Source of the DNA: Oceaniglobus indicus
GTDB lineage: Bacteria; Pseudomonadota; Alphaproteobacteria; Rhodobacterales; Rhodobacteraceae
Assembly: GCF_002751875.1 (NCBI RefSeq)
Contig: NZ_NMZM01000007.1
Coordinates: 124,001 to 188,000, forward strand
Length of the DNA: 64,000 nt
Direction of reading: 5' to 3'
The position numbers were made by a program, and so were the translations under genes. The notes below the pieces were generated by a model. The model did not search any database. It was not told where the DNA came from and saw only the letters and a program-made list of their open reading frames with translations. Of this stretch, positions 1-64,000 are shown piece by piece (position 1 is the first letter of the stretch; each line of letters opens with the position of its first letter).

Positions 1-1
1 C

Positions 2-586
2 GCGCTGAATTACGACCGGGTGATGGAGGACCGGATCCTGATCGAGGCGGCCCGCACCGGCGAACGGCGCTTTCGCGGCTCGTGGCGCAGCAGCGTGCCG
101 TTCGTTCTGCGGTGGGTGTGGCGCCGGATCACCGGCCGCATCCGGCGCTTTGGCACCGCTGCCGTCAGCTATGGCACGCCGCTGCACGTGGGGCCGGACG
201 ACCGCGATCCCGATGCGGTGGGCGCCGAACTGATGCGACGTCTGCGCCGGGCGGTGCCGGTGTTGCCGATTCCGCTGGCCTGCCTGGTGCTGACGCGCGC
301 CGGCGGCGTGATGAGCGAGGCGGAGTTTCATCGCGAAACCCGTGAACTGACGGCCCGACTGGTGGCTTGCGGCGCGCGCCTTGCGCTGGACGTGTCCAAG
401 GGGGATCTGCCGGCGCTGGACATGCTGCGCCTGCGCAATATGGTGCGCGATGACCCCGCGGGCGTTCGTGTCGTGGAAAGCAAGGTGTCACTTGTCGCCT
501 ATTACGCGGCGTCGATCGCGCATCACCTGGAAAATGCGCCGGAAGACGGCGCAGCACTTCCGCATTCACGTCCTGACGAGACATAA
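2..586 (+). CDS. plsB: Glycerol-3-phosphate O-acyltransferase (PlsB-like), C-terminal fragment
   Basis: Partial gene: the 5' end lies before the window and the frame is already open at the first full codon. It encodes about the last 194 residues. The segment ALNYDRVMEDRILIEAA at the very start resembles the stretch that follows the last acyltransferase motif in alphaproteobacterial PlsB-like proteins. A basic stretch (RRITGRIRRFG) and a helical tail follow. The family puts the first acyl chain on glycerol-3-phosphate at the inner membrane. The catalytic HX4D block would lie upstream and cannot be seen, so the call rests on this tail alone. ccrA follows after 104 bp on the same strand. Confidence 0.6.
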   Translation, partial: ALNYDRVMEDRILIEAARTGERRFRGSWRSSVPFVLRWVWRRITGRIRRFGTAAVSYGTPLHVGPDDRDPDAVGAELMRRLRRAVPVLPIPLACLVLTRAGGVMSEAEFHRETRELTARLVACGARLALDVSKGDLPALDMLRLRNMVRDDPAGVRVVESKVSLVAYYAASIAHHLENAPEDGAALPHSRPDET

Positions 587-632
587 AATTACAAAAGACC
601 ACTTCTAGAGGTTGCATTGTTGCGGGCTGCTT

Positions 633-648
633 CGTATTCCGGAATGCG
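633..648. promoter_or_regulatory. Imperfect palindrome upstream of ccrA
   Basis: CGTATTCC/GGAATGCG pairs 7 of 8 positions around a perfect ATTCCGGAAT core, and ends 42 bp before the ccrA ATG. A second small dyad, GCGCA-ATTC-TGCGC, lies at 651-664. Either could be an operator for a regulator of the ethylmalonyl-CoA pathway. No matching regulator is in the window and no known motif was recognised. Confidence 0.25.
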
Positions 649-690
649 AGGCGCAATTCTGCGCTGCGGCATCTTGAACGGAGTTTTCCC

Positions 691-1986
691 ATGGCGGCCT
701 TGGACACAGATAACACCCCGCGCACCGACACCTCGGCGCTGAAGGATCTGTATCAGGTGGGCGAGATGCCGCCCCTGGGCCATCTGCCGAAGCAGATGCA
801 CGCCTGGGCCATCCGGCGCGAGCGGCACGGCGAACCCGACACGGCGTTCCAGCTTGAGGTCGTGGACGTCACGCGCCCCGACAGCCACGAGGTCTGTGTT
901 CTGGTGATGGCCGCGGGCGTGAATTACAACGGTGTCTGGGCTGGTCTGGGCATTCCGATCTCGCCCTTCGACGTGCACAAGGCGGCGTATCACATCGCGG
1001 GATCGGATGCGTCCGGCATTGTCTGGGCGGTGGGCGACAAGGTCACCCGCTGGAAGGTGGGCGACGAGGTTGTCATCCACTGCAACCAGGACGACGGCGA
1101 TGACGAGGAATGCAACGGCGGCGATCCCATGTTCTCGCCCAGTCAGCGGATCTGGGGATACGAGACGCCCGACGGCAGCTTCGCGCAGTTCACGACCGTG
1201 CAGGCGCAGCAACTCATGGCCCGTCCGCGCCATCTGACGTGGGAGGAATCGGCCTGCTATACCCTGACCCTGGCCACCGCATACCGGATGCTGTTCGGCC
1301 ACCACCCCCATGAATTGAAGCCGGGGCAGAACGTTCTGGTCTGGGGCGCTTCGGGCGGGTTGGGATCCTATGCGATCCAGTTGATCAACACCGCCGGCGC
1401 CAATGCGATCGGTGTGATTTCCGACGAGGACAAGCGCGACTTCGTGATGTCGCTGGGCGCCAAGGGCGTTCTGAACCGCAAGGATTTCGACTGCTGGGGG
1501 CAGATGCCCACGGTCAATACCGACGCCTACAAGACGTGGTTCGACGAGGTGCGCAAGTTCGGCAAGGCGATCTGGGGTATCACGGGCAAGGGCGTGAACG
1601 TCGACATGGTGTTCGAACACCCCGGCGAGGCGACGTTCCCGGTGTCGACCTTCGTGTGCAAGAAGGGCGGCATGGTCGTGATCTGCGCCGGCACCACCGG
1701 ATACAACCTGACGTTGGATGCGCGGTATCTGTGGATGCACCAGAAGCGGGTGCAGGGATCGCATTTCGCGCATCTGAAACAGGCGTCGTCGGCCAACAAG
1801 CTGATGATCGAACGGCGGCTGGATCCGTGCATGTCGGAAGTGTTCGGCTGGGACCAGATCCCTGCGGCACACACCAAGATGCGCGCCAACGAACACAAGC
1901 CGGGCAACATGGCGGTTCTGGTGCAGGCGCCGCGCACCGGCTTGCGCACCTTCGAGGACGCCGTCGAGGCCAGCCCGTTCGGCTGA
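691..1986 (+). CDS. ccrA: Crotonyl-CoA carboxylase/reductase
   Basis: Medium-chain dehydrogenase/reductase of 431 residues, the usual length for Ccr. It catalyses NADPH-dependent reductive carboxylation of crotonyl-CoA to ethylmalonyl-CoA, the defining step of the ethylmalonyl-CoA pathway for acetyl-CoA assimilation in organisms without isocitrate lyase. Seen: the N-terminal signature around LPKQMHAWAIR (32-42), NYNGVWAG near 78, the acidic insert DDGDDEECNGG (134-144), the nucleotide-binding GASGGLGS (219-226) and QKRVQGSHFA (351-360). Asn80 and His358 probably match the CO2-pocket Asn and His of characterised Ccr (inference by position). The ATG is preceded by GGAG at suitable spacing. It appears to be transcribed alone. 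Confidence 0.97.
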   Translation: MAALDTDNTPRTDTSALKDLYQVGEMPPLGHLPKQMHAWAIRRERHGEPDTAFQLEVVDVTRPDSHEVCVLVMAAGVNYNGVWAGLGIPISPFDVHKAAYHIAGSDASGIVWAVGDKVTRWKVGDEVVIHCNQDDGDDEECNGGDPMFSPSQRIWGYETPDGSFAQFTTVQAQQLMARPRHLTWEESACYTLTLATAYRMLFGHHPHELKPGQNVLVWGASGGLGSYAIQLINTAGANAIGVISDEDKRDFVMSLGAKGVLNRKDFDCWGQMPTVNTDAYKTWFDEVRKFGKAIWGITGKGVNVDMVFEHPGEATFPVSTFVCKKGGMVVICAGTTGYNLTLDARYLWMHQKRVQGSHFAHLKQASSANKLMIERRLDPCMSEVFGWDQIPAAHTKMRANEHKPGNMAVLVQAPRTGLRTFEDAVEASPFG

Positions 1987-2173
1987 GCGCCGGACGTTCG
2001 GGGCACCGGCCGGGTTTGTCGCGCCGGACAGGGCAGGTCTTGAGGGTTCAATGACTTGCCTGACCCCGCCTCACCATATCGGGGGAGTTGAAAAGTGTGA
2101 ATATCACCGGGCAACCTATACATGCTAGGGTTGATTGGTAGTGACGTTCATGCTTGGAATAGGGGTGTCGCCG

Positions 2174-2389
2174 ATGGCGAATGACTGGATACTTGACGTA
2201 CTGACGGACTTGAAGCAATTCGCGTCGCGCAATGATCTGTCGGCCCTGGCCGAGCAGTTGGAGCGGGCGTCTGCGGTGGCGGCATTCGAAATCGCCACCG
2301 GTGAACAGCGGGCCGTGGCCCTGATCGGACGAAATGCGGCAGAAGCGCGAATGGTTCATCGAGAGGTTGCAATCCACGACGACGCTTGA
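2174..2389 (+). CDS. 71-aa protein preceding and overlapping luxR
   Basis: Small acidic protein beginning MANDWILDVLTDLKQFASRN. Its 3' end overlaps the luxR start by 56 bp in a different frame. I recall similar short proteins with the motif DWILDVLxDLKxFA directly before luxR in other Rhodobacteraceae, so it is probably a real gene of the quorum-sensing locus, but I know of no function. It is predicted helical and has no signal peptide or membrane segment. An in-frame start exists 39 bp upstream (2135), but the conserved-looking N-terminus favours 2174. Translation across the overlap could couple it to luxR. Confidence 0.6.
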   Translation: MANDWILDVLTDLKQFASRNDLSALAEQLERASAVAAFEIATGEQRAVALIGRNAAEARMVHREVAIHDDA

Positions 2390-3047
2390 CGATCTGCGCG
2401 CCGAAATCTTCCGGCTGCGGGATGCCTTCGAAGCGGAACATCTGGTCTATCATTCCGTCAACTCCATCGGCGAACAATATGCCGCACTGACCTATTCCGA
2501 CGCCTGGGTAAGCGAATACACCACACAGGATTACGCCCGTATCGATCCGGTGGTGCAGGGCTGTCTGCGCCGCTTTCATCCGGTGGATTGGAAACAGCTC
2601 GACTGGTCGCCCAAGCCCACCCGCGCGTTCCTGGGCGCGGCCGTCGACAACGGCGTGGGCCATCAGGGGTATTCGGTGCCGATCCGTGGCCCCAGCGGCC
2701 AGTTCGCGCTGTTCACGATCAGCCACCGCGCCACTGACGAGGCCTGGAAAACCTTTCGCGACGCGCACCTGTCCGACCTGATCCTGTTGGCGCATTTCAT
2801 CAACCAGAAGGCGCTGGAAATCGAACGCGGGTCCGATCACATCCCGGTGCAGAAACTGTCACCGCGCGAGGTCGATGCCCTGACGATGCTGGCGTCCGGT
2901 CTGAACCGGGCCCAGGCCGCCGATACCCTGGCCATCTCTGAACACACATTGCGCGTCTACATCGAAAGTGCGCGCTTCAAGCTGGGCGCCAGCAACACCA
3001 CCCACGCGGTGGCCAAGGCGCTGGCGCAGGGGCTTCTGATCCTCTAG
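2334..3047 (+). CDS. luxR: LuxR-family autoinducer-responsive regulator
   Basis: Quorum-sensing transcription factor of 237 residues. The N-terminal autoinducer-binding domain (about 18-160) keeps the expected aromatic/acidic pocket: W58, Y62, D71-P72 (in YARIDPVV) and W86. The C-terminal GerE/LuxR helix-turn-helix spans about 175-219 and starts LSPREVDALTMLASG. It would bind the acyl-homoserine lactone made by the LuxI encoded 114 bp downstream and act at a lux-box-like palindrome just after its own stop. The start shown gives MRQKREWFIERL, typical of Rhodobacteraceae LuxR proteins. It has only a weak Shine-Dalgarno, consistent with coupling to the overlapping upstream ORF. Confidence 0.93.
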   Translation: MRQKREWFIERLQSTTTLDDLRAEIFRLRDAFEAEHLVYHSVNSIGEQYAALTYSDAWVSEYTTQDYARIDPVVQGCLRRFHPVDWKQLDWSPKPTRAFLGAAVDNGVGHQGYSVPIRGPSGQFALFTISHRATDEAWKTFRDAHLSDLILLAHFINQKALEIERGSDHIPVQKLSPREVDALTMLASGLNRAQAADTLAISEHTLRVYIESARFKLGASNTTHAVAKALAQGLLIL

Positions 3048-3054
3048 CGGGGAT

Positions 3055-3074
3055 TCGGCAGGAAATTCTGCCGA
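3055..3074. promoter_or_regulatory. Perfect 20-bp dyad, candidate lux box for luxI
   Basis: TCGGCAG (3055-3061) and CTGCCGA (3068-3074) are exact reverse complements separated by GAAATT. The size and position fit a LuxR operator: it lies 87 bp before the luxI ATG and starts 7 bp after the luxR stop. It could alternatively form a short terminator hairpin for luxR, but only a weak T run (CAGTTTTAGG) follows. The operator reading is preferred. Confidence 0.55.
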
Positions 3075-3130
3075 CAGTTTTAGGCAACGCGCGCTTGCGC
3101 AGGCGCGTATTAACCACAACCGGGCGATCC

Positions 3131-3155
3131 CTTCCTTCACCTCAAGCGAAGGAAG
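3131..3155 (+). promoter_or_regulatory. Hairpin enclosing the luxI ribosome binding site
   Basis: CTTCCTTC (3131-3138) is exactly complementary to GAAGGAAG (3148-3155) across a 9-nt loop. The right arm is the apparent Shine-Dalgarno of luxI and ends 6 nt before the ATG. In the mRNA the eight base pairs would hide the ribosome binding site, so luxI translation may need helix opening by temperature, an RNA, a protein or translating ribosomes. The pairing is seen directly; the regulatory role is inferred. Confidence 0.5.
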
Positions 3156-3161
3156 ATCAGG

Positions 3162-3785
3162 ATGATCCGGTATATCTATGGCAATGGCCTGTCCACTTAT
3201 CCGCGGCTGCGCGACAGCATGTTCGCCGACCGCGCGGCCCAGTTCCGCCATCGTCTGGGATGGGACGTGGCGCTGGACGATGCGGGGCGCGAACGGGATC
3301 AATACGACGCGCTGAACCCGCTTTATATCATCTGGGAACGTCCCGATGGCCTGCATGGCGGATCCCTCAGGTATCTGCCGACCACCGGGCGCACCATGCT
3401 GGGTGAACATTTCGGTCATCTTGCCGATCCGGTGCGTGATCCGCTGATCTGGGAATGCACGCGGTTCTGCCTGGCACCGGGGGCGGGCGGCCATGTGTCG
3501 GCCGCGCTGATGCTGGGCGGGCTCGAGGTCGGGCTGAACCTTGGTCTGACCCATGCCGTCGGCGTCTTCGATGCCCGGATGCTGCGGGTTTATGGCCGCC
3601 TCGGCTGGCCGCCAGCGGTGCTGGGGCGCGACGGGGCGGGACGGGACGCGATCTGTGCGGGTCTCTGGACCTATGGGCCGGAGTTGCGGGCGGCGTTGCT
3701 GGCCCGCGCCGGGGTGTCATCAGAAGTGTCGCGTCATTGGTATCGGCGGGCCTTTGGGGATGGGAAACTGGTTCTGGCGGCCTGA
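3162..3785 (+). CDS. luxI: Acyl-homoserine-lactone synthase (LuxI family)
   Basis: Autoinducer synthase of 207 residues, which makes an N-acyl-homoserine lactone from S-adenosylmethionine and an acylated carrier protein or CoA. Conserved features of the family are present: R17, MFADRAAQF (20-28), LGWDV with W34, ERDQYDALNPLYII (Asp46 and Asp49 region), GGSLRYLPT and the late motif WECTRFCL carrying the conserved Glu and Arg. The signal's chain length cannot be told from sequence. It is paired with luxR upstream. Its translation start sits 6 nt after a base-paired Shine-Dalgarno, which suggests post-transcriptional control. Confidence 0.94.
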   Translation: MIRYIYGNGLSTYPRLRDSMFADRAAQFRHRLGWDVALDDAGRERDQYDALNPLYIIWERPDGLHGGSLRYLPTTGRTMLGEHFGHLADPVRDPLIWECTRFCLAPGAGGHVSAALMLGGLEVGLNLGLTHAVGVFDARMLRVYGRLGWPPAVLGRDGAGRDAICAGLWTYGPELRAALLARAGVSSEVSRHWYRRAFGDGKLVLAA

Positions 3786-3827
3786 CGTCTCTGGGCATCG
3801 GCGCGGCGCGCGATTAAGGTCCGCGCC

Positions 3828-5372
3828 ATGCAGATGCCCGCCGAAACCGCCCAGATCGCCTTTTCCGAAGACCAGGCCCTGGCCTATGATCGCATCACCG
3901 AGGTGCTGCGATCCGCCGGTATCGATCTGGACAACGACACGTGGCGCCCCATGGCCGAAGGCAAATCCCACCTGTTGGCCGTCGTCGGCAAGGCCGGATC
4001 GGGCAAGACCCTGCTTCTGGCACGGCTTTACAAGGCGCTGGAGGAGGCGGGGGTCGATGTCGTGTCCGGCGATTACGAATCGCGCAGGAAGAAAGATCGC
4101 CGCACGCTGGCGATCCTGGCGCCGACCAACAAGGCGGCTTCGGTGCTGCGCAACCGTGGCGTGCCGGCGACGACGATCCACCGCATCCTCTATACCCCTG
4201 TTTACGATCCGGAATACGAAAAGGTCGCCGAATGGCTAGCCGGAAACGGCGAACGCCCGGTGGTCGAGGGACTGACCGATCTGGCGCTGGATCGTGCGCT
4301 GGCGTTTTACCAGACGAACAAATCTGTGCCCGGCGCGCTGGCCACCGCCGGGCTGCGCGGCAGCGATTTCATCACCGGCTGGAAACGCCGGGAGGAGCCG
4401 CTGGATATCGGGCTGGTCGATGAATCCTCGATGCTGGACAACCGCCAGTTCGAGGACCTGCAAGAGATCTTCCCGACGCTGCTGTTGTTCGGCGATCCGG
4501 CACAGTTGGCGCCGGTGCAACAATCCGGGGCGATGGTCTTTGACACGCTCGAGCCGGAACGCAAACTGGTGCTGCACCGGGTCCACCGACAGGACAAGGA
4601 CAACCCGATCCTGGACCTCGCCCATGCCCTGGCCGACGACTCCCTGACCTTCGACACATTCGAGCGGATGGTCGAGGACGCGGCACAGCGCGACGGTCGC
4701 GTCGTGCTGGCGCAGCGGGTCGAGGCGTCGAAAATGGCGCGCTCGCCGGTTCTGGTCTGGCGCAACGCCACGCGGATCCGGCTGATCCACGCCTTTCGGG
4801 CGGCGTATGGCGCACCGCCCGACGCCCTGCTGCCCGGTGAGCCGTTGATCTGCGACGGTCTGGAACTGCCGCTGAAGCACCGCAAGAAACGCATCGACCT
4901 CGAGGCGCGGGGCCTGATCAAGGGCGCGCAGGTGATCTTTCTGGGGCAGGGGCGCAAGCCCGGATTTTCGCGCCTGCACGTCATCGGCGCCGAGGATCCC
5001 CAGGTCAGTGCCGCCTCGATCGTCAAGATCGAGATGCCGGACGAGGAAGAACCCTTCATCCCCTTCGCCGCGCGCATGGGGGCGACGTTCCTGCACGGCG
5101 CGGCGGTGACGATCCACAAGGCGCAGGGGTCGCAATGGCGCGACGTGCAGGTGTTCGCCCCCGACCTGTTCGCCGCCGCCCGCGTCGGACGCACCGAAGC
5201 CGGGATCGCGCTGTGGAAGCGGCTCGCCTATGTCGCGATCACGCGGGCCGAGGAACGGCTGTTCTGGGTGGTGCGCAACCGGCTGGCGCGGCCCGATCAA
5301 CCCCTGGGCGTCGATGACCTGACGGCGGCACCGGCGCCGCTGTCGCTGGAAAGCGGGGAGGAAGACGCCTGA
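3828..5372 (+). CDS. ATP-dependent RecD-like DNA helicase
   Basis: Superfamily 1 helicase of 514 residues. Walker A GKAGSGKT is at 54-61, followed by TNKAASVLRNRGVPATTIHR (motif Ia region), the Walker B-like VDESSMLDN, the FGDPAQLAPV motif III and, near the C-terminus, HGAAVTIHKAQGSQWRDV with YVAITRAEERLFWV, the UvrD/RecD C-terminal box. It is shorter than RecD or RecD2 and lacks a long N-terminal extension. It is often annotated as an AAA or ATP-dependent RecD-like helicase and probably acts in DNA repair or replication. It follows luxI by 42 bp but shares no evident function with it. Confidence 0.85.
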   Translation: MQMPAETAQIAFSEDQALAYDRITEVLRSAGIDLDNDTWRPMAEGKSHLLAVVGKAGSGKTLLLARLYKALEEAGVDVVSGDYESRRKKDRRTLAILAPTNKAASVLRNRGVPATTIHRILYTPVYDPEYEKVAEWLAGNGERPVVEGLTDLALDRALAFYQTNKSVPGALATAGLRGSDFITGWKRREEPLDIGLVDESSMLDNRQFEDLQEIFPTLLLFGDPAQLAPVQQSGAMVFDTLEPERKLVLHRVHRQDKDNPILDLAHALADDSLTFDTFERMVEDAAQRDGRVVLAQRVEASKMARSPVLVWRNATRIRLIHAFRAAYGAPPDALLPGEPLICDGLELPLKHRKKRIDLEARGLIKGAQVIFLGQGRKPGFSRLHVIGAEDPQVSAASIVKIEMPDEEEPFIPFAARMGATFLHGAAVTIHKAQGSQWRDVQVFAPDLFAAARVGRTEAGIALWKRLAYVAITRAEERLFWVVRNRLARPDQPLGVDDLTAAPAPLSLESGEEDA

Positions 5373-5411
5373 GATCGGCGATTGCGCGCACCGGTCACAC
5401 CCAGATCCGGA

Positions 5412-5849
5412 TCATTGGGCCGACCGCGCGGCCTTCCATTCGGGCAGGGGGAACACCCGGTCATAGCTCCAGTTGAACACGAACGCATAGATCATGTAAA
5501 AAACGGCAAAGGACACGTCCATCACCAGAGCCCGCCACAGCGTCAGGTCCAGATACCACGCGATGAACGGCAGAAGGACGAACAGAAGGCCGATTTCGAA
5601 CAGGACCGTGTGAAGAACGCGCATGGCCAGCGTCTTTTCGGTCGTGCCGGTCTGCCGCCGCAGCCAGAGATCGAACACGAAGTTGTAGACGATGTTCCAC
5701 AGCGTCGCGATCGTGGCACTGACGATCCCGACGACACCCAGGCTCTGCATCGGCACCCCGAAGGCCAGCGCGCCAAGAGGCACGACGAGAAGAAGGGCGA
5801 TGATTTCAAAGCTGATGGCGTGACGCAGACGGTCGAGCGGAGAGCGCAT
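5412..5849 (-). CDS. PACE-family efflux transporter (two BTP domains)
   Basis: Integral membrane protein of 145 residues with four predicted helices arranged as two repeated bacterial-transmembrane-pair domains. The first starts MRSPLDRLRHAISFEIIALL and the second is KTLAMRVLHTVLFEIGLLF. The related sequence at the head of each repeat (R-x-hydrophobic-H-x2-FE) is the mark of the proteobacterial antimicrobial compound efflux family, whose founder AceI exports biocides and polyamines. The substrate here is unknown. The gene stands alone on the minus strand between the helicase and the TIGR02186 gene. Confidence 0.8.
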   Translation of the reverse strand: MRSPLDRLRHAISFEIIALLLVVPLGALAFGVPMQSLGVVGIVSATIATLWNIVYNFVFDLWLRRQTGTTEKTLAMRVLHTVLFEIGLLFVLLPFIAWYLDLTLWRALVMDVSFAVFYMIYAFVFNWSYDRVFPLPEWKAARSAQ

Positions 5850-5980
5850 GACTTCCTCAATAAACGGCGCCGGGTCGTCCCGGCAAATAACCCATTATCG
5901 GGAGAGGTCGTCCTCAGTGGCGGTATCTAGCATCGGCCGATGGGCGCTTCAAGACGGTGGCGGTTTCGGGAAATTCCGCT

Positions 5981-6748
5981 CTATCCGCGCACAAAGCGGA
6001 AAGCCTGGGATGCCGCCCAGCCCGCACCGATGGCAAGCACGAGCGACAGCAAGCCATAGAGCAGCGGCTGTTCGTGGGCGAGGTTATAGACGAACCGTTC
6101 AAGCCCGACTTTCTGAACATAGATTTCCGTCTCGAAGGTCGAAATGACCTCGCGGTCGCGGGTCAGCAACAGGCGCACGACGTAATCGCCCTCGACCAGG
6201 TTCGCCGGCAGCGTGATCGACGTGTCGAACAGTGTATCCTCAAGAATGTTCACGGTGCTTTCGTTGTTTTGATACAGGTCCGCGCGACTGCGGATGCGCA
6301 CCAATGCGTCGGTGAACAGGTCCGTGTATTCGACCGTATGGGCGGCACCGACGGTTCGGATCGCCTGGGGGATGCTGACGGAGTACCGCAGATCGTCGGT
6401 GAACGACAGAACCTCGGTCAGCGGCCCCGAGGTGGCGATGGCATAGAAGCTGGGCGCGCGGTTGATCTTCAGCGCCGCGCGGTTGACCCAGATCCCGGCC
6501 CAGCGTTCCTTGCGCCGCACGGTGATCTCCTGCGACGGCCCCGAGACGGTGACGATGATGCCGGGGGGCGTTTCGCCGCGCATGGGCGCGCTGCGCTTCA
6601 CCGTGCCGAAGATCAGCAATTCGGTGCCGTCGAAGGCGGCAGTGATGGCGATGCGGTTCTGCGACAGGCCGGCCAGCACGCTGTCCTCCTCGGGCGCGGC
6701 GTTGGCGGGCAACGCAAGACACAGCAGCATCAGCGCAGCGCGGATCAT
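5981..6748 (-). CDS. TIGR02186-family periplasmic/membrane protein, partner of TauE
   Basis: Protein of 255 residues with a signal peptide (MIRAALMLLCLALPANA), a beta-rich extracytoplasmic domain and one C-terminal membrane helix (LLYGLLSLVLAIGAGW) followed by a short basic tail. It matches the alphaproteobacterial family TIGR02186, whose biochemical role is not known to me. Its ATG overlaps the stop of the upstream TauE/SafE exporter gene in an ATGA arrangement, so the two should be co-translated. The pairing suggests an accessory subunit of the exporter that faces the periplasm (inference). Confidence 0.75.
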   Translation of the reverse strand: MIRAALMLLCLALPANAAPEEDSVLAGLSQNRIAITAAFDGTELLIFGTVKRSAPMRGETPPGIIVTVSGPSQEITVRRKERWAGIWVNRAALKINRAPSFYAIATSGPLTEVLSFTDDLRYSVSIPQAIRTVGAAHTVEYTDLFTDALVRIRSRADLYQNNESTVNILEDTLFDTSITLPANLVEGDYVVRLLLTRDREVISTFETEIYVQKVGLERFVYNLAHEQPLLYGLLSLVLAIGAGWAASQAFRFVRG

Positions 6749-7656
6749 GACCAGCCCTCGGTGATCGAATACACCTCGTCCGGGGGCACCAGAAGGTCGA
6801 ACGCCAGTTTGCCGCACACCAACAGGACCAGCCCGGCCAAGAGGATGCGCAACTGTTCTGCGTTCATCCTTGTGCCGATGCGTGTGCCCACCTGGGCGCC
6901 GATCACGCCGCCGACGATCAGCAGCAGGCCCAGCATGATGTCGACGGTATAGTTCGTGGTCGCGTGCAACAGGGTGGTGGCGGCGGTCACGAAAACGATC
7001 TGGAACAGCGAGGTGCCGATCACCACCTTCGTCGGCATCCCCAGCAGATAGATCATCGCCGGCACCATGATGAAACCGCCCCCCACACCCATGATCGCGG
7101 CCAGGATCCCCACCAGTATTCCCACGATCACCGGCGGGATCACCGAGATATACAGCCCCGACTTGCGGAATTTCACCTTCAGGGGTAAGGCCTGGATCCA
7201 GGTGTGATGCCGGCGCGTCACCCGCCCGCCCTTGCGGCTGCGGCGAATGGCGTTGAGGGATTCGACGAACATCATCGCGCCGATGATGCCCAGAAAGACG
7301 ACATAGAAGATATTGACCAGCAGATCGACCTGCCCGAGCTGGCGCAGCAGGTTGAAGACCTGCACCCCCAGGAAGGATCCGATCAGACCGCCGATCAGCA
7401 GGACTGTTCCCATACGCAGATCCACCGTCTTGCGCTTGAGATGCGCCAACAGGGCGGAAAACGACGATGCCACGATCTGGTTGGCCGAGGTGGCAACGGC
7501 GACGGCCGGCGGAATACCGATGAAGAACAACAGCGGCGTGATCAGGAAGCCGCCGCCGACACCGAACATGCCCGACAGGATGCCGACAAGCCCGCCAATG
7601 CCCAGCAACAGGAAGGCGTTGATCGAAACCTCGGCAATGGGCAGATACAGCTGCAT
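6745..7656 (-). CDS. TauE/SafE-family sulfite/organosulfonate exporter
   Basis: Permease of 303 residues with about eight to nine predicted membrane segments. Two similar glycine-rich repeats are visible: GIGGLVGILSGMFGVGGGFL near the N-terminus and GILVGILAAIMGVGGGFIMV in the middle, the hallmark of TauE/SafE (DUF81) transporters. Members export sulfite, sulfoacetate or other organosulfonates; the substrate here is not evident. It forms a two-gene operon with the TIGR02186 protein through a 4-bp overlap. No clear Shine-Dalgarno was seen before the ATG. Confidence 0.85.
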   Translation of the reverse strand: MQLYLPIAEVSINAFLLLGIGGLVGILSGMFGVGGGFLITPLLFFIGIPPAVAVATSANQIVASSFSALLAHLKRKTVDLRMGTVLLIGGLIGSFLGVQVFNLLRQLGQVDLLVNIFYVVFLGIIGAMMFVESLNAIRRSRKGGRVTRRHHTWIQALPLKVKFRKSGLYISVIPPVIVGILVGILAAIMGVGGGFIMVPAMIYLLGMPTKVVIGTSLFQIVFVTAATTLLHATTNYTVDIMLGLLLIVGGVIGAQVGTRIGTRMNAEQLRILLAGLVLLVCGKLAFDLLVPPDEVYSITEGWS

Positions 7657-7737
7657 GTCGGTGTGTCCGTTTCGGCGTTTGTCCGATCAAAGCAGGTCGT
7701 GCGCACCAAGGCCAGTGACGGTGCGGTTATTTCCGTC

Positions 7738-8541
7738 CTAACGGGTGCGCAGGAACGCGCGGAGCACCTTTTCCAGCTTTGCCGCACCGATCGGCGCCAT
7801 TTCCTTGGTGTGTTCGTGGCTGATGGTTTCGTCGCTCATGCCCGCGGCCATGTTGGTGACGATCGAGATGGCGGCGACCTTCAGGCCGAGGAACCGCGCC
7901 AGGATCACCTCGGGCACGGTCGACATGCCGACGGCATCCGCCCCCAGTATCCGGATCGCGTTGATTTCGGCCGGGGTTTCGAACGAAGGGCCGGAATACC
8001 AGGCATAGATGCCTTCATCCAGAATCTCGTTTTCCTCACCCGCCGCCGTCAGCAACGCGTTGCGCAGATCGCGGTCGTAAGCATCGACCATCGAGACGAA
8101 CCGCGCATCTGTCGGCTCGCCGATCAGGGGGTTCATGCCGGAAAAGTTGATGTGGTCGTTCAGCATCATCAGGCTGCCTGGCGGCATGTCCTCGCGCAGG
8201 GATCCGGCGGCGTTGGTGGCGATCATCGCTTCGGCGCCCAGACCGGCAAGAACCTCCAGCGGCAGGCGCATGGCGTCTGCGCGCCCCTTTTCATAATAAT
8301 GCGCGCGTCCGCCGAAAACCGCGACGCGAACCCCTTCGAGGTCGCCGATCACCAGCCTGGGATTGTGCCCCGACACCCCCGCGTGGGGAAAGCCCGGCAG
8401 ATCGGCATAATCGACCGACACCCCGTTGATCGCATCCGCCAGGTGCCCGAGGCCCGATCCCAGGATCAGGCCATAGCGCACCTTGGCCGATCCGGTTTTT
8501 TCACGGATCAGATCGACGAGTTCGTCAGCGTTCCTTGACAT
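7738..8541 (-). CDS. Purine nucleoside phosphorylase (trimeric type)
   Basis: Enzyme of 267 residues that splits purine nucleosides with phosphate to free base and ribose-1-phosphate. Family motifs are present: LILGSGLGHLAD (phosphate loop), FGGRAHYYEKG with the catalytic-region His, TNAAGSL, YSGPSFETPAE and DAVGMSTVPE. The start at 8541 (MSRNADELVDLIREKTG) is preferred over an ATG six codons upstream because it fits the family N-terminus. The start lies inside the last codons of the upstream permease gene (17-bp overlap). As the last gene of the BMP-type transport operon it would process the imported nucleosides. Confidence 0.92.
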   Translation of the reverse strand: MSRNADELVDLIREKTGSAKVRYGLILGSGLGHLADAINGVSVDYADLPGFPHAGVSGHNPRLVIGDLEGVRVAVFGGRAHYYEKGRADAMRLPLEVLAGLGAEAMIATNAAGSLREDMPPGSLMMLNDHINFSGMNPLIGEPTDARFVSMVDAYDRDLRNALLTAAGEENEILDEGIYAWYSGPSFETPAEINAIRILGADAVGMSTVPEVILARFLGLKVAAISIVTNMAAGMSDETISHEHTKEMAPIGAAKLEKVLRAFLRTR

Positions 8542-9490
8542 AGGCCTGTCCTCCGGCACGGGGGGGAATTGCCTTTCCGACGAACCCGGCCAGGATCACG
8601 ACGGTCAGGATATAGGGCAGGGCCTGCATGAATTGCGTCGGGATCGGCAGGCCCAGAAGTTCAAGGCTCTGATAGCGGTTTCCGATCGCATCCAAAAGGC
8701 CGAACAGCAGGCAGGCGCCCATGGCATACCACGGCCGCCATTTCGCAAAGATCAGGGCGGCCAGCGCGATATATCCGCGCCCCGCCGTCATGTCCTTGAC
8801 GAACCCGGCGGCCAGACCGGTGGCCAGGTAAGCCCCCGCCAGGCCGCACAGCAGACCGGCGATCAGAACCGCGGAATACCGCAGTCGCACGACGGAAATG
8901 CCGGCGGTGTCGACCGCGCCCGGATTTTCGCCGACGGCGCGCAGGCGCAAGCCGAACCGGGTGCGGAACAGGATGTACCATGTCGCGGGAACCGCCAGGA
9001 ACGCCACATAGACCAGCACCGTATGCCCCGACAGAAGCTCGGAATAGATCGGCCCGAGCACCGGCACGTCCGCCAGGGCGTTGGCAAAGGGCAGGGTGAT
9101 TTCCTGAAACCGTCCGCCGTCGATCAACGCCGGGGTGCGCCCGCCCTCGTTGAACCAGTCGCGCGCGATCAGCACGGTCATGCCCGACGCAAGGAAGTTC
9201 AGCGCGACGCCGGAAATCAGCTGATCGCCGCGAAACGTGATCGACGCGATGCCATGGATCAGCGCGAACACCAGCGACGCGGCAATCCCCGCCATCAGGC
9301 CCAGCCAGACCGAACCGGTCATCGCGGCGACGGCAGCGGAAAAGAACGCGGCGGCCAGCATCTTGGCCTCGAGACCGATGTCGAAGATCCCGGCGCGTTC
9401 GCTGAACAGGCCCGCAAGACAGGCCAGCAGCAGCGGGGTTGCAAGCCGAACGGTGGAATCGAGGATCTGAATGATCGTGATGAGTTCCAT
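8525..9490 (-). CDS. Nucleoside-type ABC transporter permease (second subunit)
   Basis: Inner-membrane permease of 321 residues of the BPD_transp_2 group (NupQ/YufQ-like), with about eight to nine membrane segments. The conserved cytoplasmic loop RTRFGLRLRAVGENPGAVDT contacts the ATPase. The early segment LACLAGLFSERAGIFDIGLE is typical of this subunit, which begins with a short N-terminal helix before the SERAG motif. It starts 3 bp after the stop of the first permease gene and overlaps the nucleoside phosphorylase start. It probably forms a heterodimeric channel with the 9494-10597 product. Confidence 0.9.
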   Translation of the reverse strand: MELITIIQILDSTVRLATPLLLACLAGLFSERAGIFDIGLEAKMLAAAFFSAAVAAMTGSVWLGLMAGIAASLVFALIHGIASITFRGDQLISGVALNFLASGMTVLIARDWFNEGGRTPALIDGGRFQEITLPFANALADVPVLGPIYSELLSGHTVLVYVAFLAVPATWYILFRTRFGLRLRAVGENPGAVDTAGISVVRLRYSAVLIAGLLCGLAGAYLATGLAAGFVKDMTAGRGYIALAALIFAKWRPWYAMGACLLFGLLDAIGNRYQSLELLGLPIPTQFMQALPYILTVVILAGFVGKAIPPRAGGQAYVKER

Positions 9491-9493
9491 GGC

Positions 9494-10597
9494 TTACTCC
9501 GCCGGATCGATTTTCGGACGCCTGCGGCCGAAATGCAGGAAGGCGCCGGTGACCGGGCCGCGCACCATGTTGTCCAGCGCGCCGGTGAACAGGATCACCA
9601 GCGCCTGAATCACCAGAACCATCTCGCGCGGGACCGAGGTTTCGAACTCCAGCTCGGCGCCCCCCTGATACAATGCGCCGAACAGCACCGCCGCGATCAG
9701 CACACCCACCGGGTGCGACCGACCCATCAGCGCCACGGCGATCCCGACGAAACCGGCACCCAGCACGTTGTCCTGCAACAGCCGCTGCTGTTCGCCCATC
9801 ACCGCGTTCACGGCCATCAACCCGGCCAATGCACCGGAAATCAGCATCGTGATCATGATGATGCGGAACGGCGCGATCCCGGCATAGCGGGCGGCCGGTT
9901 CTGAATGGCCATAGGCGCGGATTTCGTATCCCAACCGGGTGCGCCACAGCAGCAGCCAGACCAGGAAACACGCGATCAGCCCCAGAAGGAACGACACGTT
10001 CAGCGGCGAGCGGGCGAACTTGATCCCCACCAGCGCAAAGATGTCGCGGGCGTTGGGCAGGAACGTGCCTTCGGGGAACCGCGCGCTTTCGGGGGCCATG
10101 CCCGGCGCCTTCAGTGCGCCCACCAGAAGATACACCAACAGCGCCGAGGCGATGAAGTTGAACATGATCGTGGTGATGACGATGTGCGATCCGCGCCGCG
10201 CCTGAAGATATGCGGGGATCGCCGCCCAGGCCGCGCCGAACAGCGCCCCGCCGACAATGGCGAACGGCAATGCCAGCGCCCAGTGCGGCCAAGGCAGCGC
10301 TAGGCAGACCAGCGCGACGCCGAGCGAGCCGAGTTGCGCCTGTCCTTCGCCGCCGATGTTGAACAGCTTGGCATGGAATGCCACCGCCACGGCCAACCCG
10401 GTAAAGATGAAGTTGGTGGCATAGAACAACGTATAGCCCCAGCCATAGGTCGACCCGACCGCGCCCTTGACCATGATCTGCATGGCGTTGACCGGATCCT
10501 CGCCGATCAGCAGCACGACAAGCCCCGACACGAACAGCGCCAGCAGCAGGTTGATCAGCGGGATCAGGACCACGTCGGCCCACTTGGGAAGGCTCAT
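9494..10597 (-). CDS. Nucleoside-type ABC transporter permease (first subunit)
   Basis: Inner-membrane permease of 367 residues, BPD_transp_2 group, NupP/YufP-like. It has about ten hydrophobic segments, the motif FHAKLFNIGGEGQAQLG in its first half and the ATPase-contact loop RTRLGYEIRAYGHSEPAARY. Together with the downstream permease it forms the channel of a BMP-dependent importer. Family members carry purine or pyrimidine nucleosides. Its ATG is separated by one base from the stop of the ATPase gene, consistent with one transcript. Confidence 0.9.
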   Translation of the reverse strand: MSLPKWADVVLIPLINLLLALFVSGLVVLLIGEDPVNAMQIMVKGAVGSTYGWGYTLFYATNFIFTGLAVAVAFHAKLFNIGGEGQAQLGSLGVALVCLALPWPHWALALPFAIVGGALFGAAWAAIPAYLQARRGSHIVITTIMFNFIASALLVYLLVGALKAPGMAPESARFPEGTFLPNARDIFALVGIKFARSPLNVSFLLGLIACFLVWLLLWRTRLGYEIRAYGHSEPAARYAGIAPFRIIMITMLISGALAGLMAVNAVMGEQQRLLQDNVLGAGFVGIAVALMGRSHPVGVLIAAVLFGALYQGGAELEFETSVPREMVLVIQALVILFTGALDNMVRGPVTGAFLHFGRRRPKIDPAE

Positions 10598-10598
10598 G

Positions 10599-12233
10599 TC
10601 ATTGCACCTTGCCGTGGCGTTCGGCCAGGTTCGCCTCGACCTCCTGCACTGTGTGCGGGGTATCCGTATCCGTAATTCCGGCCATCAACAGCCCCAGTTC
10701 GCGTTCGGTCGTTTCGGACGGCAAACGTTCGCCCATGATCCTGCCGTCGAACATCACCGCGATGCGGTCGGACAGCGACATGATCTCGTCCAGTTCGACC
10801 GACACCAGCAGAATCGCCTTGCCGGCATCGCGCAACGCCACGATCTGTTGGTGGATGAATTCGATGGCGCCGATGTCGACACCGCGTGTGGGCTGGCCGA
10901 CCAGCAACAGGTCGGGATTGCGCTCCAATTCGCGGGCGATGACGATCTTCTGCTGGTTGCCACCGCTGAAATTCTTGGCCGTCTGCCAGCAATCCGCCGG
11001 GCGCACATCGAACTTGGCGATCTTTTCCTCGGTATCGCGGCGCAGCGCGTCGTTGTCCATCAGCCAGCCGCGGTTGTATTTCGGATCGTGGTGATAGCCG
11101 AAGGCGACGTTTTCCCAGGCGTGGAAGTCCAGGATTAGACCCTCGCGGTGGCGATCCTCGGGGACATGGGCAATACCCCGCGCGCGCCGCGTGCGGGCAT
11201 CGGACAGCTTGCCGGTCAGGTCCAGATCGGTGCCGTTCAACGTGACGCGACCGGTGGCCTCGCGGCTGCCGCCCAGCACGTCCAACAGTTCAGACTGGCC
11301 GTTGCCCGCCACGCCGGCGATGCCCAGGATTTCACCGGCGCGCACGTTCAGCGACACGGATTTCAACCGCTCCACACCCTTGTCGTCCTTTACGCGCAGG
11401 TTCTCGACGTCCAGCACGATCTGTTTCGGCGCGGCGGGGGCCTTGTCGACCCGAAGCAGCACCTTGCGCCCGACCATCAGTTCGGCCAGCGCCTCGGGCG
11501 ACGTTTCGGCAGTCTTCACCGTCGCCGTCATCTCGCCGCGTCGCATGACCGACACGGTGTCGGTGATTTCCATGATCTCGCGCAGCTTGTGGGTGATCAG
11601 GATGATCGTCTTGCCCTGCGCGCGCAGCCCTTCGAGGATGCGAAACAGGTGATCGGCCTCGGCGGGGGTCAGAACGCCGGTGGGTTCGTCCAGGATCAGG
11701 ATGTCGGCCTGGCGATACAGCGCCTTCAGGATCTCGACGCGCTGCTGCATCCCCACGCCCAGATCCTGGATCAGCGCATCGGGATCGACGTTCAATTCGT
11801 ATTCGGCGGCCAGTTCGGTCAGCAGCTTGCGCGCCTTCGACAACGATGGCGTCAGCCGCGCGCCCGATTCCGCGCCCAGCACGACGTTTTCCAGCACCGT
11901 GAAATTCTCGACCAGCTTGAAATGCTGGAACACCATGCCGATGCCGGCGGCAATGGCCGCCTGGCTGTCGGGGATGGCCGTCTTGCGTCCGGCGATGAAG
12001 ATATCGCCCCCGTCGGCCTTGTAGAATCCATACAGGATCGACATCAGCGTCGATTTCCCGGCGCCGTTTTCGCCGATGATGCCATGGATCGTGCCCGGCA
12101 TGACCCGGATCGAGATGTCCTTGTTCGCCTGCACCGTGCCGAAGGCCTTCGAGATGCCTTTCAACTCGATCGCGGGGGCGTCGGGGGCGGCGGGCCGCCC
12201 CCTTTCGCTGTGCCCTGTCACGCCGGCGCTCAC
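10599..12233 (-). CDS. Nucleoside-type ABC transporter ATP-binding protein (two NBDs)
   Basis: Protein of 544 residues with two fused ATPase domains. Domain 1 has an intact Walker A (GENGAGKST), a degenerate signature (DLGVGMQQRVEI) and Walker B LILDEPTGVL. Domain 2 has a degenerate Walker A (GVAGNGQSE), an intact signature (NFSGGNQQK) and the GQPTRGVD region. This asymmetry is normal for the sugar/nucleoside (YufO/RbsA-like) class. The start is GTG, forming a GTGA overlap with the TGA of the binding-protein gene. It energises import by the two downstream permeases. Confidence 0.92.
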   Translation of the reverse strand: MSAGVTGHSERGRPAAPDAPAIELKGISKAFGTVQANKDISIRVMPGTIHGIIGENGAGKSTLMSILYGFYKADGGDIFIAGRKTAIPDSQAAIAAGIGMVFQHFKLVENFTVLENVVLGAESGARLTPSLSKARKLLTELAAEYELNVDPDALIQDLGVGMQQRVEILKALYRQADILILDEPTGVLTPAEADHLFRILEGLRAQGKTIILITHKLREIMEITDTVSVMRRGEMTATVKTAETSPEALAELMVGRKVLLRVDKAPAAPKQIVLDVENLRVKDDKGVERLKSVSLNVRAGEILGIAGVAGNGQSELLDVLGGSREATGRVTLNGTDLDLTGKLSDARTRRARGIAHVPEDRHREGLILDFHAWENVAFGYHHDPKYNRGWLMDNDALRRDTEEKIAKFDVRPADCWQTAKNFSGGNQQKIVIARELERNPDLLLVGQPTRGVDIGAIEFIHQQIVALRDAGKAILLVSVELDEIMSLSDRIAVMFDGRIMGERLPSETTERELGLLMAGITDTDTPHTVQEVEANLAERHGKVQ

Positions 12234-13225
12234 ATCACCGGGCAGCTGTCGTCGGTGGTGTAATCATGCACCTCGATTTCGCCGGCGATGATCTTTTCCT
12301 TGGCCTCTTCGACGGCGGCGGTCATCTCGGGCGTGATCAGGTCCTTGTTGTTCTCGTCGACCGCGTAACCGACACCGTTGTTCTCAAGCCCGAGGGCGTT
12401 GATCCCGGTGGGCAGTTCGCCGTCGGCGGCGGTGTTGAAGACGGTATAGACGGCGTTATCGACCCGCTTGGTCATCGAGGTCAGGACCGAACCGGGGTGC
12501 ATGTAGTTCTGGTTCGAATCGACGCCGATGGAATAGACACCCTCGTCCGCTGCCGCCTGAAGCACGCCGACCCCGGTGCCGCCCGCCGCGGCGAACACAA
12601 CGTCGGATCCCTGGCTGATCTGTGCCTTGGTCAGTTCGGCGCCCTTCACCGGATCGTTCCATGCGGCCGGGGTGGTGCCGGTCATGTTCTGGATCACGGT
12701 GATGTCCGGATTGGCCGCCTTGGCGCCTTGGGCGTAACCACAGGCGAACTTGCGGATCAGGGGCACGTCCATGCCGCCGACAAACGACACGGTGCCGGTT
12801 TTCGACGCCATGGCGGCCAGCATGCCGACCAGATACGATCCCTCGTGCTCGGCGAAGACGATCGACTGCACGTTGGGCTGGTCCACCACCATGTCGACGA
12901 TCGCGAACTTGGTGTCGGGATAATCCGGCGCGACCTTTTCCAGGGTCGAGGCATTGGCGAAGCCCAGGACGATGATCGGGTTTGCCCCGCGTTCGGCCAT
13001 CCGGCGCATGGTCTGCTCGCGCTGCGCCTCGGACGACAGCTCGGTTTCGATATAGTCGCCGCCGGTGTCCTTCACCCAACGCTGGGCGCCGTTATAGGCG
13101 GATTCGTTGAACGATTTGTCGAACTTGCCGCCAAGATCGATGATCAGGCCCGGTTCGGCCAGAGCGGCGCCCGCGGACAGGGCCAGCGCGGTTGTGGCAC
13201 CGAGAAGTTTCTGCATGAGGGTCAT
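12230..13225 (-). CDS. BMP-family nucleoside-binding protein
   Basis: Periplasmic substrate-binding protein of 331 residues with an N-terminal signal peptide (MTLMQKLLGATTALALSAGAALA). The mature part begins EPGLIIDLGGKFDKSFNESA, the typical opening of basic membrane protein (BMP/Med) family receptors, most of which bind nucleosides. The ATG at 13225 is chosen because it begins a clean signal sequence and has GGGAG a few bases upstream; the frame stays open further upstream but that stretch is not signal-like. It heads the importer operon and overlaps the ATPase gene by 4 bp. Confidence 0.92.
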   Translation of the reverse strand: MTLMQKLLGATTALALSAGAALAEPGLIIDLGGKFDKSFNESAYNGAQRWVKDTGGDYIETELSSEAQREQTMRRMAERGANPIIVLGFANASTLEKVAPDYPDTKFAIVDMVVDQPNVQSIVFAEHEGSYLVGMLAAMASKTGTVSFVGGMDVPLIRKFACGYAQGAKAANPDITVIQNMTGTTPAAWNDPVKGAELTKAQISQGSDVVFAAAGGTGVGVLQAAADEGVYSIGVDSNQNYMHPGSVLTSMTKRVDNAVYTVFNTAADGELPTGINALGLENNGVGYAVDENNKDLITPEMTAAVEEAKEKIIAGEIEVHDYTTDDSCPVM

Positions 13226-13411
13226 TGGTCGTCTCCCGTGTTGTATCGGTTTTTGGGGCGCGCCGTAAAACGCCGGCCCGGAATCGCGGTTGTTTCGGTG
13301 TCGCATCACGTCTGAATAAGGCCGCAGCGGTCGGGGGCGGTCAACCCGTTTTCGGGGCACGAGACCCCGGCCGACGGAACGTTTCGCAGTATTCGACCGC
13401 ATGACGTGGTG

Positions 13412-13852
13412 TCACCCGGCGCAGGGCGAGCGAGCGAGGCGGGGCAGGGCGCAGGCCATGACGATAGCATCGCTGGCTGGCCGACCCGGATGCGCGTAAT
13501 ACCCCCGACGCCGACCGCAGACCTCGTAGCCCATCGCGTCGTAAAGCGCCCGCGCGGCGGCATTTTCGGCATCGACCTCAAGAAAGATCCGCACGGCACC
13601 CCGGGCCACGGCCTGCACATGCAGATCGTGAAGGCACCGGCGTCCCAGGCCGTTCCGACGACAGGCGGGATCGACGGCCAGCATCAGAAGCTCGGCCTCG
13701 TCCAGCAGGACGCGACCCAGGGCAAAAGCCTGCGGTGTTGCGGCCAGAACAGTCTCGGGGCGGGGCAAAAGGTCGGCAAATTCGTCCCTGCTCCACGGGC
13801 GCGCGCCGTCCATGGCGGCGGCGTGCAGACGGGCCAGCGCATCGGGCGTCAC
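13412..13852 (-). CDS. rimI: Ribosomal-protein-alanine N-acetyltransferase (RimI-like)
   Basis: GNAT-fold acetyltransferase of 146 residues. The acetyl-CoA loop is visible as VDPACRRNGLGRRCL (RxxGxG/A pattern), followed by FLEVDAENAAARALYDAMGY, the RimI signature for acetylation of ribosomal protein S18. The GTG start overlaps the tsaB stop (GTGA). The rimI-tsaB pairing is a common bacterial arrangement that supports the call. Translation probably depends on tsaB. Confidence 0.85.
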   Translation of the reverse strand: MTPDALARLHAAAMDGARPWSRDEFADLLPRPETVLAATPQAFALGRVLLDEAELLMLAVDPACRRNGLGRRCLHDLHVQAVARGAVRIFLEVDAENAAARALYDAMGYEVCGRRRGYYAHPGRPASDAIVMACALPRLARSPCAG

Positions 13853-14484
13853 GGCAGGATGACGGGTGCCGGATCACGGGGCGGCGCGGCGTCGGCGGGC
13901 CGCAGATAGAGCGGCGCGGGCCGGGGTGCGGTGACCGGATCGGCCCCGGCCGCGATCCGCGCCATCGCCTCAACCAACGGAAACGCCGGGTCGCGCCACG
14001 GCGCCCCCAGGGCGGCGGCCACCCTGGGGGCGGGCGCACCCACGCAGACAAAGGGCGCGGCAACGTCGGGCAGGGCACCTGCGTCATGAAACCCGGGCGC
14101 CGCGGCGTAGCCTTCGGCGAAAACTTGGGCACAGAACGCGTCGCGCGGGGCGGCGACCAGCGAAAGAACGCGGCCCGGAATCCCCAGCGCCTGCGCTTGC
14201 AGCGTCGAGACGCCGATGGCCGGAATGTCCAGCGACAAGGCCAACCCCCGCGCCGCGGCCACCGCAATCCGAAGGCCGGTGAAATTGCCCGGGCCGGTCC
14301 CGACCGCGATCCGGGTCAAATCATGCCATCCGATACCCTGCGCCGTCAGAAGTTCGGCCAGCATCGGCATCAACCGCTCGACCTGACCGCGCTTCATGTC
14401 TTCGTGGACAGACCCGAGGACGGCCCCGTCCGCAAACAGGGCCGCTGAGCAATAGGCACCCGAGGTGTCGAACGCGAGGATCAT
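13849..14484 (-). CDS. tsaB: tRNA threonylcarbamoyladenosine biosynthesis protein TsaB
   Basis: Protein of 211 residues of the ASKHA fold, starting MILAFDTSGAYCSAALF. It partners TsaD and TsaE in making the t6A37 modification of ANN-decoding tRNAs in the cytoplasm. VGTGPGNFTGLRIAVAAARG, the TsaB/TsaD family motif, is present. The start at 14484 begins exactly at the conserved ILAFDTS; the frame extends 14 codons upstream without family resemblance. The second half is Ala/Pro-rich and poorly conserved, which is normal for TsaB. Confidence 0.93.
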   Translation of the reverse strand: MILAFDTSGAYCSAALFADGAVLGSVHEDMKRGQVERLMPMLAELLTAQGIGWHDLTRIAVGTGPGNFTGLRIAVAAARGLALSLDIPAIGVSTLQAQALGIPGRVLSLVAAPRDAFCAQVFAEGYAAAPGFHDAGALPDVAAPFVCVGAPAPRVAAALGAPWRDPAFPLVEAMARIAAGADPVTAPRPAPLYLRPADAAPPRDPAPVILP

Positions 14485-14583
14485 GAAAGGCCGCCGGTGG
14501 GAAAGGGATCGCTTAGACGCCTCCATACCCGATGCCGGGGCAGGCCCGCAACGCGCGGCGCCATGCCGGGGTATCGCGAACCG

Positions 14584-15147
14584 TCAGACGGTGACGGGGC
14601 GCACTTCGGTGACCTCGGGGATGTAATGGCGCAGCAGGTTCTCGATCCCCATTTTCAGGGTCAGAGTCGAAGACGGACAACCGGCGCAGGCCCCCTGCAT
14701 GTGCAGGTATACGACGCCGCGATCGAACCCGTGGAACGTGATATCGCCGCCATCCTGCGCCACGGCCGGGCGCACCCGCGTGTCCAGCAGCTCCTTGATC
14801 TGGCCCACGATCTCATGGTCCGGCCCGTCGTGTGCCGCGTGCCCGCCAGAGGTGTCGGCCTCGCCCTCCATCACCGGGGCGCCCGACTGGAAATGTTCCA
14901 TGATGGCACCCAGAAGCGCCGGCTTGATGTGTTCCCAGTCAACGCCGTCGTTCTTGGTCACGGTGATGAAATCGGTCCCGAAGAAGACGGCGGCCACCCC
15001 ATCGACGGCGAACAGCCGCTGCGCGAGCGGCGATTTTCCACCGGCATCGGGCGTCGGGAAATCTGCGGTGCCCGCGTCCAGCACGGTTTGCCCCGGAAGG
15101 AACTTCAGCGTCGCCGGGTTCGGCGTTGATTCGGTCTGGATGAACAT
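14584..15147 (-). CDS. Nfu-type Fe-S cluster scaffold/carrier protein
   Basis: Protein of 187 residues with an N-terminal Nfu_N domain (MFIQTESTPNPATLKFLPG) and a C-terminal NifU-like domain carrying the cluster-binding CAGCPSS (CxxC). Such proteins receive or carry 4Fe-4S clusters for client enzymes. Between the domains is a short His/Gly-rich linker (GGHAAHDGPDH). The chosen ATG starts the conserved QTESTPNP motif. An Irr/ICE-like box lies 60-76 bp upstream of the start, suggesting control by iron. It is not adjacent to an isc/suf operon in this window. Confidence 0.92.
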   Translation of the reverse strand: MFIQTESTPNPATLKFLPGQTVLDAGTADFPTPDAGGKSPLAQRLFAVDGVAAVFFGTDFITVTKNDGVDWEHIKPALLGAIMEHFQSGAPVMEGEADTSGGHAAHDGPDHEIVGQIKELLDTRVRPAVAQDGGDITFHGFDRGVVYLHMQGACAGCPSSTLTLKMGIENLLRHYIPEVTEVRPVTV

Positions 15148-15206
15148 GGAAGGCCCCCTTTCGGTCAGGCACCAGATATGCGCCCGACGACGCGGGATGT
15201 CAACGA

Positions 15207-15223
15207 TCTGGAACGATTCTAAG
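15207..15223. promoter_or_regulatory. ICE/Irr-like iron box upstream of the Nfu gene
   Basis: The 17-bp TCTGGAACGATTCTAAG matches the palindromic iron-control element pattern TTTAGAA-N3-TTCTAAA at 11 of 14 defined positions, with the GAA-N3-TTC core intact. It lies 60-76 bp before the start of the Nfu-type gene. The consensus is from memory of Irr-regulated alphaproteobacterial promoters. Actual binding is inference. Confidence 0.4.
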
Positions 15224-15302
15224 GTGCCGGGGCAAGGGCCCCTCCGCGCACCCATGTCATTCCGCACGCAACGCTGGATCCGGTCGTAAGGTGAAGACCC
15301 AC

Positions 15303-15758
15303 CTAAGACACCGCCTCAAGCTGTTCCTTGCTCAGATCGCCGGGAACGATGGTGATCGGGATGGCCAATTCTCCGATGTTGCGGGTCAGTTGGCTGACGA
15401 TCGGGCCGGGCCCGCCCTTGTCGTCGCTGGCGCCCAAAACCAGAACGCCGATTTCGCGATCGTCGCGGATCTGTGCCAGGATTTCGGGCACGGGCTCGCC
15501 CTCGCGGATCACCAGTTCGGGATCGACCCCCTGGCGGTCGCGCATCCACTTTGCGAAAACCTCGAAATGCACCTCGATCCGCTCGCGCGCTTCCTGGTGC
15601 ATGATGTCACCGACGCCGATCCAGTGATTGAACTCCTCGGGCGGGATGATGGCGAGGATCTGGACGCCGCCGCCCGTCTTTGCCGCGCGCATGGCGGCAA
15701 AGCGCATCGCGTTGAGACATTCACGGGTGTCGTCGAGAACGACAAGAAACTTTCGCAT
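15303..15758 (-). CDS. Universal stress protein (UspA family)
   Basis: Single-domain Usp of 151 residues. It begins MRKFLVVLDDTRECLNAMRF. The C-terminal half carries LVLGASDDKGGPGPIVSQL, close to the nucleotide-binding G-2x-G-9x-G-(S/T) pattern of the ATP-binding subclass, followed by IPITIVPGDLS. These cytoplasmic proteins aid survival under stress by unresolved mechanisms. The gene appears to be transcribed alone, upstream of the Nfu-type gene and on the same strand. Confidence 0.85.
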   Translation of the reverse strand: MRKFLVVLDDTRECLNAMRFAAMRAAKTGGGVQILAIIPPEEFNHWIGVGDIMHQEARERIEVHFEVFAKWMRDRQGVDPELVIREGEPVPEILAQIRDDREIGVLVLGASDDKGGPGPIVSQLTRNIGELAIPITIVPGDLSKEQLEAVS

Positions 15759-15855
15759 GGGGGCTCCTGTCAGTGCGGCCGGTCACGCTGGGGCGATGAT
15801 GCCGAAGCCTCGAAGATCTGGCAAGGACGGCGATGGCAGGGTGAACCGGCCTGGA

Positions 15856-16719
15856 TCAGCGGGCCGCGCGCGCCCAGTCCCAATAGAGCGCGCGCGCCCG
15901 CAGGGTGATTGGGCCCACCGGGTAGGAGACGCCCTCGAACCCCGTGACGGGTGTGACCTTGGCCATGTTGCCGCTCAGGAACACCTCGTCGGCGGCCTCG
16001 AAATCGGCGAACCCCAGCACCGTCTCGTGGACGCGCACGCCGTCGGCGCGCAGATTGGCGATATGGCGGGCGCGGGTGATGCCGGCCAGGAAGGTGCCGT
16101 TGGCGATCGGGGTGAAAACCTCGCCGGCCTTCGCCATGAACACGTTGGCCGTGGCGGATTCCGCCACGTTGCCCAATGCGTCGGCGACCAGGGCGTTGCC
16201 GAAGCCGCGGCTTCGCACCTCGCGCAACATCCGCGCGTTGTTGGGATAAAGGCATCCCGCCTTGGCGTTGACCACGCTGCTTTCCAGAACGGGGCGGCGG
16301 AACTGGGTGCGTCCCAGCGTGACCGAGGCGTCGGGGTCCGGCATCGCGATCTGCTCGAGACAGATGCAGAACGCGGTGCCCTCGGCGCGCGGCACGATCG
16401 CGCTGGCGTCACCTTCGGTCGCCCAATACATCGGCCGGATGTAAACCGCGGCGTCGGCGGGATAGGCGGCCAGCCCCTCCATCACCAGATCGACCATGTC
16501 GCCGGTCGAACAGGTCGGCCGCAGCATCAGCGCTTCGGCCGAGCGGTTGACCCGTGCGCAATGGGCCTCGAGATCAGGTGCCACGCCGTCCACCCAGCGC
16601 GCACCATCGAACACTGTGCTGCCCAGCCACGCGCCGTGATCGGCCGCGCGCATGATGGGCAGGTCGCCGTCATGCCACGCGCCCTCGAACCATGTGCGGA
16701 TGTTGATACCTGTGGCCAT
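15856..16719 (-). CDS. Class IV aminotransferase (branched-chain aminotransferase-like)
   Basis: Fold-type IV PLP enzyme of 287 residues. The PLP lysine is in VVNAKAGCLYPNNARM and the phosphate-binding turn near TFLAGITRARHIANL. GNVAESATANVFMAKAGEV is the family's conserved block. It would transfer amino groups between branched-chain amino acids and 2-oxoglutarate, but it differs at its N-terminus from canonical IlvE and may be a paralogue with a different amine or D-amino-acid substrate. Divergent from the luciferase-like gene, with a palindromic repeat between. Confidence 0.8.
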   Translation of the reverse strand: MATGINIRTWFEGAWHDGDLPIMRAADHGAWLGSTVFDGARWVDGVAPDLEAHCARVNRSAEALMLRPTCSTGDMVDLVMEGLAAYPADAAVYIRPMYWATEGDASAIVPRAEGTAFCICLEQIAMPDPDASVTLGRTQFRRPVLESSVVNAKAGCLYPNNARMLREVRSRGFGNALVADALGNVAESATANVFMAKAGEVFTPIANGTFLAGITRARHIANLRADGVRVHETVLGFADFEAADEVFLSGNMAKVTPVTGFEGVSYPVGPITLRARALYWDWARAAR

Positions 16720-16815
16720 CGGGGTTCCCTTTCAAACGACGCGCGGGTTTTAGACCATGCCGGGCACGTCGGGTCCAGAACGACTTGCGGGCCGCCGCGC
16801 AAGGCCGCGGGTCCG

Positions 16816-16838
16816 GGATGCCTCCGGCGGGAGTATTT
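16816..16838 (+). repeat. Interspersed repeat, copy 1
   Basis: A 23-bp sequence (GGATGCCTCC followed by GGCGGGAGTATTT) occurs identically at 61508-61530. I recall this GC-rich block ending in GAGTATTT as frequent between genes of Rhodobacteraceae. It contains the self-complementary CCTCCGGCGG-type core. Function unknown. Confidence 0.7.
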
Positions 16839-16902
16839 CCGGCAAGAAAAAACCGCGCGTTCAAGGCGTGGGCGTCCCGGCTTTTTCTTGCTTCAAATAC
16901 TC
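16831..16902. repeat. Large inverted repeat around the interspersed repeat
   Basis: GAGTATTT..GGCAAGAAAAA (16831-16851) pairs with TTTTTCTTGC..AAATACTC (16882-16902): 18 of 21 positions match, with a 30-nt loop. It appears to be two head-to-head copies of the family repeat. It lies between two divergent genes, so it is not an obvious terminator for either. Confidence 0.65.
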
Positions 16903-16977
16903 TCGCGCGAAGCGCGTCCGACGCGGATTTGAAACGATGTCCTGTCGTTCCCATATCGTCTCTCAAGGAGATATCTC

Positions 16978-17973
16978 ATGCATTATTCCGTTCTCGATCT
17001 TTCGCCTGTTCCCGAAGGCGAAAACGCCGCGCGGGCGATCGCGAATTCCGTCGACCTGGCGCGTCATGCCGAAAGCTGGGGCTATCACCGCCACTGGATG
17101 GCCGAGCATCACAACATGCCCGGCATCGCCAGTGCGGCGACGTCGGTCCTGATCGGTCATATCGCCGATGCCACCCGCACGATCCGGGTCGGGGCGGGAG
17201 GCATCATGTTGCCCAATCACGCGCCGATCGCCATAGCCGAACAATTCGGCACGCTGGCCACGATCCATCCGGGGCGGATCGACCTGGGGCTGGGGCGGGC
17301 GCCGGGCGGCGACATGGCCGTGGCGCGCGCGTTCCGCCGGCCGGGCAGCGATGATTTCCCACAGGATGTGGTCGATCTGATCGGCTATCTGGGCGAACCG
17401 CGCGAGGGCGCGGCGGTGCGCGCCCATCCGGGCGAGGGGACCCATGTGCCCGTCTGGATCCTCGGCTCGTCGCTTTATGGCGCGCAACTGGCGGCGCACT
17501 TGGGGCTGCCCTATGCCTTCGCGTCGCATTTCGCACCCGACGCGCTGGAGCAGGCGTTCGAGGTATATCGCCGCCATTTCCGCCCTTCGGCGCAACTGGG
17601 GCGGCCGCATGCAATGCTGGCGGTCAACGTATTCGCCGCCGATACCGATGCGGAAGGCGCGTTCCTGCGCACCTCGATGGAGCAGGCCTTTGCCCGCCTG
17701 CGGACCGGCCAGCCCGGAAAACTGCCGCGTCCGGTCGAGGACATAGGTGCCGCGATCGGCGCGCCGATGTTGCAGGGTGTCAACCACGCCCTGCGGATCA
17801 CCGCCACCGGATCGCCAGACAGCGTGCGCGCGAAACTGTCCGAGTTGATTGCCGCCCACCGGCCCGACGAAGTGATTCTGACGGGCCAGATCCATGACCA
17901 CGCGGCACGTCTGCGATCGTTCGAGATTGCCGCCGACGTTCTGTCGGGGTGGAACAAGACCCACGCGGCCTGA
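16978..17973 (+). CDS. Luciferase-like (LLM) flavin-dependent oxidoreductase
   Basis: TIM-barrel flavin monooxygenase of 331 residues, MsnO8/YhbW-like group. Visible blocks: [20 protein letters not shown], the strongly conserved [17 protein letters not shown] (EHHN flavin/substrate motif), [20 protein letters not shown], and [15 protein letters not shown]. The family uses reduced FMN from a separate reductase; the substrate is unknown. The ATG follows a strong AAGGAGA at 8-9 nt. It is transcribed alone, away from the aminotransferase gene. Confidence 0.9.
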
Positions 17974-18126
17974 CGCCATCGGCTGTTGATCGCCTCGCCG
18001 GCCGTTCGGGGCCGCGAGGGAATTGCGCGCGCGCTGTGGACACCCCGCGCGAAATCGCGGACGTTTCGCGGGCGGGATCGGCCATGGCCGACCGTTGATC
18101 GACGCGTTGCAATGGAGGCGGACCCG

Positions 18127-18777
18127 ATGCCGACGATTCTTGTCTATGGCGACAGCAATTCACACGGGACGCCGCCCATGGCCGAGCGTGGCGTCTGGCA
18201 ACGCATGACTGCCGCCAAACGCTGGCCCATGGTGATGCAGCGCGCCCTGGGCGCCGAATGGGACGTGATCGTCGAGGCGCTGCCCGGGCGCACCACCGTG
18301 CATCCCGATCCTGTGGAAGGCCAGCACAAGAACGGCCTGCCGCCGCTGCGCGCGATACTCGAAAGTCACGCGCCGCTGGACTTGGTGGTGCTGATGTTGG
18401 GGACCAACGATCTGAAGATGCGGTTCAACCTGCCGGCCATCGATATCGCCACATCGGTGGGCCGGCTGATCGAGGAGGTCCGCAACAGCGCCGCCGCCGG
18501 CGACATCATGGTCGTCTGCCCGGCACCTGTGCGCGAGGTCGGCTGTCTTGCCGACGTGTTCCAGGGCGCCGAGACGCGCGGTGCCGGTCTGTTCGTGCAC
18601 ATGATGCAGGAGGCGGCGCGGCGCGGTTGCGGGTTCGTCGATGCCGGCGCCCATGTTTCGGTCGATCCGCTGGACGGTGTGCACCTGGATGTGCGCGCCC
18701 ATGCGGTGCTGGGCGCCGCCATGGCCGAAGCGGTGCGCGACCGCCATGCCCGGATGCAGAAGGGGCCGCTGGCATGA
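18127..18777 (+). CDS. SGNH/GDSL-family hydrolase (arylesterase-like)
   Basis: Serine hydrolase of 216 residues. Block I is ILVYGDSNSHG (Ser nucleophile in GDSN), block III LMLGTNDLK (oxyanion Asn) and block V DGVHLDVRAHAVLG (catalytic Asp and His). No signal peptide is visible from the chosen start, which has GGAGG 8 nt upstream; the frame is open further upstream but without a suitable site. It would hydrolyse acyl or aryl esters; substrate unknown. Its stop overlaps the next gene (ATGA), making a three-gene operon with two lipoproteins. Confidence 0.87.
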   Translation: MPTILVYGDSNSHGTPPMAERGVWQRMTAAKRWPMVMQRALGAEWDVIVEALPGRTTVHPDPVEGQHKNGLPPLRAILESHAPLDLVVLMLGTNDLKMRFNLPAIDIATSVGRLIEEVRNSAAAGDIMVVCPAPVREVGCLADVFQGAETRGAGLFVHMMQEAARRGCGFVDAGAHVSVDPLDGVHLDVRAHAVLGAAMAEAVRDRHARMQKGPLA

Positions 18778-19118
18778 TCCGGGCCGTGTCCGGCGGGCTG
18801 ATCCTGCTGCTGTTGGCGGCCTGCACCCCAGAGCCCGAGTCCCCCGGCATCGGTCCGGGCGGCTACGATCCCGACATGATCCGGAACCAGCAGGCGGCCT
18901 GCGAAAAACGTGACGGGCGCTGGGCCGAAGGCCGCAAGGGCGGTGGATTCGTCTGTTACCTTGAAACGCGCGATGCGAACCGGCGCTGCACCGCCGCCAC
19001 CGATTGCGAGGGCCTTTGCCTTGCGCGCTCGGGCACCTGCGCCCCGATCAAGCCGATTTTCGGCTGTAACGAAGTGCTGAACGCCCTCGGGGCGCGGACA
19101 ACGCTGTGCGTGGAATGA
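18774..19118 (+). CDS. Cysteine-rich putative lipoprotein
   Basis: Protein of 114 residues with a lipoprotein signal ending in a lipobox (LLLLAAC, Cys17) and a mature part rich in Cys. The pattern includes QQAACEKRDGRW, GGFVCYLETRD, RRCTAATDCEGLCLARSGTC and GCNEVLNAL, suggesting several disulfides in the periplasm. I do not recognise a characterised family. ATGA overlap with the GDSL gene before it and ATGA overlap with the lipocalin gene after it argue for a shared envelope function. Confidence 0.75.
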   Translation: MIRAVSGGLILLLLAACTPEPESPGIGPGGYDPDMIRNQQAACEKRDGRWAEGRKGGGFVCYLETRDANRRCTAATDCEGLCLARSGTCAPIKPIFGCNEVLNALGARTTLCVE

Positions 19119-19663
19119 TCCGCGCGCTGAGTGTCGTGCTGCTGCTCGGCGCCTGCGCCGCGCAACCGGTGGAAAGCCCCGACCGGTCCGCCGTTTATCG
19201 GGACGGCGACATCACCATCGCCTCGAACGCATTGTTCGATCCGCGCCGCTTTGGCGGAACGTGGTACGAGGTGGCGCGATATCCCGTGGCCTTTCAGGCG
19301 GGCTGTGTCGGGGCGCGGTCGGAGTATACGCTGCAGGCCGGCGGAACGTTCGACATCGTGAACACCTGTGGCGACGGGCCGTCGGCAGGGGTTGCCCGGC
19401 GGATCGAAGGGCGCGCGCGCGTCGTCGGTCCGGGGCGGTTGTCGGTGGACCTGGACGGGGTCGCAACCGATGCCCCGTATTGGGTGCTGTGGGTGGACGA
19501 AGGGTATCGCACCGCCGTGATCGGCATGCCGTCCGGCAGGGCGGGATGGATCCTGAACCGCGATGTGCGGATTCCGCCCGACCGTCTGGCGGCGGCGCGC
19601 GAGGTGCTGGCCTTCAACGGCTATGACCTGTCGCGCATGGTGCATGTGCCGCCGGCCCCGTGA
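19115..19663 (+). CDS. Lipocalin-family outer-membrane lipoprotein (Blc-like)
   Basis: Protein of 182 residues with a lipoprotein signal (MIRALSVVLLLGAC) and a lipocalin barrel. The lipocalin signature is RRFGGTWYEVARYPVAFQAGC (G-x-W motif), with later strands YWVLWVDEGYRTAVIG and the C-terminal GWILNRDVRIPPDRL. Blc-type lipocalins bind lysophospholipids or fatty acids in the outer membrane. Downstream position after a GDSL esterase makes lipid handling plausible (inference). Start chosen at the ATG in the ATGA overlap; an upstream in-frame start adds three residues only. Confidence 0.88.
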   Translation: MIRALSVVLLLGACAAQPVESPDRSAVYRDGDITIASNALFDPRRFGGTWYEVARYPVAFQAGCVGARSEYTLQAGGTFDIVNTCGDGPSAGVARRIEGRARVVGPGRLSVDLDGVATDAPYWVLWVDEGYRTAVIGMPSGRAGWILNRDVRIPPDRLAAAREVLAFNGYDLSRMVHVPPAP

Positions 19664-19929
19664 AGCGCGGTGATGCTGGTTCGCGTGGCTTGGACGGGGC
19701 GGCGTTGGGCGAATCGTGTTGTGGTTCACTGCGGGCAGGGCACAGGCGCATGCGACGGGGATCGGAGCGCGCCGCGCGGGCGTAGTGCCGTCGGCAAGAA
19801 GTTGGGCCCGGGTGGCCAGCGCGTTGAAACTCTGTCAGGGGCATGGCGTCACCGCGTCGCGCGATTTCCGCATTGGCCTTCGCGCATGCGCGGCATAGGT
19901 TCTGCAGGGCTTGCAAGGAGAGACGACAG

Positions 19930-20802
19930 ATGTCCGATATTGAAAGTTATCAACCGCCGAAGGTCTGGACCTGGGACACCGAGTCCGGCGGCACGTTTGC
20001 CAGTACGAACCGGCCCATTGCCGGGGCGACCCATGATGAGGAGCTTCAGGTCGGTCGCCATCCGCTGCAACTGTATTCTCTTGCGACGCCGAACGGGGTC
20101 AAGGTCACGGTGCTTCTGGAGGAATTGCTGGAGGCCGGTATCGAGGGCGCGGAATACGACGCTTGGCTGATCCGCATCGGCGAGGGCGACCAGTTCGGCA
20201 GCGATTTCGTCGCGATCAATCCGAACTCCAAGATCCCCGCGATGATGGATCATTCGACCACACCGCCCACCCGGATCTTCGAATCCGGTGCGATCCTGCT
20301 GTATCTGGCGGAAAAGTTCGGCGCCTTCCTGACCGATGCCGACCACCGCGCCGAGATGTTGTCGTGGCTAATGTGGCAGATGGGCAGCGCGCCTTACCTC
20401 GGGGGCGGTTTCGGCCATTTCTATGCCTATGCCCCCTACAAGATGGAATACCCGATCAACCGCTTCGCGATGGAAACGAAGCGGCAGCTGGATGTGCTGA
20501 ACCGGCATCTGGCCGATCACGAGTGGATGGCCGGTGGCCAGTACACCATCGCCGATATCGCGATCTGGGCGTGGTACGGGCAGCTGGTCCTCGGGCGGCA
20601 GTACGATGCAGCCGAGTTTCTGGACGTCGAAAGCTATACCCATGTTCTGGCCTGGGCGAAGAAGATCGACGCCCGTCCGGCCGTTCAGCGCGGGCAGATC
20701 GTCAACAAGACCAGCGGCCCGTTGGAGCGGCAACTGCACGAACGCCACGATGCCACCGATTTCGACACCGAAACCCAGGACAAGATCGCCGGATCGGAGT
20801 GA
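19930..20802 (+). CDS. yghU: Glutathione-dependent disulfide-bond oxidoreductase YghU
   Basis: GST-fold protein of 290 residues. It begins MSDIESYQPPKVWTWD and has the Nu-class features: NRPIAGATHDEELQVG before the thioredoxin domain, LATPNGVKVTVLLEE at the glutathione site, INPNSKIPAMMDH, FESGAILLYLAEKFG and the helical YTIADIAIWAWYG. E. coli YghU reduces disulfides and peroxides using two glutathiones. The ATG has AAGGAG about 10 nt upstream. The 266 bp before it (19664-19929) show no gene or clear signal. It stands alone. Confidence 0.94.
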   Translation: MSDIESYQPPKVWTWDTESGGTFASTNRPIAGATHDEELQVGRHPLQLYSLATPNGVKVTVLLEELLEAGIEGAEYDAWLIRIGEGDQFGSDFVAINPNSKIPAMMDHSTTPPTRIFESGAILLYLAEKFGAFLTDADHRAEMLSWLMWQMGSAPYLGGGFGHFYAYAPYKMEYPINRFAMETKRQLDVLNRHLADHEWMAGGQYTIADIAIWAWYGQLVLGRQYDAAEFLDVESYTHVLAWAKKIDARPAVQRGQIVNKTSGPLERQLHERHDATDFDTETQDKIAGSE

Positions 20803-20863
20803 TCGTCGCCGGCCGGTTCGCGGTGCGGGCCGGCCCGTGACCTGTGGCGCCGCGGGATCCGGC

Positions 20864-21679
20864 CTAGCGGCCCCTGAACACCGGCGGGCGTTTTTCCAGG
20901 AAGGCAGTGCGCCCTTCGATGTAATCCGCGCTGGCGTAACAGGCGGCGACCATGCGGGCCACGTGGTCGTGGTCGGGGTTTTCCGCTTGGGCCGCGCGGA
21001 TCGCCGCCTTGGCCGCGGCGATCGTCAACGGGGCGTTGGCGGCGATGCGGCCGGCCAGTGCCTCGACCTCTGCGCCCAAGGCATCCACGGGCACCACGTG
21101 GTTGACCAGCCCCATGGCGCGGGCCCGGTCGGCGTTGAACAGCGTCGCGGTGTACAGCACTTCGGCGGCGACGGACGGGCCGACGGTATCGACCAGCCGT
21201 GTCACCGCGTCCAGGCCATAGCCGAGGCCCATCTTGCCCGCCGTGATCCCCAACCGCGCATCGTCGGCGCAGATCCGCAGGTCACAGGCCAGCGCCAGCG
21301 CCATGCCGCCCCCGACACAGACGCCCCGGATCATGGCGATGGTGGGTTTGGCGAAATCGCAAAGCTGGCGCTCGGCGGCCTCGGAGGTGCGGTTATAGTC
21401 GGCGACGGCGGCGTCGCCCGATCGCTGCTCTCCGAATTCCGAGATGTCGGCGCCTGACACGAAGGCCCGGTCTCCGGCGCCCGACAGCACGACGACCCGC
21501 ACCGCACCGTCATCGCCCAGCAACGCCAGGGCATCCGACAAGCCCGCCCACATCGCAAGCGACATCGCGTTCAGCTTTGCGGGCTGGTTGAACAGGATCC
21601 GTCCCACCGGCACGCCCGCGGTGACGACGATGCGTCCGTCCGCCAGATCGTGGGTGCGTGCCGCCGTCGTGTCCGCCAT
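20864..21679 (-). CDS. Enoyl-CoA hydratase/isomerase family protein
   Basis: Crotonase-fold protein of 271 residues. Oxyanion-hole segments are SGAGDRAFVSGADISEFG and IRGVCVGGGMALALACDLR. It would hydrate 2-enoyl-CoA in fatty-acid or amino-acid breakdown, though crotonase paralogues have many substrates. The position of the first catalytic Glu of true hydratases was not resolved by eye. The gene ends in the family-typical segment FLEKRPPVFRGR. Transcribed divergently from the lytic transglycosylase gene, with 157 bp between. Confidence 0.88.
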   Translation of the reverse strand: MADTTAARTHDLADGRIVVTAGVPVGRILFNQPAKLNAMSLAMWAGLSDALALLGDDGAVRVVVLSGAGDRAFVSGADISEFGEQRSGDAAVADYNRTSEAAERQLCDFAKPTIAMIRGVCVGGGMALALACDLRICADDARLGITAGKMGLGYGLDAVTRLVDTVGPSVAAEVLYTATLFNADRARAMGLVNHVVPVDALGAEVEALAGRIAANAPLTIAAAKAAIRAAQAENPDHDHVARMVAACYASADYIEGRTAFLEKRPPVFRGR

Positions 21680-21836
21680 TGTCCGTCTCCATCCCTGTCC
21701 AACACATTGTCGGTATATACGGGACCGGCCGCGATGCCAGTCGCATGGCCATGGACCTGGCGCGGCGCGCCGCCGTCTTGGTGCGATGGGTCAGAACAGG
21801 CTTGCCCCGCGATCCCGGTGCCGACATTCTGGGGCC

Positions 21837-22628
21837 ATGGTTCCGCGTCGGCGTCTGGCATATCACTTCGGGCTGGCAGCCCTGATCGCGGCCCTTGCCG
21901 TTGCGCCGATCCGCGCCGAGGTGCGCCCGAAACCGCGCCCGCCGGGGCTGGTTGACGTGATCCCCGAAACCCAATGGGATCATCACGGGCGCGGCGCCGC
22001 CTGGACCCGCGCCGCCCTGGCCGCCCTGAAAAGCCATGGCGCGCCCCTGGCCGATACCGTGCCGGGCGATATCGGGCAGTGGTGCCCCGGCTATGCCACC
22101 GGCGATGCGGCGCAGCGGCGCGCGTTCTGGGTCGGGTTTCTGTCGGCCCTGGCGAAATACGAAAGCCGCTGGCGGCCTGGGGCGGTCGGGGGCGGCGGGC
22201 GCTGGTTCGGTCTGTTGCAGATCCTTCCGGCGACGGCGCGCGGATATGGCTGCCGCGCGCGGTCGGGCGCTGCGTTGAAGACCGGGGCCGACAACCTGTC
22301 CTGTGCGATCCGCATCATGGCCCGCACCGTCCGGCGCGACGGTGTGATCCACGCCCGCACGCCACGCTGGAGCGGTGTCGCCGCCGACTGGGGGCCCATG
22401 CGATCGGACCGGAAGCGCGCCGAGATGGCCGAATGGCTGAGGTCGCAGAGCTATTGCCAGCGCATGACCAGCCCGCGACCCAAGGCGCGACCGGCGTTGC
22501 GCGCGTCGGGCAACACGGCCGAGGCGTCGGCCATCGCCAGGATCCGTCCGGTGCATCCCGAAAGGCGGCAGGTCTTGCCACCGTCGCCGCCACCTGGCCG
22601 TGACTTCGCCGCGTCAGACCGGCTTTGA
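21837..22628 (+). CDS. Lytic transglycosylase (SLT domain)
   Basis: Exported peptidoglycan lyase of 263 residues. After a basic start and hydrophobic segment (LAYHFGLAALIAALAVAPIRA, cleavage near residue 27) comes an SLT-type domain: catalytic Glu109 in ALAKYESRW and the GLLQILPATARGYGC block (125-139), with Cys139 and further Cys that may be disulfide-bonded. The C-terminal 40 residues are basic, low-complexity and Pro-rich. The gene converges on and overlaps the acyltransferase gene by 15 bp at the 3' ends. Confidence 0.85.
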   Translation: MVPRRRLAYHFGLAALIAALAVAPIRAEVRPKPRPPGLVDVIPETQWDHHGRGAAWTRAALAALKSHGAPLADTVPGDIGQWCPGYATGDAAQRRAFWVGFLSALAKYESRWRPGAVGGGGRWFGLLQILPATARGYGCRARSGAALKTGADNLSCAIRIMARTVRRDGVIHARTPRWSGVAADWGPMRSDRKRAEMAEWLRSQSYCQRMTSPRPKARPALRASGNTAEASAIARIRPVHPERRQVLPPSPPPGRDFAASDRL

Positions 22629-23489
22629 CACCGGGATCCAGCGGGGGCGCGCGGTGCTGTCGATCAGCGACAGGGCAGGCGCGTGGCGACCGCCCAGGGC
22701 CAGCGTGGCGCGTCGCAGCATCTCGATCCCGTCTTCGGACCGCACCGGCAGCGCGGTGGGCGAAATCGCATCGCCGATCCGGACGCGATAGGGTTGCCGC
22801 ATCTTGTTCAGCGTCTCGTGAAACAGCGTGATGTCGCGCAATGTCGGGTGGATCAGGTCGAACAGATAGAACAGGGCCGAATTGCGCGCCTGGATGTTGA
22901 CCGGGATCACCGGCAGATCGAACCGGCGGGCAATCATCGCGGCGCTGGTCATCCAGGGCCGTTCATGCAGTTTCAGGCCGCGCCGCTTGGCCAGGCGCCC
23001 CGAGGGAAAGATCAGCCCAATGCGTCCGTCGGCGATGGCCCGCCGGGTCAGCGCCATGGTTTCGCGGGTTTTGGTCAGCGATCGCCGGTCCTGCCGCCAT
23101 TCGACCGGCAGGATGAGGCTGTCCATTTGCGGCATGATCCGCAGGATGTCGGAGTTGGCATAGATGAACAGGTCGGGCCGGCGGCGCGCGATCAGATGAT
23201 GCAGGATGATGCCGTCGGCAATTCCCGTGGGATGGTTGGCCACCAGCAGGGCTGGACCGTGGCGGGGGATATGTTCAAGCCCCGAGACGCAGACCTTTTT
23301 GGCCAGCAGGCGCCCCATGAACGACATCAGTTCGGGGGTTGGACGGTCTTTCAGGCGTTCGGCGATTTCGACGGTCTTGCCGTATCCCAGAAGGGTTTCC
23401 AGGCCGCGGCGCGCCGTGGCCGCGAATTGCGTGTCCCGATACAACCACGGCGCGCGCTCCGCGATCAGGGGATCGATCCGGTGTCTCAT
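22614..23489 (-). CDS. Lysophospholipid acyltransferase family protein (PlsC-like)
   Basis: Acyltransferase of 291 residues. The first motif is VANHPTGIADG, a variant of HX4D with five residues between His and Asp, followed by IFPSGRLAKRRG (FPEG-like motif III) and FDLPVIPVNIQARNS (motif IV). It would transfer acyl chains to a glycerolipid or an aminolipid at the inner membrane. A perfect 23-bp palindrome lies 19-41 bp upstream of the ATG, implying tight repression by a TetR-like protein not encoded in this window. It overlaps the lytic transglycosylase gene tail to tail. Confidence 0.82.
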   Translation of the reverse strand: MRHRIDPLIAERAPWLYRDTQFAATARRGLETLLGYGKTVEIAERLKDRPTPELMSFMGRLLAKKVCVSGLEHIPRHGPALLVANHPTGIADGIILHHLIARRRPDLFIYANSDILRIMPQMDSLILPVEWRQDRRSLTKTRETMALTRRAIADGRIGLIFPSGRLAKRRGLKLHERPWMTSAAMIARRFDLPVIPVNIQARNSALFYLFDLIHPTLRDITLFHETLNKMRQPYRVRIGDAISPTALPVRSEDGIEMLRRATLALGGRHAPALSLIDSTARPRWIPVSKPV

Positions 23490-23507
23490 GGCGTCCTCGG
23501 AACACTG

Positions 23508-23530
23508 ACCTGTCTTTTGTAAAGACAGGT
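23508..23530. promoter_or_regulatory. Perfect palindromic operator upstream of the acyltransferase gene
   Basis: ACCTGTCTTT (23508-23517) and AAAGACAGGT (23521-23530) are exact reverse complements around TGT. The long arms and short centre fit a TetR-family operator. It lies directly in front of the 23489 start and so probably covers the promoter. No regulator gene adjoins it. Confidence 0.7.
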
Positions 23531-23548
23531 AATATCGAATCTGTTCCG

Positions 23549-23566
23549 CGTCACGTCAAAGTGACG
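23549..23566. promoter_or_regulatory. Second dyad near the acyltransferase promoter
   Basis: CGTCAC-GTCAAA-GTGACG is a perfect 6-bp inverted repeat 18 bp beyond the 23-bp palindrome. It may be a further protein site; the role is unknown. Confidence 0.3.
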
Positions 23567-23609
23567 AAAATCGGCCGCCGCTGTTGTTTTTGACCACCCT
23601 GTAACGACG

Positions 23610-23636
23610 ATGCGCCCGGCACGGGGCCGGGCGCAT
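23610..23636 (-). terminator. Candidate terminator hairpin after the DJ-1/PfpI gene
   Basis: ATGCGCCCGGC and GCCGGGCGCAT form an 11-bp GC-rich stem with a 5-nt loop, 23 bp past the stop of the DJ-1/PfpI gene. No T run follows in either direction, so termination would be weak or Rho-assisted. Confidence 0.45.
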
Positions 23637-23659
23637 GCGATCAGCGGTCAATCGCTGCC

Positions 23660-24220
23660 TCAGGCGGCGGGGCGTTCGTGACGGCCTTCCTGGACCTCTT
23701 CGATGATCTTGGCCACGAAGTCGTTCAGATCATCGGGATTGCGGCTGGTGATGATGCCGTTGTCGACGGCGACGGATTTGTCCACCACGTTGGCGCCGGC
23801 GTTCTTCAGGTCGGTCCGGATCGACGGATACGACGTCATTTCGCGCCCCTTGACCACATCGGCCTCGATCAGCATCCAGGGACCGTGACAAATGGCCGCG
23901 ACGACCTTGCCGGCCTTCACGAACTCCTTCACCCGGTTCACGGCGTCGGGTTCGGTGCGCAGGATGTCGGGGTTGATCTGGCCGCCGGGGAGCACCAGCG
24001 CATCGTAATCGCTGACATTGGCGTCGGAAATCGCCATGTCGACCTTGGCCGTTTCACCCCAGTCACCGCCGTCCCAGCCGCGGATGTCCTTGCCATCGGG
24101 GGATGCGACGTGAACCGTGGCGCCCGCCGCGGCCAGCTTGTCGCGCGGCACTTCCAGCTCCGATTGCTCGAAACCGTTGGTGGACATGATCAGAATCTTG
24201 GCGTTTGCAATCTCTGGCAT
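23660..24220 (-). CDS. DJ-1/PfpI family protein (YhbO-like)
   Basis: Protein of 186 residues with the class I glutamine amidotransferase-like fold. The nucleophile elbow is AAICHGPW with Cys111-His112, and the activating Glu18 is in NGFEQSEL. Members are described as protease-like or as deglycases acting on methylglyoxal-damaged molecules under stress; activity cannot be decided from sequence. A perfect 17-bp dyad lies 24 bp upstream of the start. The gene appears transcribed alone. Confidence 0.88.
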   Translation of the reverse strand: MPEIANAKILIMSTNGFEQSELEVPRDKLAAAGATVHVASPDGKDIRGWDGGDWGETAKVDMAISDANVSDYDALVLPGGQINPDILRTEPDAVNRVKEFVKAGKVVAAICHGPWMLIEADVVKGREMTSYPSIRTDLKNAGANVVDKSVAVDNGIITSRNPDDLNDFVAKIIEEVQEGRHERPAA

Positions 24221-24243
24221 TGTTCATTCCTTGTGTTCCGGAT

Positions 24244-24260
24244 GCGTCCCCGTGGGACGC
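24244..24260. promoter_or_regulatory. Perfect dyad upstream of the DJ-1/PfpI gene
   Basis: GCGTCCC-CGT-GGGACGC, seven exact pairs with a 3-nt centre, 24-40 bp before the start codon. It is either an operator or a 5'UTR hairpin. No regulator is known. Confidence 0.4.
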
Positions 24261-24281
24261 TGTCGGATCAGCAACGGAAAG

Positions 24282-24315
24282 GGCACGCCCGCTGTTCCAT
24301 CGGACGTGCCTTTTT
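24282..24315. terminator. Terminator between pepN and the DJ-1/PfpI gene
   Basis: GGCACGCCC (24282-24290) pairs with GGACGTGCC (24302-24310), including one G-T pair, around an 11-nt loop. TTTTT follows on the plus strand. For pepN, which ends at 24323 on the minus strand, the stem is followed by CTTTCC, a poorer tract. Confidence 0.55.
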
Positions 24316-24322
24316 GTCGCCA

Positions 24323-26875
24323 TCAGCCCAGGATCCGGCCGACCATTTCGCCGGTGTCGCGCGACAGGCCCGGTTGGTTCGCGATCCGTTCCAGCGCGCG
24401 GCGCATCATCTGCTGGCGGTCGGCGTCATAGCGCCGCCAGGTTTCGAAGATCGTCGTCATCCGTGCGGTCGTCTGCGGATTCACCGGGTCCAGCCGGATC
24501 AGCCAGTCGGCGATCAGGGCATAGGCATCGCCCGATGCCGCGTGCAGACCGGCGTGATTGCCCGCCAACCCGCCGATGAGCGAGCGGAACCGGTTGGGGT
24601 TCTTCCAGTCGAAATCGGCCCGCTCGCTCAGGACGCGGGTCATCTGTGCGGCACGGTCGGGCGCGGCGTAAAGCGGCTGCATCATGAACCACTTGTCCAT
24701 CACCAGCCGGTCGCCGGACCATTGGCGCTGGAACGCCGCGGCCTGTTCGTCGCCCGCGCCGATGGTCATCAGCGCCGCCAGCGCGCCCGCCTGTTCGGTC
24801 ATGTTGTCGGCGTCGGCAAACTGGCTGGCCGCCCGCTCGCCGCCGTCGATCCAGCCCAGCAGGCCCAGCGCCGCAAGGCGCAGCGCCCGCCGGCCAGCGG
24901 CATGCGCGTCGGGCGAATAGGGGCCGGGCACCGCCATCGCGTCATAGGTGATCGCCAGCGGCTCGGACAGATGTTCGGCGAGGGTCAGCAACAGACGCCG
25001 GCGCGCGGCATGGATCGCGTCGGGGTCGGGGGTCAGCCCGCCATCGAACAGGGTTTGCGCGATGTCGTCTTCGCCGGGCAGCGCCAGGACCAGCGCGCGG
25101 AACGCCGGGTCCAGCGTGTCGTCGCGCAACACGGCCTCCAACCCGTCGAGAAACCCGCTCGGCGGTGCCTGGTTGTCGGCGATCATCGCCACCAGAACCT
25201 CCTTGGCCAGGGCGCGGCCCGCCTCCCACTTGTTGAAGGGGTCCGTGTCATGGGCCAGCAGGAAGGCGCGTTGCTGCGCGGTGAGGTTGCGCTCGACGAT
25301 GACCGGGGCGGAGAATCCGCGCAGGATCGACGCCACCGGGCGCGTGCCCTGGGTGTCGAAGGTCACCGTTTCCTGCACCTTGTCCATCTCCAGAACCTTG
25401 GTTTCCAGCATCTCGTGCCCCTTGGGGTGCAGAAACCCGATCGCGACGGGAATCAGCTGGGGCAGCTTTTCCTGATGGCCGGGCGTGGGCGGCGTGCTCT
25501 GCGTCAGCGTCACGGTCAGGCGGTTGTTTTCAAATCTCTCCTCGACCTTGAGGCGCGGCGTCCCCGGTTGGGTGTACCAGCGTTTGAACTGGGTCAGGTC
25601 GCGCCCGGTGGCATCCTCGAACACCTTCAGCCAATCCTCGATCGTGCAGGCCTGGCCGTCGTGGCGGTCGAAATACAGGTTCAGCGCCTTGTAATAGGCA
25701 TCGTCCCCGACGATCCGTTTCAGCATGCCGATCACCTCGGCGCCCTTTTCATAGACGGTCGCGGTATAGAAGTTGTTGATCTCGACATAGCGTTCGGGAC
25801 GCACCGGATGAGCCAGCGGGCCGTTGTCCTCGCGGAACTGGCGGCCGCGCAGGGCCAGCACGGATTCGATCCGCTTGACCGGGGCGCTGCGCATGTCGCC
25901 GGAAAACTGCTGATCGCGGAACACGGTCAGCCCTTCCTTGAGGCAAAGTTGGAACCAGTCGCGACAGGTGATGCGGTTGCCGGTCCAGTTGTGGAAATAC
26001 TCGTGGGCGATGATGCCTTCGATCAGTTCGAAATCGCGGTCGGTCGCGGTTTCCGGGCTGGCCAGCACGTATTTCGAGTTGAAGATGTTCAACCCCTTGT
26101 TTTCCATCGCCCCCATGTTGAAATCATCGACCGCGACGATGTTGAACACCGACAGGTCATAGGCTCGGCCGTAAACGTCCTCGTCCCATTTCATGCTGCG
26201 TTTCAGGGCGTCCATGGCATAGGCGCATTTGTCCTCGTCGCCCGGGCGCACCCAGATGTTCAGCGCCACCTCGCGCCCCTCGCAGGTGGTGAAGCGGTCG
26301 GAATGGGCGACCAGATCACCGGCCACCAGCGCAAACAGATAGGCGGGTTTCGGCCACGGATCGCTCCACTCGGCGACGCCGTTGGCGGTCGCGCCGGGGT
26401 TGCCGTTGGACAACAGCACCGGCATGTCGCCTTCGATGCGCACCTCGAAAGGGGCCATCACGTCGGGGCGGTCGGGATAGAACGTGATCTTGCGAAAGCC
26501 CTCGGCCTCGCACTGGGTGCAATACATGCCGCCCGACATGTACAGCCCTTCCAGCGCGGTGTTGGTGGCCGGTGCGATCTCGACCTCGGCCTCCCAGATG
26601 AAAGCACCCTCGGGCACGTCGACGGTCAGGCCCGTATCGTCGATCTCGGGCGACACCGCGACGCCGTCGATCGCCGCCGAGATCAGCGTCAGACCCTCGC
26701 CATCCAGTCGCAACCGATCACCGGGCGTGGCCGCGGGATTGGGGCGAAAGGCGATCCGCGACAGAACGCGCGTCGCGGCGGGATCCAGCCGGAACGTCAG
26801 GTGAACCGAGTCGATCAGATGCGAGAACGGGCGATAATCTGCCAACTGAATGGCCACCGGGGCGGAATCTTTCAT
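24323..26875 (-). CDS. pepN: Aminopeptidase N
   Basis: Zinc metallopeptidase of the M1 family, 850 residues, close to the usual size of bacterial PepN. The exopeptidase motif GAMEN is at 255-259, the zinc site HEYFH at 291-295 and the third ligand Glu314 in KEGLTVF. The N-terminal domain contains [22 protein letters not shown], typical of the proteobacterial type. It removes N-terminal residues from peptides in the cytoplasm; no signal peptide is present. The start has weak AAAGA-type Shine-Dalgarno support. It is divergent from the small membrane-protein gene. Confidence 0.97.
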
Positions 26876-27022
26876 GGACGGTCTTTCAGGTTAAGCTAGG
26901 TGAATTGGCAAGCAAAGCTGTCCGGCGGCACGGTAGGGCGCAATCCCCAAGGCTTCAATGCCGCCGTCAGTTCAATGAATACCGGCGACAGGTTCATCTG
27001 CGCCGCAAACAAGGAGGTCACG

Positions 27023-27226
27023 ATGTCCGCACCCAAGACCAACATCGAAGAACAGGAAAAAAAGCACCGCCCGGCCCTGTGGGGCATGAAGGGCGTTGCG
27101 GTTTTCGCCGCCGTCATCCTGGTCATTTTCATCGTCTACATCTTCGCCCAGGGCGACAGCCCCGACGAAGCCGGCGCCGAGGTCGATGGCCGCACCGGCG
27201 AAGTCGAGGAAACGCCGGCGAACTGA
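27023..27226 (+). CDS. Small single-span membrane protein (67 aa)
   Basis: A hydrophilic, charged N-terminus ([20 protein letters not shown]) is followed by one membrane helix at about 22-42 ([21 protein letters not shown]) and a short acidic tail (residues 43-67). An AAGGAGG about 8 nt before the ATG is one of the strongest ribosome sites in the window, which supports a real, well-translated gene. Topology is probably N-in. I do not recognise the family. The DUF2256 gene follows after 11 bp, so the two are likely co-transcribed. Confidence 0.65.
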
Positions 27227-27237
27227 GGACACGCGCG

Positions 27238-27414
27238 ATGCCGCGCGGCACCGCCAAGCGCGATCTGCCCACCAAGGTGTGCCCGCATTGCGGGCGCCCT
27301 TTCGCGTGGCGCAAGAAATGGGCGCGCGATTGGGACAACGTGATCTACTGCTCGCAACGGTGCCGGGGTGCCGCGCGCACGCCACGCGGTGACCGGCCGG
27401 CGATGGCAAGGTAA
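27238..27414 (+). CDS. DUF2256 domain protein
   Basis: Protein of 58 residues with the DUF2256 pattern: [20 protein letters not shown] then YCSQRCR, giving two CxxC/CxxxC pairs that could bind one zinc. The function is unknown. Family members often sit beside cryptochrome or photolyase genes, and none is present here. It lies 11 bp after the small membrane-protein gene. The start ATG gives the expected length and begins a basic leader ([12 protein letters not shown]). Confidence 0.85.
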
Positions 27415-27510
27415 GCCTTGGCCGGTTTCGCCGGCTTTGCCGCGGGTTCGTTCTTCCCCCGCCAACGCCGCGGCGATATAAGATGCACAAGCACACATGA
27501 AGGCAGCGAA

Positions 27511-28290
27511 ATGACCCGTCCCGTCGTCGGCATCATCGGCAATCATCACCTGATCGAAAACTCCTACGAAGTGCACGGCGGCGGCATGATGAACACCGAG
27601 GCGGTGGCGGTGGTGTCCGGCGCGCTGCCGCTGCTGATTCCGGCGGATCCCCGGTTCGTCGACGTTCATGATCTGATGGATACCTGCGACGGCTTCCTGT
27701 TCACCGGCGGGCGTCCCAACGTCCATCCCGAAGAATACGGCGAGGATCCGACGCCGGCTTATGGCACGTTCGACCGCGCCCGGGATGCCGTGGCGCTGCC
27801 GCTGATCCGGGCGTTGGTCGAACGGGGCCAGCCGTTTCTGGGCATCTGCCGCGGTTTCCAGGAGGTCAACGTCGCCATGGGCGGATCGCTCTGGCCCGAG
27901 ATCCGCGACCTGCCGGGGCGCATGAACCACCGGATGCCGCCCGACGGCACGCTGGAAGAGAAGTTCGAGCTGCGCCACGCCGTCAGCTTTTCCGAGGGCG
28001 GGCCGTTCCACCGCCTGATGGGCGCGCAATCGGTGATGACGAACACGCTGCACGGACAGGGCATCCGCACCCCCGGCAAGCGTGTCGTGATCGACGGCCA
28101 CGCCCCCGACGGCACGCCCGAGGCGATCTATATCGACGGCGCCCCCGGCTTCACCCTGTCGGTGCAATGGCACCCCGAGTGGAATGCCGCCAACGATCCC
28201 GTCTCGCGCCCGCTGTTCACCGCCTTCGGCGACGCCCTGCGCGCCTGGGCCGAAGCGGGACAGGCCACGCCGGTGTCAAAGGTGGCGTAA
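27511..28290 (+). CDS. Gamma-glutamyl-gamma-aminobutyrate hydrolase family protein (PuuD-like)
   Basis: Class I amidotransferase-type hydrolase of 259 residues. The nucleophile is Cys113 in FLGICRGFQEVNVAMGG, and the His/Glu dyad is in SVQWHPEW. PuuD hydrolyses gamma-glutamyl-GABA in putrescine breakdown. Here no other puu gene is next to it, so the substrate may be another gamma-glutamyl amide. The start MTRPVVGIIGNHH fits the family; the frame is open upstream but has no family similarity. Confidence 0.88.
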   Translation: MTRPVVGIIGNHHLIENSYEVHGGGMMNTEAVAVVSGALPLLIPADPRFVDVHDLMDTCDGFLFTGGRPNVHPEEYGEDPTPAYGTFDRARDAVALPLIRALVERGQPFLGICRGFQEVNVAMGGSLWPEIRDLPGRMNHRMPPDGTLEEKFELRHAVSFSEGGPFHRLMGAQSVMTNTLHGQGIRTPGKRVVIDGHAPDGTPEAIYIDGAPGFTLSVQWHPEWNAANDPVSRPLFTAFGDALRAWAEAGQATPVSKVA

Positions 28291-28431
28291 GGGAGGCGCG
28301 TTTCGTTCCCACGCGCGCTCGCCCAAGCGTCCCCGGGGGCAGCGCAGGTTGGATTGGCCTTGGCGCATGTGGCCTAGCCAGCCCGTAATCCGCGGCCGCG
28401 GGGTCGAACCGTTACAACATAGAGGAACGAG

Positions 28432-29077
28432 ATGAGTGTAATGCTCGATAAATTTTCCCTGTTCTACGCACCCATACCCAAGGTTGCGTGCACGTCGATC
28501 AAGCTCATGTTTTTTTGAGCTCGAGAACGGATTTCCGTTCAAGGGATATATCGTGAACGGCCGCAAAAGGCATATCCACGAGTATTACAGATCCAGCCTT
28601 TGGGACGTCATTCCACACAAGCGCATCGCGGATTTCCACCGTGTGACCGTGGTGCGTGATCCGGTCGAGCGGTTTCTTTCGGCCTATGGCAACCGTGTTA
28701 TCCACCACCGGGAACTCTCACCCCGGAAAACCGGCCCGAAATTCAAGAACCGGGGTCTTGAACATAATCCCGATCTCGATCTCTTCATCGACAGGTTCGA
28801 AGAGTATTACGGCGCCAGCGGGCCGATCCATCACCACATGCGGCCGATGGTCGACTTTGTCGGTGACGATCCGTCATACTTTTCCAAGGTGTATAAAATA
28901 GGCGATGTCGATGATTTCGTGGCGGATGTCGGTGAACATGTGGGCGCCGCGCTGACGATCGGCCGCCATCAGACGGGCGGGCGCAAGTTCAGGAAGGAAG
29001 ATCTGAGTCCGGCGCAGTTGGCGAAGATGGAATCCTTTTATCACGCCGACTATGAAGCGTTCGGAAATTACCTTTAG
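28432..29077 (+). pseudogene. Sulfotransferase family 2 gene with a frameshift in a T7 run
   Basis: An ATG at 28432, behind an AGAGGA site, opens a frame that reads through IPKVACTSIKLMFF and stops at 28516-28518. The rest of the protein continues in the +1-shifted frame from 28517 to 29077 (ELENGFPFKGYIVNGRKRH onward). Removing one T from the run of seven (28510-28516) restores a single ORF of about 214 residues. PKVACTSIK is the 5'-phosphosulfate loop and RVTVVRDPVERFLSAYGNR the 3'-phosphate motif of PAPS sulfotransferases. GC is low for the window: 43% by hand count in both 28501-28560 and 28861-28920, suggesting transfer. It may be a pseudogene, a phase-variable gene or a sequencing error. 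Confidence 0.75.
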
Positions 29078-29083
29078 AAAACC

Positions 29084-29118
29084 GGTGGATGCCACGGCTC
29101 GAACGCGTGGCATCCACC
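29084..29118. terminator. Bidirectional terminator between the sulfotransferase gene and kynU
   Basis: GGTGGATGCCACG (29084-29096) and CGTGGCATCCACC (29106-29118) form a perfect 13-bp stem with a 9-nt loop. On the minus strand GGTTTTC follows, so it would serve kynU best. The plus strand lacks a T run. Confidence 0.7.
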
Positions 29119-29154
29119 ATTGCTTGCGGCACGGCCCTTCTGAACCCGGGTAAG

Positions 29155-30348
29155 CTATGTCACCGCGGCACGGGTCTTGTATTCCGGCCGGTCCCACAGC
29201 CGATCATCCATCACCGCTTTCACATGCGCGACGGCATCGGTCACGTCCTGCGGCGAGGTATAGAGCGGGGTGAAGCCGAAGCGCAGGATGTCGGGCGCGC
29301 GGAAATCACCGATCACGCCACGCGCGATCAGCGCCTGCATGATGGCATACCCCTCGGGGTGCGAGAACGACACCTGGCTGCCGCGGCCGTGGGGATCGCG
29401 GGGCGAGGCCAGCGTCAGATCGGGGCAGGCGGCCTCGACCCCGGCGATGAAGGCTTCGGACAATTCGATCGACCGGGCGCGCAGGTCTTGCATGTCGACG
29501 CCCTCCCAGATGTCCAGCGCGGCGTCCAGCGCCGCCATCTGGATGATCGGCGGCGTGCCGACGCGCATCCGCTCGATTCCGACACCCGGCCGGTAGTCCG
29601 GATCGAACGCGAAGGGCGCGGCATGGCCCAACCATCCCGCCAGCGCGGGCTTCATGTCGTCGGCATGGCGCGGCGCGGCATAGATGAAAGCAGGCCCGCC
29701 GGGGCCGGAATTGAGGTACTTGTAGGTGCATCCCACGGCGAAGTCTGCGTCGCAGCCCGTCAGGTCGATGGGCAGGGCACCGGCGGAATGGGCCAGATCC
29801 CAGATCATCAGCGCGCCGACCTCGTGGGCGCGACGGGTGATCGTCGCCATGTCGTGCAATCGGCCGGTGCGGTAATCCACCTGTGTCAGCATCACGACGG
29901 CGACATCATCGGTAATCGCGTCATGCACATCCTGGGGCGCCGGCGTTACCAGGCGGTGATCCTGCCCCAGGGTGTCGATCAGCCCGCCGGCCATGTAGAG
30001 ATCGGTCGGGAAGTTGCCGCTGTCCGACACGATCACCCGGCGGTCGGGGCGCAATGCCAGCGCCGCGGCCAACGCCTGGTAGACCTTGATCGACAGCGTG
30101 TCGCCCAGGACCACGGTGCCCTCGGCCGCGCCAATCAAGCGGGCGACGCGATCACCCATCTTCGCCGGCGCGGCCATCCATCCGGCGCGATTCCACCCGG
30201 TGATCAGCATCTTGCCCCATTCGTCGGTCATCATTTTCGCGACCCGATCCGGCGCGGATTTCGGCAGTGGCCCCAAGGAGTTGCCGTCAAGATAGATGAT
30301 CCCCTCGGGCAGTTGAAACTGGGCGCGGGTGGCGTTGAAATCGGTCAA
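29155..30348 (-). CDS. kynU: Kynureninase
   Basis: PLP enzyme of 397 residues that splits kynurenine to anthranilate and alanine in tryptophan breakdown. Seen: IIYLDGNSLGPLPK (17-30), LGDTLSIKVYQAL, VDYRTGRLHDMA, WDLAHSAGALP with Asp184, and the PLP lysine Lys210 in GCTYKYLNSGPGGPAF. RVGTPPIIQMAALD and DFRAPDILRFGFTPLY complete the fold. No ATG is available at the N-terminus. TTG at 30346-30348 with GGAG seven bases upstream gives MTDFNATRAQF, the expected family start. No kynA or kynB lies nearby. Confidence 0.95.
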   Translation of the reverse strand: MTDFNATRAQFQLPEGIIYLDGNSLGPLPKSAPDRVAKMMTDEWGKMLITGWNRAGWMAAPAKMGDRVARLIGAAEGTVVLGDTLSIKVYQALAAALALRPDRRVIVSDSGNFPTDLYMAGGLIDTLGQDHRLVTPAPQDVHDAITDDVAVVMLTQVDYRTGRLHDMATITRRAHEVGALMIWDLAHSAGALPIDLTGCDADFAVGCTYKYLNSGPGGPAFIYAAPRHADDMKPALAGWLGHAAPFAFDPDYRPGVGIERMRVGTPPIIQMAALDAALDIWEGVDMQDLRARSIELSEAFIAGVEAACPDLTLASPRDPHGRGSQVSFSHPEGYAIMQALIARGVIGDFRAPDILRFGFTPLYTSPQDVTDAVAHVKAVMDDRLWDRPEYKTRAAVT

Positions 30349-30468
30349 GGTCGCTCTCCGTTGGCGGGTTTGGTCTTCAGGGTGGCGGATCACGGCGACG
30401 CGGGCAAGCGCTCTTGCGCGCGGGGTGCTAGGTGCGCATTGTGAAGGCGCCGCACAAGAGGATATGTC

Positions 30469-31566
30469 ATGCCCGTCATCTCTGCCGTCGATTGCCGCTT
30501 GTTCCATGTTCCGCTCGCCGAGGTGCTGGTGGATGCCAAGCATGGCGATCACACGCATTTCCAGCTGGTCACCGTAACCATCCGCACCGATGACGGGCGC
30601 GAGGGCACCGGATACACCTATACCGGCGGCAAGGGCGGCCATGCGATCCGCGCCATGGTCGCGCATGATCTGGCGCCGTTCCTGATCGGCAAGGACGCCG
30701 CGGATATCGCCGCCCTGTATGACGCGATGCAATGGCACGTGCATTACGTCGCGCGGGGCGGCATCGCATCGTTCGCGATTTCCGCCATCGACATCGCCCT
30801 GTGGGATCTGAAGGGCAAATCCGAAGGCCGCGCGCTGTGGCAGATGGCGGGCGGTGCGGGGCAGACGTGCCAGGCCTATTTCGGCGGCATCGACCTGGGG
30901 TTTCCCCTGCCCAAGCTGCTCGAATCGGTGCGCGGATACCTGGCGCAGGGTGCGACGGGCGTGAAGATCAAGATCGGCCAGCCGACCCTGGCCGAAGACG
31001 TCGAACGCATCGCGGCCGTGCGCGATCTGATCGGGCCGGATGTGACATTCATGGTCGATGCCAACTATTCGATGTCGGTCGATCAGGCGATCAAGGCCGC
31101 CCGTGCCTTCGCCCCCTATGATCTGTTCTGGTTCGAGGAGCCCACGATTCCGGACGATTACGACGGCTATGCCCGGATTGCCGCCGCCACCGACCTGCCT
31201 CTGGCCATGGGCGAGAACCTGCATACGATTCACGAATTTCAGTATGCCTGTGACCGGGCCCGCCTGACGTTCCTGCAACCCGATGCGTCGAACTGCGGTG
31301 GCATCTCCGGCTGGCTGGCCGCGGCCGATCTGGGCAAGCGCGCCGGGCTGACGGTGTGCAGCCACGGCATGCAGGAGCTGCATTGTTCGCTGGTCGCGGG
31401 GCAGGGCGGCGCCGGCTGGATCGAGGTTCATTCCTTTCCCATCGACACCTACACCACCCGCCCGCTGGTGATCGAAGACGGCCGCGCGGTGGCACCCGAT
31501 GTGCCCGGCACCGGCGTCACCTTCGACTGGGATCTGCTGAACGCGGCCGACAACCCCCCCGCCTGA
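30469..31566 (+). CDS. Enolase-superfamily (mandelate racemase/MLE type) sugar-acid dehydratase
   Basis: Protein of 365 residues. Barrel residues are visible: GVKIKIGQ (KxK catalytic pair), MVDANYSM (metal Asp), [10 protein letters not shown] (Glu) and MGENLHT (Glu), then CSHGMQELH with the general-base His. This set fits the mandelate racemase subgroup, mostly acid-sugar dehydratases or cycloisomerases. The exact substrate cannot be assigned; galactarate/talarate-type acids are possible. The next gene, denD, oxidises a C4 sugar acid, so a small sugar-acid pathway is plausible. Divergent from kynU. Confidence 0.85.
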
Positions 31567-31635
31567 GTGCGAAATCCACTGGCCCCCGCGCGGCCGCGGT
31601 CGTAGGTTGCGCGCGAACCAAGCAAGGGGAAGAAC

Positions 31636-32619
31636 ATGCATATCATGGTGATCGGCGCTGCCGGAATGGTGGGGCGCAAGCTGATCGAACGGGTCGTGGC
31701 CGACGGGGGCCTGAAAGGTCAGCCGGTCGACCGGATGACCCTTGTGGACGTGATCGAACCGACGGCACCGGCCGGATACGACGGCCAGGTGGACACCCAT
31801 GTCGCCGATCTGTCGGCCGATGGCGTTGCCGAAACCCTGGCGGCCCTGCGCCCCGACATCATCTTCCACCTCGCCGCCATCGTGTCGGGCGAGGCGGAAC
31901 AGGATCTGGACAAGGGATACCGCATCAACCTGGACGGCACGCGCAACCTGTTCGACGCCATCCGCGCCGAGGGCGAGCGCGAGGACTGGATGCCGCGCAT
32001 GGTCTTCACCTCGTCCATCGCGGTGTTCGGCGCCCCGTTCCCGGCGCAGATCGGCGATGAATTCCACCGCACGCCCCAGACCTCCTATGGCGCGCAAAAG
32101 GCCATGGGCGAGCTGTTCCTGAACGATTATTCCCGCAAGGGCATCTTTGATGGCGTCGGCATCCGCCTGCCCACCATCTGCATCCGTCCGGGCAAGCCGA
32201 ACCTTGCGGCGTCGGGCTTCTTTTCGAACATCCTGCGTGAACCGCTGGTGGGGCAGGAAGCGATCCTCCCGGTGCCCGATACCGTCCGTCACTGGCACGC
32301 CAGCCCCCGTTCTGCCGTCGGTTTCCTGATCCATGCCGCAACCATGGACACCGCCGGTCTGGACCATCGCCGCTGTCTGAACATGCCGGGCCTTTCGGCC
32401 ACGGTTGCCGAACAGATCGAGGCGCTGCGCGCGGTGGCGGGCCAGAAGGCCGTCGACCTCATCAAGCATGTTCCCGATGAAAAGATCATGAAGATCGTCG
32501 ACGGCTGGGCGCGCGATTTCGCCCCCGAACGGGCCAAGGCGCTGGGCTTCACCGCCGAAACGTCGTTCGAGCAGATCATTCGTGTCCATATCGAGGACGA
32601 ACTTGGCGGATCTCTTTAG
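31636..32619 (+). CDS. denD: D-erythronate dehydrogenase (DenD-like)
   Basis: NAD-dependent extended short-chain dehydrogenase of 327 residues. Rossmann motif GAAGMVGRKLIERVV is at the N-terminus, LVDVIEP binds the adenine ribose, FHLAAIVSGEAEQD precedes FTSSIAVFG, and the active-site YGAQKAMGE supplies Tyr and Lys. ICIRPGKPNLAASGFFSNI and HWHASPRSAVGFL are characteristic of the DenD group, which oxidises D-erythronate in C4-acid catabolism. The other den genes are not next to it. It lies 69 bp after the enolase-superfamily gene and probably shares its transcript. Confidence 0.85.
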   Translation: MHIMVIGAAGMVGRKLIERVVADGGLKGQPVDRMTLVDVIEPTAPAGYDGQVDTHVADLSADGVAETLAALRPDIIFHLAAIVSGEAEQDLDKGYRINLDGTRNLFDAIRAEGEREDWMPRMVFTSSIAVFGAPFPAQIGDEFHRTPQTSYGAQKAMGELFLNDYSRKGIFDGVGIRLPTICIRPGKPNLAASGFFSNILREPLVGQEAILPVPDTVRHWHASPRSAVGFLIHAATMDTAGLDHRRCLNMPGLSATVAEQIEALRAVAGQKAVDLIKHVPDEKIMKIVDGWARDFAPERAKALGFTAETSFEQIIRVHIEDELGGSL

Positions 32620-32722
32620 GTTTCGGCCCTGTCGGCCTCCATCTTGCTTACAATTCGGGGGCCGACACCCTATATAGGATATACCTGTGCGGCAGACCGC
32701 GCCGGAACGGGGGATAAATCCG

Positions 32723-32893
32723 ATGACGATGTTTTCGATGAAGCCGCAATTCGACCTCGCCGAATTTCTTGCCAAACCCGCAACGCCGGGAACCCGGCCC
32801 AGAAACCGTCAATTCGGGCGCCAGGCGCCACGGCCGCCCAAGGCCGAGCCGGTCGAGGGCACGTCCGAGGCCGAGGGCGAGATCAAGGCGTAA
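32723..32893 (+). CDS. Small Pro/basic-rich protein (56 aa)
   Basis: Starts MTMFSMKPQFDLAEFLAKPA, then becomes disordered, Arg/Pro-rich and finally acidic (TSEAEGEIKA). GGGGGA lies about 8 nt before the ATG, better than the alternative GTG twelve codons upstream (32687). I do not recognise the family. The segment 32620-32722 before it contains a TATATAGGATATA stretch, the most A/T-rich spot nearby, which may be its promoter. The predicted coding potential is moderate, so the gene is plausible, not certain. Confidence 0.5.
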   Translation: MTMFSMKPQFDLAEFLAKPATPGTRPRNRQFGRQAPRPPKAEPVEGTSEAEGEIKA

Positions 32894-32924
32894 CCGGCAC
32901 AAGGTTCACGGTCTTCGCTGATTT

Positions 32925-34436
32925 TCAGAGAAAGGTGTCTGCGTATTTCTCGCGCAGCGCCTTTTTTTGTACCTTGCCCATGGTATTGCGCGGTAGCGCG
33001 TCGATCACAAAGATGTCGCGCGGTTGCTTGAAGCGCGCCAGATCGCGCGACAGCGCCGCGCGGATCGCATCCAGATCAGGTGTTTCGCCGTTTTCCGGCA
33101 CGATGAGCGCCAAGACCGTTTCACCGAAATCCGGATGCGGCACGCCGATCACGGCCGATTCCATCACCCCCGGCTGATCGTCGATCACGACCTCGATCTC
33201 CTTGGGATAGATGTTGTAGCCGCCCGAGATGATCAGATCCTTGTCGCGCCCGACGATGTGGACATACCCGTCCGAATCGATCCGCCCGAGATCGCCGGTG
33301 ATGAAGAAGCCGTCGGCGCGCAGCTCCTCGGCGGTCTTTTCGGGCATCTGCCAATACCCCTGGAACACGTTCGGGCCGCGCACCTCGATCCGGCCGACCT
33401 CGCCCCGGGGCAGGGTGGCGTCGGTCTTGGGATCGGTGATCTTCAGCTCGACCCCCGGCAGCGGAAAGCCGACCGTGCCCGGCCGGCGTTCGCCGTCATA
33501 GGGGTTCGAGGTGTTCATGTTGGTTTCGGTCATGCCATAGCGTTCCAGGATCGCGTGGCCGGTGCGGTCGGAAAACCGCCGGTGGGTTTCGGCCAGAAGC
33601 GGGGCCGAACCTGAGATGAACAGCCGCATGTGCGCCGTCAGATCGCGGGTGAAGCGCGGATCGTCCAGCAGCCGGGTATAGAAGGTCGGCACCCCCATCA
33701 TCGTCGTGGCCCGCGGCAGCGCGGCGATCATCGCATCGGGATCGAACCTGGGCAGGAAGATCATCGCGCCCCCGGCCAGCAAGGTCAGGTTGGTGGCGAC
33801 GAACAGGCCATGGGTGTGAAAGATCGGCAGGGCGTGCAGCAACACGTCGTCGCCGCTCCATCGCCAGGCGCCGTGCAGCGCGCGGGCATTGGACAGCAGG
33901 TTGTCATGGCTCAGCATCGCGCCCTTCGAGCGCCCGGTGGTGCCCGAGGTATAGAGAAACGCCGCCAGGTCGTCGGGCGCGCGCGGCGTCGTGTCGAAGC
34001 TGTCGGGTTGGCCGGCGGCGGTATCGGCAAGGGTGCCGGTGCCCTCCGCGTTCAAGGTTCTTAGTTCGGCACCCGCGGCACGTGCCAGATCGGCCAGCGC
34101 GTCGGAACGGCCGGCGTCGCACACCACCAGCCTCGCACCGCTGTCCTCGATGAAATACGCCAGCTCGCCCCCGGTATAGCCGGTGTTCAGCGGCAGGAAG
34201 ATCGCGCCGCACTGAACCGCCGCCGCATAGAGCGCCAGCGCCTCGGGCGACTTTTCGATCTGGACGGCGATGCGGTCGCCGGGGCTTACGCCGCAGGCCC
34301 GCAAGGCGTGCGCGAACCGTGCCGCGGTTTTCAGGAAGGCATCGTAGGAAACGGCGCTGCCATCGGCGAGATGCAGAAACGGCGCGTCGCGGCCCGCATG
34401 ACAGCCGAACAGCGCATCGTAGAGTGTATTGCTCAT
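32925..34436 (-). CDS. matB: Malonyl-CoA synthetase (malonate-CoA ligase)
   Basis: Adenylate-forming enzyme of 503 residues, the size of MatB. The P-loop is FLYTSGTTGRSKGAMLSH, followed by ALPIFHTHGLFVATN, RYGMTETNMNTSNPY (A5), GFFITGDLGRID (A7), GRDKDLIISGGYNIYPKEIE (A8) and the A10 lysine in PRNTMGKVQKKAL. The MTETNMNTSNPYDGERRPG block is typical of malonate-specific members. It makes malonyl-CoA from malonate, CoA and ATP. Its ATG overlaps the matA stop, and it is the last gene of the malonate operon. Confidence 0.94.
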   Translation of the reverse strand: MSNTLYDALFGCHAGRDAPFLHLADGSAVSYDAFLKTAARFAHALRACGVSPGDRIAVQIEKSPEALALYAAAVQCGAIFLPLNTGYTGGELAYFIEDSGARLVVCDAGRSDALADLARAAGAELRTLNAEGTGTLADTAAGQPDSFDTTPRAPDDLAAFLYTSGTTGRSKGAMLSHDNLLSNARALHGAWRWSGDDVLLHALPIFHTHGLFVATNLTLLAGGAMIFLPRFDPDAMIAALPRATTMMGVPTFYTRLLDDPRFTRDLTAHMRLFISGSAPLLAETHRRFSDRTGHAILERYGMTETNMNTSNPYDGERRPGTVGFPLPGVELKITDPKTDATLPRGEVGRIEVRGPNVFQGYWQMPEKTAEELRADGFFITGDLGRIDSDGYVHIVGRDKDLIISGGYNIYPKEIEVVIDDQPGVMESAVIGVPHPDFGETVLALIVPENGETPDLDAIRAALSRDLARFKQPRDIFVIDALPRNTMGKVQKKALREKYADTFL

Positions 34437-35677
34437 GCTTTCGATCTTTCGGAGTTGGGGGGCGCCTTGACCTGCTGGGCCAGCTTGCGAACCTCGGAGG
34501 TGGCGGCGATCGTGCCGCTTTTGGCGAACCCTTCGTGATTCTGCGAGATCTTCGCGGGGTCATAGGCATAATTCACCATCACGCCGCCGGATTGCCGTTG
34601 CCCGCGCGGCGATGTGTCGGCGTCGGCATGCAGTCGATGCACCGACGCGCCGTTGCCAAGGTGAAAGCGCGCAACCGGATCCAGCGGCTGACCGTCGTCG
34701 CGCTTGGCATCCAGAAGATAGTGCGCAGCGAGGGGACGCAGGTCGGCGGGCCGGTCGCCGTCGCCGATCCAGCGCATCAGACCGGGAACCGGCGACAGGG
34801 TGACGAAGGTCTTCAGCCCCGGCAGGCTGGCCGACAGATCCGCGACGACCTGCTTGATCAGCGAATTGCCGAACGATATTCCGGCCAGCCCCGCCTGACA
34901 GTTCGAGATCGAATAGAACACCGCCGTATCCGCATCCTCGGCCGCCAGCGGCGCCCGGTCTTCGGCCAGCACCGACTGGATCGAGCCGGGAATCCCCCGG
35001 GTCAGCGCGATTTCCACGAAAATCAGCGGATCACCCGGCATGGCGGGATGGAAGAACGCGAAACAGCGCCGGTCGGCGGGATACAGGCGGCGGCGCAGGT
35101 CGTCCCAGCTGTCGATGGCATGGACCGCTTCATAGGCCACGATCTTTTCCAACAGGACAGCCGGCGATTCCCAATCCACCGGTTGCAGCAACAGAAAGCC
35201 ACGGTTGAACCACGACGACAGCAGGTGGCAGAAATCGACGTCAAGCGGCGCAAGATCGGGGTGCCTGGGCAACAGCGCCAGAAGATCGGCGCGCATCGAC
35301 ACCAGCCGCGCGGTGGCGCCGGGCAGGGCGTTCAGCCGGCGCACCAGCTCCTGACGGCGGGGTTCGGCGGCAATGGCGAAGGCGCGATAGGTGGCGCCGT
35401 CGGGTGCGTTCTCATACTGCTCCAGCGTGGCGCGCACGCGGGCGGGATCAATGCCCAGGGCGCGGACCAGGTGGCCGAAAAACGCGATCTTCCCGGCCTC
35501 GTCGAGAGCTGCGTATCGCTCAAGGATCTCGCGCGCCAGAACCAGGCCCGAGATTTCGCCGGTGGTGCCCAGCAACTCGTCGCACAGGCCGGCCAGATCG
35601 CCCCGTTCGACCCGTGCCCCCCCCGGCACCTCGCGCCGTTGCAGCAGAGTGCCCAGCATGTCGCCCAGAACGCTCAT
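34433..35677 (-). CDS. matA: Malonyl-CoA decarboxylase
   Basis: Enzyme of 414 residues converting malonyl-CoA to acetyl-CoA and CO2. N-terminal helical domain with GLVLAREILERYAALDEAGK; the catalytic domain (GNAT-like fold) has FVEIALTRGIPGSIQSVL, FYSISNCQAGLAGISFGNSL with a likely active Ser/Asn segment, and VARFHLGNGASVHRLHADAD with the expected His. The start at 35677 sits in an ATGA overlap with dctM; an upstream in-frame start is disregarded because it lies inside dctM. It acts directly after MatB, and in the same operon. Confidence 0.94.
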   Translation of the reverse strand: MSVLGDMLGTLLQRREVPGGARVERGDLAGLCDELLGTTGEISGLVLAREILERYAALDEAGKIAFFGHLVRALGIDPARVRATLEQYENAPDGATYRAFAIAAEPRRQELVRRLNALPGATARLVSMRADLLALLPRHPDLAPLDVDFCHLLSSWFNRGFLLLQPVDWESPAVLLEKIVAYEAVHAIDSWDDLRRRLYPADRRCFAFFHPAMPGDPLIFVEIALTRGIPGSIQSVLAEDRAPLAAEDADTAVFYSISNCQAGLAGISFGNSLIKQVVADLSASLPGLKTFVTLSPVPGLMRWIGDGDRPADLRPLAAHYLLDAKRDDGQPLDPVARFHLGNGASVHRLHADADTSPRGQRQSGGVMVNYAYDPAKISQNHEGFAKSGTIAATSEVRKLAQQVKAPPNSERSKA

Positions 35678-36990
35678 ATCGCCGTGCCCATCACCGCGTC
35701 GGGCAGCCATGTGGCGATGCCGGGAAAGACACACAGGATGATGATCGCGGCCACCATGCACAGCACATAGGGCATCGACCCCCAGAGGATCGTCTTCAGC
35801 TTGATGTCGGGCGCGATGCCGTTGATGACATAGAGGTTCAGGCCCACGGGTGGCGTGATCAGGCCGATTTCAAGGTTGATCGTCAGGATTACCGCGAACC
35901 AGATCGGATCGAACCCCGACGCCGTGATGATCGGCATCAGGATCGGCGCCGCCATCAGGATCACCGCGACGGGGGGCAGGAAGAACCCCGCGATCAGCAG
36001 GAACACGTTGATGATCGCCATCAGAACCCAGCGGTTCACGTCCAGATCCGCGATCCATGCCGCCACCGATTGGGTGATGAACAGCGACGACAGCATGTAC
36101 GAAAACACGCCGGCCGCCGCGATGATGAACAGGATCATCACCGATTCGCGGGTGCTGTCACGCAGCACGGTCCACAGGGCCGCCGGGCTCCAGAGTTTAT
36201 AGATCACGACGGCGACCGTCAGGCACAAAAGCGCGCCGATGGCGGCGGTTTCCGATGGCGTGGCGATGCCGCCATACATGGCGTAAAGCACGCCGAGGAT
36301 GATCAGCAGGAACGGCAGCACGCGGGGCAGGATCTCGAACTTCTGTTTCCAGCTGTAAGGGGTGAAGGCCAGGACCCGCGCATCGCCGGAACGCCAAGTG
36401 GCAAAGATCGACCATGCCATGAACAGCGTGACCAGCAGAAGGCCGGGAAACACACCCGCGAGGAACAGCCGCCCGATGCTGGTTTCGGTGGCGATGCCAT
36501 AGACGATCATCGTCACCGACGGCGGAATCAGGATGCCCAGCGTGCCGCCCGCCGCGATCGAACCGGCGGCCACACCGTCGGGATAGCCGCGCTTGCGCAT
36601 CTCGGGGATGCCCATCTTGCCGATGGCCGCACAGGTGGCGGGCGACGAGCCCGACATCGCCGCGAAAAGCGCGCAGGCGCCAAGGTTGGATATGACCAGC
36701 CCGCCGGGAATCCGCGTCAGCCAGCGTTCCAGCGCCTCATACAGATCGGCGCCCGCCCGGGTCGAGGCGATGGACGCGCCCATGATGATGAACATCGGGA
36801 TCGACAGCAGGGTGAAGTTGTTCAGGTCGGCGAACAGGATTTCCGGCATCAGTTGCAGCGACCGCGCGCCGTCGAACACCACGAGGAACCCCGCCGACAC
36901 GATCAGCAACCCGATGGCGACCGAGACGCCGGAAAACAGCACGGCGATGGTGGCAAAGGCGACCAGCGCCCCCAGAAGCAGCGGATCCAT
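35674..36990 (-). CDS. dctM: TRAP transporter large permease (DctM family), probably malonate
   Basis: Integral membrane protein of 438 residues with about twelve to thirteen helices. Typical DctM blocks are SIPMFIIMGASIASTRAG near the N-terminus, AAMSGSSPATCAAIGKMGIP and AAGGTLGILIPPSVTMIVYG, then TPPVGLNLYVINGIA near the C-terminus. It carries the sodium-coupled transport path. The substrate is inferred as malonate from the matA/matB genes that overlap it. Its ATG overlaps the dctQ stop by one base (TGATG). Confidence 0.93.
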   Translation of the reverse strand: MDPLLLGALVAFATIAVLFSGVSVAIGLLIVSAGFLVVFDGARSLQLMPEILFADLNNFTLLSIPMFIIMGASIASTRAGADLYEALERWLTRIPGGLVISNLGACALFAAMSGSSPATCAAIGKMGIPEMRKRGYPDGVAAGSIAAGGTLGILIPPSVTMIVYGIATETSIGRLFLAGVFPGLLLVTLFMAWSIFATWRSGDARVLAFTPYSWKQKFEILPRVLPFLLIILGVLYAMYGGIATPSETAAIGALLCLTVAVVIYKLWSPAALWTVLRDSTRESVMILFIIAAAGVFSYMLSSLFITQSVAAWIADLDVNRWVLMAIINVFLLIAGFFLPPVAVILMAAPILMPIITASGFDPIWFAVILTINLEIGLITPPVGLNLYVINGIAPDIKLKTILWGSMPYVLCMVAAIIILCVFPGIATWLPDAVMGTAI

Positions 36991-37541
36991 CAGGCGTCAT
37001 CCAATCCGAAAGGGGTTTCGATGCGCAACGCCAGGGCCACGATATCGGCGATCAGTTGCAACAGCATGAGGGCAAGGCCGACCGGCAGCGACAGATAGGC
37101 TTTCCACAGTGGCACACCCCAGACGGTGTCCGATTTCCAGCCCCGCTCCCACGCGAACAGCCAGAATTCGAAGCCATACCACAGCATGACCGCGATGATC
37201 GCCGCGCCCGCCGTCAGCGTGACAAAGGCCAGCGCCCGGCGCGCCGCCATCGGCAGGGCCATCGGCACCAGATCGACGTTCACGTGACCGCGCAGATGCT
37301 GCACATACGGCAGGCCGATCAACGTTGCCGCGATCATCAGGTAAACGACCATTTCGGTCTGCCAGATTGTCGATCCGTTCAGAACGAACCGAATGAAGAT
37401 CATCTGACAAGTAATTGCAACGGCAGCAACAATCATCGCCGCCGCCGTCCAGCCCGCAAGGGTGGAGATCGCGCCGACCGCTTTCAGAAACGGGTTGCCG
37501 CCGTGGCGGGCATGGGGAATGCCGGGGCTTTGGGCCGCCAT
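36990..37541 (-). CDS. dctQ: TRAP transporter small permease (DctQ family)
   Basis: Four-helix membrane protein of 183 residues. Typical DctQ features: the second helix with the conserved VNVDLVPMALP segment, preceded by LIGLPYVQHLRGH, and the C-terminal LPVGLALMLLQLIADIVALALR. It partners DctM in the membrane. The N-terminal 20 residues are hydrophilic. It begins 55 bp after dctP, and that gap contains a hairpin likely to reduce expression of the permease relative to the binding protein. Confidence 0.9.
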   Translation of the reverse strand: MAAQSPGIPHARHGGNPFLKAVGAISTLAGWTAAAMIVAAVAITCQMIFIRFVLNGSTIWQTEMVVYLMIAATLIGLPYVQHLRGHVNVDLVPMALPMAARRALAFVTLTAGAAIIAVMLWYGFEFWLFAWERGWKSDTVWGVPLWKAYLSLPVGLALMLLQLIADIVALALRIETPFGLDDA

Positions 37542-37562
37542 CTGCTGTCCTCGTCGTCAGGG

Positions 37563-37588
37563 AAAACGGGGCGGCCGACGACCGCCCC
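37563..37588 (-). terminator. Attenuator hairpin between dctP and dctQ
   Basis: On the minus strand GGGGCGG pairs with CCGCCCC (plus-strand coordinates 37568-37574 and 37582-37588) over a 7-nt loop, followed by GTTTTCC. It would terminate part of the transcripts after dctP, giving an excess of binding protein, a common layout for such operons. Confidence 0.5.
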
Positions 37589-37596
37589 CGGGGCGA

Positions 37597-38574
37597 TCAC
37601 TCGACCGCCAGCGCCAGGTCCAGCAGCTTCTGGCCATCGGGCGTCGAGGCCGCGAACTCCTTGTAGGACGTTTCGGCGGCCAGCTTCTGCCACGCCTTGA
37701 ACTCGGCCTCGGTCATGTCGTCGATCTCGACGCCCGCCTCGGCAAAGACCTCGCGCGAATTGCCGTCCTCGGCCTTGGCTTCGTCCAGATAGAACGCCTG
37801 GGCCTTTTCGGATGCCGCAATCAGGGCGTCCTGCTGTTCGGGGGTCAGCCCCTCGAACGTGGTCTTGTTCATCAAAAGCGGCTGATACATGAACCACAGC
37901 GCATAATCGCCCGGCGGCGTATAGCAGGCGACCTGTTCATAGATGCGATAGCTGACGAACGACGACGACGACGTGTTCGCCGCGTCCAGAACGCCGGTCT
38001 GCATGGCGTTGTAGATCTCGGACGATGCCATGGATGCGATCGACGCGCCGGCCCCCGCCAGCATCTGCTCGAACGCCTTGCCTGCGGCGCGGGTCTGCTT
38101 GCCCTCCAGTTCCTCGGGCGAGGTGGCGCAGCCGTCCTTGCCGGCAAAGCCGCCCGCCAGATAGCCATGCACCAGCACCATCACGTCGTCACCGGCCATG
38201 ATCTTTTCCAGCTCGTCCATGAAGGGCGAATCCGTCAGGCGCGCGGCGTGGTCGTGGTTCTTCACCAGTCCCGGCATCAGCGTCAGGTTATAGGCCGGCT
38301 GCTGACCACCGGCATATGACAGCGGCAGCACCGTCATGTCCAACTGGCCGCGGGACAGGGGGATGTATTGCTCGCGCGCCTTGAACAGGGATTGCGAGCC
38401 GAAGATCTTGATATCAAGGTCGACGTCGGCGGCGGCGACCTCATCCGCCACCATCTGCGCAACCTTGTGGCGCACGTCATTGTCGCTCCACTGATGGGAC
38501 AGGCGCAGTTCGGTGGCGCCCGCCGTCGTGGCAAGGCCGAAAGCGGCCACGGTGCCCAGAAACACTTTATTCAT
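37597..38574 (-). CDS. dctP: TRAP transporter substrate-binding protein (DctP family), probably malonate
   Basis: Periplasmic receptor of 325 residues with a signal peptide (MNKVFLGTVAAFGLATTAGA). The mature protein starts TELRLSHQWSDNDVRHKVAQ. The DctP core contains GRPWT-like LAGGFAGKDGCATSPEELEGKQTRAA and later NTSSSSFVSYRIYEQVACY, where the ligand carboxylate is usually bound. Two cysteines in GKDGCATS and QVACYTP are unusual and could pair. GGGAGG precedes the ATG. It is the first gene of the malonate operon. Confidence 0.92.
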   Translation of the reverse strand: MNKVFLGTVAAFGLATTAGATELRLSHQWSDNDVRHKVAQMVADEVAAADVDLDIKIFGSQSLFKAREQYIPLSRGQLDMTVLPLSYAGGQQPAYNLTLMPGLVKNHDHAARLTDSPFMDELEKIMAGDDVMVLVHGYLAGGFAGKDGCATSPEELEGKQTRAAGKAFEQMLAGAGASIASMASSEIYNAMQTGVLDAANTSSSSFVSYRIYEQVACYTPPGDYALWFMYQPLLMNKTTFEGLTPEQQDALIAASEKAQAFYLDEAKAEDGNSREVFAEAGVEIDDMTEAEFKAWQKLAAETSYKEFAASTPDGQKLLDLALAVE

Positions 38575-38655
38575 CGAATCCTCCCAAATTCTCTGTGCCG
38601 GGCCTCTGCGGGCCGGGGTTTGGTCAGGTTAGGTGATCGGTATGCTGTGTCAACA

Positions 38656-38671
38656 TTCCTGTATGCAAGAA
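38656..38671. promoter_or_regulatory. Candidate operator between dctP and the GntR regulator gene
   Basis: TTCCTGTATGCAAGAA is an imperfect 16-bp palindrome (6 of 8 pairs) with the alternating TGTATGCA centre common to GntR/FadR-type sites. A wider ATGCAA/TTGCAT repeat overlaps it (38663-38685). It lies 20 bp before the regulator start and 82 bp before dctP, in the divergent promoter region. Confidence 0.4.
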
Positions 38672-38690
38672 AGGCAGAATTGCATTTCCG

Positions 38691-39371
38691 ATGGGCCGAC
38701 CCTATCGTCACGTCATGAAAAGCCAACGCGCCAACACCATTGCCGAAGCCCTGGAGGACATGATCCTGAGCGGCGATTTCGCCGAGGGCGAAAGGCTGGA
38801 CGAGATCCGCCTGGCCGAGCGGTTTTCCGTCTCGCGCACCCCCGTGCGCGAGGCGTTTCAGCGGCTGGCCCAGTCGGGTCTGATCGAACAGATTCCGCGC
38901 CGCGGCGTGTTCGTCCGCCGCCCCGGGCCCGTCGAACTGGTCGAGATGTTCGAAGTGATGGCGGAGTTCGAGGCGCTGGCCGGTCGTCTTGCCGCGCTGC
39001 GCATCAGCGATGCGGCGTTGGCCGTGCTGGAGGCGGCGAACGACAACTGCCGCGCCGCGCTGTCAGAAGGCAATGCCGATCTCTATTACGTTGAAAACGA
39101 ACGGTTCCATCATGTTATCTATGAACAATCCGGCAGCGCCTTCCTGCAACAGGAGGTTGGACGCCTGCACCGGCGGCTGAAACCCTATCGCCGGATGCAA
39201 CTGCGCCTGCGGGGGCGCATGTCGCAATCGATGGCCGAACACGAAGACATTGTCGCCGCCCTGACGGCCGGCGACGCGGGCCGCGCCGCCGACCTCTTGC
39301 GCGGCCACGTCGCCATACAGGGCGAGAAGTTTCACCACCTGATGGCCAGCCTGCGCGCCGCCGCCGAGTGA
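38691..39371 (+). CDS. matR: GntR-family (FCD) regulator of the malonate operon
   Basis: Transcription factor of 226 residues. The N-terminal winged helix contains LEDMILSGDFAEGERLDEIR and RTPVREAFQRLAQSGLIEQIPRRG. The C-terminal FCD domain has the metal/ligand residues in NERFHHVIYEQSGS, MAEHEDIVAAL and RGHVAIQGEKFHH. It is divergent from dctP, so it probably controls malonate uptake and use, as MatR does in rhizobia; the effector is inferred. The ATG at 38715 (MKSQRANTIAE) is an equally likely start, as neither has a clear Shine-Dalgarno. Confidence 0.85.
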   Translation: MGRPYRHVMKSQRANTIAEALEDMILSGDFAEGERLDEIRLAERFSVSRTPVREAFQRLAQSGLIEQIPRRGVFVRRPGPVELVEMFEVMAEFEALAGRLAALRISDAALAVLEAANDNCRAALSEGNADLYYVENERFHHVIYEQSGSAFLQQEVGRLHRRLKPYRRMQLRLRGRMSQSMAEHEDIVAALTAGDAGRAADLLRGHVAIQGEKFHHLMASLRAAAE

Positions 39372-39373
39372 TC

Positions 39374-40288
39374 TCAGCGGCAGTCGGCGAACGACCGGGC
39401 GACGCCGCGCAACAGATCGCCGTACAGGTCGGCGCCGGGTGTCAGCGCGCTGCCCAGCGGGTCGATCACCGCGCTGCGCGCGTCCGTGCCCTCGAACACA
39501 GCGTCAACCAGCCCGGCGTTGAACTGCGGTTCCGACAGGGCGCAGCGGATGTCGTCTGCCGCGATGCGTTGCCGCAGCGCCGCGATGCGCGACGGGCTGG
39601 GATCCGAGGCATCGGAAAGCGAGATCGCGCCGGCGGCAGGCAGATCGAATCGGTGTTCGAAATACTGATAGGCGTCATGGAACACGATGTGCGATCCGCT
39701 GCGCACGGGATCCGTCAACGTCACGATGTCGTCTTCGAGCGCGTCAATGCGCGCGGCGCTGTCGGCTGCATTCGCGCGGTAGGCGTCGGCATTGTCGGGA
39801 TCGGCGTCGGCCAGCGCCTGCGCGATCGCATCCAGCCAGACCCGCGCATTGTCGGGGTCCAGCCAGGCGTGGGGGTCGATGGCGCCGTGATCATGATCGT
39901 CATGCCCGACGTGGTCGTCGTGGTCGTGTGGCGCGAAACCGGGCGCGTCGCGCACCGCAAGGCGCAACGTTCCGGGTTGATCGAGAAGCGCCACCGATAC
40001 GGCCCCGCCAGCCAGGGTGTCGATCTGGGTGTCCAGTTGCGGCGTCAGTTCCGGCCCCACCCAGACCACGATCTGCGCCGCGTTCAGCGCCCGCGCATCT
40101 GACGGGCGCATGGCATAATCGTGCGGCGACGCCCCCGGCCGGATCAGCAGGCTCGGCGTGCCCACCCCCGCCATGACCTGTGACACCAGGCTGTGAACCG
40201 GCGCGATATCGGCCACCACGGCGGGGGGCGCGGCCTGTGCCATGGCGGTGCCAAGCGGGAAAAGCAGCACGGAAAGAAGTTTGTTCAT
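39374..40288 (-). CDS. znuA: Zinc ABC transporter substrate-binding protein
   Basis: Periplasmic cluster 9 metal receptor of 304 residues with a signal peptide (MNKLLSVLLFPLGTAMAQA). The zinc ligands are expected in ASPHDYAMRPSD, IDPHAWLDPDNARVW and IVFHDAYQYFE. Between them is the His/Asp-rich loop PHDHDDHVGHDDHDHG that marks zinc-specific ZnuA. Two late Cys (DIRCALSEPQ and SFADCR) probably form a disulfide. Divergent from zur with A/T-rich palindromes in the shared promoter. The ATG at 40288 begins the signal sequence; the upstream open extension is ignored. Confidence 0.95.
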   Translation of the reverse strand: MNKLLSVLLFPLGTAMAQAAPPAVVADIAPVHSLVSQVMAGVGTPSLLIRPGASPHDYAMRPSDARALNAAQIVVWVGPELTPQLDTQIDTLAGGAVSVALLDQPGTLRLAVRDAPGFAPHDHDDHVGHDDHDHGAIDPHAWLDPDNARVWLDAIAQALADADPDNADAYRANAADSAARIDALEDDIVTLTDPVRSGSHIVFHDAYQYFEHRFDLPAAGAISLSDASDPSPSRIAALRQRIAADDIRCALSEPQFNAGLVDAVFEGTDARSAVIDPLGSALTPGADLYGDLLRGVARSFADCR

Positions 40289-40298
40289 CGGCGCCTCA

Positions 40299-40313
40299 TG
40301 TAATGATATAACA
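40299..40313. promoter_or_regulatory. Candidate Zur site 1
   Basis: TGTAATGATATAACA matches the palindrome TGTTATATTATAACA at 12 of 15 positions and lies 11 bp before the znuA ATG. It shares TGATATAACA with site 2. The consensus is recalled from alphaproteobacterial Zur promoters, and binding is inferred. Confidence 0.55.
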
Positions 40314-40331
40314 GGGGCTGGATAATCAGGA

Positions 40332-40346
40332 TGATATAACATATCA
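40332..40346. promoter_or_regulatory. Candidate Zur site 2
   Basis: TGATAT-AAC-ATATCA is a perfect 6-bp inverted repeat 25 bp before the zur ATG. It repeats the TGATATAACA of site 1 in the same orientation 28 bp further on. It probably lets Zur repress zur-znuCB as well as znuA. Confidence 0.5.
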
Positions 40347-40371
40347 AGTGGAAAATCTGTGGGGGAACGCC

Positions 40372-40854
40372 ATGACGCGTCAGGCCTTCGAACATCACGA
40401 CCACCATGCCTGCATCCGCGATGCGGTGGACACCGCCGCGCGCCTGTCCGCCGAACGCGGGGTGCAGTTCACCGCGATCCGGCGCCGCGTGCTCGAACTG
40501 TTGCTGGCCGAACACCGCGCGATGGGGGCCTATGACATCCTTGATGCCCTGCGGGCCGAGGGGCGCGGCGCGCAGCCGCCCGTGGCCTATCGTGCGCTGG
40601 ATTTCCTTGTGCGCCAAGGGTTTGCCCACCGCATCGAACGGCTGAACGCCTTTGCCGCCTGTGCCCATCCTGGCGTCGATCATTCGCCCGCGTTCCTGAT
40701 CTGTCGCGCCTGTGCGTCGGTCTCCGAAGCGCGGGGGGCGCCGGCGCCCGAGGGGTTGAACGCCTCGGCGCGCGCCCAGGGGTTCGTGATCGAACGCACG
40801 ATGGTCGAGGCCGAGGGCCTGTGCCCCAACTGTGTCGAAGGATCCCCCGCATGA
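40372..40854 (+). CDS. zur: Zinc-uptake regulator (Fur family)
   Basis: Repressor of 160 residues. The N-terminal DNA-binding part includes GVQFTAIRRRVLELLLAEHR and AYDILDALRAEGRGAQPPVAYRAL; the metal-binding part has CAHPGVDHSPAFLICRACAS and a final CPNC, giving the structural CxxC pairs. A His-rich start (FEHHDHHAC) is common in Zur. The ATG at 40372 is preferred because GGGGGAA lies just upstream; the frame extends eight codons further. It overlaps znuC by ATGA and heads the operon zur-znuC-znuB. Confidence 0.92.
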   Translation: MTRQAFEHHDHHACIRDAVDTAARLSAERGVQFTAIRRRVLELLLAEHRAMGAYDILDALRAEGRGAQPPVAYRALDFLVRQGFAHRIERLNAFAACAHPGVDHSPAFLICRACASVSEARGAPAPEGLNASARAQGFVIERTMVEAEGLCPNCVEGSPA

Positions 40855-41594
40855 GCCTGATTTCCCTGCGCGGCGTCGATGTGCGCATCGGCGGGCGCAC
40901 CGTGCTTCAGGGCATCGACATGGATGTCGCGCGGGGCGAGATCGTGACGATCGTCGGGCCGAACGGGTCGGGCAAATCGACCCTGCTGCGGGTTCTGGTC
41001 GGGGCGTTGAAACCCCATGCCGGACGGGTGCGGCGCGCCGGCGGGCTGCGCATCGGATATGTGCCGCAAAGCCTGCACATCGATGCCACGCTGCCGATCA
41101 CGGTGGCGCGGTTCCTGGGATTGCCCAACCGCGTCGGGCGCGACGCGCTTGCCGCGGCCCTGGCGCAGGCGGGTTTGCCGGATCTGGGGACGCGCCAGAT
41201 GGCGGACCTGTCGGGCGGACAGTTCCAGCGCGTTCTGCTGGCGCGCGCGATCCTGGACAAGCCTGACCTGTTGCTGTTGGACGAGGCGACCCAGGGCCTG
41301 GACCAGCGCGGATCGGCCAGTTTCTATCAACAGATCGAAGAAGTCCGGCGCGACATCGGCTGTGGCATCCTGATGGTCAGCCACGAATTGCACGTGGTGA
41401 TGAGCGCGTCCGACCGCGTCATCTGTCTGAACGGTCACATCTGTTGCGAAGGCCACCCCGAGGTGGTCGCGTCCGCGCCCGAATACCGGGCGCTGTTCGG
41501 CACCGGCACCAAGGGCGCGCTGGCGCTCTATCGTCACGAACACGATCACGGGCACGATTGCAGTCACGCCCACGACCACGGGGGAACGCTATGA
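40851..41594 (+). CDS. znuC: Zinc ABC transporter ATP-binding protein
   Basis: ABC ATPase of 247 residues. Walker A GPNGSGKST, signature LSGGQFQRVLLARA, Walker B LLLLDEATQGLD and the switch region MVSHELHVVM are all intact. The C-terminus is His-rich (HEHDHGHDCSHAHDHGG), a common sign of zinc-handling ZnuC proteins. It energises the ZnuAB importer. It overlaps zur before it and znuB after it, both by ATGA, so translation of the three genes is coupled. Confidence 0.95.
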   Translation: MSLISLRGVDVRIGGRTVLQGIDMDVARGEIVTIVGPNGSGKSTLLRVLVGALKPHAGRVRRAGGLRIGYVPQSLHIDATLPITVARFLGLPNRVGRDALAAALAQAGLPDLGTRQMADLSGGQFQRVLLARAILDKPDLLLLDEATQGLDQRGSASFYQQIEEVRRDIGCGILMVSHELHVVMSASDRVICLNGHICCEGHPEVVASAPEYRALFGTGTKGALALYRHEHDHGHDCSHAHDHGGTL

Positions 41595-42406
41595 TCCTGG
41601 ATGCCTTCCTGATCCGCGCGGCGCTGGCCGGGGTGGGGGTTGCGGTTGCCGCGGCGCCCATGGGGTGTTTTGTGGTCTGGCGGCGCATGGCCTATTTCGG
41701 CGATGCAACCGCCCATGCCGCGATCCTTGGTGTCGCGCTGGCGCTGGCGCTGTCGTGGTCGGTGTTCTTCGGCGCGCTGGTGGTGGCGCTGCTGATGGCG
41801 GTGGCGGTGTCGGGACTGGGCAACCGCGGGCTGGCCATGGACACCCTGCTGGGGGTTCTCGCCCATTCGGCGCTGGCGTTCGGGCTGGTCGCGGCATCGT
41901 TCCTGACCGGCGCGCGGCTGGATCTGATGGCCTATCTGTTCGGGGATATCCTGGCCGTGGGCTGGGGCGACGTGGCGGTGATCTGGGGCGGCGCGCTGGC
42001 GGTGCTGGCGCTGATCGGCTGGCGCTGGTCGCCGCTGTTGCTGTCGACGTTGAACGGCGATCTGGCACAGGCGGCGGGGATCGATCCGCGTCGCGAACAA
42101 CTGGTGCTGACGCTGTCGCTGGCGTTGGTCGTGGCGGTGGCGATCAAGGTGGTCGGCGTCTTGCTGATCGGTGCGCTTCTGGTGATCCCGGCCGCCACCG
42201 CGCGCCCGTTCGCGCGCACGCCGGAAGGCATGGCGATCCTGGCGACGGCGATCGGCGCCTTTGCTGCCCTGGCCGGGCTGGCGGCGGCGTTCCGCTTCGA
42301 CACGCCCACGGGGCCGACCATCGTCTGCGTTGCGGCGGGGTGTTTCGCCCTGGCGACCGTGGTCAACGCACTGGGGCGGGCGGTGGGCGGCGGGTCTGAA
42401 ACTTGA
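41591..42406 (+). CDS. znuB: Zinc ABC transporter permease
   Basis: ABC-3 family membrane protein of 271 residues with seven to eight predicted helices. Conserved segments: PMGCFVVWRRMAYFGDATAHAA near the N-terminus, LDLMAYLFGDILAVGWGD, and IKVVGVLLIGALLVIPAATARP, the family's core motif. It forms the zinc channel with ZnuC and ZnuA. The stop codon overlaps the -35 element of the next transcription unit (TTGACA at 42403-42408). Confidence 0.94.
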   Translation: MILDAFLIRAALAGVGVAVAAAPMGCFVVWRRMAYFGDATAHAAILGVALALALSWSVFFGALVVALLMAVAVSGLGNRGLAMDTLLGVLAHSALAFGLVAASFLTGARLDLMAYLFGDILAVGWGDVAVIWGGALAVLALIGWRWSPLLLSTLNGDLAQAAGIDPRREQLVLTLSLALVVAVAIKVVGVLLIGALLVIPAATARPFARTPEGMAILATAIGAFAALAGLAAAFRFDTPTGPTIVCVAAGCFALATVVNALGRAVGGGSET

Positions 42407-42431
42407 CAGCTTTTGGTAACGATAACATAAA
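42403..42431 (+). promoter_or_regulatory. Promoter with LacI-type operator for the gntK operon
   Basis: TTGACA (42403-42408) and CATAAA (42426-42431) are spaced 17 bp apart. Between and across them lies TTTTGGTAAC|GATAACATAA (42411-42430), a 20-bp dyad with a central CG and 7 of 10 pairs, the usual build of LacI/GntR operators. A LacI-family gene is the fourth gene of this operon, so autoregulation is likely. Confidence 0.55.
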
Positions 42432-42463
42432 GATTTGCACAATAACGCCACAGGGGGGCAGGC

Positions 42464-42967
42464 ATGGGTCGTTACGTGATAATGGGGGTGGCCGGATCGG
42501 GCAAAAGCAGCATCGGTGCGGCGCTGGCCGACGCGCTGGGTGGTGAATACGTCGATGGTGACGACCTGCATCCCCCGTCGAACATCGCCAAGATGTCGCG
42601 TGGCGAACCCCTGAACGACGATGACCGCTGGCCCTGGCTGGATCTGGTCGGCCAACGCCTGGGCGCTCCGGCCGACGGCGACCTGCTGATCGGGTGCTCT
42701 GCCCTGAAACGCAGCTATCGCGACCGGATCCGCGCGGCGGTGGGCGGGCCGGTGGTGTTCCTGCATCTCACGGGCGAACGCGCGGTGATCGAGGACCGGA
42801 TGGCCGCGCGCGAGGGGCACTTCATGCCGACCTCGCTTCTGGACAGCCAGTTTGCCGCGCTGGAGCCCCCCGGCGCCGACGAGGCCGCGATCGCGGTGGA
42901 CATCGACCAGCCGCCCCAAGGTATTGTCGCCGAATTCGTCCGCCGGATCGGAGCGCGCCATGACTGA
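42464..42967 (+). CDS. gntK: Gluconokinase
   Basis: Small P-loop kinase of 167 residues, typical of GntK. The ATP site is VMGVAGSGKSS-like (IMGVAGSGKSSIGAALA), and the family motifs YVDGDDLHPPSNIAKMSRGEPLNDDDRWPWL and LIGCSALKRSYRDRIR (gluconate binding) are present; only fragments are needed for recognition. It phosphorylates gluconate to 6-phosphogluconate. A GGGGGGCAGG ribosome site precedes the ATG. It overlaps the following dehydrogenase gene by 8 bp. Confidence 0.93.
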   Translation: MGRYVIMGVAGSGKSSIGAALADALGGEYVDGDDLHPPSNIAKMSRGEPLNDDDRWPWLDLVGQRLGAPADGDLLIGCSALKRSYRDRIRAAVGGPVVFLHLTGERAVIEDRMAAREGHFMPTSLLDSQFAALEPPGADEAAIAVDIDQPPQGIVAEFVRRIGARHD

Positions 42968-43847
42968 TCCCGTCGCGCTGATCGGGGCAGGGGCCATGGG
43001 CGGCGCCATCGGCGCGCGGCTGGTGTCGTGCGGCGTGCCGCTGCATGTGTTCGACTTGGACCGCGACAAGGTACAGGCGCTGGTCGATCTCGGGGCTGCC
43101 GCCGCCCCTTCGGCGTCCGAGGCGGCGGCGCGGGCCGGCGTCGTGATCACCAGCCTGAATGCCCCCCGCATCGTCGAGGCGGCCGTGTTCGGCGACGCCG
43201 GCGTGGCCGCGGGCGCGGCGCAAGGCACATTGATTATCGACATGTCGTCGATCGATCCCGCCGCGACGCGGGCGCTGGCCGAACGGGCCACGCAGGCCGG
43301 TCTGCGCTGGGTCGACGCACCCCTGTCGGGCGGCGCGCCCAAGGCGGCGACAGGAGAGCTGACGCTGATGCTGGGTGGCGCGGCGGCGGATGTCGCGGAC
43401 GCGCGGCGCGTGCTGTCCCATGTCGCCGCGAACATCACACACATGGGGCCGGCGGGGGCCGGGCAGACCACCAAGCTGATCAACCAGGTGCTGTGCGGTC
43501 TGAACTTTCTCGCCGTGGCCGAGGCGACGCAGCTGGCGCTGGACGCCGGGGTGGACGCCGCGAAGATCCCCGAGGCGCTGAAGGGCGGGCGTGCCGACAG
43601 CGCGATCCTGCAGGAATACATGCCGCGCTATGTCGCGAAGGATTACCGGCGCACCGGGCGGATCGACAACATGGTCAAGGATCTGAACGGCGCGCAGGAT
43701 CTGGCCCGCGCCACACATACGCCGATGCCGCTGACCGCGATCTGCGCCGAAATCCACCGCCAGATGACGGCGGCGGGATGGGGTGGCGAGGATCAGGCGG
43801 CGCTGATGGAATTCTTTACCGGACCCAACAAGGAAAACCTGCCATGA
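42960..43847 (+). CDS. 3-hydroxyisobutyrate dehydrogenase-family oxidoreductase
   Basis: Beta-hydroxyacid dehydrogenase of 295 residues. NAD(P) motif ALIGAGAMGGAIGARL, substrate motif DAPLSGGAPKAATGELTLM and the catalytic lysine in GAGQTTKLINQ are all intact. Members oxidise 3-hydroxyisobutyrate, tartronate semialdehyde, L-threonate or related acids. The neighbour gntK and a LacI regulator suggest a sugar-acid substrate, but it is not assigned. It overlaps gntK at its start and the next gene at its stop (ATGA). Confidence 0.87.
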   Translation: MTDPVALIGAGAMGGAIGARLVSCGVPLHVFDLDRDKVQALVDLGAAAAPSASEAAARAGVVITSLNAPRIVEAAVFGDAGVAAGAAQGTLIIDMSSIDPAATRALAERATQAGLRWVDAPLSGGAPKAATGELTLMLGGAAADVADARRVLSHVAANITHMGPAGAGQTTKLINQVLCGLNFLAVAEATQLALDAGVDAAKIPEALKGGRADSAILQEYMPRYVAKDYRRTGRIDNMVKDLNGAQDLARATHTPMPLTAICAEIHRQMTAAGWGGEDQAALMEFFTGPNKENLP

Positions 43848-44179
43848 TCACCCGTTTCGCCCTGTTCGAAGGGACTTTGAAAGACGGCAAGACCGATACC
43901 TTCCGTGCCGCCGTCACCGACCGGCTGGTGCCGCTCTGGCGTCAGTTTCCCGGCGCATCCGAAGTGCGCGTGATGTTCGGAGAGGAGCGCGACGAAGGTG
44001 CGCCCGAGTTTCCGTTGATCCTGGCCATCACCTATCCCGACCGCGACGCCATGGCGCGCGCGCTGGAAAGCCCGTTCCGTGCCCAGTCGCGCGAAATAAC
44101 CGGCGAAATCGTCGCCGAATGCTTCGATGGGCGCATCCACCACCACGTTACGGAAATGTCGGAGTATGCGGCCGGCTGA
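43844..44179 (+). CDS. Dimeric alpha-beta-barrel (EthD-like) protein
   Basis: Protein of 111 residues with the pattern of a ferredoxin-like dimeric barrel: an N-terminal strand ITRFALFEGTL, helix with FRAAVTDRLVPLW, strand EVRVMFGEE, strand [17 protein letters not shown] and a His-rich C-terminal strand (DGRIHHHVTEM). Such proteins often act as small isomerases, lactonases or decarboxylases in catabolic operons; the reaction here is unknown. Start in an ATGA overlap with the dehydrogenase gene. It is followed 12 bp later by lacI. Confidence 0.6.
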   Translation: MITRFALFEGTLKDGKTDTFRAAVTDRLVPLWRQFPGASEVRVMFGEERDEGAPEFPLILAITYPDRDAMARALESPFRAQSREITGEIVAECFDGRIHHHVTEMSEYAAG

Positions 44180-44191
44180 CAAGGTGCGCTG

Positions 44192-45202
44192 ATGCCCCGC
44201 CCTCCGACCATGAAGGATGTCGCGCGCGCGGCCGGCGTGTCGGTGATGACCGTCAGCCGCGCGATGAAGGACGGCGGGTCGGTCAGCGCCGAGGCCCGCG
44301 CCCGCGTGGGCGCGGCGGCCCGCGATCTGGGCTATGTGTTCGATGCGACGGCGGCCAACCTGCGCCTGCAACGCACGGGCTTTATCGCGGTCACGGTGCC
44401 GACGCTGAACAACGCCAACTTCGCCGATATGGTCGGCGCGCTGTCGCGGGCACTGGGGGCCGAGGGCCTTCAGGTGCTGCTGGGCGCGACGGGTTACGAT
44501 GTCGCGCAGGAGGAACGGCTGGTCGGCCAGTTGCTGCGCCGCCGCCCCGAGGCCGTTGTTCTGACCGGCGGCAGCCACACCGCGCACTGCCGCGACATGC
44601 TGGCCAAGGCCGCGATCCCGGTGATCGAGACCTGGGATCTGCCGGATGAACCGCTCGGCCACGTGGTAGGCTTTTCGAACGCCGCGACGATGGAAATGAT
44701 GGTGCAGCACCTCACGTCGCGCGGGTTGCACCGTATTGCCTTTGTCGGCGGCGACACGAACCAGGACACGCGCGGCGCGGATCGAAAGCGCGGGTTCCTG
44801 GCGGCCATGGCACGGCGCGGTCTTGCGGCCGACCGGCTGATCGGCATGGGTGCGCCACCGATATCGATGCGCCAGGGGGCCGACGCCATGGCGCGCCTCC
44901 TGGTCGAGATGCCCGACACCCAGGCGGTGATCTGTGTGTCCGACCTGTCGGCCTTCGGCGCGCTTTCGGCCTGTGCGCGGGCCGGGGTGCGGGTGCCCGA
45001 TGACATGGCCGTCGCCGGCTTCGGCGCCTATGAGATCGCTTCGGTCTGCGTGCCGACCCTGACCACGATCGACCCATTCCCGTCCGCCATCGGGGCGGCC
45101 GCCGCGCGCCTGATCCTGGCGCGCGACACCATGGACCAGCCGTTTCAGCGGATCGAGGTCACGCCCAGGCTGGTCATCGGCGGATCGACCCCCGCGCGCT
45201 AG
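44192..45202 (+). CDS. LacI-family transcriptional regulator
   Basis: Repressor of 336 residues. The N-terminal headpiece is TMKDVARAAGVSVMTVSRAMKDGGSVSAEARARV, and the hinge helix follows with ATAANLRLQRTGFIAVTVP. The periplasmic-binding-like ligand domain fills the rest, with RKRGFLAAMARRGLAADR and PDDMAVAGFGAYEIASVC. It resembles GntR/IdnR-type regulators of gluconate genes. It probably binds the dyad at 42411-42430, regulating its own operon. Its stop shares CTAG with the stop of the convergent 43-aa gene. Confidence 0.87.
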   Translation: MPRPPTMKDVARAAGVSVMTVSRAMKDGGSVSAEARARVGAAARDLGYVFDATAANLRLQRTGFIAVTVPTLNNANFADMVGALSRALGAEGLQVLLGATGYDVAQEERLVGQLLRRRPEAVVLTGGSHTAHCRDMLAKAAIPVIETWDLPDEPLGHVVGFSNAATMEMMVQHLTSRGLHRIAFVGGDTNQDTRGADRKRGFLAAMARRGLAADRLIGMGAPPISMRQGADAMARLLVEMPDTQAVICVSDLSAFGALSACARAGVRVPDDMAVAGFGAYEIASVCVPTLTTIDPFPSAIGAAAARLILARDTMDQPFQRIEVTPRLVIGGSTPAR

Positions 45203-45330
45203 TCCAGCCTGACGCTGTGCCCGACTGTCGTGCGCTCGGCCGCCGAGAACCCGGCATAGGTGTTCAACCCGTAATTCATCCCGAACGCGATCACGATCAG
45301 CGCGACGAGGGACAGCAGGAAGGCTTTCAT
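45199..45330 (-). CDS. 43-aa single-span membrane protein downstream of fdh3C
   Basis: Starts MKAFLLSLVALIVIAFGMNY, a hydrophobic N-terminal segment that is either one membrane helix or an uncleaved signal, followed by a short polar tail (GLNTYAGFSAAERTTVGHSV). It begins 1 bp after the fdh3C stop, so it is almost surely co-expressed with the cytochrome b subunit. It is too short for most automated callers. Its stop overlaps the lacI stop on the other strand by 4 bp. It may be a small subunit or assembly factor of the formate dehydrogenase (inference). Confidence 0.55.
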   Translation of the reverse strand: MKAFLLSLVALIVIAFGMNYGLNTYAGFSAAERTTVGHSVRLD

Positions 45331-45331
45331 C

Positions 45332-46567
45332 TCAGGCCCCTTTCGGCAGGACGGGCGCATTAGTGTGACGCGGTGCGGCAGGGGCGTCGCGGCGGGCGAT
45401 CTCTTCGGCCGCCCAGATGCTGTGGTGTTCGCGGGCCCATTCCTCCTCCACCTCACCCGAACCCATGGCGTCGAACGCGCCTTCCATGCCCAGGGTGCCG
45501 ATATAGATGTGGCCAAAGATGATGGCCGTCAGGACAAAGGCCAGGATCGCATGCCAAAGCTGGGCATAGGCCATTTCCTCTTGCGGGGTCAGATCGGCGG
45601 GGAACGGTGCCTGGCCGAACCAACCCGCCACACCCCAATCGTTCAGCAGGGCGAAGGTGGGGGCGAACAGGTGCAATTCGAACGGAAACAGAAGCGACAG
45701 CCCCGACACCGAAATCGATGTGCCGAAGATCACGACCGACCAGAAGATCAGCTTCTGACCGGCGTTGAACTTCTTGGCGGGCGGGTGCGCGCTGCCCACA
45801 AGGCCGCCGCCCTTGGCCAGCCAGTTCAGGTCGGTGCGGTCGGGCAGGTTGTGGATGACCCAGAAGACGAAGATCAGGATCAACGCCAGCATGAAGGCCC
45901 ACGATACGCTGTCATGCAGCCATTTCGTGACCGCCGCCGCGGATGCAAAGCTATCGTGACCGAAGGTCGGGATCAGCACCTTGCGGCCGAACAGCGAGAA
46001 CAGGCCGGTCAACCCCAACAGGATGAAGGACGCGGCCAACAGCCAATGTGCGAACCGCTCGATCCCGGTAAAGCGCAGAAGGGTGCGGCCGGTGATCGGC
46101 CCCTCGATGCGGATCCGGCCCCGGATCAGGAAGAACAGCGCCAGCACGGCCAGCGTGCCGCCCAGAAGATACAGGCCATAGCGCGGCAATGGCCCGCGCC
46201 GCACCTCGAGCCACCACATACCGGTGTCCTGCACCAGCACGTCGGTGGCCGGGCCGTTCACCTGGGTGCGCATGTCAACGGTGTCAAAGCGCACGCCACG
46301 CCACAGGTCGGCATCCGACGCGCCACCCCGCGTGCCCAGCGCGCCGACGTCGGGCGAGGGCAGGTCGGTCGGCGTCTTGCGGAAGTCGTTGTTGATCGTC
46401 AGACCCTTCTGTCGGGCCAGGATGTCCTGCAAGGTCTGTGCGCCACCGGTGCCCGCGCGAATGTCGAGCGGGGCATCGGCGCCGGGCGGGCGGACATTCT
46501 GGGCCTGCGCCAGAGAAGCGAACAGAAGCAGGCACATAACCTGCATGAAACCGACGATACGCAACAT
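45332..46567 (-). CDS. fdh3C: Formate dehydrogenase cytochrome b556 (gamma) subunit
   Basis: Membrane subunit of 411 residues. A signal peptide (MLRIVGFMQVMCLLLFASLAQA) and a periplasmic domain of about 130 residues precede four core helices. Heme ligands are expected in GIERFAHWLLAASF, VTKWLHDSVSWAF and QLWHAILAFVLTAIIFGHIYIG. It takes electrons from the Fe-S subunit to the quinone pool. GGGGAGG lies upstream of the ATG. It is not next to fdh3AB: about 2.3 kb containing three unrelated genes separates them, so it needs its own promoter. Confidence 0.93.
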   Translation of the reverse strand: MLRIVGFMQVMCLLLFASLAQAQNVRPPGADAPLDIRAGTGGAQTLQDILARQKGLTINNDFRKTPTDLPSPDVGALGTRGGASDADLWRGVRFDTVDMRTQVNGPATDVLVQDTGMWWLEVRRGPLPRYGLYLLGGTLAVLALFFLIRGRIRIEGPITGRTLLRFTGIERFAHWLLAASFILLGLTGLFSLFGRKVLIPTFGHDSFASAAAVTKWLHDSVSWAFMLALILIFVFWVIHNLPDRTDLNWLAKGGGLVGSAHPPAKKFNAGQKLIFWSVVIFGTSISVSGLSLLFPFELHLFAPTFALLNDWGVAGWFGQAPFPADLTPQEEMAYAQLWHAILAFVLTAIIFGHIYIGTLGMEGAFDAMGSGEVEEEWAREHHSIWAAEEIARRDAPAAPRHTNAPVLPKGA

Positions 46568-46647
46568 GGCCAACCACCTCCCCAACGATTTCACGATCCT
46601 AGACCAGCGCGCCAGACCTGAAAAGCCGTCACGGGAGCCAAGGCGCA

Positions 46648-46685
46648 AAAAGGAAAACGCCGCGCCCGGTGTCCGGACGCGGCGT
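46648..46685 (-). terminator. Terminator after the glycine-zipper lipoprotein gene
   Basis: ACGCCGCG (46657-46664) pairs exactly with CGCGGCGT (46678-46685), with extra pairing inside the loop. On the minus strand the stem is followed by a T-rich tract (TTTTCCTTTTT). It separates the lipoprotein gene from fdh3C. Confidence 0.75.
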
Positions 46686-46713
46686 GATGCAATGGGCCGT
46701 GAGGCCGGATCGG

Positions 46714-46992
46714 TTACGGGCAGGCGGCGTAATACTGCTGACCGGCCGAGTTGCGATAGATGCACTGGCCCGGACGGTTCTGCGCGCGTCCGATCAGGTT
46801 GCCAGCGGCAGCACCCAGCGCGCCGCCGATCAGCGCGCCTTCGAACCGGTCGCCGTCATCGGCGATCGCGGCGCCCAGCGCGGCACCAGCCGCACCGCCG
46901 CCAAGGGTCGCGTTGGTGTTCGGACCGGTATTATAGGTGTTGCATCCCGCGACAAGCGCAACGAGGGGCAGGGCAAGCAGGATCTTCTTCAT
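46714..46992 (-). CDS. Glycine-zipper lipoprotein
   Basis: Protein of 92 residues with a lipoprotein signal (MKKILLALPLVALVAGC) and a glycine-zipper segment, GGGAAGAALGAAIADD and GALIGGALGAAAGNLIG, that probably forms paired helices in the outer membrane. The tail has two Cys (GQCIYRNSAG and YYAACP). These proteins (YMGG/SmpA-like or OsmB-like) are common envelope components of unclear role. It is transcribed alone, between fdh3C and a divergent enolase-superfamily gene. Confidence 0.82.
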   Translation of the reverse strand: MKKILLALPLVALVAGCNTYNTGPNTNATLGGGAAGAALGAAIADDGDRFEGALIGGALGAAAGNLIGRAQNRPGQCIYRNSAGQQYYAACP

Positions 46993-47152
46993 GGGACTCT
47001 CCAAAAATAACGCACATATCCAACCACAGGATATACGTTCGGTTCCCGTCTGCAATTTGGAAATGACATTTCATCAGGATTAGCCATAGCATGCGGCGGG
47101 GATTTGCCGGTTTCACGCCGCTTTTCGCAAGATTTACAGGGATTTCGTCGCC

Positions 47153-48322
47153 ATGAAGATCACCAGCGTCAAAAGTCACGTGCTGCAATACGAATTGCCC
47201 GAGGAACTGGGATATTCGCAGCAATACTACGCGCGCCGCACCGCCCACATCGTCGAAGTCAGCACCGACGAGGGCATCACCGGGTGGGGTGAATGTTTCG
47301 GGCCGGGTGCCATCGCGGTGGCCAATGCGGCGATCGTCGAAAAGGTGATCGCCCCGATGATCCTCGGCGCCGACCCCCTGGACCGCGATGTTCTTTGGCA
47401 TCGCGTCTATAACCTGACCCGCGATCACGGCCAGAAGGGGATGCCGCTGCAGGCGTTGTCGGGGGTTGATATCGCGCTTTGGGACATCGCCGGCAAGGTG
47501 GCGGGGCTGCCGCTGCACAAGCTGATCGGTGGCGCGCACCGCACCCGGGTTCCGGCCTATGGCTATGGCATGATGCTGAAACGCGAAAGCGTGGCCGATC
47601 ACGTCGCGCGCTTCGCGGACGAGGCGGCGGCGATCCGGGACATGGGATTCGTTGCCACGAAGATGAAGCTGGGGCTTGGCCCGCGCGACGACATCAAACT
47701 GGCCCGCGCCGTGCGCGATGGCGCGGGTGACGGGTTTCGCATCATGGCCGACGCCAATCATTGCTATACCACGGCCGACGCCTTCCATGTCGGTCGCGCG
47801 CTGGACGAGATGGAGTTCTACTGGTTCGAGGAACCGGTCGCGCCCGAGGATCTGGACGGCTACCGCGAATTGCGCGCCGGTCTGCGGGTGAACATTTCGG
47901 GCGGCGAGGCGGAGTTCAACCGCTGGGGATGGCGCGCGATCCTGGAGAACCGCGGCCTCGACATCGCCCAGCCCGAGGTCTGCGCCCTGGGCGGCGTCAG
48001 CGAATACCTGCGGGTGCTGGCCCTGTGCCACGCCCATTTCACGCCGGTGGTGAACCATGTCTGGGGATCGGCAGTGGCGGTGGCGGTGAACCTGCAACTT
48101 CTGGCCGCCATGCCGCCGCTGCCGGGTGGCCTGAACCCGTGGGAGCCGATGCTGGAATTCGACACCACCGACAACCGTTTCCGCGACGAGTTGCTGGCCG
48201 AACCGCTGGACATCCAGGGACAGGTGAAGGCGTCGGGCGGCACCGTCGCGGTGCCCGACGGGCCGGGCCTGGGCGTCGAGCCGGACCGTGCCTTCCTTGC
48301 GCATTACGCCTGGAACACGTGA
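47153..48322 (+). CDS. Enolase-superfamily (mandelate racemase/MLE type) enzyme
   Basis: Protein of 389 residues. The catalytic KxK pair is in VATKMKLGLG, the metal ligands in MADANHCY, WFEEPVAPED and SGGEAEF, and the late His in PVVNHVWGSAVA. The second family member in this window, it differs from the 30469 gene in having His instead of the SHGMQE motif context. It probably dehydrates or epimerises a sugar acid; substrate unknown. It sits, with the PRC-barrel gene, inside the split formate dehydrogenase locus and has no evident link to it. Confidence 0.83.
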   Translation: MKITSVKSHVLQYELPEELGYSQQYYARRTAHIVEVSTDEGITGWGECFGPGAIAVANAAIVEKVIAPMILGADPLDRDVLWHRVYNLTRDHGQKGMPLQALSGVDIALWDIAGKVAGLPLHKLIGGAHRTRVPAYGYGMMLKRESVADHVARFADEAAAIRDMGFVATKMKLGLGPRDDIKLARAVRDGAGDGFRIMADANHCYTTADAFHVGRALDEMEFYWFEEPVAPEDLDGYRELRAGLRVNISGGEAEFNRWGWRAILENRGLDIAQPEVCALGGVSEYLRVLALCHAHFTPVVNHVWGSAVAVAVNLQLLAAMPPLPGGLNPWEPMLEFDTTDNRFRDELLAEPLDIQGQVKASGGTVAVPDGPGLGVEPDRAFLAHYAWNT

Positions 48323-48414
48323 TCGGCGCCGCCCCGCCGCGGGCTTTCGCCGCAGTGCGGAACATTATCCCGGCCGCCGGGTTGAGGCGGTGAAACAGAT
48401 TGAAGGAGCATACC

Positions 48415-48759
48415 ATGACCCTTGCAAAGACCCTCTCGGCCGCCGCCATCGCCGCCGCTCTTGCCGTGCCTGCCGTTTCGGTCGCTCAAACCGCGACCGT
48501 GACCACGCTTCAGGGCTATGTCGAGCTTGACGAAATGGACGTGATCGGCGCGACCGGCGACAAGATCGGCGAAGTCGAAAGCGTGTTGATCGGCCCCGAT
48601 GGCAAGGTTGGCGCCGTGGTGATCGAAACCGAGGGGTTCCTGGGTCTCGGTGACGAAGACATCGTCATGATGCTGGACGACATCCAGATCGTGAACGGCG
48701 AGATCCGCGTCGACATGACCGAAGAACAATTGGAACAGCTTCCCAAATGGGACGACTGA
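48415..48759 (+). CDS. Exported PRC-barrel domain protein
   Basis: Protein of 114 residues with a signal peptide (MTLAKTLSAAAIAAALAVPAVSVAQ) and a single PRC-barrel domain: GDKIGEVESVLIGPDGKVGAVVIETEGFLGLGD and VMMLDDIQI. PRC barrels often hold polypeptides or RNA together, and periplasmic versions are common but unassigned in Rhodobacteraceae. AAGGAG is 9 nt before the ATG. It precedes a bidirectional terminator and converges on fdh3B. Probably monocistronic, as 92 bp separate it from the enolase-superfamily gene. Confidence 0.82.
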   Translation: MTLAKTLSAAAIAAALAVPAVSVAQTATVTTLQGYVELDEMDVIGATGDKIGEVESVLIGPDGKVGAVVIETEGFLGLGDEDIVMMLDDIQIVNGEIRVDMTEEQLEQLPKWDD

Positions 48760-48800
48760 CACCGTCTGATCGCGTCGCCTGACCGGCGCTTGAAACGAAG

Positions 48801-48836
48801 AACGCCCCGGCCTTTTCAGGCCGGGGCGTTTTATTG
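48801..48836. terminator. Bidirectional terminator between the PRC-barrel gene and fdh3B
   Basis: AACGCCCCGGCC and GGCCGGGGCGTT form a perfect 12-bp stem with a TTTTCA loop, followed by TTTATT on the plus strand. It serves the plus-strand PRC-barrel gene. On the minus strand the stem is followed by CTTCG, so it would be weaker for the fdh3AB operon. Confidence 0.85.
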
Positions 48837-48849
48837 CGATGTCGAAGGA

Positions 48850-49443
48850 TCAGCCGCCCTTCTGACCATAGGCGGTGCCCCAGCCCCAGGCGCCCGCGCC
48901 AAATCCGCGCGCGACGATCCGTTCGCGATAGATGTTGGACACGGTGTCACCGTCACCGGCCAGCAGGGCCTTGGTGGCGCACATTTCCGCACAAAGCGGC
49001 AGCTTGCCCTCGGCAATCCGGTTGCGGCCGTATTTCTGGAATTCGATGGTCGAATGGTTCTCTTCCGGGCCACCGGCGCAGAAGGTGCATTTGTCCATCT
49101 TGCCGCGTGACCCGAAGTTGCCGGCCTGCGGATACTGCGGCGCGCCGAACGGGCACGCATAAAAGCAATAGCCGCAGCCGATGCACAGATCCTTGGAGTG
49201 CAACACGATCCCGTCTTCGGTCTGATAGAAGCAATCGACCGGGCAGACCGCCATGCAGGGCGCGTCAGAGCAATGCATGCACGCCACCGAGATCGACCGT
49301 TCGCCGGGTTGTCCGTCGTTCAGCGTGACGACCCGGCGGCGGTTGATGCCCCATGGCACCTCGTGTTCGTTCTTGCACGCGGTGACGCAGGCGTTGCATT
49401 CGATGCAGCGTTCGGCGTCGCAGAGAAATTTCGCTCGTGCCAT
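48850..49443 (-). CDS. fdh3B: Formate dehydrogenase Fe-S (beta) subunit
   Basis: Ferredoxin-type protein of 197 residues with four 4Fe-4S clusters' worth of cysteines: CIECNACVTACKNEH, CMHCSDAPCMAVCPVDC, CIGCGYCFYACPFG and CTFCAGG...LCAEMCATKAL. It links the catalytic subunit to the membrane cytochrome in the periplasm. It has no signal of its own, so it is expected to be carried out with the Tat-exported alpha subunit. It begins 11 bp after fdh3A and is the last gene before a terminator. The membrane anchor helix seen in FdnH is absent. Confidence 0.95.
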   Translation of the reverse strand: MARAKFLCDAERCIECNACVTACKNEHEVPWGINRRRVVTLNDGQPGERSISVACMHCSDAPCMAVCPVDCFYQTEDGIVLHSKDLCIGCGYCFYACPFGAPQYPQAGNFGSRGKMDKCTFCAGGPEENHSTIEFQKYGRNRIAEGKLPLCAEMCATKALLAGDGDTVSNIYRERIVARGFGAGAWGWGTAYGQKGG

Positions 49444-49454
49444 TTTCCGTCTCC

Positions 49455-52439
49455 TTACGCTGCGCTGATCTTGCAGAGGGTGGCCTTGGTTTCCTGCATC
49501 TGCGTCACGCTGTCATAGCCATAGGTTTGCGCGGTGTTGCTGGATTCGCCCAGAACATAGGGGTCGGCCCCGTCGGGGTATTTGCTTCGCAGATCAACAC
49601 CTTCCAGGACGCCGCCAAAGTGGAACGGCATGAACGCCACCCCCGACGCGACCCGTTCGGTGACCAGCGCCTTGACGTGGACGCGGCCGCCTTCCGGCCC
49701 TTCGACCCAGACCATGGCGCCGTCGCGCACGCCAAGGCTGTTGGCGTCGCGGGGGTTGATCTCGACGAACATGTCCTGCTGCAATTCGGCCAGCCAGGGG
49801 TTCGAGCGGGTTTCATCGCCGCCGCCCTCGTATTCGACCAGACGGCCCGAGGTCAGGACGATCGGGTATTCCTGCGAGAAATCCTGTTCCTGGATCGACG
49901 CATACATCGTCGGCAGGCGCCAGAACGTCTTGTCCTCGTAGGTCGGGTAATCGTCAAGCAGATCGCGCCGCGCGGTATAGAGCGGTTCGCGGTGGATCGG
50001 CACCGGGTCGGGGAAGGTCCAGACCACGGTGCGCGCCTTGGCGTTGCCGTAGGGCGCACAGCCGTGGGCGATGGCGACCCGCTGGATCCCGCCCGACAGG
50101 TCGGTCTTCCAGTTCACGCCACCGACCTTGTCGTTGTAATCCGACGGCCGATCACCCTGCTGGCTGGTTTCGCCGACCTCTTCGGTGCCGGGGCGCGTGT
50201 CGCGGAACCCGCCGACCCATTCGATGACGGCGCGTTCCTGCGGTGTCAGGTCGCCGTCCCACCCCAGGTCGATCAGCATCTGCATGGTGAACTCGGGGTA
50301 TCCGTCCTCGATTTCGGACCCCACCGGATAGACGGCGTCGGCCAACAGGCTTTCACCGTCGCGTTCCACGCCGAAACGGGCACGGAACCCCATGCCGCCC
50401 TTCGCCACCGGCGTCGACATGTCATAGAGGATCGCCGATCCCGGGTGGTTGATTTCGGCCGTGCCCCAGCTGGGCCAGGGCAGGCCATAGAAATCACCGT
50501 CGGCGGGGCCGCCGTTGGCGCGCAGGGTCGTCTTGTCGAAGGTGTGCTGATTGGCCATGTGCATCTTCAGCCGCTCGGGCGACTGGCCGGTATAGCCGAT
50601 GGTCCACATGCCGCGGTTGAACTCGCGGGTGATGTCCTCGATGTTGGGCTCGTCCGCGCTGTCCATCGAGATGTTGCGCAGCAGCCTGTCCTCGAACCCG
50701 AACTTGCGCGCGAACAGGGCGATGATCGTCTGGTCGGGCAGGGATTCGAACAGCGGCTCGACCACCCGGTCGCGCCATTGCAGCGACCGGTTGGACGCGG
50801 TCACCGAACCGCGGGTTTCGAACTGGGTGCAGGCGGGCAGCAGATAGGTGTTGTCCTGCCGATCCTGCAACACGGCGGAAACGGTCGGGTAGGGATCGAC
50901 CACGACCATCAGGTCGAGCTTTTCCATCGCCGTCTTCATTTCCTTCTGCCGCGTCTGGCTGTTGGGCGCGTGTCCCCACAGCACCATCGCCTTGACGTTG
51001 TCGGGCTGAACGATGTTGTCGCGGTCTTCGAGAACGCCGTCGATCCAGCGTGACACGGTGATTCCAGGCTCCTGCATCATCGGCAGGTCCGCGCCGTCCT
51101 GCCCCTTGCCCTCAAGCGAAACGAACCGGCCCTTGAGCCAATCCAGATCCTCTTCCCAGACGCGCGCCCAATGGGCCCAGGACCCTTCGGACAGGCCGTA
51201 GTAACCCGGCAGGGTGTCGGCCAGAACACCCAGATCGGTCGCGCCCTGAACGTTGTCGTGCCCGCGGAAGATGTTGGCACCGCCCCCGGCGCGGCCGATG
51301 TTGCCAAGCGCCAGTTGCAGCGCACAATAGGCGCGGGTGTTGTTGTTGCCGTTGGAATGCTGGGTGCCGCCCATGCACCAGATCAGGGTGCCGGGGCGGT
51401 TGTTGGCCAGGGTCATCGCGACCCGGCGCAATTGCTCACCGGGGGTGCCGGTGACACGCTCGACCTCGTCGGGCGTCCACTTGGCGACCTCGTCCTTGAT
51501 CTGGTCCATGCCCCAGACACGGGTGCGGATATACTCCTTGTCCTCCCAGCCGTTCTGCAGGATGTGCCACAGGATTCCCCAGATCAGCGCGACATCGGTG
51601 CCGGGCCGGAAGCGGACGTATTCGTCGGCGTGGGCCGCCGTGCGGGTGAAGCGCGGATCGCAGACGATCAGGGGCGCGTTGTTTTCCTCTTTCGACTTCA
51701 GCAGGTGCATCATCGACACGGGGTGTGCCTCGGACGGGTTGCTGCCGATCAGGAAGATCGCCTTGGAATTGTGGATGTCGTTGTAGCTGTTGGTCATGGC
51801 GCCGTAGCCCCATGTGTTCGCCACGCCCGCCACGGTGGTCGAATGGCAGATCCGCGCCTGGTGATCGACGTTGTTGGTGCCCCAGTAGGCCGCGAACTTG
51901 CGGAACAGGTAGGCCTGTTCGTTGTTGTGCTTGGCGCTGCCCAGCCAATAGACGGAATCGGGCCCGGCGGTGTCGCGGATCGACAGCATCTTGTCGCCGA
52001 TTTCGTTGATGGCCTGGCTCCAGCTGATGCGCTCCCAGTTGCCGCCGACCTTCTTCATCGGATATTTCAGCCGGCGTTCACCGTGGGCGTGTTCGCGCAC
52101 CGCCGCCCCCTTGGCGCAATGGGCGCCCAGGTTGAAGGGGCTGTCGAAGGCGGGTTCCTGGCCGATCCAGACGCCGTTCTGGACTTCGGCCAGCACGGTG
52201 CAGCCGACCGAACAGTGGGTGCAGACCGACTTGATCGTCTGGATGTTGCCGGCGATGGCATCCTGGGCGCTGGCCTGCGTCACCGATCCGCCCGTGGCCG
52301 AGATCGCGGCCAGACCGCCGATGGCAAGGCCCGAGCCGCGCAGGAAGCTGCGCCGGTCCAGCGTGGCGCGCGCCACTTGCGAAATCATCCCGGCGCCCGC
52401 GCTGCGTCGTGCGACGCCGTTCGTCTTTTTCCTCAGCAT
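49455..52439 (-). CDS. fdh3A: Formate dehydrogenase catalytic (alpha) subunit, Cys type
   Basis: Molybdenum/tungsten bis-MGD enzyme of 994 residues that oxidises formate in the periplasm. The Tat signal has RR at 29-30 (LDRRSFLRGSG). The 4Fe-4S cluster is held by C73, C76, C80 and C108. The metal ligand is Cys198 (ARICHSTTVAG) in place of the selenocysteine of E. coli FdnG. MGD-binding blocks include GSAKHNNEQAYLFRKFAAYW and GGTQHSNGNNNTRAYCALQL. It follows the small Tat protein gene and TorD gene in one operon. A GGGAG precedes the start. Confidence 0.97.
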   Translation of the reverse strand: MLRKKTNGVARRSAGAGMISQVARATLDRRSFLRGSGLAIGGLAAISATGGSVTQASAQDAIAGNIQTIKSVCTHCSVGCTVLAEVQNGVWIGQEPAFDSPFNLGAHCAKGAAVREHAHGERRLKYPMKKVGGNWERISWSQAINEIGDKMLSIRDTAGPDSVYWLGSAKHNNEQAYLFRKFAAYWGTNNVDHQARICHSTTVAGVANTWGYGAMTNSYNDIHNSKAIFLIGSNPSEAHPVSMMHLLKSKEENNAPLIVCDPRFTRTAAHADEYVRFRPGTDVALIWGILWHILQNGWEDKEYIRTRVWGMDQIKDEVAKWTPDEVERVTGTPGEQLRRVAMTLANNRPGTLIWCMGGTQHSNGNNNTRAYCALQLALGNIGRAGGGANIFRGHDNVQGATDLGVLADTLPGYYGLSEGSWAHWARVWEEDLDWLKGRFVSLEGKGQDGADLPMMQEPGITVSRWIDGVLEDRDNIVQPDNVKAMVLWGHAPNSQTRQKEMKTAMEKLDLMVVVDPYPTVSAVLQDRQDNTYLLPACTQFETRGSVTASNRSLQWRDRVVEPLFESLPDQTIIALFARKFGFEDRLLRNISMDSADEPNIEDITREFNRGMWTIGYTGQSPERLKMHMANQHTFDKTTLRANGGPADGDFYGLPWPSWGTAEINHPGSAILYDMSTPVAKGGMGFRARFGVERDGESLLADAVYPVGSEIEDGYPEFTMQMLIDLGWDGDLTPQERAVIEWVGGFRDTRPGTEEVGETSQQGDRPSDYNDKVGGVNWKTDLSGGIQRVAIAHGCAPYGNAKARTVVWTFPDPVPIHREPLYTARRDLLDDYPTYEDKTFWRLPTMYASIQEQDFSQEYPIVLTSGRLVEYEGGGDETRSNPWLAELQQDMFVEINPRDANSLGVRDGAMVWVEGPEGGRVHVKALVTERVASGVAFMPFHFGGVLEGVDLRSKYPDGADPYVLGESSNTAQTYGYDSVTQMQETKATLCKISAA

Positions 52440-52525
52440 TCCCGTCTCCCTTGCTGCCTTCGGGCGGCCTGTGGCGCGCTCCGGGGTGGCGTTTGTCGTC
52501 CCTGGCCCGGGGGCCCGGTCGTTGG

Positions 52526-52720
52526 TCAGAACCGCGCGCTGGCCAGGTAGGCGCGGGTATGTTCGGTATCCTGCATCCGCTGGCTGTTCAGATCAACGGC
52601 CAGGGGTTCGGCATTGGCCGCACCACCGGCCGCAACGGCGGCGACGGCGGCCGGCGCGGCGGTTCCGGCCAGTTTCAGGAAGTCGCGGCGGCTGGCGGTG
52701 CCATCCTTCTTGTCGGTCAT
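52526..52720 (-). CDS. Formate dehydrogenase region small Tat-targeted protein
   Basis: Protein of 64 residues, mostly a Tat signal: SRRDFLKLAGTAAPAAVAAV, then a short polar part with DTEHTRAYLASARF. It matches the family known as formate dehydrogenase region TAT target (TIGR02811). Its role is unknown; it may help co-export or anchor the alpha subunit. The family pattern D-T-x-H-T/V-R-x-Y-Y/L is visible. It lies between the TorD gene (37 bp gap) and fdh3A (86 bp gap). A good GGGAGA site precedes the start. Confidence 0.9.
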   Translation of the reverse strand: MTDKKDGTASRRDFLKLAGTAAPAAVAAVAAGGAANAEPLAVDLNSQRMQDTEHTRAYLASARF

Positions 52721-52757
52721 GTCGTTCTCCCTTTCAACGTGTTGCGGTGGCGGCGGA

Positions 52758-53348
52758 TCATGCCGCGGTCAGTCTGAAGGCTTCGCGTTCGATTTCCATG
52801 AACGCGCGTCCGGCCGAGCCGAGCGAGGCATAGAGAACCGACGCCTTGGCGCCTTCGAGGTCGGTAAAGAAATGCGCGGCCCAGGGCGCGATATGGGTCG
52901 CGTGGAACGTCTGCTGCTGTTCCAACGTGGCGGGGCGTCCGAAACGGCCGACGATCATGCCGCCCATCATCTCCATCAGCGATGCGATGTTGTCTTCGGG
53001 TTCGAACACGTTGGGCGCGCGCTGGATGCCCAGGCGGTTCATGTCGGCGCGCAGGCGGGCCAGCGGCTTTTCGTTGAGGAATCCGGTCAGGTAGTAGCTG
53101 GCATAGGGCAACAGCTCGCCCCGCCCGAGGCCGATGAACAATGCGTTGAACTCGGTCCTGGCGGCGGCGGGCTTCGTCACCCGGGCCACCCGCGCAAGGC
53201 CGGCGATGGCCCGGCCCAGATCGCTGTCGTCACCGCCCAGGGCCGCCGTCTGCTCCAGCAGGATCGCGTCGGGCGGACCGGCCAGCATCACGCCCAGATA
53301 GTTGTAGAGATCGGCGCGCAGGTGGTCTTCGGGGGCGATGTCGGTCAT
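52758..53348 (-). CDS. TorD/DmsD-family molecular chaperone
   Basis: All-helical chaperone of 196 residues for export of molybdoenzymes through Tat. The family motif is GRGELLPYASYYLTGFLNEKPL (G-E-x2-P-Y/H-x2-Y), and the helices end in FHATHIAPWAAHFFTDL (H-x3-H-xPW-x4-F). It would bind the fdh3A Tat signal until the cofactor is inserted. It overlaps the DUF3306 gene by ATGA at its start. Its position immediately upstream of the Tat proteins supports the role. Confidence 0.92.
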   Translation of the reverse strand: MTDIAPEDHLRADLYNYLGVMLAGPPDAILLEQTAALGGDDSDLGRAIAGLARVARVTKPAAARTEFNALFIGLGRGELLPYASYYLTGFLNEKPLARLRADMNRLGIQRAPNVFEPEDNIASLMEMMGGMIVGRFGRPATLEQQQTFHATHIAPWAAHFFTDLEGAKASVLYASLGSAGRAFMEIEREAFRLTAA

Positions 53349-53926
53349 GTCGTCTGCTCCTGAAACCGAAACCGCATCCGGCGCGGGGCCGGCGCGACGG
53401 TCTGCGCGTCGGTGTCGTCGTCTTCAAGGGCAAATGCCTCGGGCGTCGTTTCGGCGGCCTGGGTGTCGGCCCGTGCGGGTTCGGCGTCGCTGAACGCGGT
53501 GTCGGGTTCGGCGGTGTCGGGCCCGGGCGTTTCGGCATCGGCGGTGTGCACGGGTTCGTCGAGGCGCGCGACGATGCCCTTGCCGACCTGATAGAGCGTC
53601 TTGACCGGGCCGTTGCCTGTCGATCCGGTCAGGTAATCGGCGTCATAATCGTTCAACCCGTCCACACAGGCCAGAACCGGGTTCGAGCGCCAAAGCTGTC
53701 GCAGGGCGCGGTTTTTCAGATGTACCGGCACGGCCTTGGCCATGAACGCGCTGAAATCGTCACCCATCTTCAGCGTCGCGGGATCGGGCAGCTTCAGATC
53801 GTCCAGGATCTCTTGGTCGCTGCGCGGGTCGGCGGGGGTGTCGGCAGCCTCCACCGCACCCTCGACCTCGGCCTCTGCCCGCACGGCCGCGCGCCGGCGG
53901 TCCCAGAATGATGCGGGCCGGCTCAT
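53345..53926 (-). CDS. DUF3306 domain protein
   Basis: Acidic protein of 193 residues. The conserved part is near the N-terminus: PASFWDRRRAAVRAEAE, then LPDPATLKMGDDFSAFMAKA and LKNRALRQLWRSNPVLACVDGLNDYDADY, the DUF3306 signature. The C-terminal half is Asp/Thr/Ala-rich and probably disordered. Function unknown, but the family is confined to formate dehydrogenase loci as far as I know, next to DUF3305. ATGA overlaps on both sides tie it to the DUF3305 and TorD genes. Confidence 0.88.
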   Translation of the reverse strand: MSRPASFWDRRRAAVRAEAEVEGAVEAADTPADPRSDQEILDDLKLPDPATLKMGDDFSAFMAKAVPVHLKNRALRQLWRSNPVLACVDGLNDYDADYLTGSTGNGPVKTLYQVGKGIVARLDEPVHTADAETPGPDTAEPDTAFSDAEPARADTQAAETTPEAFALEDDDTDAQTVAPAPRRMRFRFQEQTT

Positions 53927-54519
53927 GTGACGTCCTTGTGCGCGGTGGGCGCGCGATAGACATCGGTGGTCTGTGAAATCCGCGGATCGCCGATACCGTT
54001 CTGCACGCGGTCGGTCCGTTCCTTGTCACGGCGCCGTTTCACGAAGGTCTCCTCTTCGTGATGGCGGGCGACGAAGGCCTCGATCCAGGTGTGCATCGGT
54101 TTCGGCATCGCCACCTTCTCGACGATTTCCTCGCCGGTGTCCGAATAATCCTGTGCCTCATAGGGCGAGGCGGTCACGCGCACCGCGTTCAGCGGGCGGG
54201 TGCGATCGCTGCCGTTGCGCAGGATCACATAGACGGACGGGGTGCGCGATTGCAGTTCGTGAACATAGGCTTCGGTGTCCGAAACATACAGCGTCAACGG
54301 CAGGGTGGCCGCGTGAAACAGCGTCTCATCCCCCATTTGCTGCAACACCTTCCAGTCGGCCGGTCCGGCCCCCGGCAGGATGTCCGTGGCACGCCAGGCC
54401 CAGGCAGCCCAGCGGGTTACGCCGGGACTGCGGCGCAGGACGATACCAACCGGCACCGATTGGGCATCTGGATAACGGAAGGCCAAGGTTTCCCCGATCG
54501 TTGCATGACACACCACCAT
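53923..54519 (-). CDS. DUF3305 domain protein
   Basis: Protein of 198 residues. The DUF3305 region is SVPVGIVLRRSPGVTRWAAW through ADWKVLQQMGDETLFHAATL, with YVHELQSRTPSVYVILR and VTASPYEAQDYSDTGEEIVE. The C-terminal part is charged with an RRRDKERTDRVQ run. Unknown function in formate dehydrogenase assembly or regulation. The ATG shown has AGG directly before it, poor spacing; a later start is possible but the fold begins near residue 20, so little changes. First gene of the fdh operon. Confidence 0.85.
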   Translation of the reverse strand: MVVCHATIGETLAFRYPDAQSVPVGIVLRRSPGVTRWAAWAWRATDILPGAGPADWKVLQQMGDETLFHAATLPLTLYVSDTEAYVHELQSRTPSVYVILRNGSDRTRPLNAVRVTASPYEAQDYSDTGEEIVEKVAMPKPMHTWIEAFVARHHEEETFVKRRRDKERTDRVQNGIGDPRISQTTDVYRAPTAHKDVT

Positions 54520-54558
54520 CCTGCCCGAACTCTTGCGCGAAACAAAGCGCTATCTTGC

Positions 54559-54570
54559 CCCCGGCCGGGG
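54559..54570. promoter_or_regulatory. GC palindrome in the divergent fdh promoter region
   Basis: CCCCGGCCGGGG is a perfect 12-bp palindrome in the 159-bp gap between the DUF3305 gene and the ferredoxin gene, which are transcribed away from each other. A shared operator is possible, but such GC-rich palindromes also arise by chance here. Confidence 0.25.
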
Positions 54571-54678
54571 CGAAAGACCGCGGCCGCCCTTCGGGATCGG
54601 GCGCGTTTCGGGTTTACGCCGCGCGTGTTTCCTGACCAGATGTGTGCCGGTGCTGCCCGCCGCTCTGAAAGGTCCGCC

Positions 54679-56631
54679 ATGACGAAGACGTTGATGATCT
54701 GTTCCTGCCTCGACACGCAATCCGTGGATGGTGCTGCGCTGAGCGCGGCGACCGGCGTGCCCTGTTCGCCGCTGCACCGCGCCTTGTGCACGGATGAGAT
54801 GGCGTTGGCCGCGCAGGGCATTGAAAGCGGCGAGGTGACGATCGCCTGCATGCAGGAAAGCGCACGGTTCAGCGATCTGGCGGCCGAGCTGGGCGCGCCG
54901 GTGCCCGGTTTCGTCGATCTGCGCGACCGGGCAGGGTGGTCGGAACAGGGCGCGCAGGCCGGCCCCAAGATGGCCGCGCTGCTGGCCGAGGCGGCGATCG
55001 AGATGCCGATGGCGCGCACCCTCGACGTGGTGAGCGAGGGGACCTGCCTGATCGTCGGCGCGGCCGATGTCGCGCTGAAGGCGGCGGCCGAGTTGTGCGA
55101 TCACCTTGCCGTGACCGTGCTGTTGCCCGGGATCACCGACATCGATCCCGACGCGCGCTTCGACATCGCGGCCGGTCGTCTGGCGCGGGCCAGCGGCGCG
55201 CTGGGCCAGTTCGACGTGCGGATCGACGCCTTCCGCCAGGTTATTCCGGGCGGGCGCGGTGCGGCGGAATGGACGGCGCCGAAGGACGGTGCGCAATCGG
55301 CCTGTGACATCATCCTGGACCTCAGCGGCAACGTGCCCCTGTTTCCCGCCCCCGAAAAACGCGACGGATACCTGCGCGCCGATCCGGGCGGCATCGGGGC
55401 GGTGGCGGCGGCGGTGATGGCGGCGTCGCATATGGTCGGCACGTTCGAGAAGCCGCTGCATGTGCGCCTGGAACCCACGCTCTGCGCCCATTCGCGGGCC
55501 GAACAGGTCGCCTGCACGAATTGCCTCGATATCTGTCCGACCGGCGCGATCAGCCCCGCGGGCGAACACGTCAGCGTCGATCCGTTGATCTGCGCGGGCT
55601 GCGGTGCCTGTTCGGCGGTGTGCCCGTCGGGCGCCATCGCGCTGGATGCGCCGCCGGTCGACACCGTGTTCCGCCGCCTGACCGCCCTTGCCACGACCTA
55701 TCGCAAGGCCGGCGGGCAGGCGCCGCGCCTGTTGGTGCATGACACCGGCCACGGCGCTGAGATGATCGCGCTGGGCGCACGCCACGGCCGCGGATTGCCG
55801 GCCGACGTGATCCCCTTCGCGGTCGACGCGCTGGCCGGGTTCGGCCATGCCGAGATGTTGGGCGCGCTGGCGTCGGGGTTCGTGTCGGTCGATGTCCTGC
55901 TGTCGCCGCGCACCGAACGCGAACCGCCCGAACGTGAAAGCGCGCTGGCCGCTGCCATCGCGGGCGCGGGACGCATCGCCCTGCTGGATCCGGCCGACCC
56001 CGATGCGCTGTGCGACCATCTGTATGGCGCCGAGCCGCGCGCGCCCCTGGCCGATCCGGTCCTGCCCATGGGATCGCGCCGCCAGATTGCGCGCCTCGCC
56101 GGACGCGCCATGGCGGGTGACGCGGTGCTGCCGCTGCCGCCCCATGCACCCTATGGGGCGGTGCTGGTCGACACCGACGCCTGCACGCTGTGCCTGTCGT
56201 GCGTGTCGCTGTGCCCCTCCGGCGCGCTGGGCGACAACCCCGACATGCCGCAGTTGCGTTTTCAGGAGGACGCCTGCCTGCAATGCGGGCTATGCGCCAA
56301 CATCTGCCCCGAAAGCGCGATCACGCTGGAACCCCGGCTGAACCTGACCGATGCGGCCCTGACCCAGGTCGTGCTGCACGAGGAGGAACCGGCGGCCTGC
56401 GTTGAGTGCGGCGCGCTGTTCGGTGTGAAATCCACGGTCGAGAAGATCGTGGAAAAGCTGGCAGGCAAACACGCGATGTTCGCCAGCGAAGGTGCGGCGC
56501 GGATGATCCGCATGTGCGACAACTGCCGCGTCAATGCCCAACACCACATGCAGAACAACCCGATGACGGCAGGCGAACGGCCCCGCGTGCGCACGACCGA
56601 GGATTACCTGTCAAAACGCCGCGACCACTGA
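54679..56631 (+). CDS. Multi-cluster 4Fe-4S ferredoxin of the formate dehydrogenase locus
   Basis: Protein of 650 residues. At least four ferredoxin-type motifs can be read: ACTNCLDICPTGAIS, CAGCGACSAVCPSGAIA, CTLCLSCVSLCPSGALG and CLQCGLCANICPESAIT, plus CVECGALFG and MCDNCRVNA near the end. An N-terminal stretch opens MTKTLMICSCLDTQSVD, with two Cys that could hold another metal. No membrane helix or Tat signal, so cytoplasmic. It may pass electrons or clusters during maturation. Divergent from the fdh operon and first gene of a five-gene cluster. The ATG at 54679 has an AAAGG ribosome site. Confidence 0.85.
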   Translation: MTKTLMICSCLDTQSVDGAALSAATGVPCSPLHRALCTDEMALAAQGIESGEVTIACMQESARFSDLAAELGAPVPGFVDLRDRAGWSEQGAQAGPKMAALLAEAAIEMPMARTLDVVSEGTCLIVGAADVALKAAAELCDHLAVTVLLPGITDIDPDARFDIAAGRLARASGALGQFDVRIDAFRQVIPGGRGAAEWTAPKDGAQSACDIILDLSGNVPLFPAPEKRDGYLRADPGGIGAVAAAVMAASHMVGTFEKPLHVRLEPTLCAHSRAEQVACTNCLDICPTGAISPAGEHVSVDPLICAGCGACSAVCPSGAIALDAPPVDTVFRRLTALATTYRKAGGQAPRLLVHDTGHGAEMIALGARHGRGLPADVIPFAVDALAGFGHAEMLGALASGFVSVDVLLSPRTEREPPERESALAAAIAGAGRIALLDPADPDALCDHLYGAEPRAPLADPVLPMGSRRQIARLAGRAMAGDAVLPLPPHAPYGAVLVDTDACTLCLSCVSLCPSGALGDNPDMPQLRFQEDACLQCGLCANICPESAITLEPRLNLTDAALTQVVLHEEEPAACVECGALFGVKSTVEKIVEKLAGKHAMFASEGAARMIRMCDNCRVNAQHHMQNNPMTAGERPRVRTTEDYLSKRRDH

Positions 56632-56715
56632 CGCCGCTGCTTGCGTTTCCGGGCCCGGCGGCGCAGATCTGGGCCATCGCGGCGATCCCGCGACCCATCC
56701 TGAAAGGAAGTCAAG

Positions 56716-56910
56716 ATGAGCGACGATTTCAACATGTCCATGCGCAAGTTCCTCAAACAGGTCGGCGTGACCTCGCAGCAGGCGATCGAGGATGCGATGC
56801 GCGAAGCCGGCGACACGGCGGGCAAGACGTTCGACGCCAAGGTGGTGCTGACCGTGAACGGCATCGATCTGGAACATGTCGTGACCGGCACGATCAAGGG
56901 TCAAAGCTGA
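56716..56910 (+). CDS. DUF6494 family protein
   Basis: Protein of 64 residues starting MSDDFNMSMRKFLKQVGVTS, then QQAIEDAMREAG and a short strand segment VVLTVNGIDLEHVVTGTI. It matches what I recall as DUF6494, found beside formate dehydrogenase accessory genes. The first half is likely a helical pair, the second a beta hairpin. A GGAAG site precedes the ATG. One base separates its stop from the Mrp gene. Function unknown. Confidence 0.8.
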   Translation: MSDDFNMSMRKFLKQVGVTSQQAIEDAMREAGDTAGKTFDAKVVLTVNGIDLEHVVTGTIKGQS

Positions 56911-56911
56911 C

Positions 56912-57979
56912 ATGGCGCCCACCCGCGACGCGGTTCTGGAGATCCTGAAGACGCTGGAGGATCCGCTGAGCGGGTCCGATCCGGTGTCGGCCGGGCTGGT
57001 CAAGGCGCTGACGGTGGACGAGGGCGCCGTGCGCTTCGTGCTGGAAATCAGCCCGCAGCACGCCGATGCCTACACCGCCCTGAAAGCCCAGGCGGAACAG
57101 CGGATCGGTGCGCTGGACGGGGTGACGAAGGTATCGGTGGTGATGACCGCCCATTCCGCGCCCGCCGCGCCGCCCGATCTGAAACCGCAACGCAAGTCTG
57201 AACCGTCGGGGCCACAGAAGATCCCCGGTGTCGATCGGATCCTGGCCATCGCGTCGGGCAAGGGCGGTGTCGGCAAATCCACCGTCGCCGCCAACCTGGC
57301 CTGTGCGCTGGCGGCCGAGGGACGGCGTGTCGGGCTGCTGGACGCCGATGTCTACGGCCCGTCGCAGCCGCGGATGCTGGGGGTTTCGGGACGGCCCGCG
57401 TCGCCCGACGGCAAGACGATCCTGCCGCTGCGCAACCATGGTGTGACGATGATGTCCATCGGCCTGATGACGAACGAGGATCAGGCGGTGGTCTGGCGCG
57501 GTCCCATGTTGATGGGTGCGTTGCAGCAGATGATGATGCAGGTGCAATGGGGCGCGCTGGACGTGCTGATCGTCGATCTGCCCCCCGGCACCGGCGACGT
57601 GCAGATGACGTTGGCGCAGAAGGCCGATGTGACCGGCGCGATCATCGTCTCGACGCCCCAGGACGTGGCCTTGCTGGACGCGCGCAAGGGCATCGACATG
57701 TTCAACCAGCTCAAGACCCCGATCCTCGGCATGATCGAAAACATGAGCACGCACATCTGCTCCAATTGCGGTCACGAGGAACACGTGTTCGGCCATGGCG
57801 GCGTCGCGGCCGAGGCGGCAAAACTTGGCGTGCCGCTTCTGGCGGAAATTCCGCTGCATCTGGATATCCGGGTCGCGGCCGACGGCGGCGCGCCCATCGT
57901 GGTGGCCAAACCCGACAGCCCGCAGGCCCAGGCGTTCCGCACCGTGGCGCGCACGCTGATCGGTGCCGGACAGGCATGA
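56912..57979 (+). CDS. mrp: Mrp/NBP35-type Fe-S cluster carrier ATPase
   Basis: P-loop protein of 355 residues. An N-terminal MIP18-like domain (DAVLEILKTLEDPLSG) leads to a Pro-rich linker, then the deviant Walker A SGKGGVGKST, LLDADVYGPSQPRMLG, LIVDLPPGTGDVQMTL (Walker B region) and the cluster-binding CSNCGHEEHVFG (CxxC). Mrp proteins deliver 4Fe-4S clusters to target enzymes. Here it lies in the formate dehydrogenase accessory arm instead of alone, suggesting a dedicated role (inference). Its stop overlaps the next start (ATGA). Confidence 0.94.
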   Translation: MAPTRDAVLEILKTLEDPLSGSDPVSAGLVKALTVDEGAVRFVLEISPQHADAYTALKAQAEQRIGALDGVTKVSVVMTAHSAPAAPPDLKPQRKSEPSGPQKIPGVDRILAIASGKGGVGKSTVAANLACALAAEGRRVGLLDADVYGPSQPRMLGVSGRPASPDGKTILPLRNHGVTMMSIGLMTNEDQAVVWRGPMLMGALQQMMMQVQWGALDVLIVDLPPGTGDVQMTLAQKADVTGAIIVSTPQDVALLDARKGIDMFNQLKTPILGMIENMSTHICSNCGHEEHVFGHGGVAAEAAKLGVPLLAEIPLHLDIRVAADGGAPIVVAKPDSPQAQAFRTVARTLIGAGQA

Positions 57980-58683
57980 CCGGCCTGACCCTGCCGCCGC
58001 TGTTCACCGCCGAGGCATCGGGCGAACCGTTCGCCGATGCCTGCGCGCGGGCCGGCGCGGGATGCGACGCGGGGCTGGTGCTGCACGATCTGGCACTTGA
58101 ACGCCTGCGTGCCGCCCTGGTGTTGGCGCCCGACGTGCCGCTGGCGCGGGCCATGACCATGTTGCCGCTGTGCGCGGTCGGGTTCCAGAACGCGCTGGGC
58201 GCGCTGGCCCCGCCCGAAGTGTCGGTGCACCTGGACTGGGACGGTGGGTTGCGCGTGAACGGCGGGCGGGCCGGGGCGCTGCGGATCGCCGCCGCCACCC
58301 GTGACCCCGATGCGGTGCCCGATTGGCTGGTGATCGGACTGACGCTTGACCTCTGGCCCGGTCCGCACGAGGGGGGCGAGACGCCGGATACCACCGCGCT
58401 TTACGCCGAAGGCTGCGTCGACGTGGCGCCTGACATCCTGATCGAAGCGTGGATCCGCCACACCCTCGTCTGGCTCAACCGCTGGGAGGATGAGGGCAAC
58501 GCGCCGCTGCACCGGGAATGGGCGGGTTTCGCCCATGTCATCGGCGCAGGGATCGACGTGGCCGGCGAACATGGCACCTTCACGGGCCTTGACGAAAACT
58601 TCGCCTTGCTGCTGAAACAGGGCGATGCGACGCGGGCGATCCCGCTTGGCGCGCTCTTGACAGACCCGAAGGATCCGACATGA
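57976..58683 (+). CDS. Biotin/lipoate ligase-fold protein with DUF4444-type C-terminus
   Basis: Protein of 235 residues. The N-terminal 170 residues resemble the BPL/LplA/LipB fold: AALVLAPDVPLARAMTMLPL, VGFQNALGALAPPEVSVHLDW and DGGLRVNGGRAGALRI, where a ligase would have its GRG and K motif; the usual GRGR motif is not obvious. The last 65 residues fit DUF4444. It may bind a cofactor or lipoyl-like domain without ligase activity. ATGA overlaps link it to mrp and the DUF6505 gene. Function unknown. Confidence 0.78.
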   Translation: MTGLTLPPLFTAEASGEPFADACARAGAGCDAGLVLHDLALERLRAALVLAPDVPLARAMTMLPLCAVGFQNALGALAPPEVSVHLDWDGGLRVNGGRAGALRIAAATRDPDAVPDWLVIGLTLDLWPGPHEGGETPDTTALYAEGCVDVAPDILIEAWIRHTLVWLNRWEDEGNAPLHREWAGFAHVIGAGIDVAGEHGTFTGLDENFALLLKQGDATRAIPLGALLTDPKDPT

Positions 58684-59177
58684 ACCTGGCCCGCGCGATC
58701 CATTTCGACGACAGCGACACCCGCGTGTTCCACAACCCCGCGCGCACCGGTGAATGGTGCATCTCGGGCGGGTTCGAGTTTTCGAACTGGTCCGAGGGAG
58801 ATCTGACCGGCAAGGCGCGGCAGGCGTTTTCCAACGGCTGGCTGGGGCTCGAGACCTTCGGGCGGGTCAGTTTCGTCGCCGTGACGCAGGTGCAGCCGGG
58901 CGAGATCGAGGCCCTGACCGATGCGCTGGCGGCGCATTTCGTCGCGATCTATGGCGCCCCCTCGCTTGAGGCGGCGCGCGGTGTCGCCGCCGAAGAGATG
59001 CGCCAGATGGCCGACCTGTGCGACGGCCACGCGCCCAACACCCTGCTGACCGTCGCGCGCGAGCTGGGCGAAAGCGGCGTGCACGAATCCTTTCGCGTGA
59101 TCGAGGCCGAGGCGGCGGGCCTGGACCAATTCGCCATCCACGGCAACCTTGACGACGACACGCCGCACACCCACTAG
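58680..59177 (+). CDS. DUF6505 family protein
   Basis: Protein of 165 residues starting MNLARAIHFDDSDTRVFHNP and EWCISGGFEFSNWSEGDLTG, with GWLGLETFGRVSFVAVT in the middle and a helical C-terminus ending DDDTPHTH. I recognise it as the DUF6505 family, known to me from formate dehydrogenase neighbourhoods only. Predicted alpha/beta, cytoplasmic. ATGA overlap with the ligase-fold gene. Last gene of the accessory arm; the DMT transporter follows 56 bp later. Function unknown. Confidence 0.78.
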   Translation: MNLARAIHFDDSDTRVFHNPARTGEWCISGGFEFSNWSEGDLTGKARQAFSNGWLGLETFGRVSFVAVTQVQPGEIEALTDALAAHFVAIYGAPSLEAARGVAAEEMRQMADLCDGHAPNTLLTVARELGESGVHESFRVIEAEAAGLDQFAIHGNLDDDTPHTH

Positions 59178-59233
59178 GGCGCCGGCGCAACAGCCACTGG
59201 CACAGTTTGTCGCACCGTGCCATGAGGGCGGCC

Positions 59234-60136
59234 ATGGATATCTGGATTCCCATCACCATCGCCGCCGCCTTTGCCCAGACCCTTCGGTTCATGGCGCAAA
59301 AACAGCTGAAGACGATGGCCCTGTCGACCGGCGGCGCCACCTTCGCACGGTTCCTGTTCTCGGCGCCGCTGGTGGCGATCCTGATCCTGTCCTACGCGAC
59401 CTTCAGCGGTCAGGCGTTGCCGGGCACGAACGCGCGGTTCTGGACCTTCGCGCTGGTCGGCGGCACGGCGCAGATTCTGGCGACGATGTGCGTCGTCGCG
59501 ATCTTCGCGCACCGCAACTTTGCCGTCGGCATCACCTTCAAGAAGACCGAGGTGGTGCAGACCGCCCTTGTGTCCACCGGCGTGTTGGGCGAGGGGGTAT
59601 CGGCCCAGGGCGCGCTGGCCATCGGCATCGGGTTTCTCGGCGTTCTGCTGCTGTCGGACCCGCCGGGGGGCACCGGGCCGTGGCGCAGGCGGCTGTTCAA
59701 CCGCGCGGCGGGCCTTGGCCTGCTGTCGGGGGTGTTCTTCGCCTTTTCCGCCGTCGGCTATCGCGGCGCGTCGCTGGCGCTGGACAGTGGCGATGTGGTG
59801 TTGCGGGCGGGATTTACCCTGGCGCTGGTCACCGCGACCCAGACCGCGGCCATGGCCGCTTGGCTGGCCTGGCGCGAAAAGGGCCAGATCACCCAGGTCG
59901 TGCGGGCCTGGCGTGTGGCGGGGCTGGTCGGGCTGGCATCGATGGTCGGCTCGTTCTGCTGGTTCACCGCGTTCACGTTGCAGAATGCGGCCTATGTCAA
60001 CGCGCTGGGCCAGATCGAGGTGCTGTTTTCGATCGCGGCATCGGTGCTTGTCTTCCGCGAACGGTTGTCGGGCCGCGAGGGGATGGGAATGGCGCTGTTG
60101 ACCCTGTCAATCCTCGTGCTGATCCTCGCGCTCTGA
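59234..60136 (+). CDS. EamA/DMT-superfamily transporter
   Basis: Membrane protein of 300 residues with ten predicted helices in two EamA halves. The first half starts MDIWIPITIAAAFAQTLRFM and contains VGGTAQILATMCVVAIFAH; the second has FAFSAVGYRGASLALDS and ASMVGSFCWFTAFTLQNAAY, then YVNALGQIEVLFSIAASVLV. The family exports metabolites such as amino acids; substrate unknown. The ATG at 59234 is preferred as GAGGG lies 7 nt upstream; a start 12 bp earlier is possible. It is probably not part of the fdh function. Confidence 0.82.
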   Translation: MDIWIPITIAAAFAQTLRFMAQKQLKTMALSTGGATFARFLFSAPLVAILILSYATFSGQALPGTNARFWTFALVGGTAQILATMCVVAIFAHRNFAVGITFKKTEVVQTALVSTGVLGEGVSAQGALAIGIGFLGVLLLSDPPGGTGPWRRRLFNRAAGLGLLSGVFFAFSAVGYRGASLALDSGDVVLRAGFTLALVTATQTAAMAAWLAWREKGQITQVVRAWRVAGLVGLASMVGSFCWFTAFTLQNAAYVNALGQIEVLFSIAASVLVFRERLSGREGMGMALLTLSILVLILAL

Positions 60137-60197
60137 AGCCGACCGGGGGGACGGCAACGGTCATGGGGCGGCTGCACCGGAGGGTCGATCCGCCCGC

Positions 60198-61478
60198 CTA
60201 GGGAGCGGGAGGCCGCCGCTCGATCAGATGCGCGAAACTGCCCGACACACGGCCATTGCGCAGTCCCATCGCGGGCAACGGGTGTCCTTCCGCGTCGTGG
60301 GCCGCGAACAACGGCGGTCCTTCGGCCGACAGGGTGGTGGCATAGTGAAACTCGTGGCCCGCCCAATGGCCCGGGAAACGACCGTGGGTCGTATGCAGCG
60401 CGCGGTACCCTAGATGCAGCCGCGGGGCGGCAAACCCGGTGTGCAGGCGCAGCAGACCGGCCATGGGGTGCACGATCCCGTCGGCATCGGTCAGGTGCTC
60501 TCCAAGAACCATATAGCCGCCACATTCGCCATAGATATCAGTAACCTGTGCGGCGGTCCGCAAGCTTTGCATGAAGTTGGAGGCGGCCGCGATCCGGCCG
60601 GCGTACAGTTCGGGATAGCCGCCGGGAAGAAAGACCAGATCGGCGTCCGGCACCGGGTCGTCGGCCAGAGGCGAGAAGAAGGCGAGGTCTGCTCCACCGG
60701 CCCGCCAATCGGCGAGCAGGTGGGGATAGGCGAATGCGAAAGCCGCGTCGCGCGCCACGGCGATCCGCTGGGCCGGCGGGCGCGGCGGCGCGCCGGGCGG
60801 TGCACCGGTCAAAGGCGCGGCGCAGGACAGGACGCCGGCCAGATCGACGTGCCGCGCCACCAGGTCGGCGGCGGTGTCGAGAAAGGCGTGCAGATCCGCG
60901 CGCTCGCCGGCCTGGACAAGCCCGAGATGGCGCGAGGGCAGCGCCAGCGCCCTCTGACGCGGCAACGCCCCGAGCACCGGCAGCCCGAGGGGTCGCAGCG
61001 CGCGGCGCAGCATCCGCTCGTGCCGGTCGGATCCGACGTTGTTCAGGATCACGCCGGCGATCCGCACCTCGGGGTCATGACCGGCGAACCCGGCCACAAG
61101 CGGTGCCACAGATTGGGCCATGCGTCCGGCATCGACGACAAGGATCACCGGCAGGTGCAGCAGGCGCGCCAGATCGGCGGTCGCCCCCCTGCCATCGGGC
61201 GGCGCGCCGTCAAACAGCCCCATGGCGCCTTCGATCAGCACGGTGCCCGGTCCGGCGGCAAGGGCGCGGATGCGCGCGGCGTCCATCGCCCAGGCGTCGA
61301 GATTGGGGCAGGCCCTGCCGCAGGCCGCTTCGTGAAAGCGCGGATCGATGTAGTCGGGGCCGGATTTGGCTCCGCGCACCGGGTGATCGGCGCGTGTCAG
61401 GGCCCGCAGCAACCCGAGGGTCAGGGTGGTCTTGCCGCTGCCCGAATGGGGCGCCGCGATGATGAGACCGGCGTTCAT
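60198..61478 (-). CDS. cobB: Cobyrinate a,c-diamide synthase
   Basis: Enzyme of 426 residues that amidates side chains a and c of cobyrinate or hydrogenobyrinate using glutamine and ATP. The N-terminal synthetase domain opens with IIAAPHSGSGKTTLTLGLLR (P-loop). PDYIDPRFHEAACGRACPNLD follows, and the C-terminal glutaminase domain has the nucleophile Cys in DIYGECGGYMVLGE. DADLVFLPGGYPELYAG is also typical. It is separated by 102 bp from cobA on the same strand; a family repeat lies between them. Confidence 0.95.
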   Translation of the reverse strand: MNAGLIIAAPHSGSGKTTLTLGLLRALTRADHPVRGAKSGPDYIDPRFHEAACGRACPNLDAWAMDAARIRALAAGPGTVLIEGAMGLFDGAPPDGRGATADLARLLHLPVILVVDAGRMAQSVAPLVAGFAGHDPEVRIAGVILNNVGSDRHERMLRRALRPLGLPVLGALPRQRALALPSRHLGLVQAGERADLHAFLDTAADLVARHVDLAGVLSCAAPLTGAPPGAPPRPPAQRIAVARDAAFAFAYPHLLADWRAGGADLAFFSPLADDPVPDADLVFLPGGYPELYAGRIAAASNFMQSLRTAAQVTDIYGECGGYMVLGEHLTDADGIVHPMAGLLRLHTGFAAPRLHLGYRALHTTHGRFPGHWAGHEFHYATTLSAEGPPLFAAHDAEGHPLPAMGLRNGRVSGSFAHLIERRPPAP

Positions 61479-61507
61479 GCCTATGACGTCGCGGGGGTCG
61501 AAGGGGC

Positions 61508-61530
61508 GGATGCCTCCGGCGGGAGTATTT
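61508..61530 (+). repeat. Interspersed repeat, copy 2
   Basis: Identical over 23 bp to 16816-16838. The following sequence (GGGTCGGTAAGAAA) is only loosely like that of copy 1, and there is no facing inverted copy. It lies between cobA and cobB. Confidence 0.7.
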
Positions 61531-61580
61531 GGGTCGGTAAGAAATACAGGTGCCGGATATCAGCGGGGCGGGTCATCGGC

Positions 61581-62432
61581 TCAGGCGGATTCGGCAGGAC
61601 GGCCGCGGCCCAGCGGATCGAGGTCGCGCGGCGCAATCCCCGCGGCCATGCCCTGCCAGTCGAGGGTGCGGCGCATCAAGGCCGAGCGTCCGACGCAGAT
61701 GATGGCGGGCGGCTCGATCGCGGCGGCGGCAATGTCGGCGGTGCAGGTGGCCAGCGTGGTTTCCAGCACCTGCTGGCGCGGCGTCGTGGCGTCGGTGACG
61801 ATGGCGACGGGTTCCGACGCCGGACGGCCCGCATCGAGAAGCGCCGCGGCGATCCTTGCGATGTGCTTCATCCCCATGTAGATCACGATCACCTGCGATC
61901 CCTTTGAAATCGCGGGCCAGTCCAGCGATCCGGGCGCATTGCCGGATTGGTCGTGGCCGGTCACGAAGGTGACGGATTGGTTGACGTCGCGGTGGGTGAC
62001 CGGGATCCCGGCGTAGGCTAGTCCACCGATCCCGGCCGAGATGCCGGGGATGATGCGGATCGGCACGCCGTGCTGAACCAGCGTCTGCGCCTCTTCTCCG
62101 CCACGGCCGAACACGAAGGGATCGCCGCCCTTGAGGCGCAGCACCCGGCGGCCCTTGCGCGCCAGATCCACCAGTTGCAGCGAGATGTCGCGCTGCACGG
62201 CCGATGGTTTGCCGCCGCGTTTGCCGGCATAGATGTGTTCCGCCTGCGGCGCCCAATCGAGGATCGCGGGTTCGACCAGCGCGTCGAAGATGACCACATC
62301 CGCCTGCCGCAGTGCATTGAGGGCGTGCAGCGTCAGCAGCCCCGGATCGCCCGGCCCGGCCCCGCACAGCCAGACCCAGCCGGGATGCAGCACGGGCCAG
62401 TCTGAGACGGGAAGGGCGGGCGAGTCGGTCAT
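61581..62432 (-). CDS. cobA: Uroporphyrinogen-III C-methyltransferase
   Basis: SUMT of 283 residues, which uses two S-adenosylmethionines to make precorrin-2. Seen: VWLCGAGPGDPGLLTLHAL, DVVIFDALVEPAILDW, IYAGKRGGKPSAVQRDI, RVLRLKGGDPFVFGRGGEEA and GISAGIGGLAYAGIPVTHRD, all signature blocks. It commits uroporphyrinogen III to corrin or siroheme. No CysG-type N-terminal domain. The start at 62432 (MTDSPALPVSDW) suits the family; the frame is open far upstream in the antisense of cbiD and is not used. Confidence 0.96.
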   Translation of the reverse strand: MTDSPALPVSDWPVLHPGWVWLCGAGPGDPGLLTLHALNALRQADVVIFDALVEPAILDWAPQAEHIYAGKRGGKPSAVQRDISLQLVDLARKGRRVLRLKGGDPFVFGRGGEEAQTLVQHGVPIRIIPGISAGIGGLAYAGIPVTHRDVNQSVTFVTGHDQSGNAPGSLDWPAISKGSQVIVIYMGMKHIARIAAALLDAGRPASEPVAIVTDATTPRQQVLETTLATCTADIAAAAIEPPAIICVGRSALMRRTLDWQGMAAGIAPRDLDPLGRGRPAESA

Positions 62433-62528
62433 GGGATCCGTTATGCCCGCTTCGCCGGAAATGGCAAACCCCGTCACGGCGTTCGATCGGACATTGGCGA
62501 CGCCGGAGCGCGCGCCTATAAGCAGGGC

Positions 62529-63575
62529 ATGAGAGGCAAGCCCGCCCATGAATTGCGCCGTGGCTGGACCACGGGCGCCTGTGCCACGGCGGCCGTGAAG
62601 GCGGCGCTGATCCGGCTGTGGGGGGGCGCGTTTCCCGAGGCGGTGACGCTGATCCTGCCCCGGGGCGAGGCGCCCCGGTTCGCGCTGGCCCATCATGCGT
62701 CTGGCGCGGACTGGGCCGAGGCGGGAATCATAAAGGACGCGGGCGACGATCCGGACGTGACCCATGGGGCGCTGATCGTCGCGCGGGTCGCCGCATCGTC
62801 CGGCGGCATCGTCTTTCGCGGCGGCGAGGGCGTGGGAACCGTGACCATGCCGGGTCTGCCGATCGCCCCCGGCGAGCCGGCGATCAATCCGGTGCCGCGC
62901 CGCATGATGATCGCCGAGGTCGAGGCGCTGGCCGCGGAATACGGCGCGGCGCCCGATGTCGAGATCACGGTGTCGATTCCGGGGGGCGCGCGGATCGCGC
63001 TGAAGACGTGGAATCCGCGGTTGGGGATCGAGGGCGGTCTGTCGATCCTTGGCACCACGGGGGTGGTGCGCCCGTTTTCCTGTGCCGCCTGGATCGCGTC
63101 GATCCATCGCGGCGTCGATGTGGCGCGGGCCGTCGGCCTGGCTCATGTCGCCGGATGCACCGGGGCGCAGAGCGAGCTGGCGGTTCAGAAGCTTTATGGC
63201 TTGCCCGATCACGCCATGCTGGACATGGGGGATTTCGTCGGCGGCCTGGTAAAGTACCTGTGCCGCCACCCGGTGCCGCATCTGACCGTCGGCGGGGGGA
63301 TCGGCAAGTTGAGCAAGCTGGCGCAGGGCGCGCGCGATCTGCATTCGTCGCGCACCCAGGTGGATTTCACCCGCCTGGCCGACCTGTGCGGCGTGCCCGA
63401 GGTTGCAGGTGCGCGCACCGCCCTGCATGCCTATGAGATGGTCGGAGCGCCCCTGGCCGAAGCGGTTGCGCGGGACGCGAAAGGCGAGTTGGACAAGATG
63501 ACGGAGGACAAGGGCATTTCGGTGGATGTGGTTGTCTGCGACCGGGCGGGCGGCATCCTGGCGCGCGCCCGATGA
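62529..63575 (+). CDS. cbiD: Cobalt-precorrin-5B C1-methyltransferase CbiD
   Basis: Enzyme of 348 residues. The N-terminal signature is RRGWTTGACATAAVKAAL (G-W/Y-T-TG-x-C-A-xA). IVFRGGEGVGTVTMPGLP, TWNPRLGIEGGLSILGTTG and PHLTVGGGIGKLSKLAQG follow, all diagnostic of CbiD. It methylates C1 of the corrin ring. CbiD is the anaerobic-route enzyme, but Rhodobacterales genomes commonly carry it with aerobic cob genes. ATGA overlap with the following reductase gene. Divergent from cobA. Confidence 0.95.
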   Translation: MRGKPAHELRRGWTTGACATAAVKAALIRLWGGAFPEAVTLILPRGEAPRFALAHHASGADWAEAGIIKDAGDDPDVTHGALIVARVAASSGGIVFRGGEGVGTVTMPGLPIAPGEPAINPVPRRMMIAEVEALAAEYGAAPDVEITVSIPGGARIALKTWNPRLGIEGGLSILGTTGVVRPFSCAAWIASIHRGVDVARAVGLAHVAGCTGAQSELAVQKLYGLPDHAMLDMGDFVGGLVKYLCRHPVPHLTVGGGIGKLSKLAQGARDLHSSRTQVDFTRLADLCGVPEVAGARTALHAYEMVGAPLAEAVARDAKGELDKMTEDKGISVDVVVCDRAGGILARAR

Positions 63576-64000
63576 TCCGGCTGCTGTTGCTGGCCGGCAC
63601 GCGCGAGGGGCGCGATCTGGCGGAAGGGTTGCGCGATGATCCCGCGATCCACGTCATCGCGTCGCTGGCCGGGGCGACCCGTGCGCCGCGCCCCATGGGG
63701 GTTGCCACGCGCAGCGGCGGTTTTGGGGGGCGGCAGGGGTTTGCCGATTACCTGGCCGCCGAAAACATCGATGCCGTGCTGGATGCGACCCATCCCTTTG
63801 CCGCCCGAATGTCGCAGCGCACGTTCGAGGTCTGCACCGCCCTGAAGGTGCCGCTGATGCAGGTGTTGCGTCCGGCCTGGGTGCCGGGACCCCATGACCG
63901 CTGGACCCAGATCGACAGCGAAGAGGAGGCCGCGGCTCATATCCCCCGCGGCGCCCGCGTCTTTGTTGCCACCGGCCGCCAGACGCTGGAGCGGTTCGGC
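63572..64000 (+). CDS. cobK: Precorrin-6A/cobalt-precorrin-6A reductase, 5' part
   Basis: Partial gene: 143 codons are visible and the 3' end lies beyond the window. It starts MIRLLLLAGTREGRDLAEGL, the NADPH-binding glycine turn of CobK/CbiJ, then GGFGGRQGFADYLAAENIDA and VLDATHPFAARMSQ, the diagnostic DATHP(F/Y)A motif. It reduces a double bond of precorrin-6A. It overlaps the cbiD stop (ATGA), which supports its role as the next step after the C1 methylation. Confidence 0.95.
   Translation, partial: MIRLLLLAGTREGRDLAEGLRDDPAIHVIASLAGATRAPRPMGVATRSGGFGGRQGFADYLAAENIDAVLDATHPFAARMSQRTFEVCTALKVPLMQVLRPAWVPGPHDRWTQIDSEEEAAAHIPRGARVFVATGRQTLERFG

Follow-up and report, generated by a model that had tools for sequence, protein, structure and literature searches.

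A hairpin that hides the luxI ribosome-binding site in Oceaniglobus indicus and recurs in most related luxI genes examined in the same family

The Shine-Dalgarno sequence (SD) of a luxI gene of Oceaniglobus indicus, located in a window of 64,000 nucleotides (the whole stretch of DNA that was analysed), is paired within a hairpin of the luxI leader, and an SD-hiding hairpin is common to most of the related luxI genes examined in the same bacterial family, the Rhodobacteraceae. Occlusion of the SD recurs in the family, the two halves of the leader co-evolve, and the arm that faces the SD is anchored to an upstream promoter block. From this we conclude that SD occlusion is very likely to be under selection in one class of luxI genes. 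As to its role, we see about an even chance that the hairpin acts as a read-through lock, i.e. that RNA reading through from luxR into luxI would be closed and luxI's own RNA open.

The luxR-luxI locus and the hairpin over the SD

The luxI gene (3162-3785, forward strand, as are luxR and all leader elements described here) encodes an acyl-homoserine-lactone (AHL) synthase with a MIRY/MLRY start, referred to here as class A, and matches the Pfam family PF00765 with 73.7 bits (curated cut-off 24). Upstream in tandem lies luxR (2334-3047), encoding an AHL-binding regulator (PF03472 and PF00196). Of the 155 luxI loci compared below, 153, the window included, have a LuxR homologue upstream in the same orientation, with a median of 101 nt from the luxR stop to the luxI ATG; one of the two loci without it (L097) has only 82 nt of upstream DNA. 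Just past the luxR stop, the fold of 3048-3190 contains a terminator-like stem (3055-3074), followed by a short T run (TTTT; stem and T run lie within 3055-3081). The terminator scan does not list the stem at 3055-3074; a stem of this kind would itself lower read-through from luxR. The neighbours of the gene pair are a gene for a zinc-type dehydrogenase upstream (691-1986; PF00107, PF08240) and, downstream, a gene matching AAA_30 and UvrD_C_2 (3828-5372).

The original prediction of a perfect 8-bp stem over the luxI SD was borne out, since the left, or anti-SD, arm CTTCCTTC (3131-3138) and the right arm GAAGGAAG (3148-3155), which contains the SD, show 100% complementarity, and the right arm ends 6 nt ahead of the luxI ATG at 3162, as had also been described. 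The SD/anti-SD duplex spans 3147-3154, and the 9-nt loop ACCTCAAGC (3139-3147) would hold the predicted start of luxI's own transcript. In the minimum-free-energy (MFE) fold, an outer helix joins 3119-3130 (3119-3124 and 3127-3130) with 3160-3171 (3160-3163 and 3166-3171), its 3' strand bringing part of the start codon and codons 2-4 into pairing. The 25-mer 3131-3155 folds with -9.8 kcal/mol (z -3.96; 1 of 200 shuffles equally good), and the segment 3112-3180 reaches -24.7 kcal/mol (z -4.34; 0 of 200) because the outer helix also pairs. A comparison of the fold of 3075-3220 with shuffled sequence, which had been suggested as a check, gave z -2.43 (2 of 200), and the shorter segment 3125-3180 was not unusual (z -1.02; 33 of 200).

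As a measure of occlusion we used the cost of opening the SD, computed with ViennaRNA on RNA from -50 to +20 at 37 C. For the window luxI this cost is 12.3 kcal/mol, a value that 13 of 279 control genes from its genome also reach; the starts of these controls were taken from the window and 20 further stretches by a crude gene finder that favours strong SDs. Within its genome alone the hairpin is therefore uncommon, and with the relatives added it is clearly beyond chance. With the SD in one arm, the anti-SD in the other and pairing above chance expectation, the element has the properties of an SD-sequestering cis hairpin, and we conclude that the hairpin hiding the luxI ribosome-binding site is real.

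SD occlusion and co-evolution of the leader halves in relatives

Related leaders were analysed in two samples. The first comprised the window, 25 loci (L006-L030) and the best 80 of 574 confirmed loci, i.e. the best matches to a seven-protein query, which after removal of 2 duplicates gave 104 leaders (L002-L005 are excluded from this count, and their genomes enter as L031-L034). The second comprised 51 further genes, one per genus or genome, picked by score band from part of a list of PF00765 matches, for which 149 genera of the family were searched and 131 had a match. The pooled set contains 155 leaders, 4 of which duplicate others. A plasmid search yielded 720 records, all below 60% identity and with Agrobacterium and Rhizobium leading.

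The median SD opening cost was 9.9 kcal/mol in the 104 luxI leaders of the first sample compared to 4.9 kcal/mol in the 279 control genes (Mann-Whitney U test, p 4e-22), and luxI SDs cost more although the G+C content of the luxI leaders (0.55) is lower than that of the controls (0.63). The second sample, in which starts were picked by a script with a bonus for a MIRY/MLRY-like start and a strong SD, gave a median of 10.8 kcal/mol (51 genes). Open leaders by the same measure amount to 8 of 104 (cost of at most 5) and 5 of 51 (below 5). In two paralogous LuxI classes the SD cost was 4.2 (class B, 19 top-scoring PF00765 matches) and 3.4 (class C, 8 low-scoring matches), where the starts of the third class are uncertain, several of its genes lack an SD and 1 of 9 gave no start; the names A, B and C are our own and derive from start motifs and score bands, with no tree behind them. 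If stems are scored as Watson-Crick pairs minus 1.5 per mismatch, 23 of the 155 luxI leaders reach a score of at least 8, compared to 3 of the 279 control genes. The loop lengths of the relatives span the entire 3-20 nt permitted by the search. A tuning of closure to SD strength was considered as well and is not distinctive of luxI, the Spearman coefficient being 0.23 in luxI leaders and a similar 0.18 in the controls.

Further evidence came from a swap test, in which the upstream half of a leader was replaced by that of another species. In 84 leaders less than 60% alike, the SD cost was 10.0 kcal/mol with the native half (self) and 6.2 kcal/mol in the chimeras; self exceeded the chimera mean in 71 of the 84 (p 2.5e-12) and ranked in the top 5% in 39. 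The control genes showed 5.57 and 5.51 kcal/mol, respectively, with self above the mean in 126 of 279 and in the top 5% in 23 of 279. The contrast was replicated in the 51-gene sample (10.4 vs 6.65; self higher in 45 of 51, p 7e-8), and the class B paralogues gave 4.26 vs 4.06, with self higher in 10 of 19. Since occlusion is lost when the upstream half is swapped, the left arm co-evolves with the SD, and both swap tests indicate a complementarity that is maintained by evolution. Shuffling of the leaders (from -50) likewise lowered the cost from 9.92 to 6.07 kcal/mol, compared to 5.57 and 5.55 in the control genes. Leaders cut at -26 were slightly more open than their shuffles (4.37 vs 4.65), an openness which is not luxI-specific because control genes behave in the same way (5.06 vs 5.16).

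Compensatory base changes, which had also been proposed as a check, gave a divided picture, in that covariation in a fixed register is weak and the swap test is strong. Among two-sided changes in 72 leader pairs, the base pair was kept in 22 of 45, compared to 11.3 of 34 for slid partners; one-sided changes kept the pair in 49 of 211, and in 97 of 236 for slid partners, which more often start unpaired. Such weak pair-by-pair covariation would not by itself establish a structure. The stems seem to slip in register, whereby occlusion is kept and not a fixed set of pairs, which would argue against a bound ligand, a protein or a conserved sRNA.

Promoter blocks and the position of the left arm

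Upstream of the hairpin lies TTAACC (3110-3115), a conserved promoter-region element of the luxI clade by its recurrence in relatives, where 120 of 150 leaders, compared to an expectation of 18.5, contain a match of at least 5 of 6 positions between -75 and -38. The hexamer bears what we take to be a resemblance to a CtrA half-site. A CCGnnCGG-like block, here ACGCGCGC (3087-3094), ends 15 nt before TTAACC and sits inside an imperfect dyad (3088-3108); it may be a LuxR operator. The copy in the window has 4 of 6 matches and is below the threshold of 5 of 6 used for the relatives, where 78 of 120 leaders contain the block, compared to a shuffle expectation of 40.5. The gap to TTAACC is exactly 15 nt in 46 of these 78, and it is this fixed gap that is the signal, as the CCGnnCGG block alone is not rare by chance. 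A search of the own genome for the combined CCGnnCGG/TTAACC pattern with at most 1 mismatch was discarded as uninformative about genome-wide use, because the reversed pattern gave more matches (123+115) than the pattern itself (79+71).

Downstream of TTAACC, the dinucleotide TA peaks at +15 (19 of 120) and +16 (37 of 120), compared to 0-7 at any of the remaining offsets between +6 and +33, and a TA at +14 to +17 is present in only 59 of the 120 TTAACC-anchored leaders. The sixth base of the TA hexamer is mostly C (0.61) and less often T (0.32). The window itself has no TA and reads GATCCC at 3126-3131. No -35 hexamer is visible in the promoter logos, and position +17 is often a purine (A 0.58, G 0.22; 76 leaders). 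If the TA is read as part of a -10 element, luxI's own transcript would begin at roughly +28, close to the loop edge (the loop itself begins at a median of +30); in the window, this start is predicted at about 3138-3140, by analogy with the relatives since the TA is missing there. At 161 other TTAACC sites, a following TA is most frequent at +12 (24), with minor maxima at +16 (11), +20 and +21 (10 each for the last two), so that a -10 element at +16 is not independently proven. A de novo motif search downstream of TTAACC returned a weak TCA-like signal at about +27 to +32 (log-likelihood 56, compared to 24-35 in 5 shuffles), which we regard as a hint only. Regarding luxI start sites in Rhodobacteraceae, nothing usable was present among the papers listed by our literature searches, and the terms "transcription start" and "ceri promoter" are absent from the C. 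sphaeroides paper PMC11655674.

The left arm would thus lie in the stretch that leads from the -10 element to the transcription start of the predicted luxI promoter. For RNA beginning at this predicted position the SD costs 3.2 kcal/mol to open, compared to 8.9 kcal/mol for RNA beginning 14 nt further upstream (n=59). Upstream of this predicted start are 88% of the left partners of the SD, including all of them in 40 of the 59 leaders, and in the other 19 some left partners lie beyond it. Stepwise 5' truncation of 150 leaders lowered the cost from 10.1 at -50 to 4.0 at -26 (controls, 4.9 to 4.3), and in 92 well-closed leaders closure survived in 96% when the RNA began at +17, in 63% at +21 and in 17% at +28. 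In the window, closing is lost once the 5' end passes about 3134-3136, the cost being 10.0 kcal/mol with a 5' end at 3130, 5.4 at 3134 and 1.7 at 3136; with a 5' end at 3139 the SD is open, at a cost of 1.6 kcal/mol at 37 C.

We then asked, in leaders with a well-paired SD, whether the left arm follows the SD as the distance between promoter and SD grows. The Theil slope of the left-arm offset against this distance was 0.16 (-0.04 to 0.38; n=104) when measured from TTAACC and -0.09 (-0.35 to 0.15; n=52) when measured from TA, compared to 0.90 in the shuffled null; ordinary regression of the same offset gave a slope of 0.44 (p 1e-4; shuffled null 0.85). From this we conclude that the left arm is mostly tied to the promoter at a roughly fixed distance and not to the SD.

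Possible roles of the hairpin

We favour a mechanism in which the hairpin would be a conserved cis-acting lock on luxI translation. RNA entering the gap from luxR would carry both arms, its SD would be closed, and little or no synthase would be made from it. The luxI promoter, with the putative architecture CCGnnCGG - 15 nt - TTAACC - 9 or 10 nt - TA seen in many relatives, would start transcription within the loop or where the left arm ends on its 3' side, and this own RNA, without most of the left arm, would present its SD unpaired in a leader some 26 nt long. Production of synthase would then be confined to times when the promoter of luxI itself, presumably signal-responsive, is active. Whether the anti-SD arm is in this way part of the promoter DNA, placed between -10 element and start, leaving the luxR RNA translationally silent, we judge to be an evenly balanced question. 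The luxI gene may well have an own start that leaves out the left arm; the original prediction had held that such a start would speak against the hairpin, whereas it would make the hairpin specific to RNA coming from luxR and not meaningless.

An upstream gene on the same strand that is able to supply RNA is present in nearly all loci in the form of luxR. The luxI genes of D. shibae are each described as being in an operon with a LuxR-type gene (PMC6473078), gtaRI of R. capsulatus is called an operon in a reference title within PMC6363796, and expression of luxI1 of D. shibae, which may or may not be class A, is reported as CtrA-independent, with CtrA sites at luxR2 (PMC4046655). Quorum sensing needs a quiet off-state, because even small amounts of stray synthase can set off the positive loop, and with luxR and luxI in tandem, luxR transcription threatens this state. 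If the hairpin forms in read-through RNA alone, it would solve this problem simply and independently of sequence, and would prevent accidental autoinduction from leaky luxR transcription; the question whether an anti-SD arm lies between the -10 element and the start site could also be put to other tandem regulator-enzyme pairs. Points against such a lock are the missing TA in the window, its presence in only 59 of 120 anchored relatives with mostly C as the sixth base, the lack of a visible -35 hexamer, the left partners beyond the predicted start in 19 of 59 leaders, the weak fixed-register covariation, the steeper slope of 0.44 in ordinary regression, the window's own terminator-like stem after luxR, and the open leaders in both samples.

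A similar logic is known from the transposase genes of IS10 and IS50, in which a hairpin hides the ribosome site only in RNA from outside, while transcripts of the element's own promoter begin further in and lack the left arm. The luxI leader would resemble them in the hairpin of the entering RNA, and its inside start is a prediction; it differs from them in that mobile elements face host transcription there and a tandem regulator-synthase pair is concerned here. In the transposase leader of ISPpu9 (PMC8450116), a structure is likewise thought to hide the ribosome site, and the antisense RNA Asr9, a feature of ISPpu9, is thought to help opening.

Alternatively, the hairpin could be a permanent translational brake, which we consider possible but rather unlikely. 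In this case TTAACC would be the core promoter, the own transcript would start upstream of the left arm at about +12 to +17, and every luxI mRNA would carry the hairpin, keeping output low and perhaps protecting the 5' end. Conservation of the occlusion and the swap results would be the same, and so would the anchoring of the left arm, which fits an arm between -10 and start as well as a hairpin at the very 5' end of the RNA. The fixed 15-nt gap between CCGnnCGG and TTAACC resembles a -35/-10 spacing, and TTAACC is better conserved than the TA. A -10 consensus has A and T at key positions, however, and TTAACC lacks the A and T expected there; moreover, the hairpin ceases to close at roughly the position from which a TA-based promoter would transcribe, and the high SD cost of the window would probably nearly abolish translation unless the hairpin is opened. 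Taken together, the TA peak and the point of lost closing favour the lock on read-through RNA, whereas the conservation of TTAACC and the purine at +17 leave room for the brake. Even then, a leader element whose complementarity, and not its sequence, is preserved in the majority of the 104 leaders and of the 51 genera would represent a LuxI control point that sequence-homology searches would miss.

Less probable still is a regulated opening, in which an sRNA or an RNA-binding protein, or else cleavage of the loop by an RNase, would free the SD on a signal. It would agree with the open SD of RNA from 3139 and has precedents in sinI of Sinorhizobium meliloti, controlled by RNase E and the sRNA RcsR1 (PMC5977203), and in rhlI of P. 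aeruginosa, controlled by an sRNA from its own leader (PMC6786874). The sinI case is alike as an alphaproteobacterial AHL synthase gene under post-transcriptional control at the SD region and differs in using a trans-acting sRNA and a nuclease instead of a cis hairpin of varying sequence. Stem and loop sequences vary among the luxI relatives, with some subgroups sharing the SD arm, loops range over 3-20 nt, and no Rfam family fits. As to conserved loop sequence of the kind expected in a riboswitch or a protein-bound leader, arms and loops differ between species by eye, and the columns, which were anchored to the promoter and not to the structure, reach at most about 0.4 bit. The original prediction of a translation-level gate is thus supported by computation, through the recurrent SD occlusion and the stronger pairing of self over swapped halves, but both of its examples lose ground: a single conserved trans-acting RNA would not fit sequences that vary in this way, which speaks against an sRNA target, and the second example, a thermosensor, fares no better (see below).

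A palindrome acting at the DNA level, or chance, without any RNA function, appears very unlikely. An inverted repeat beside a promoter can be an operator, and among stem mismatches the counts of G-T (17) and A-C (12) lack the clear difference that RNA would require; the spacer, however, spans the full 3-20 nt allowed, the sequence varies, and the strong contrast between self and chimera at the SD is absent in control genes and paralogues.

An RNA thermometer that opens on warming is the least credible of these readings. The SD is occluded by a single hairpin and predicted to be paired at low temperature, and the lasI leader of Pseudomonas aeruginosa contains a ROSE-like RNA thermometer that contributes to thermoregulation (PMC13104619); yet the stem is a mismatch-free 8 bp, the predicted SD cost falls only from 15.7 kcal/mol at 15 C to the value at 37 C given above, and the mean unpaired fraction of the SD is predicted to stay between 0.125 (4 C) and 0.128 (50 C), i.e. 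pairing stays at about 87%. Rfam release 15 gave no gathering-level match in the whole window, and at 2900-3400 the sub-threshold matches were MIR9677 and UPD-PKib (3123-3155), both far below gathering and neither a thermometer. The lasI case is alike in that a hairpin of an AHL-synthase leader occludes the ribosome site and control is translational, but half of that site is exposed there, compared to a perfect and predictedly temperature-insensitive stem here; lasI belongs to a different gene clade and is likened by description. Among the papers listed by our searches of an open-licence library, no title or abstract describes an SD hairpin in AHL-synthase leaders of Rhodobacteraceae.

Opening by coupled translation was considered and rejected, both for a small upstream ORF (an ATG/GTG ORF of at least 10 codons that ends near the luxI start exists in only 7 of 103 leaders) and for luxR, given the median distance of its stop.

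Some individual loci differ from the general pattern. In class B (L131-L149; start mostly MIIVID-like), luxR is located upstream on the same strand in 18 of 19 loci, yet there is no SD hairpin, so a tandem luxR alone does not demand a lock. L072 is a class-A luxI with no detectable luxR homologue within 1.5 kb upstream and a lower SD cost of 6.0. The class-A exceptions with a cheap SD (below 5) are L014, L018, L027, L076, L082, L084, L086, L102, L177, L190, L199, L207 and L210, and these leaders could reveal what replaces the lock.
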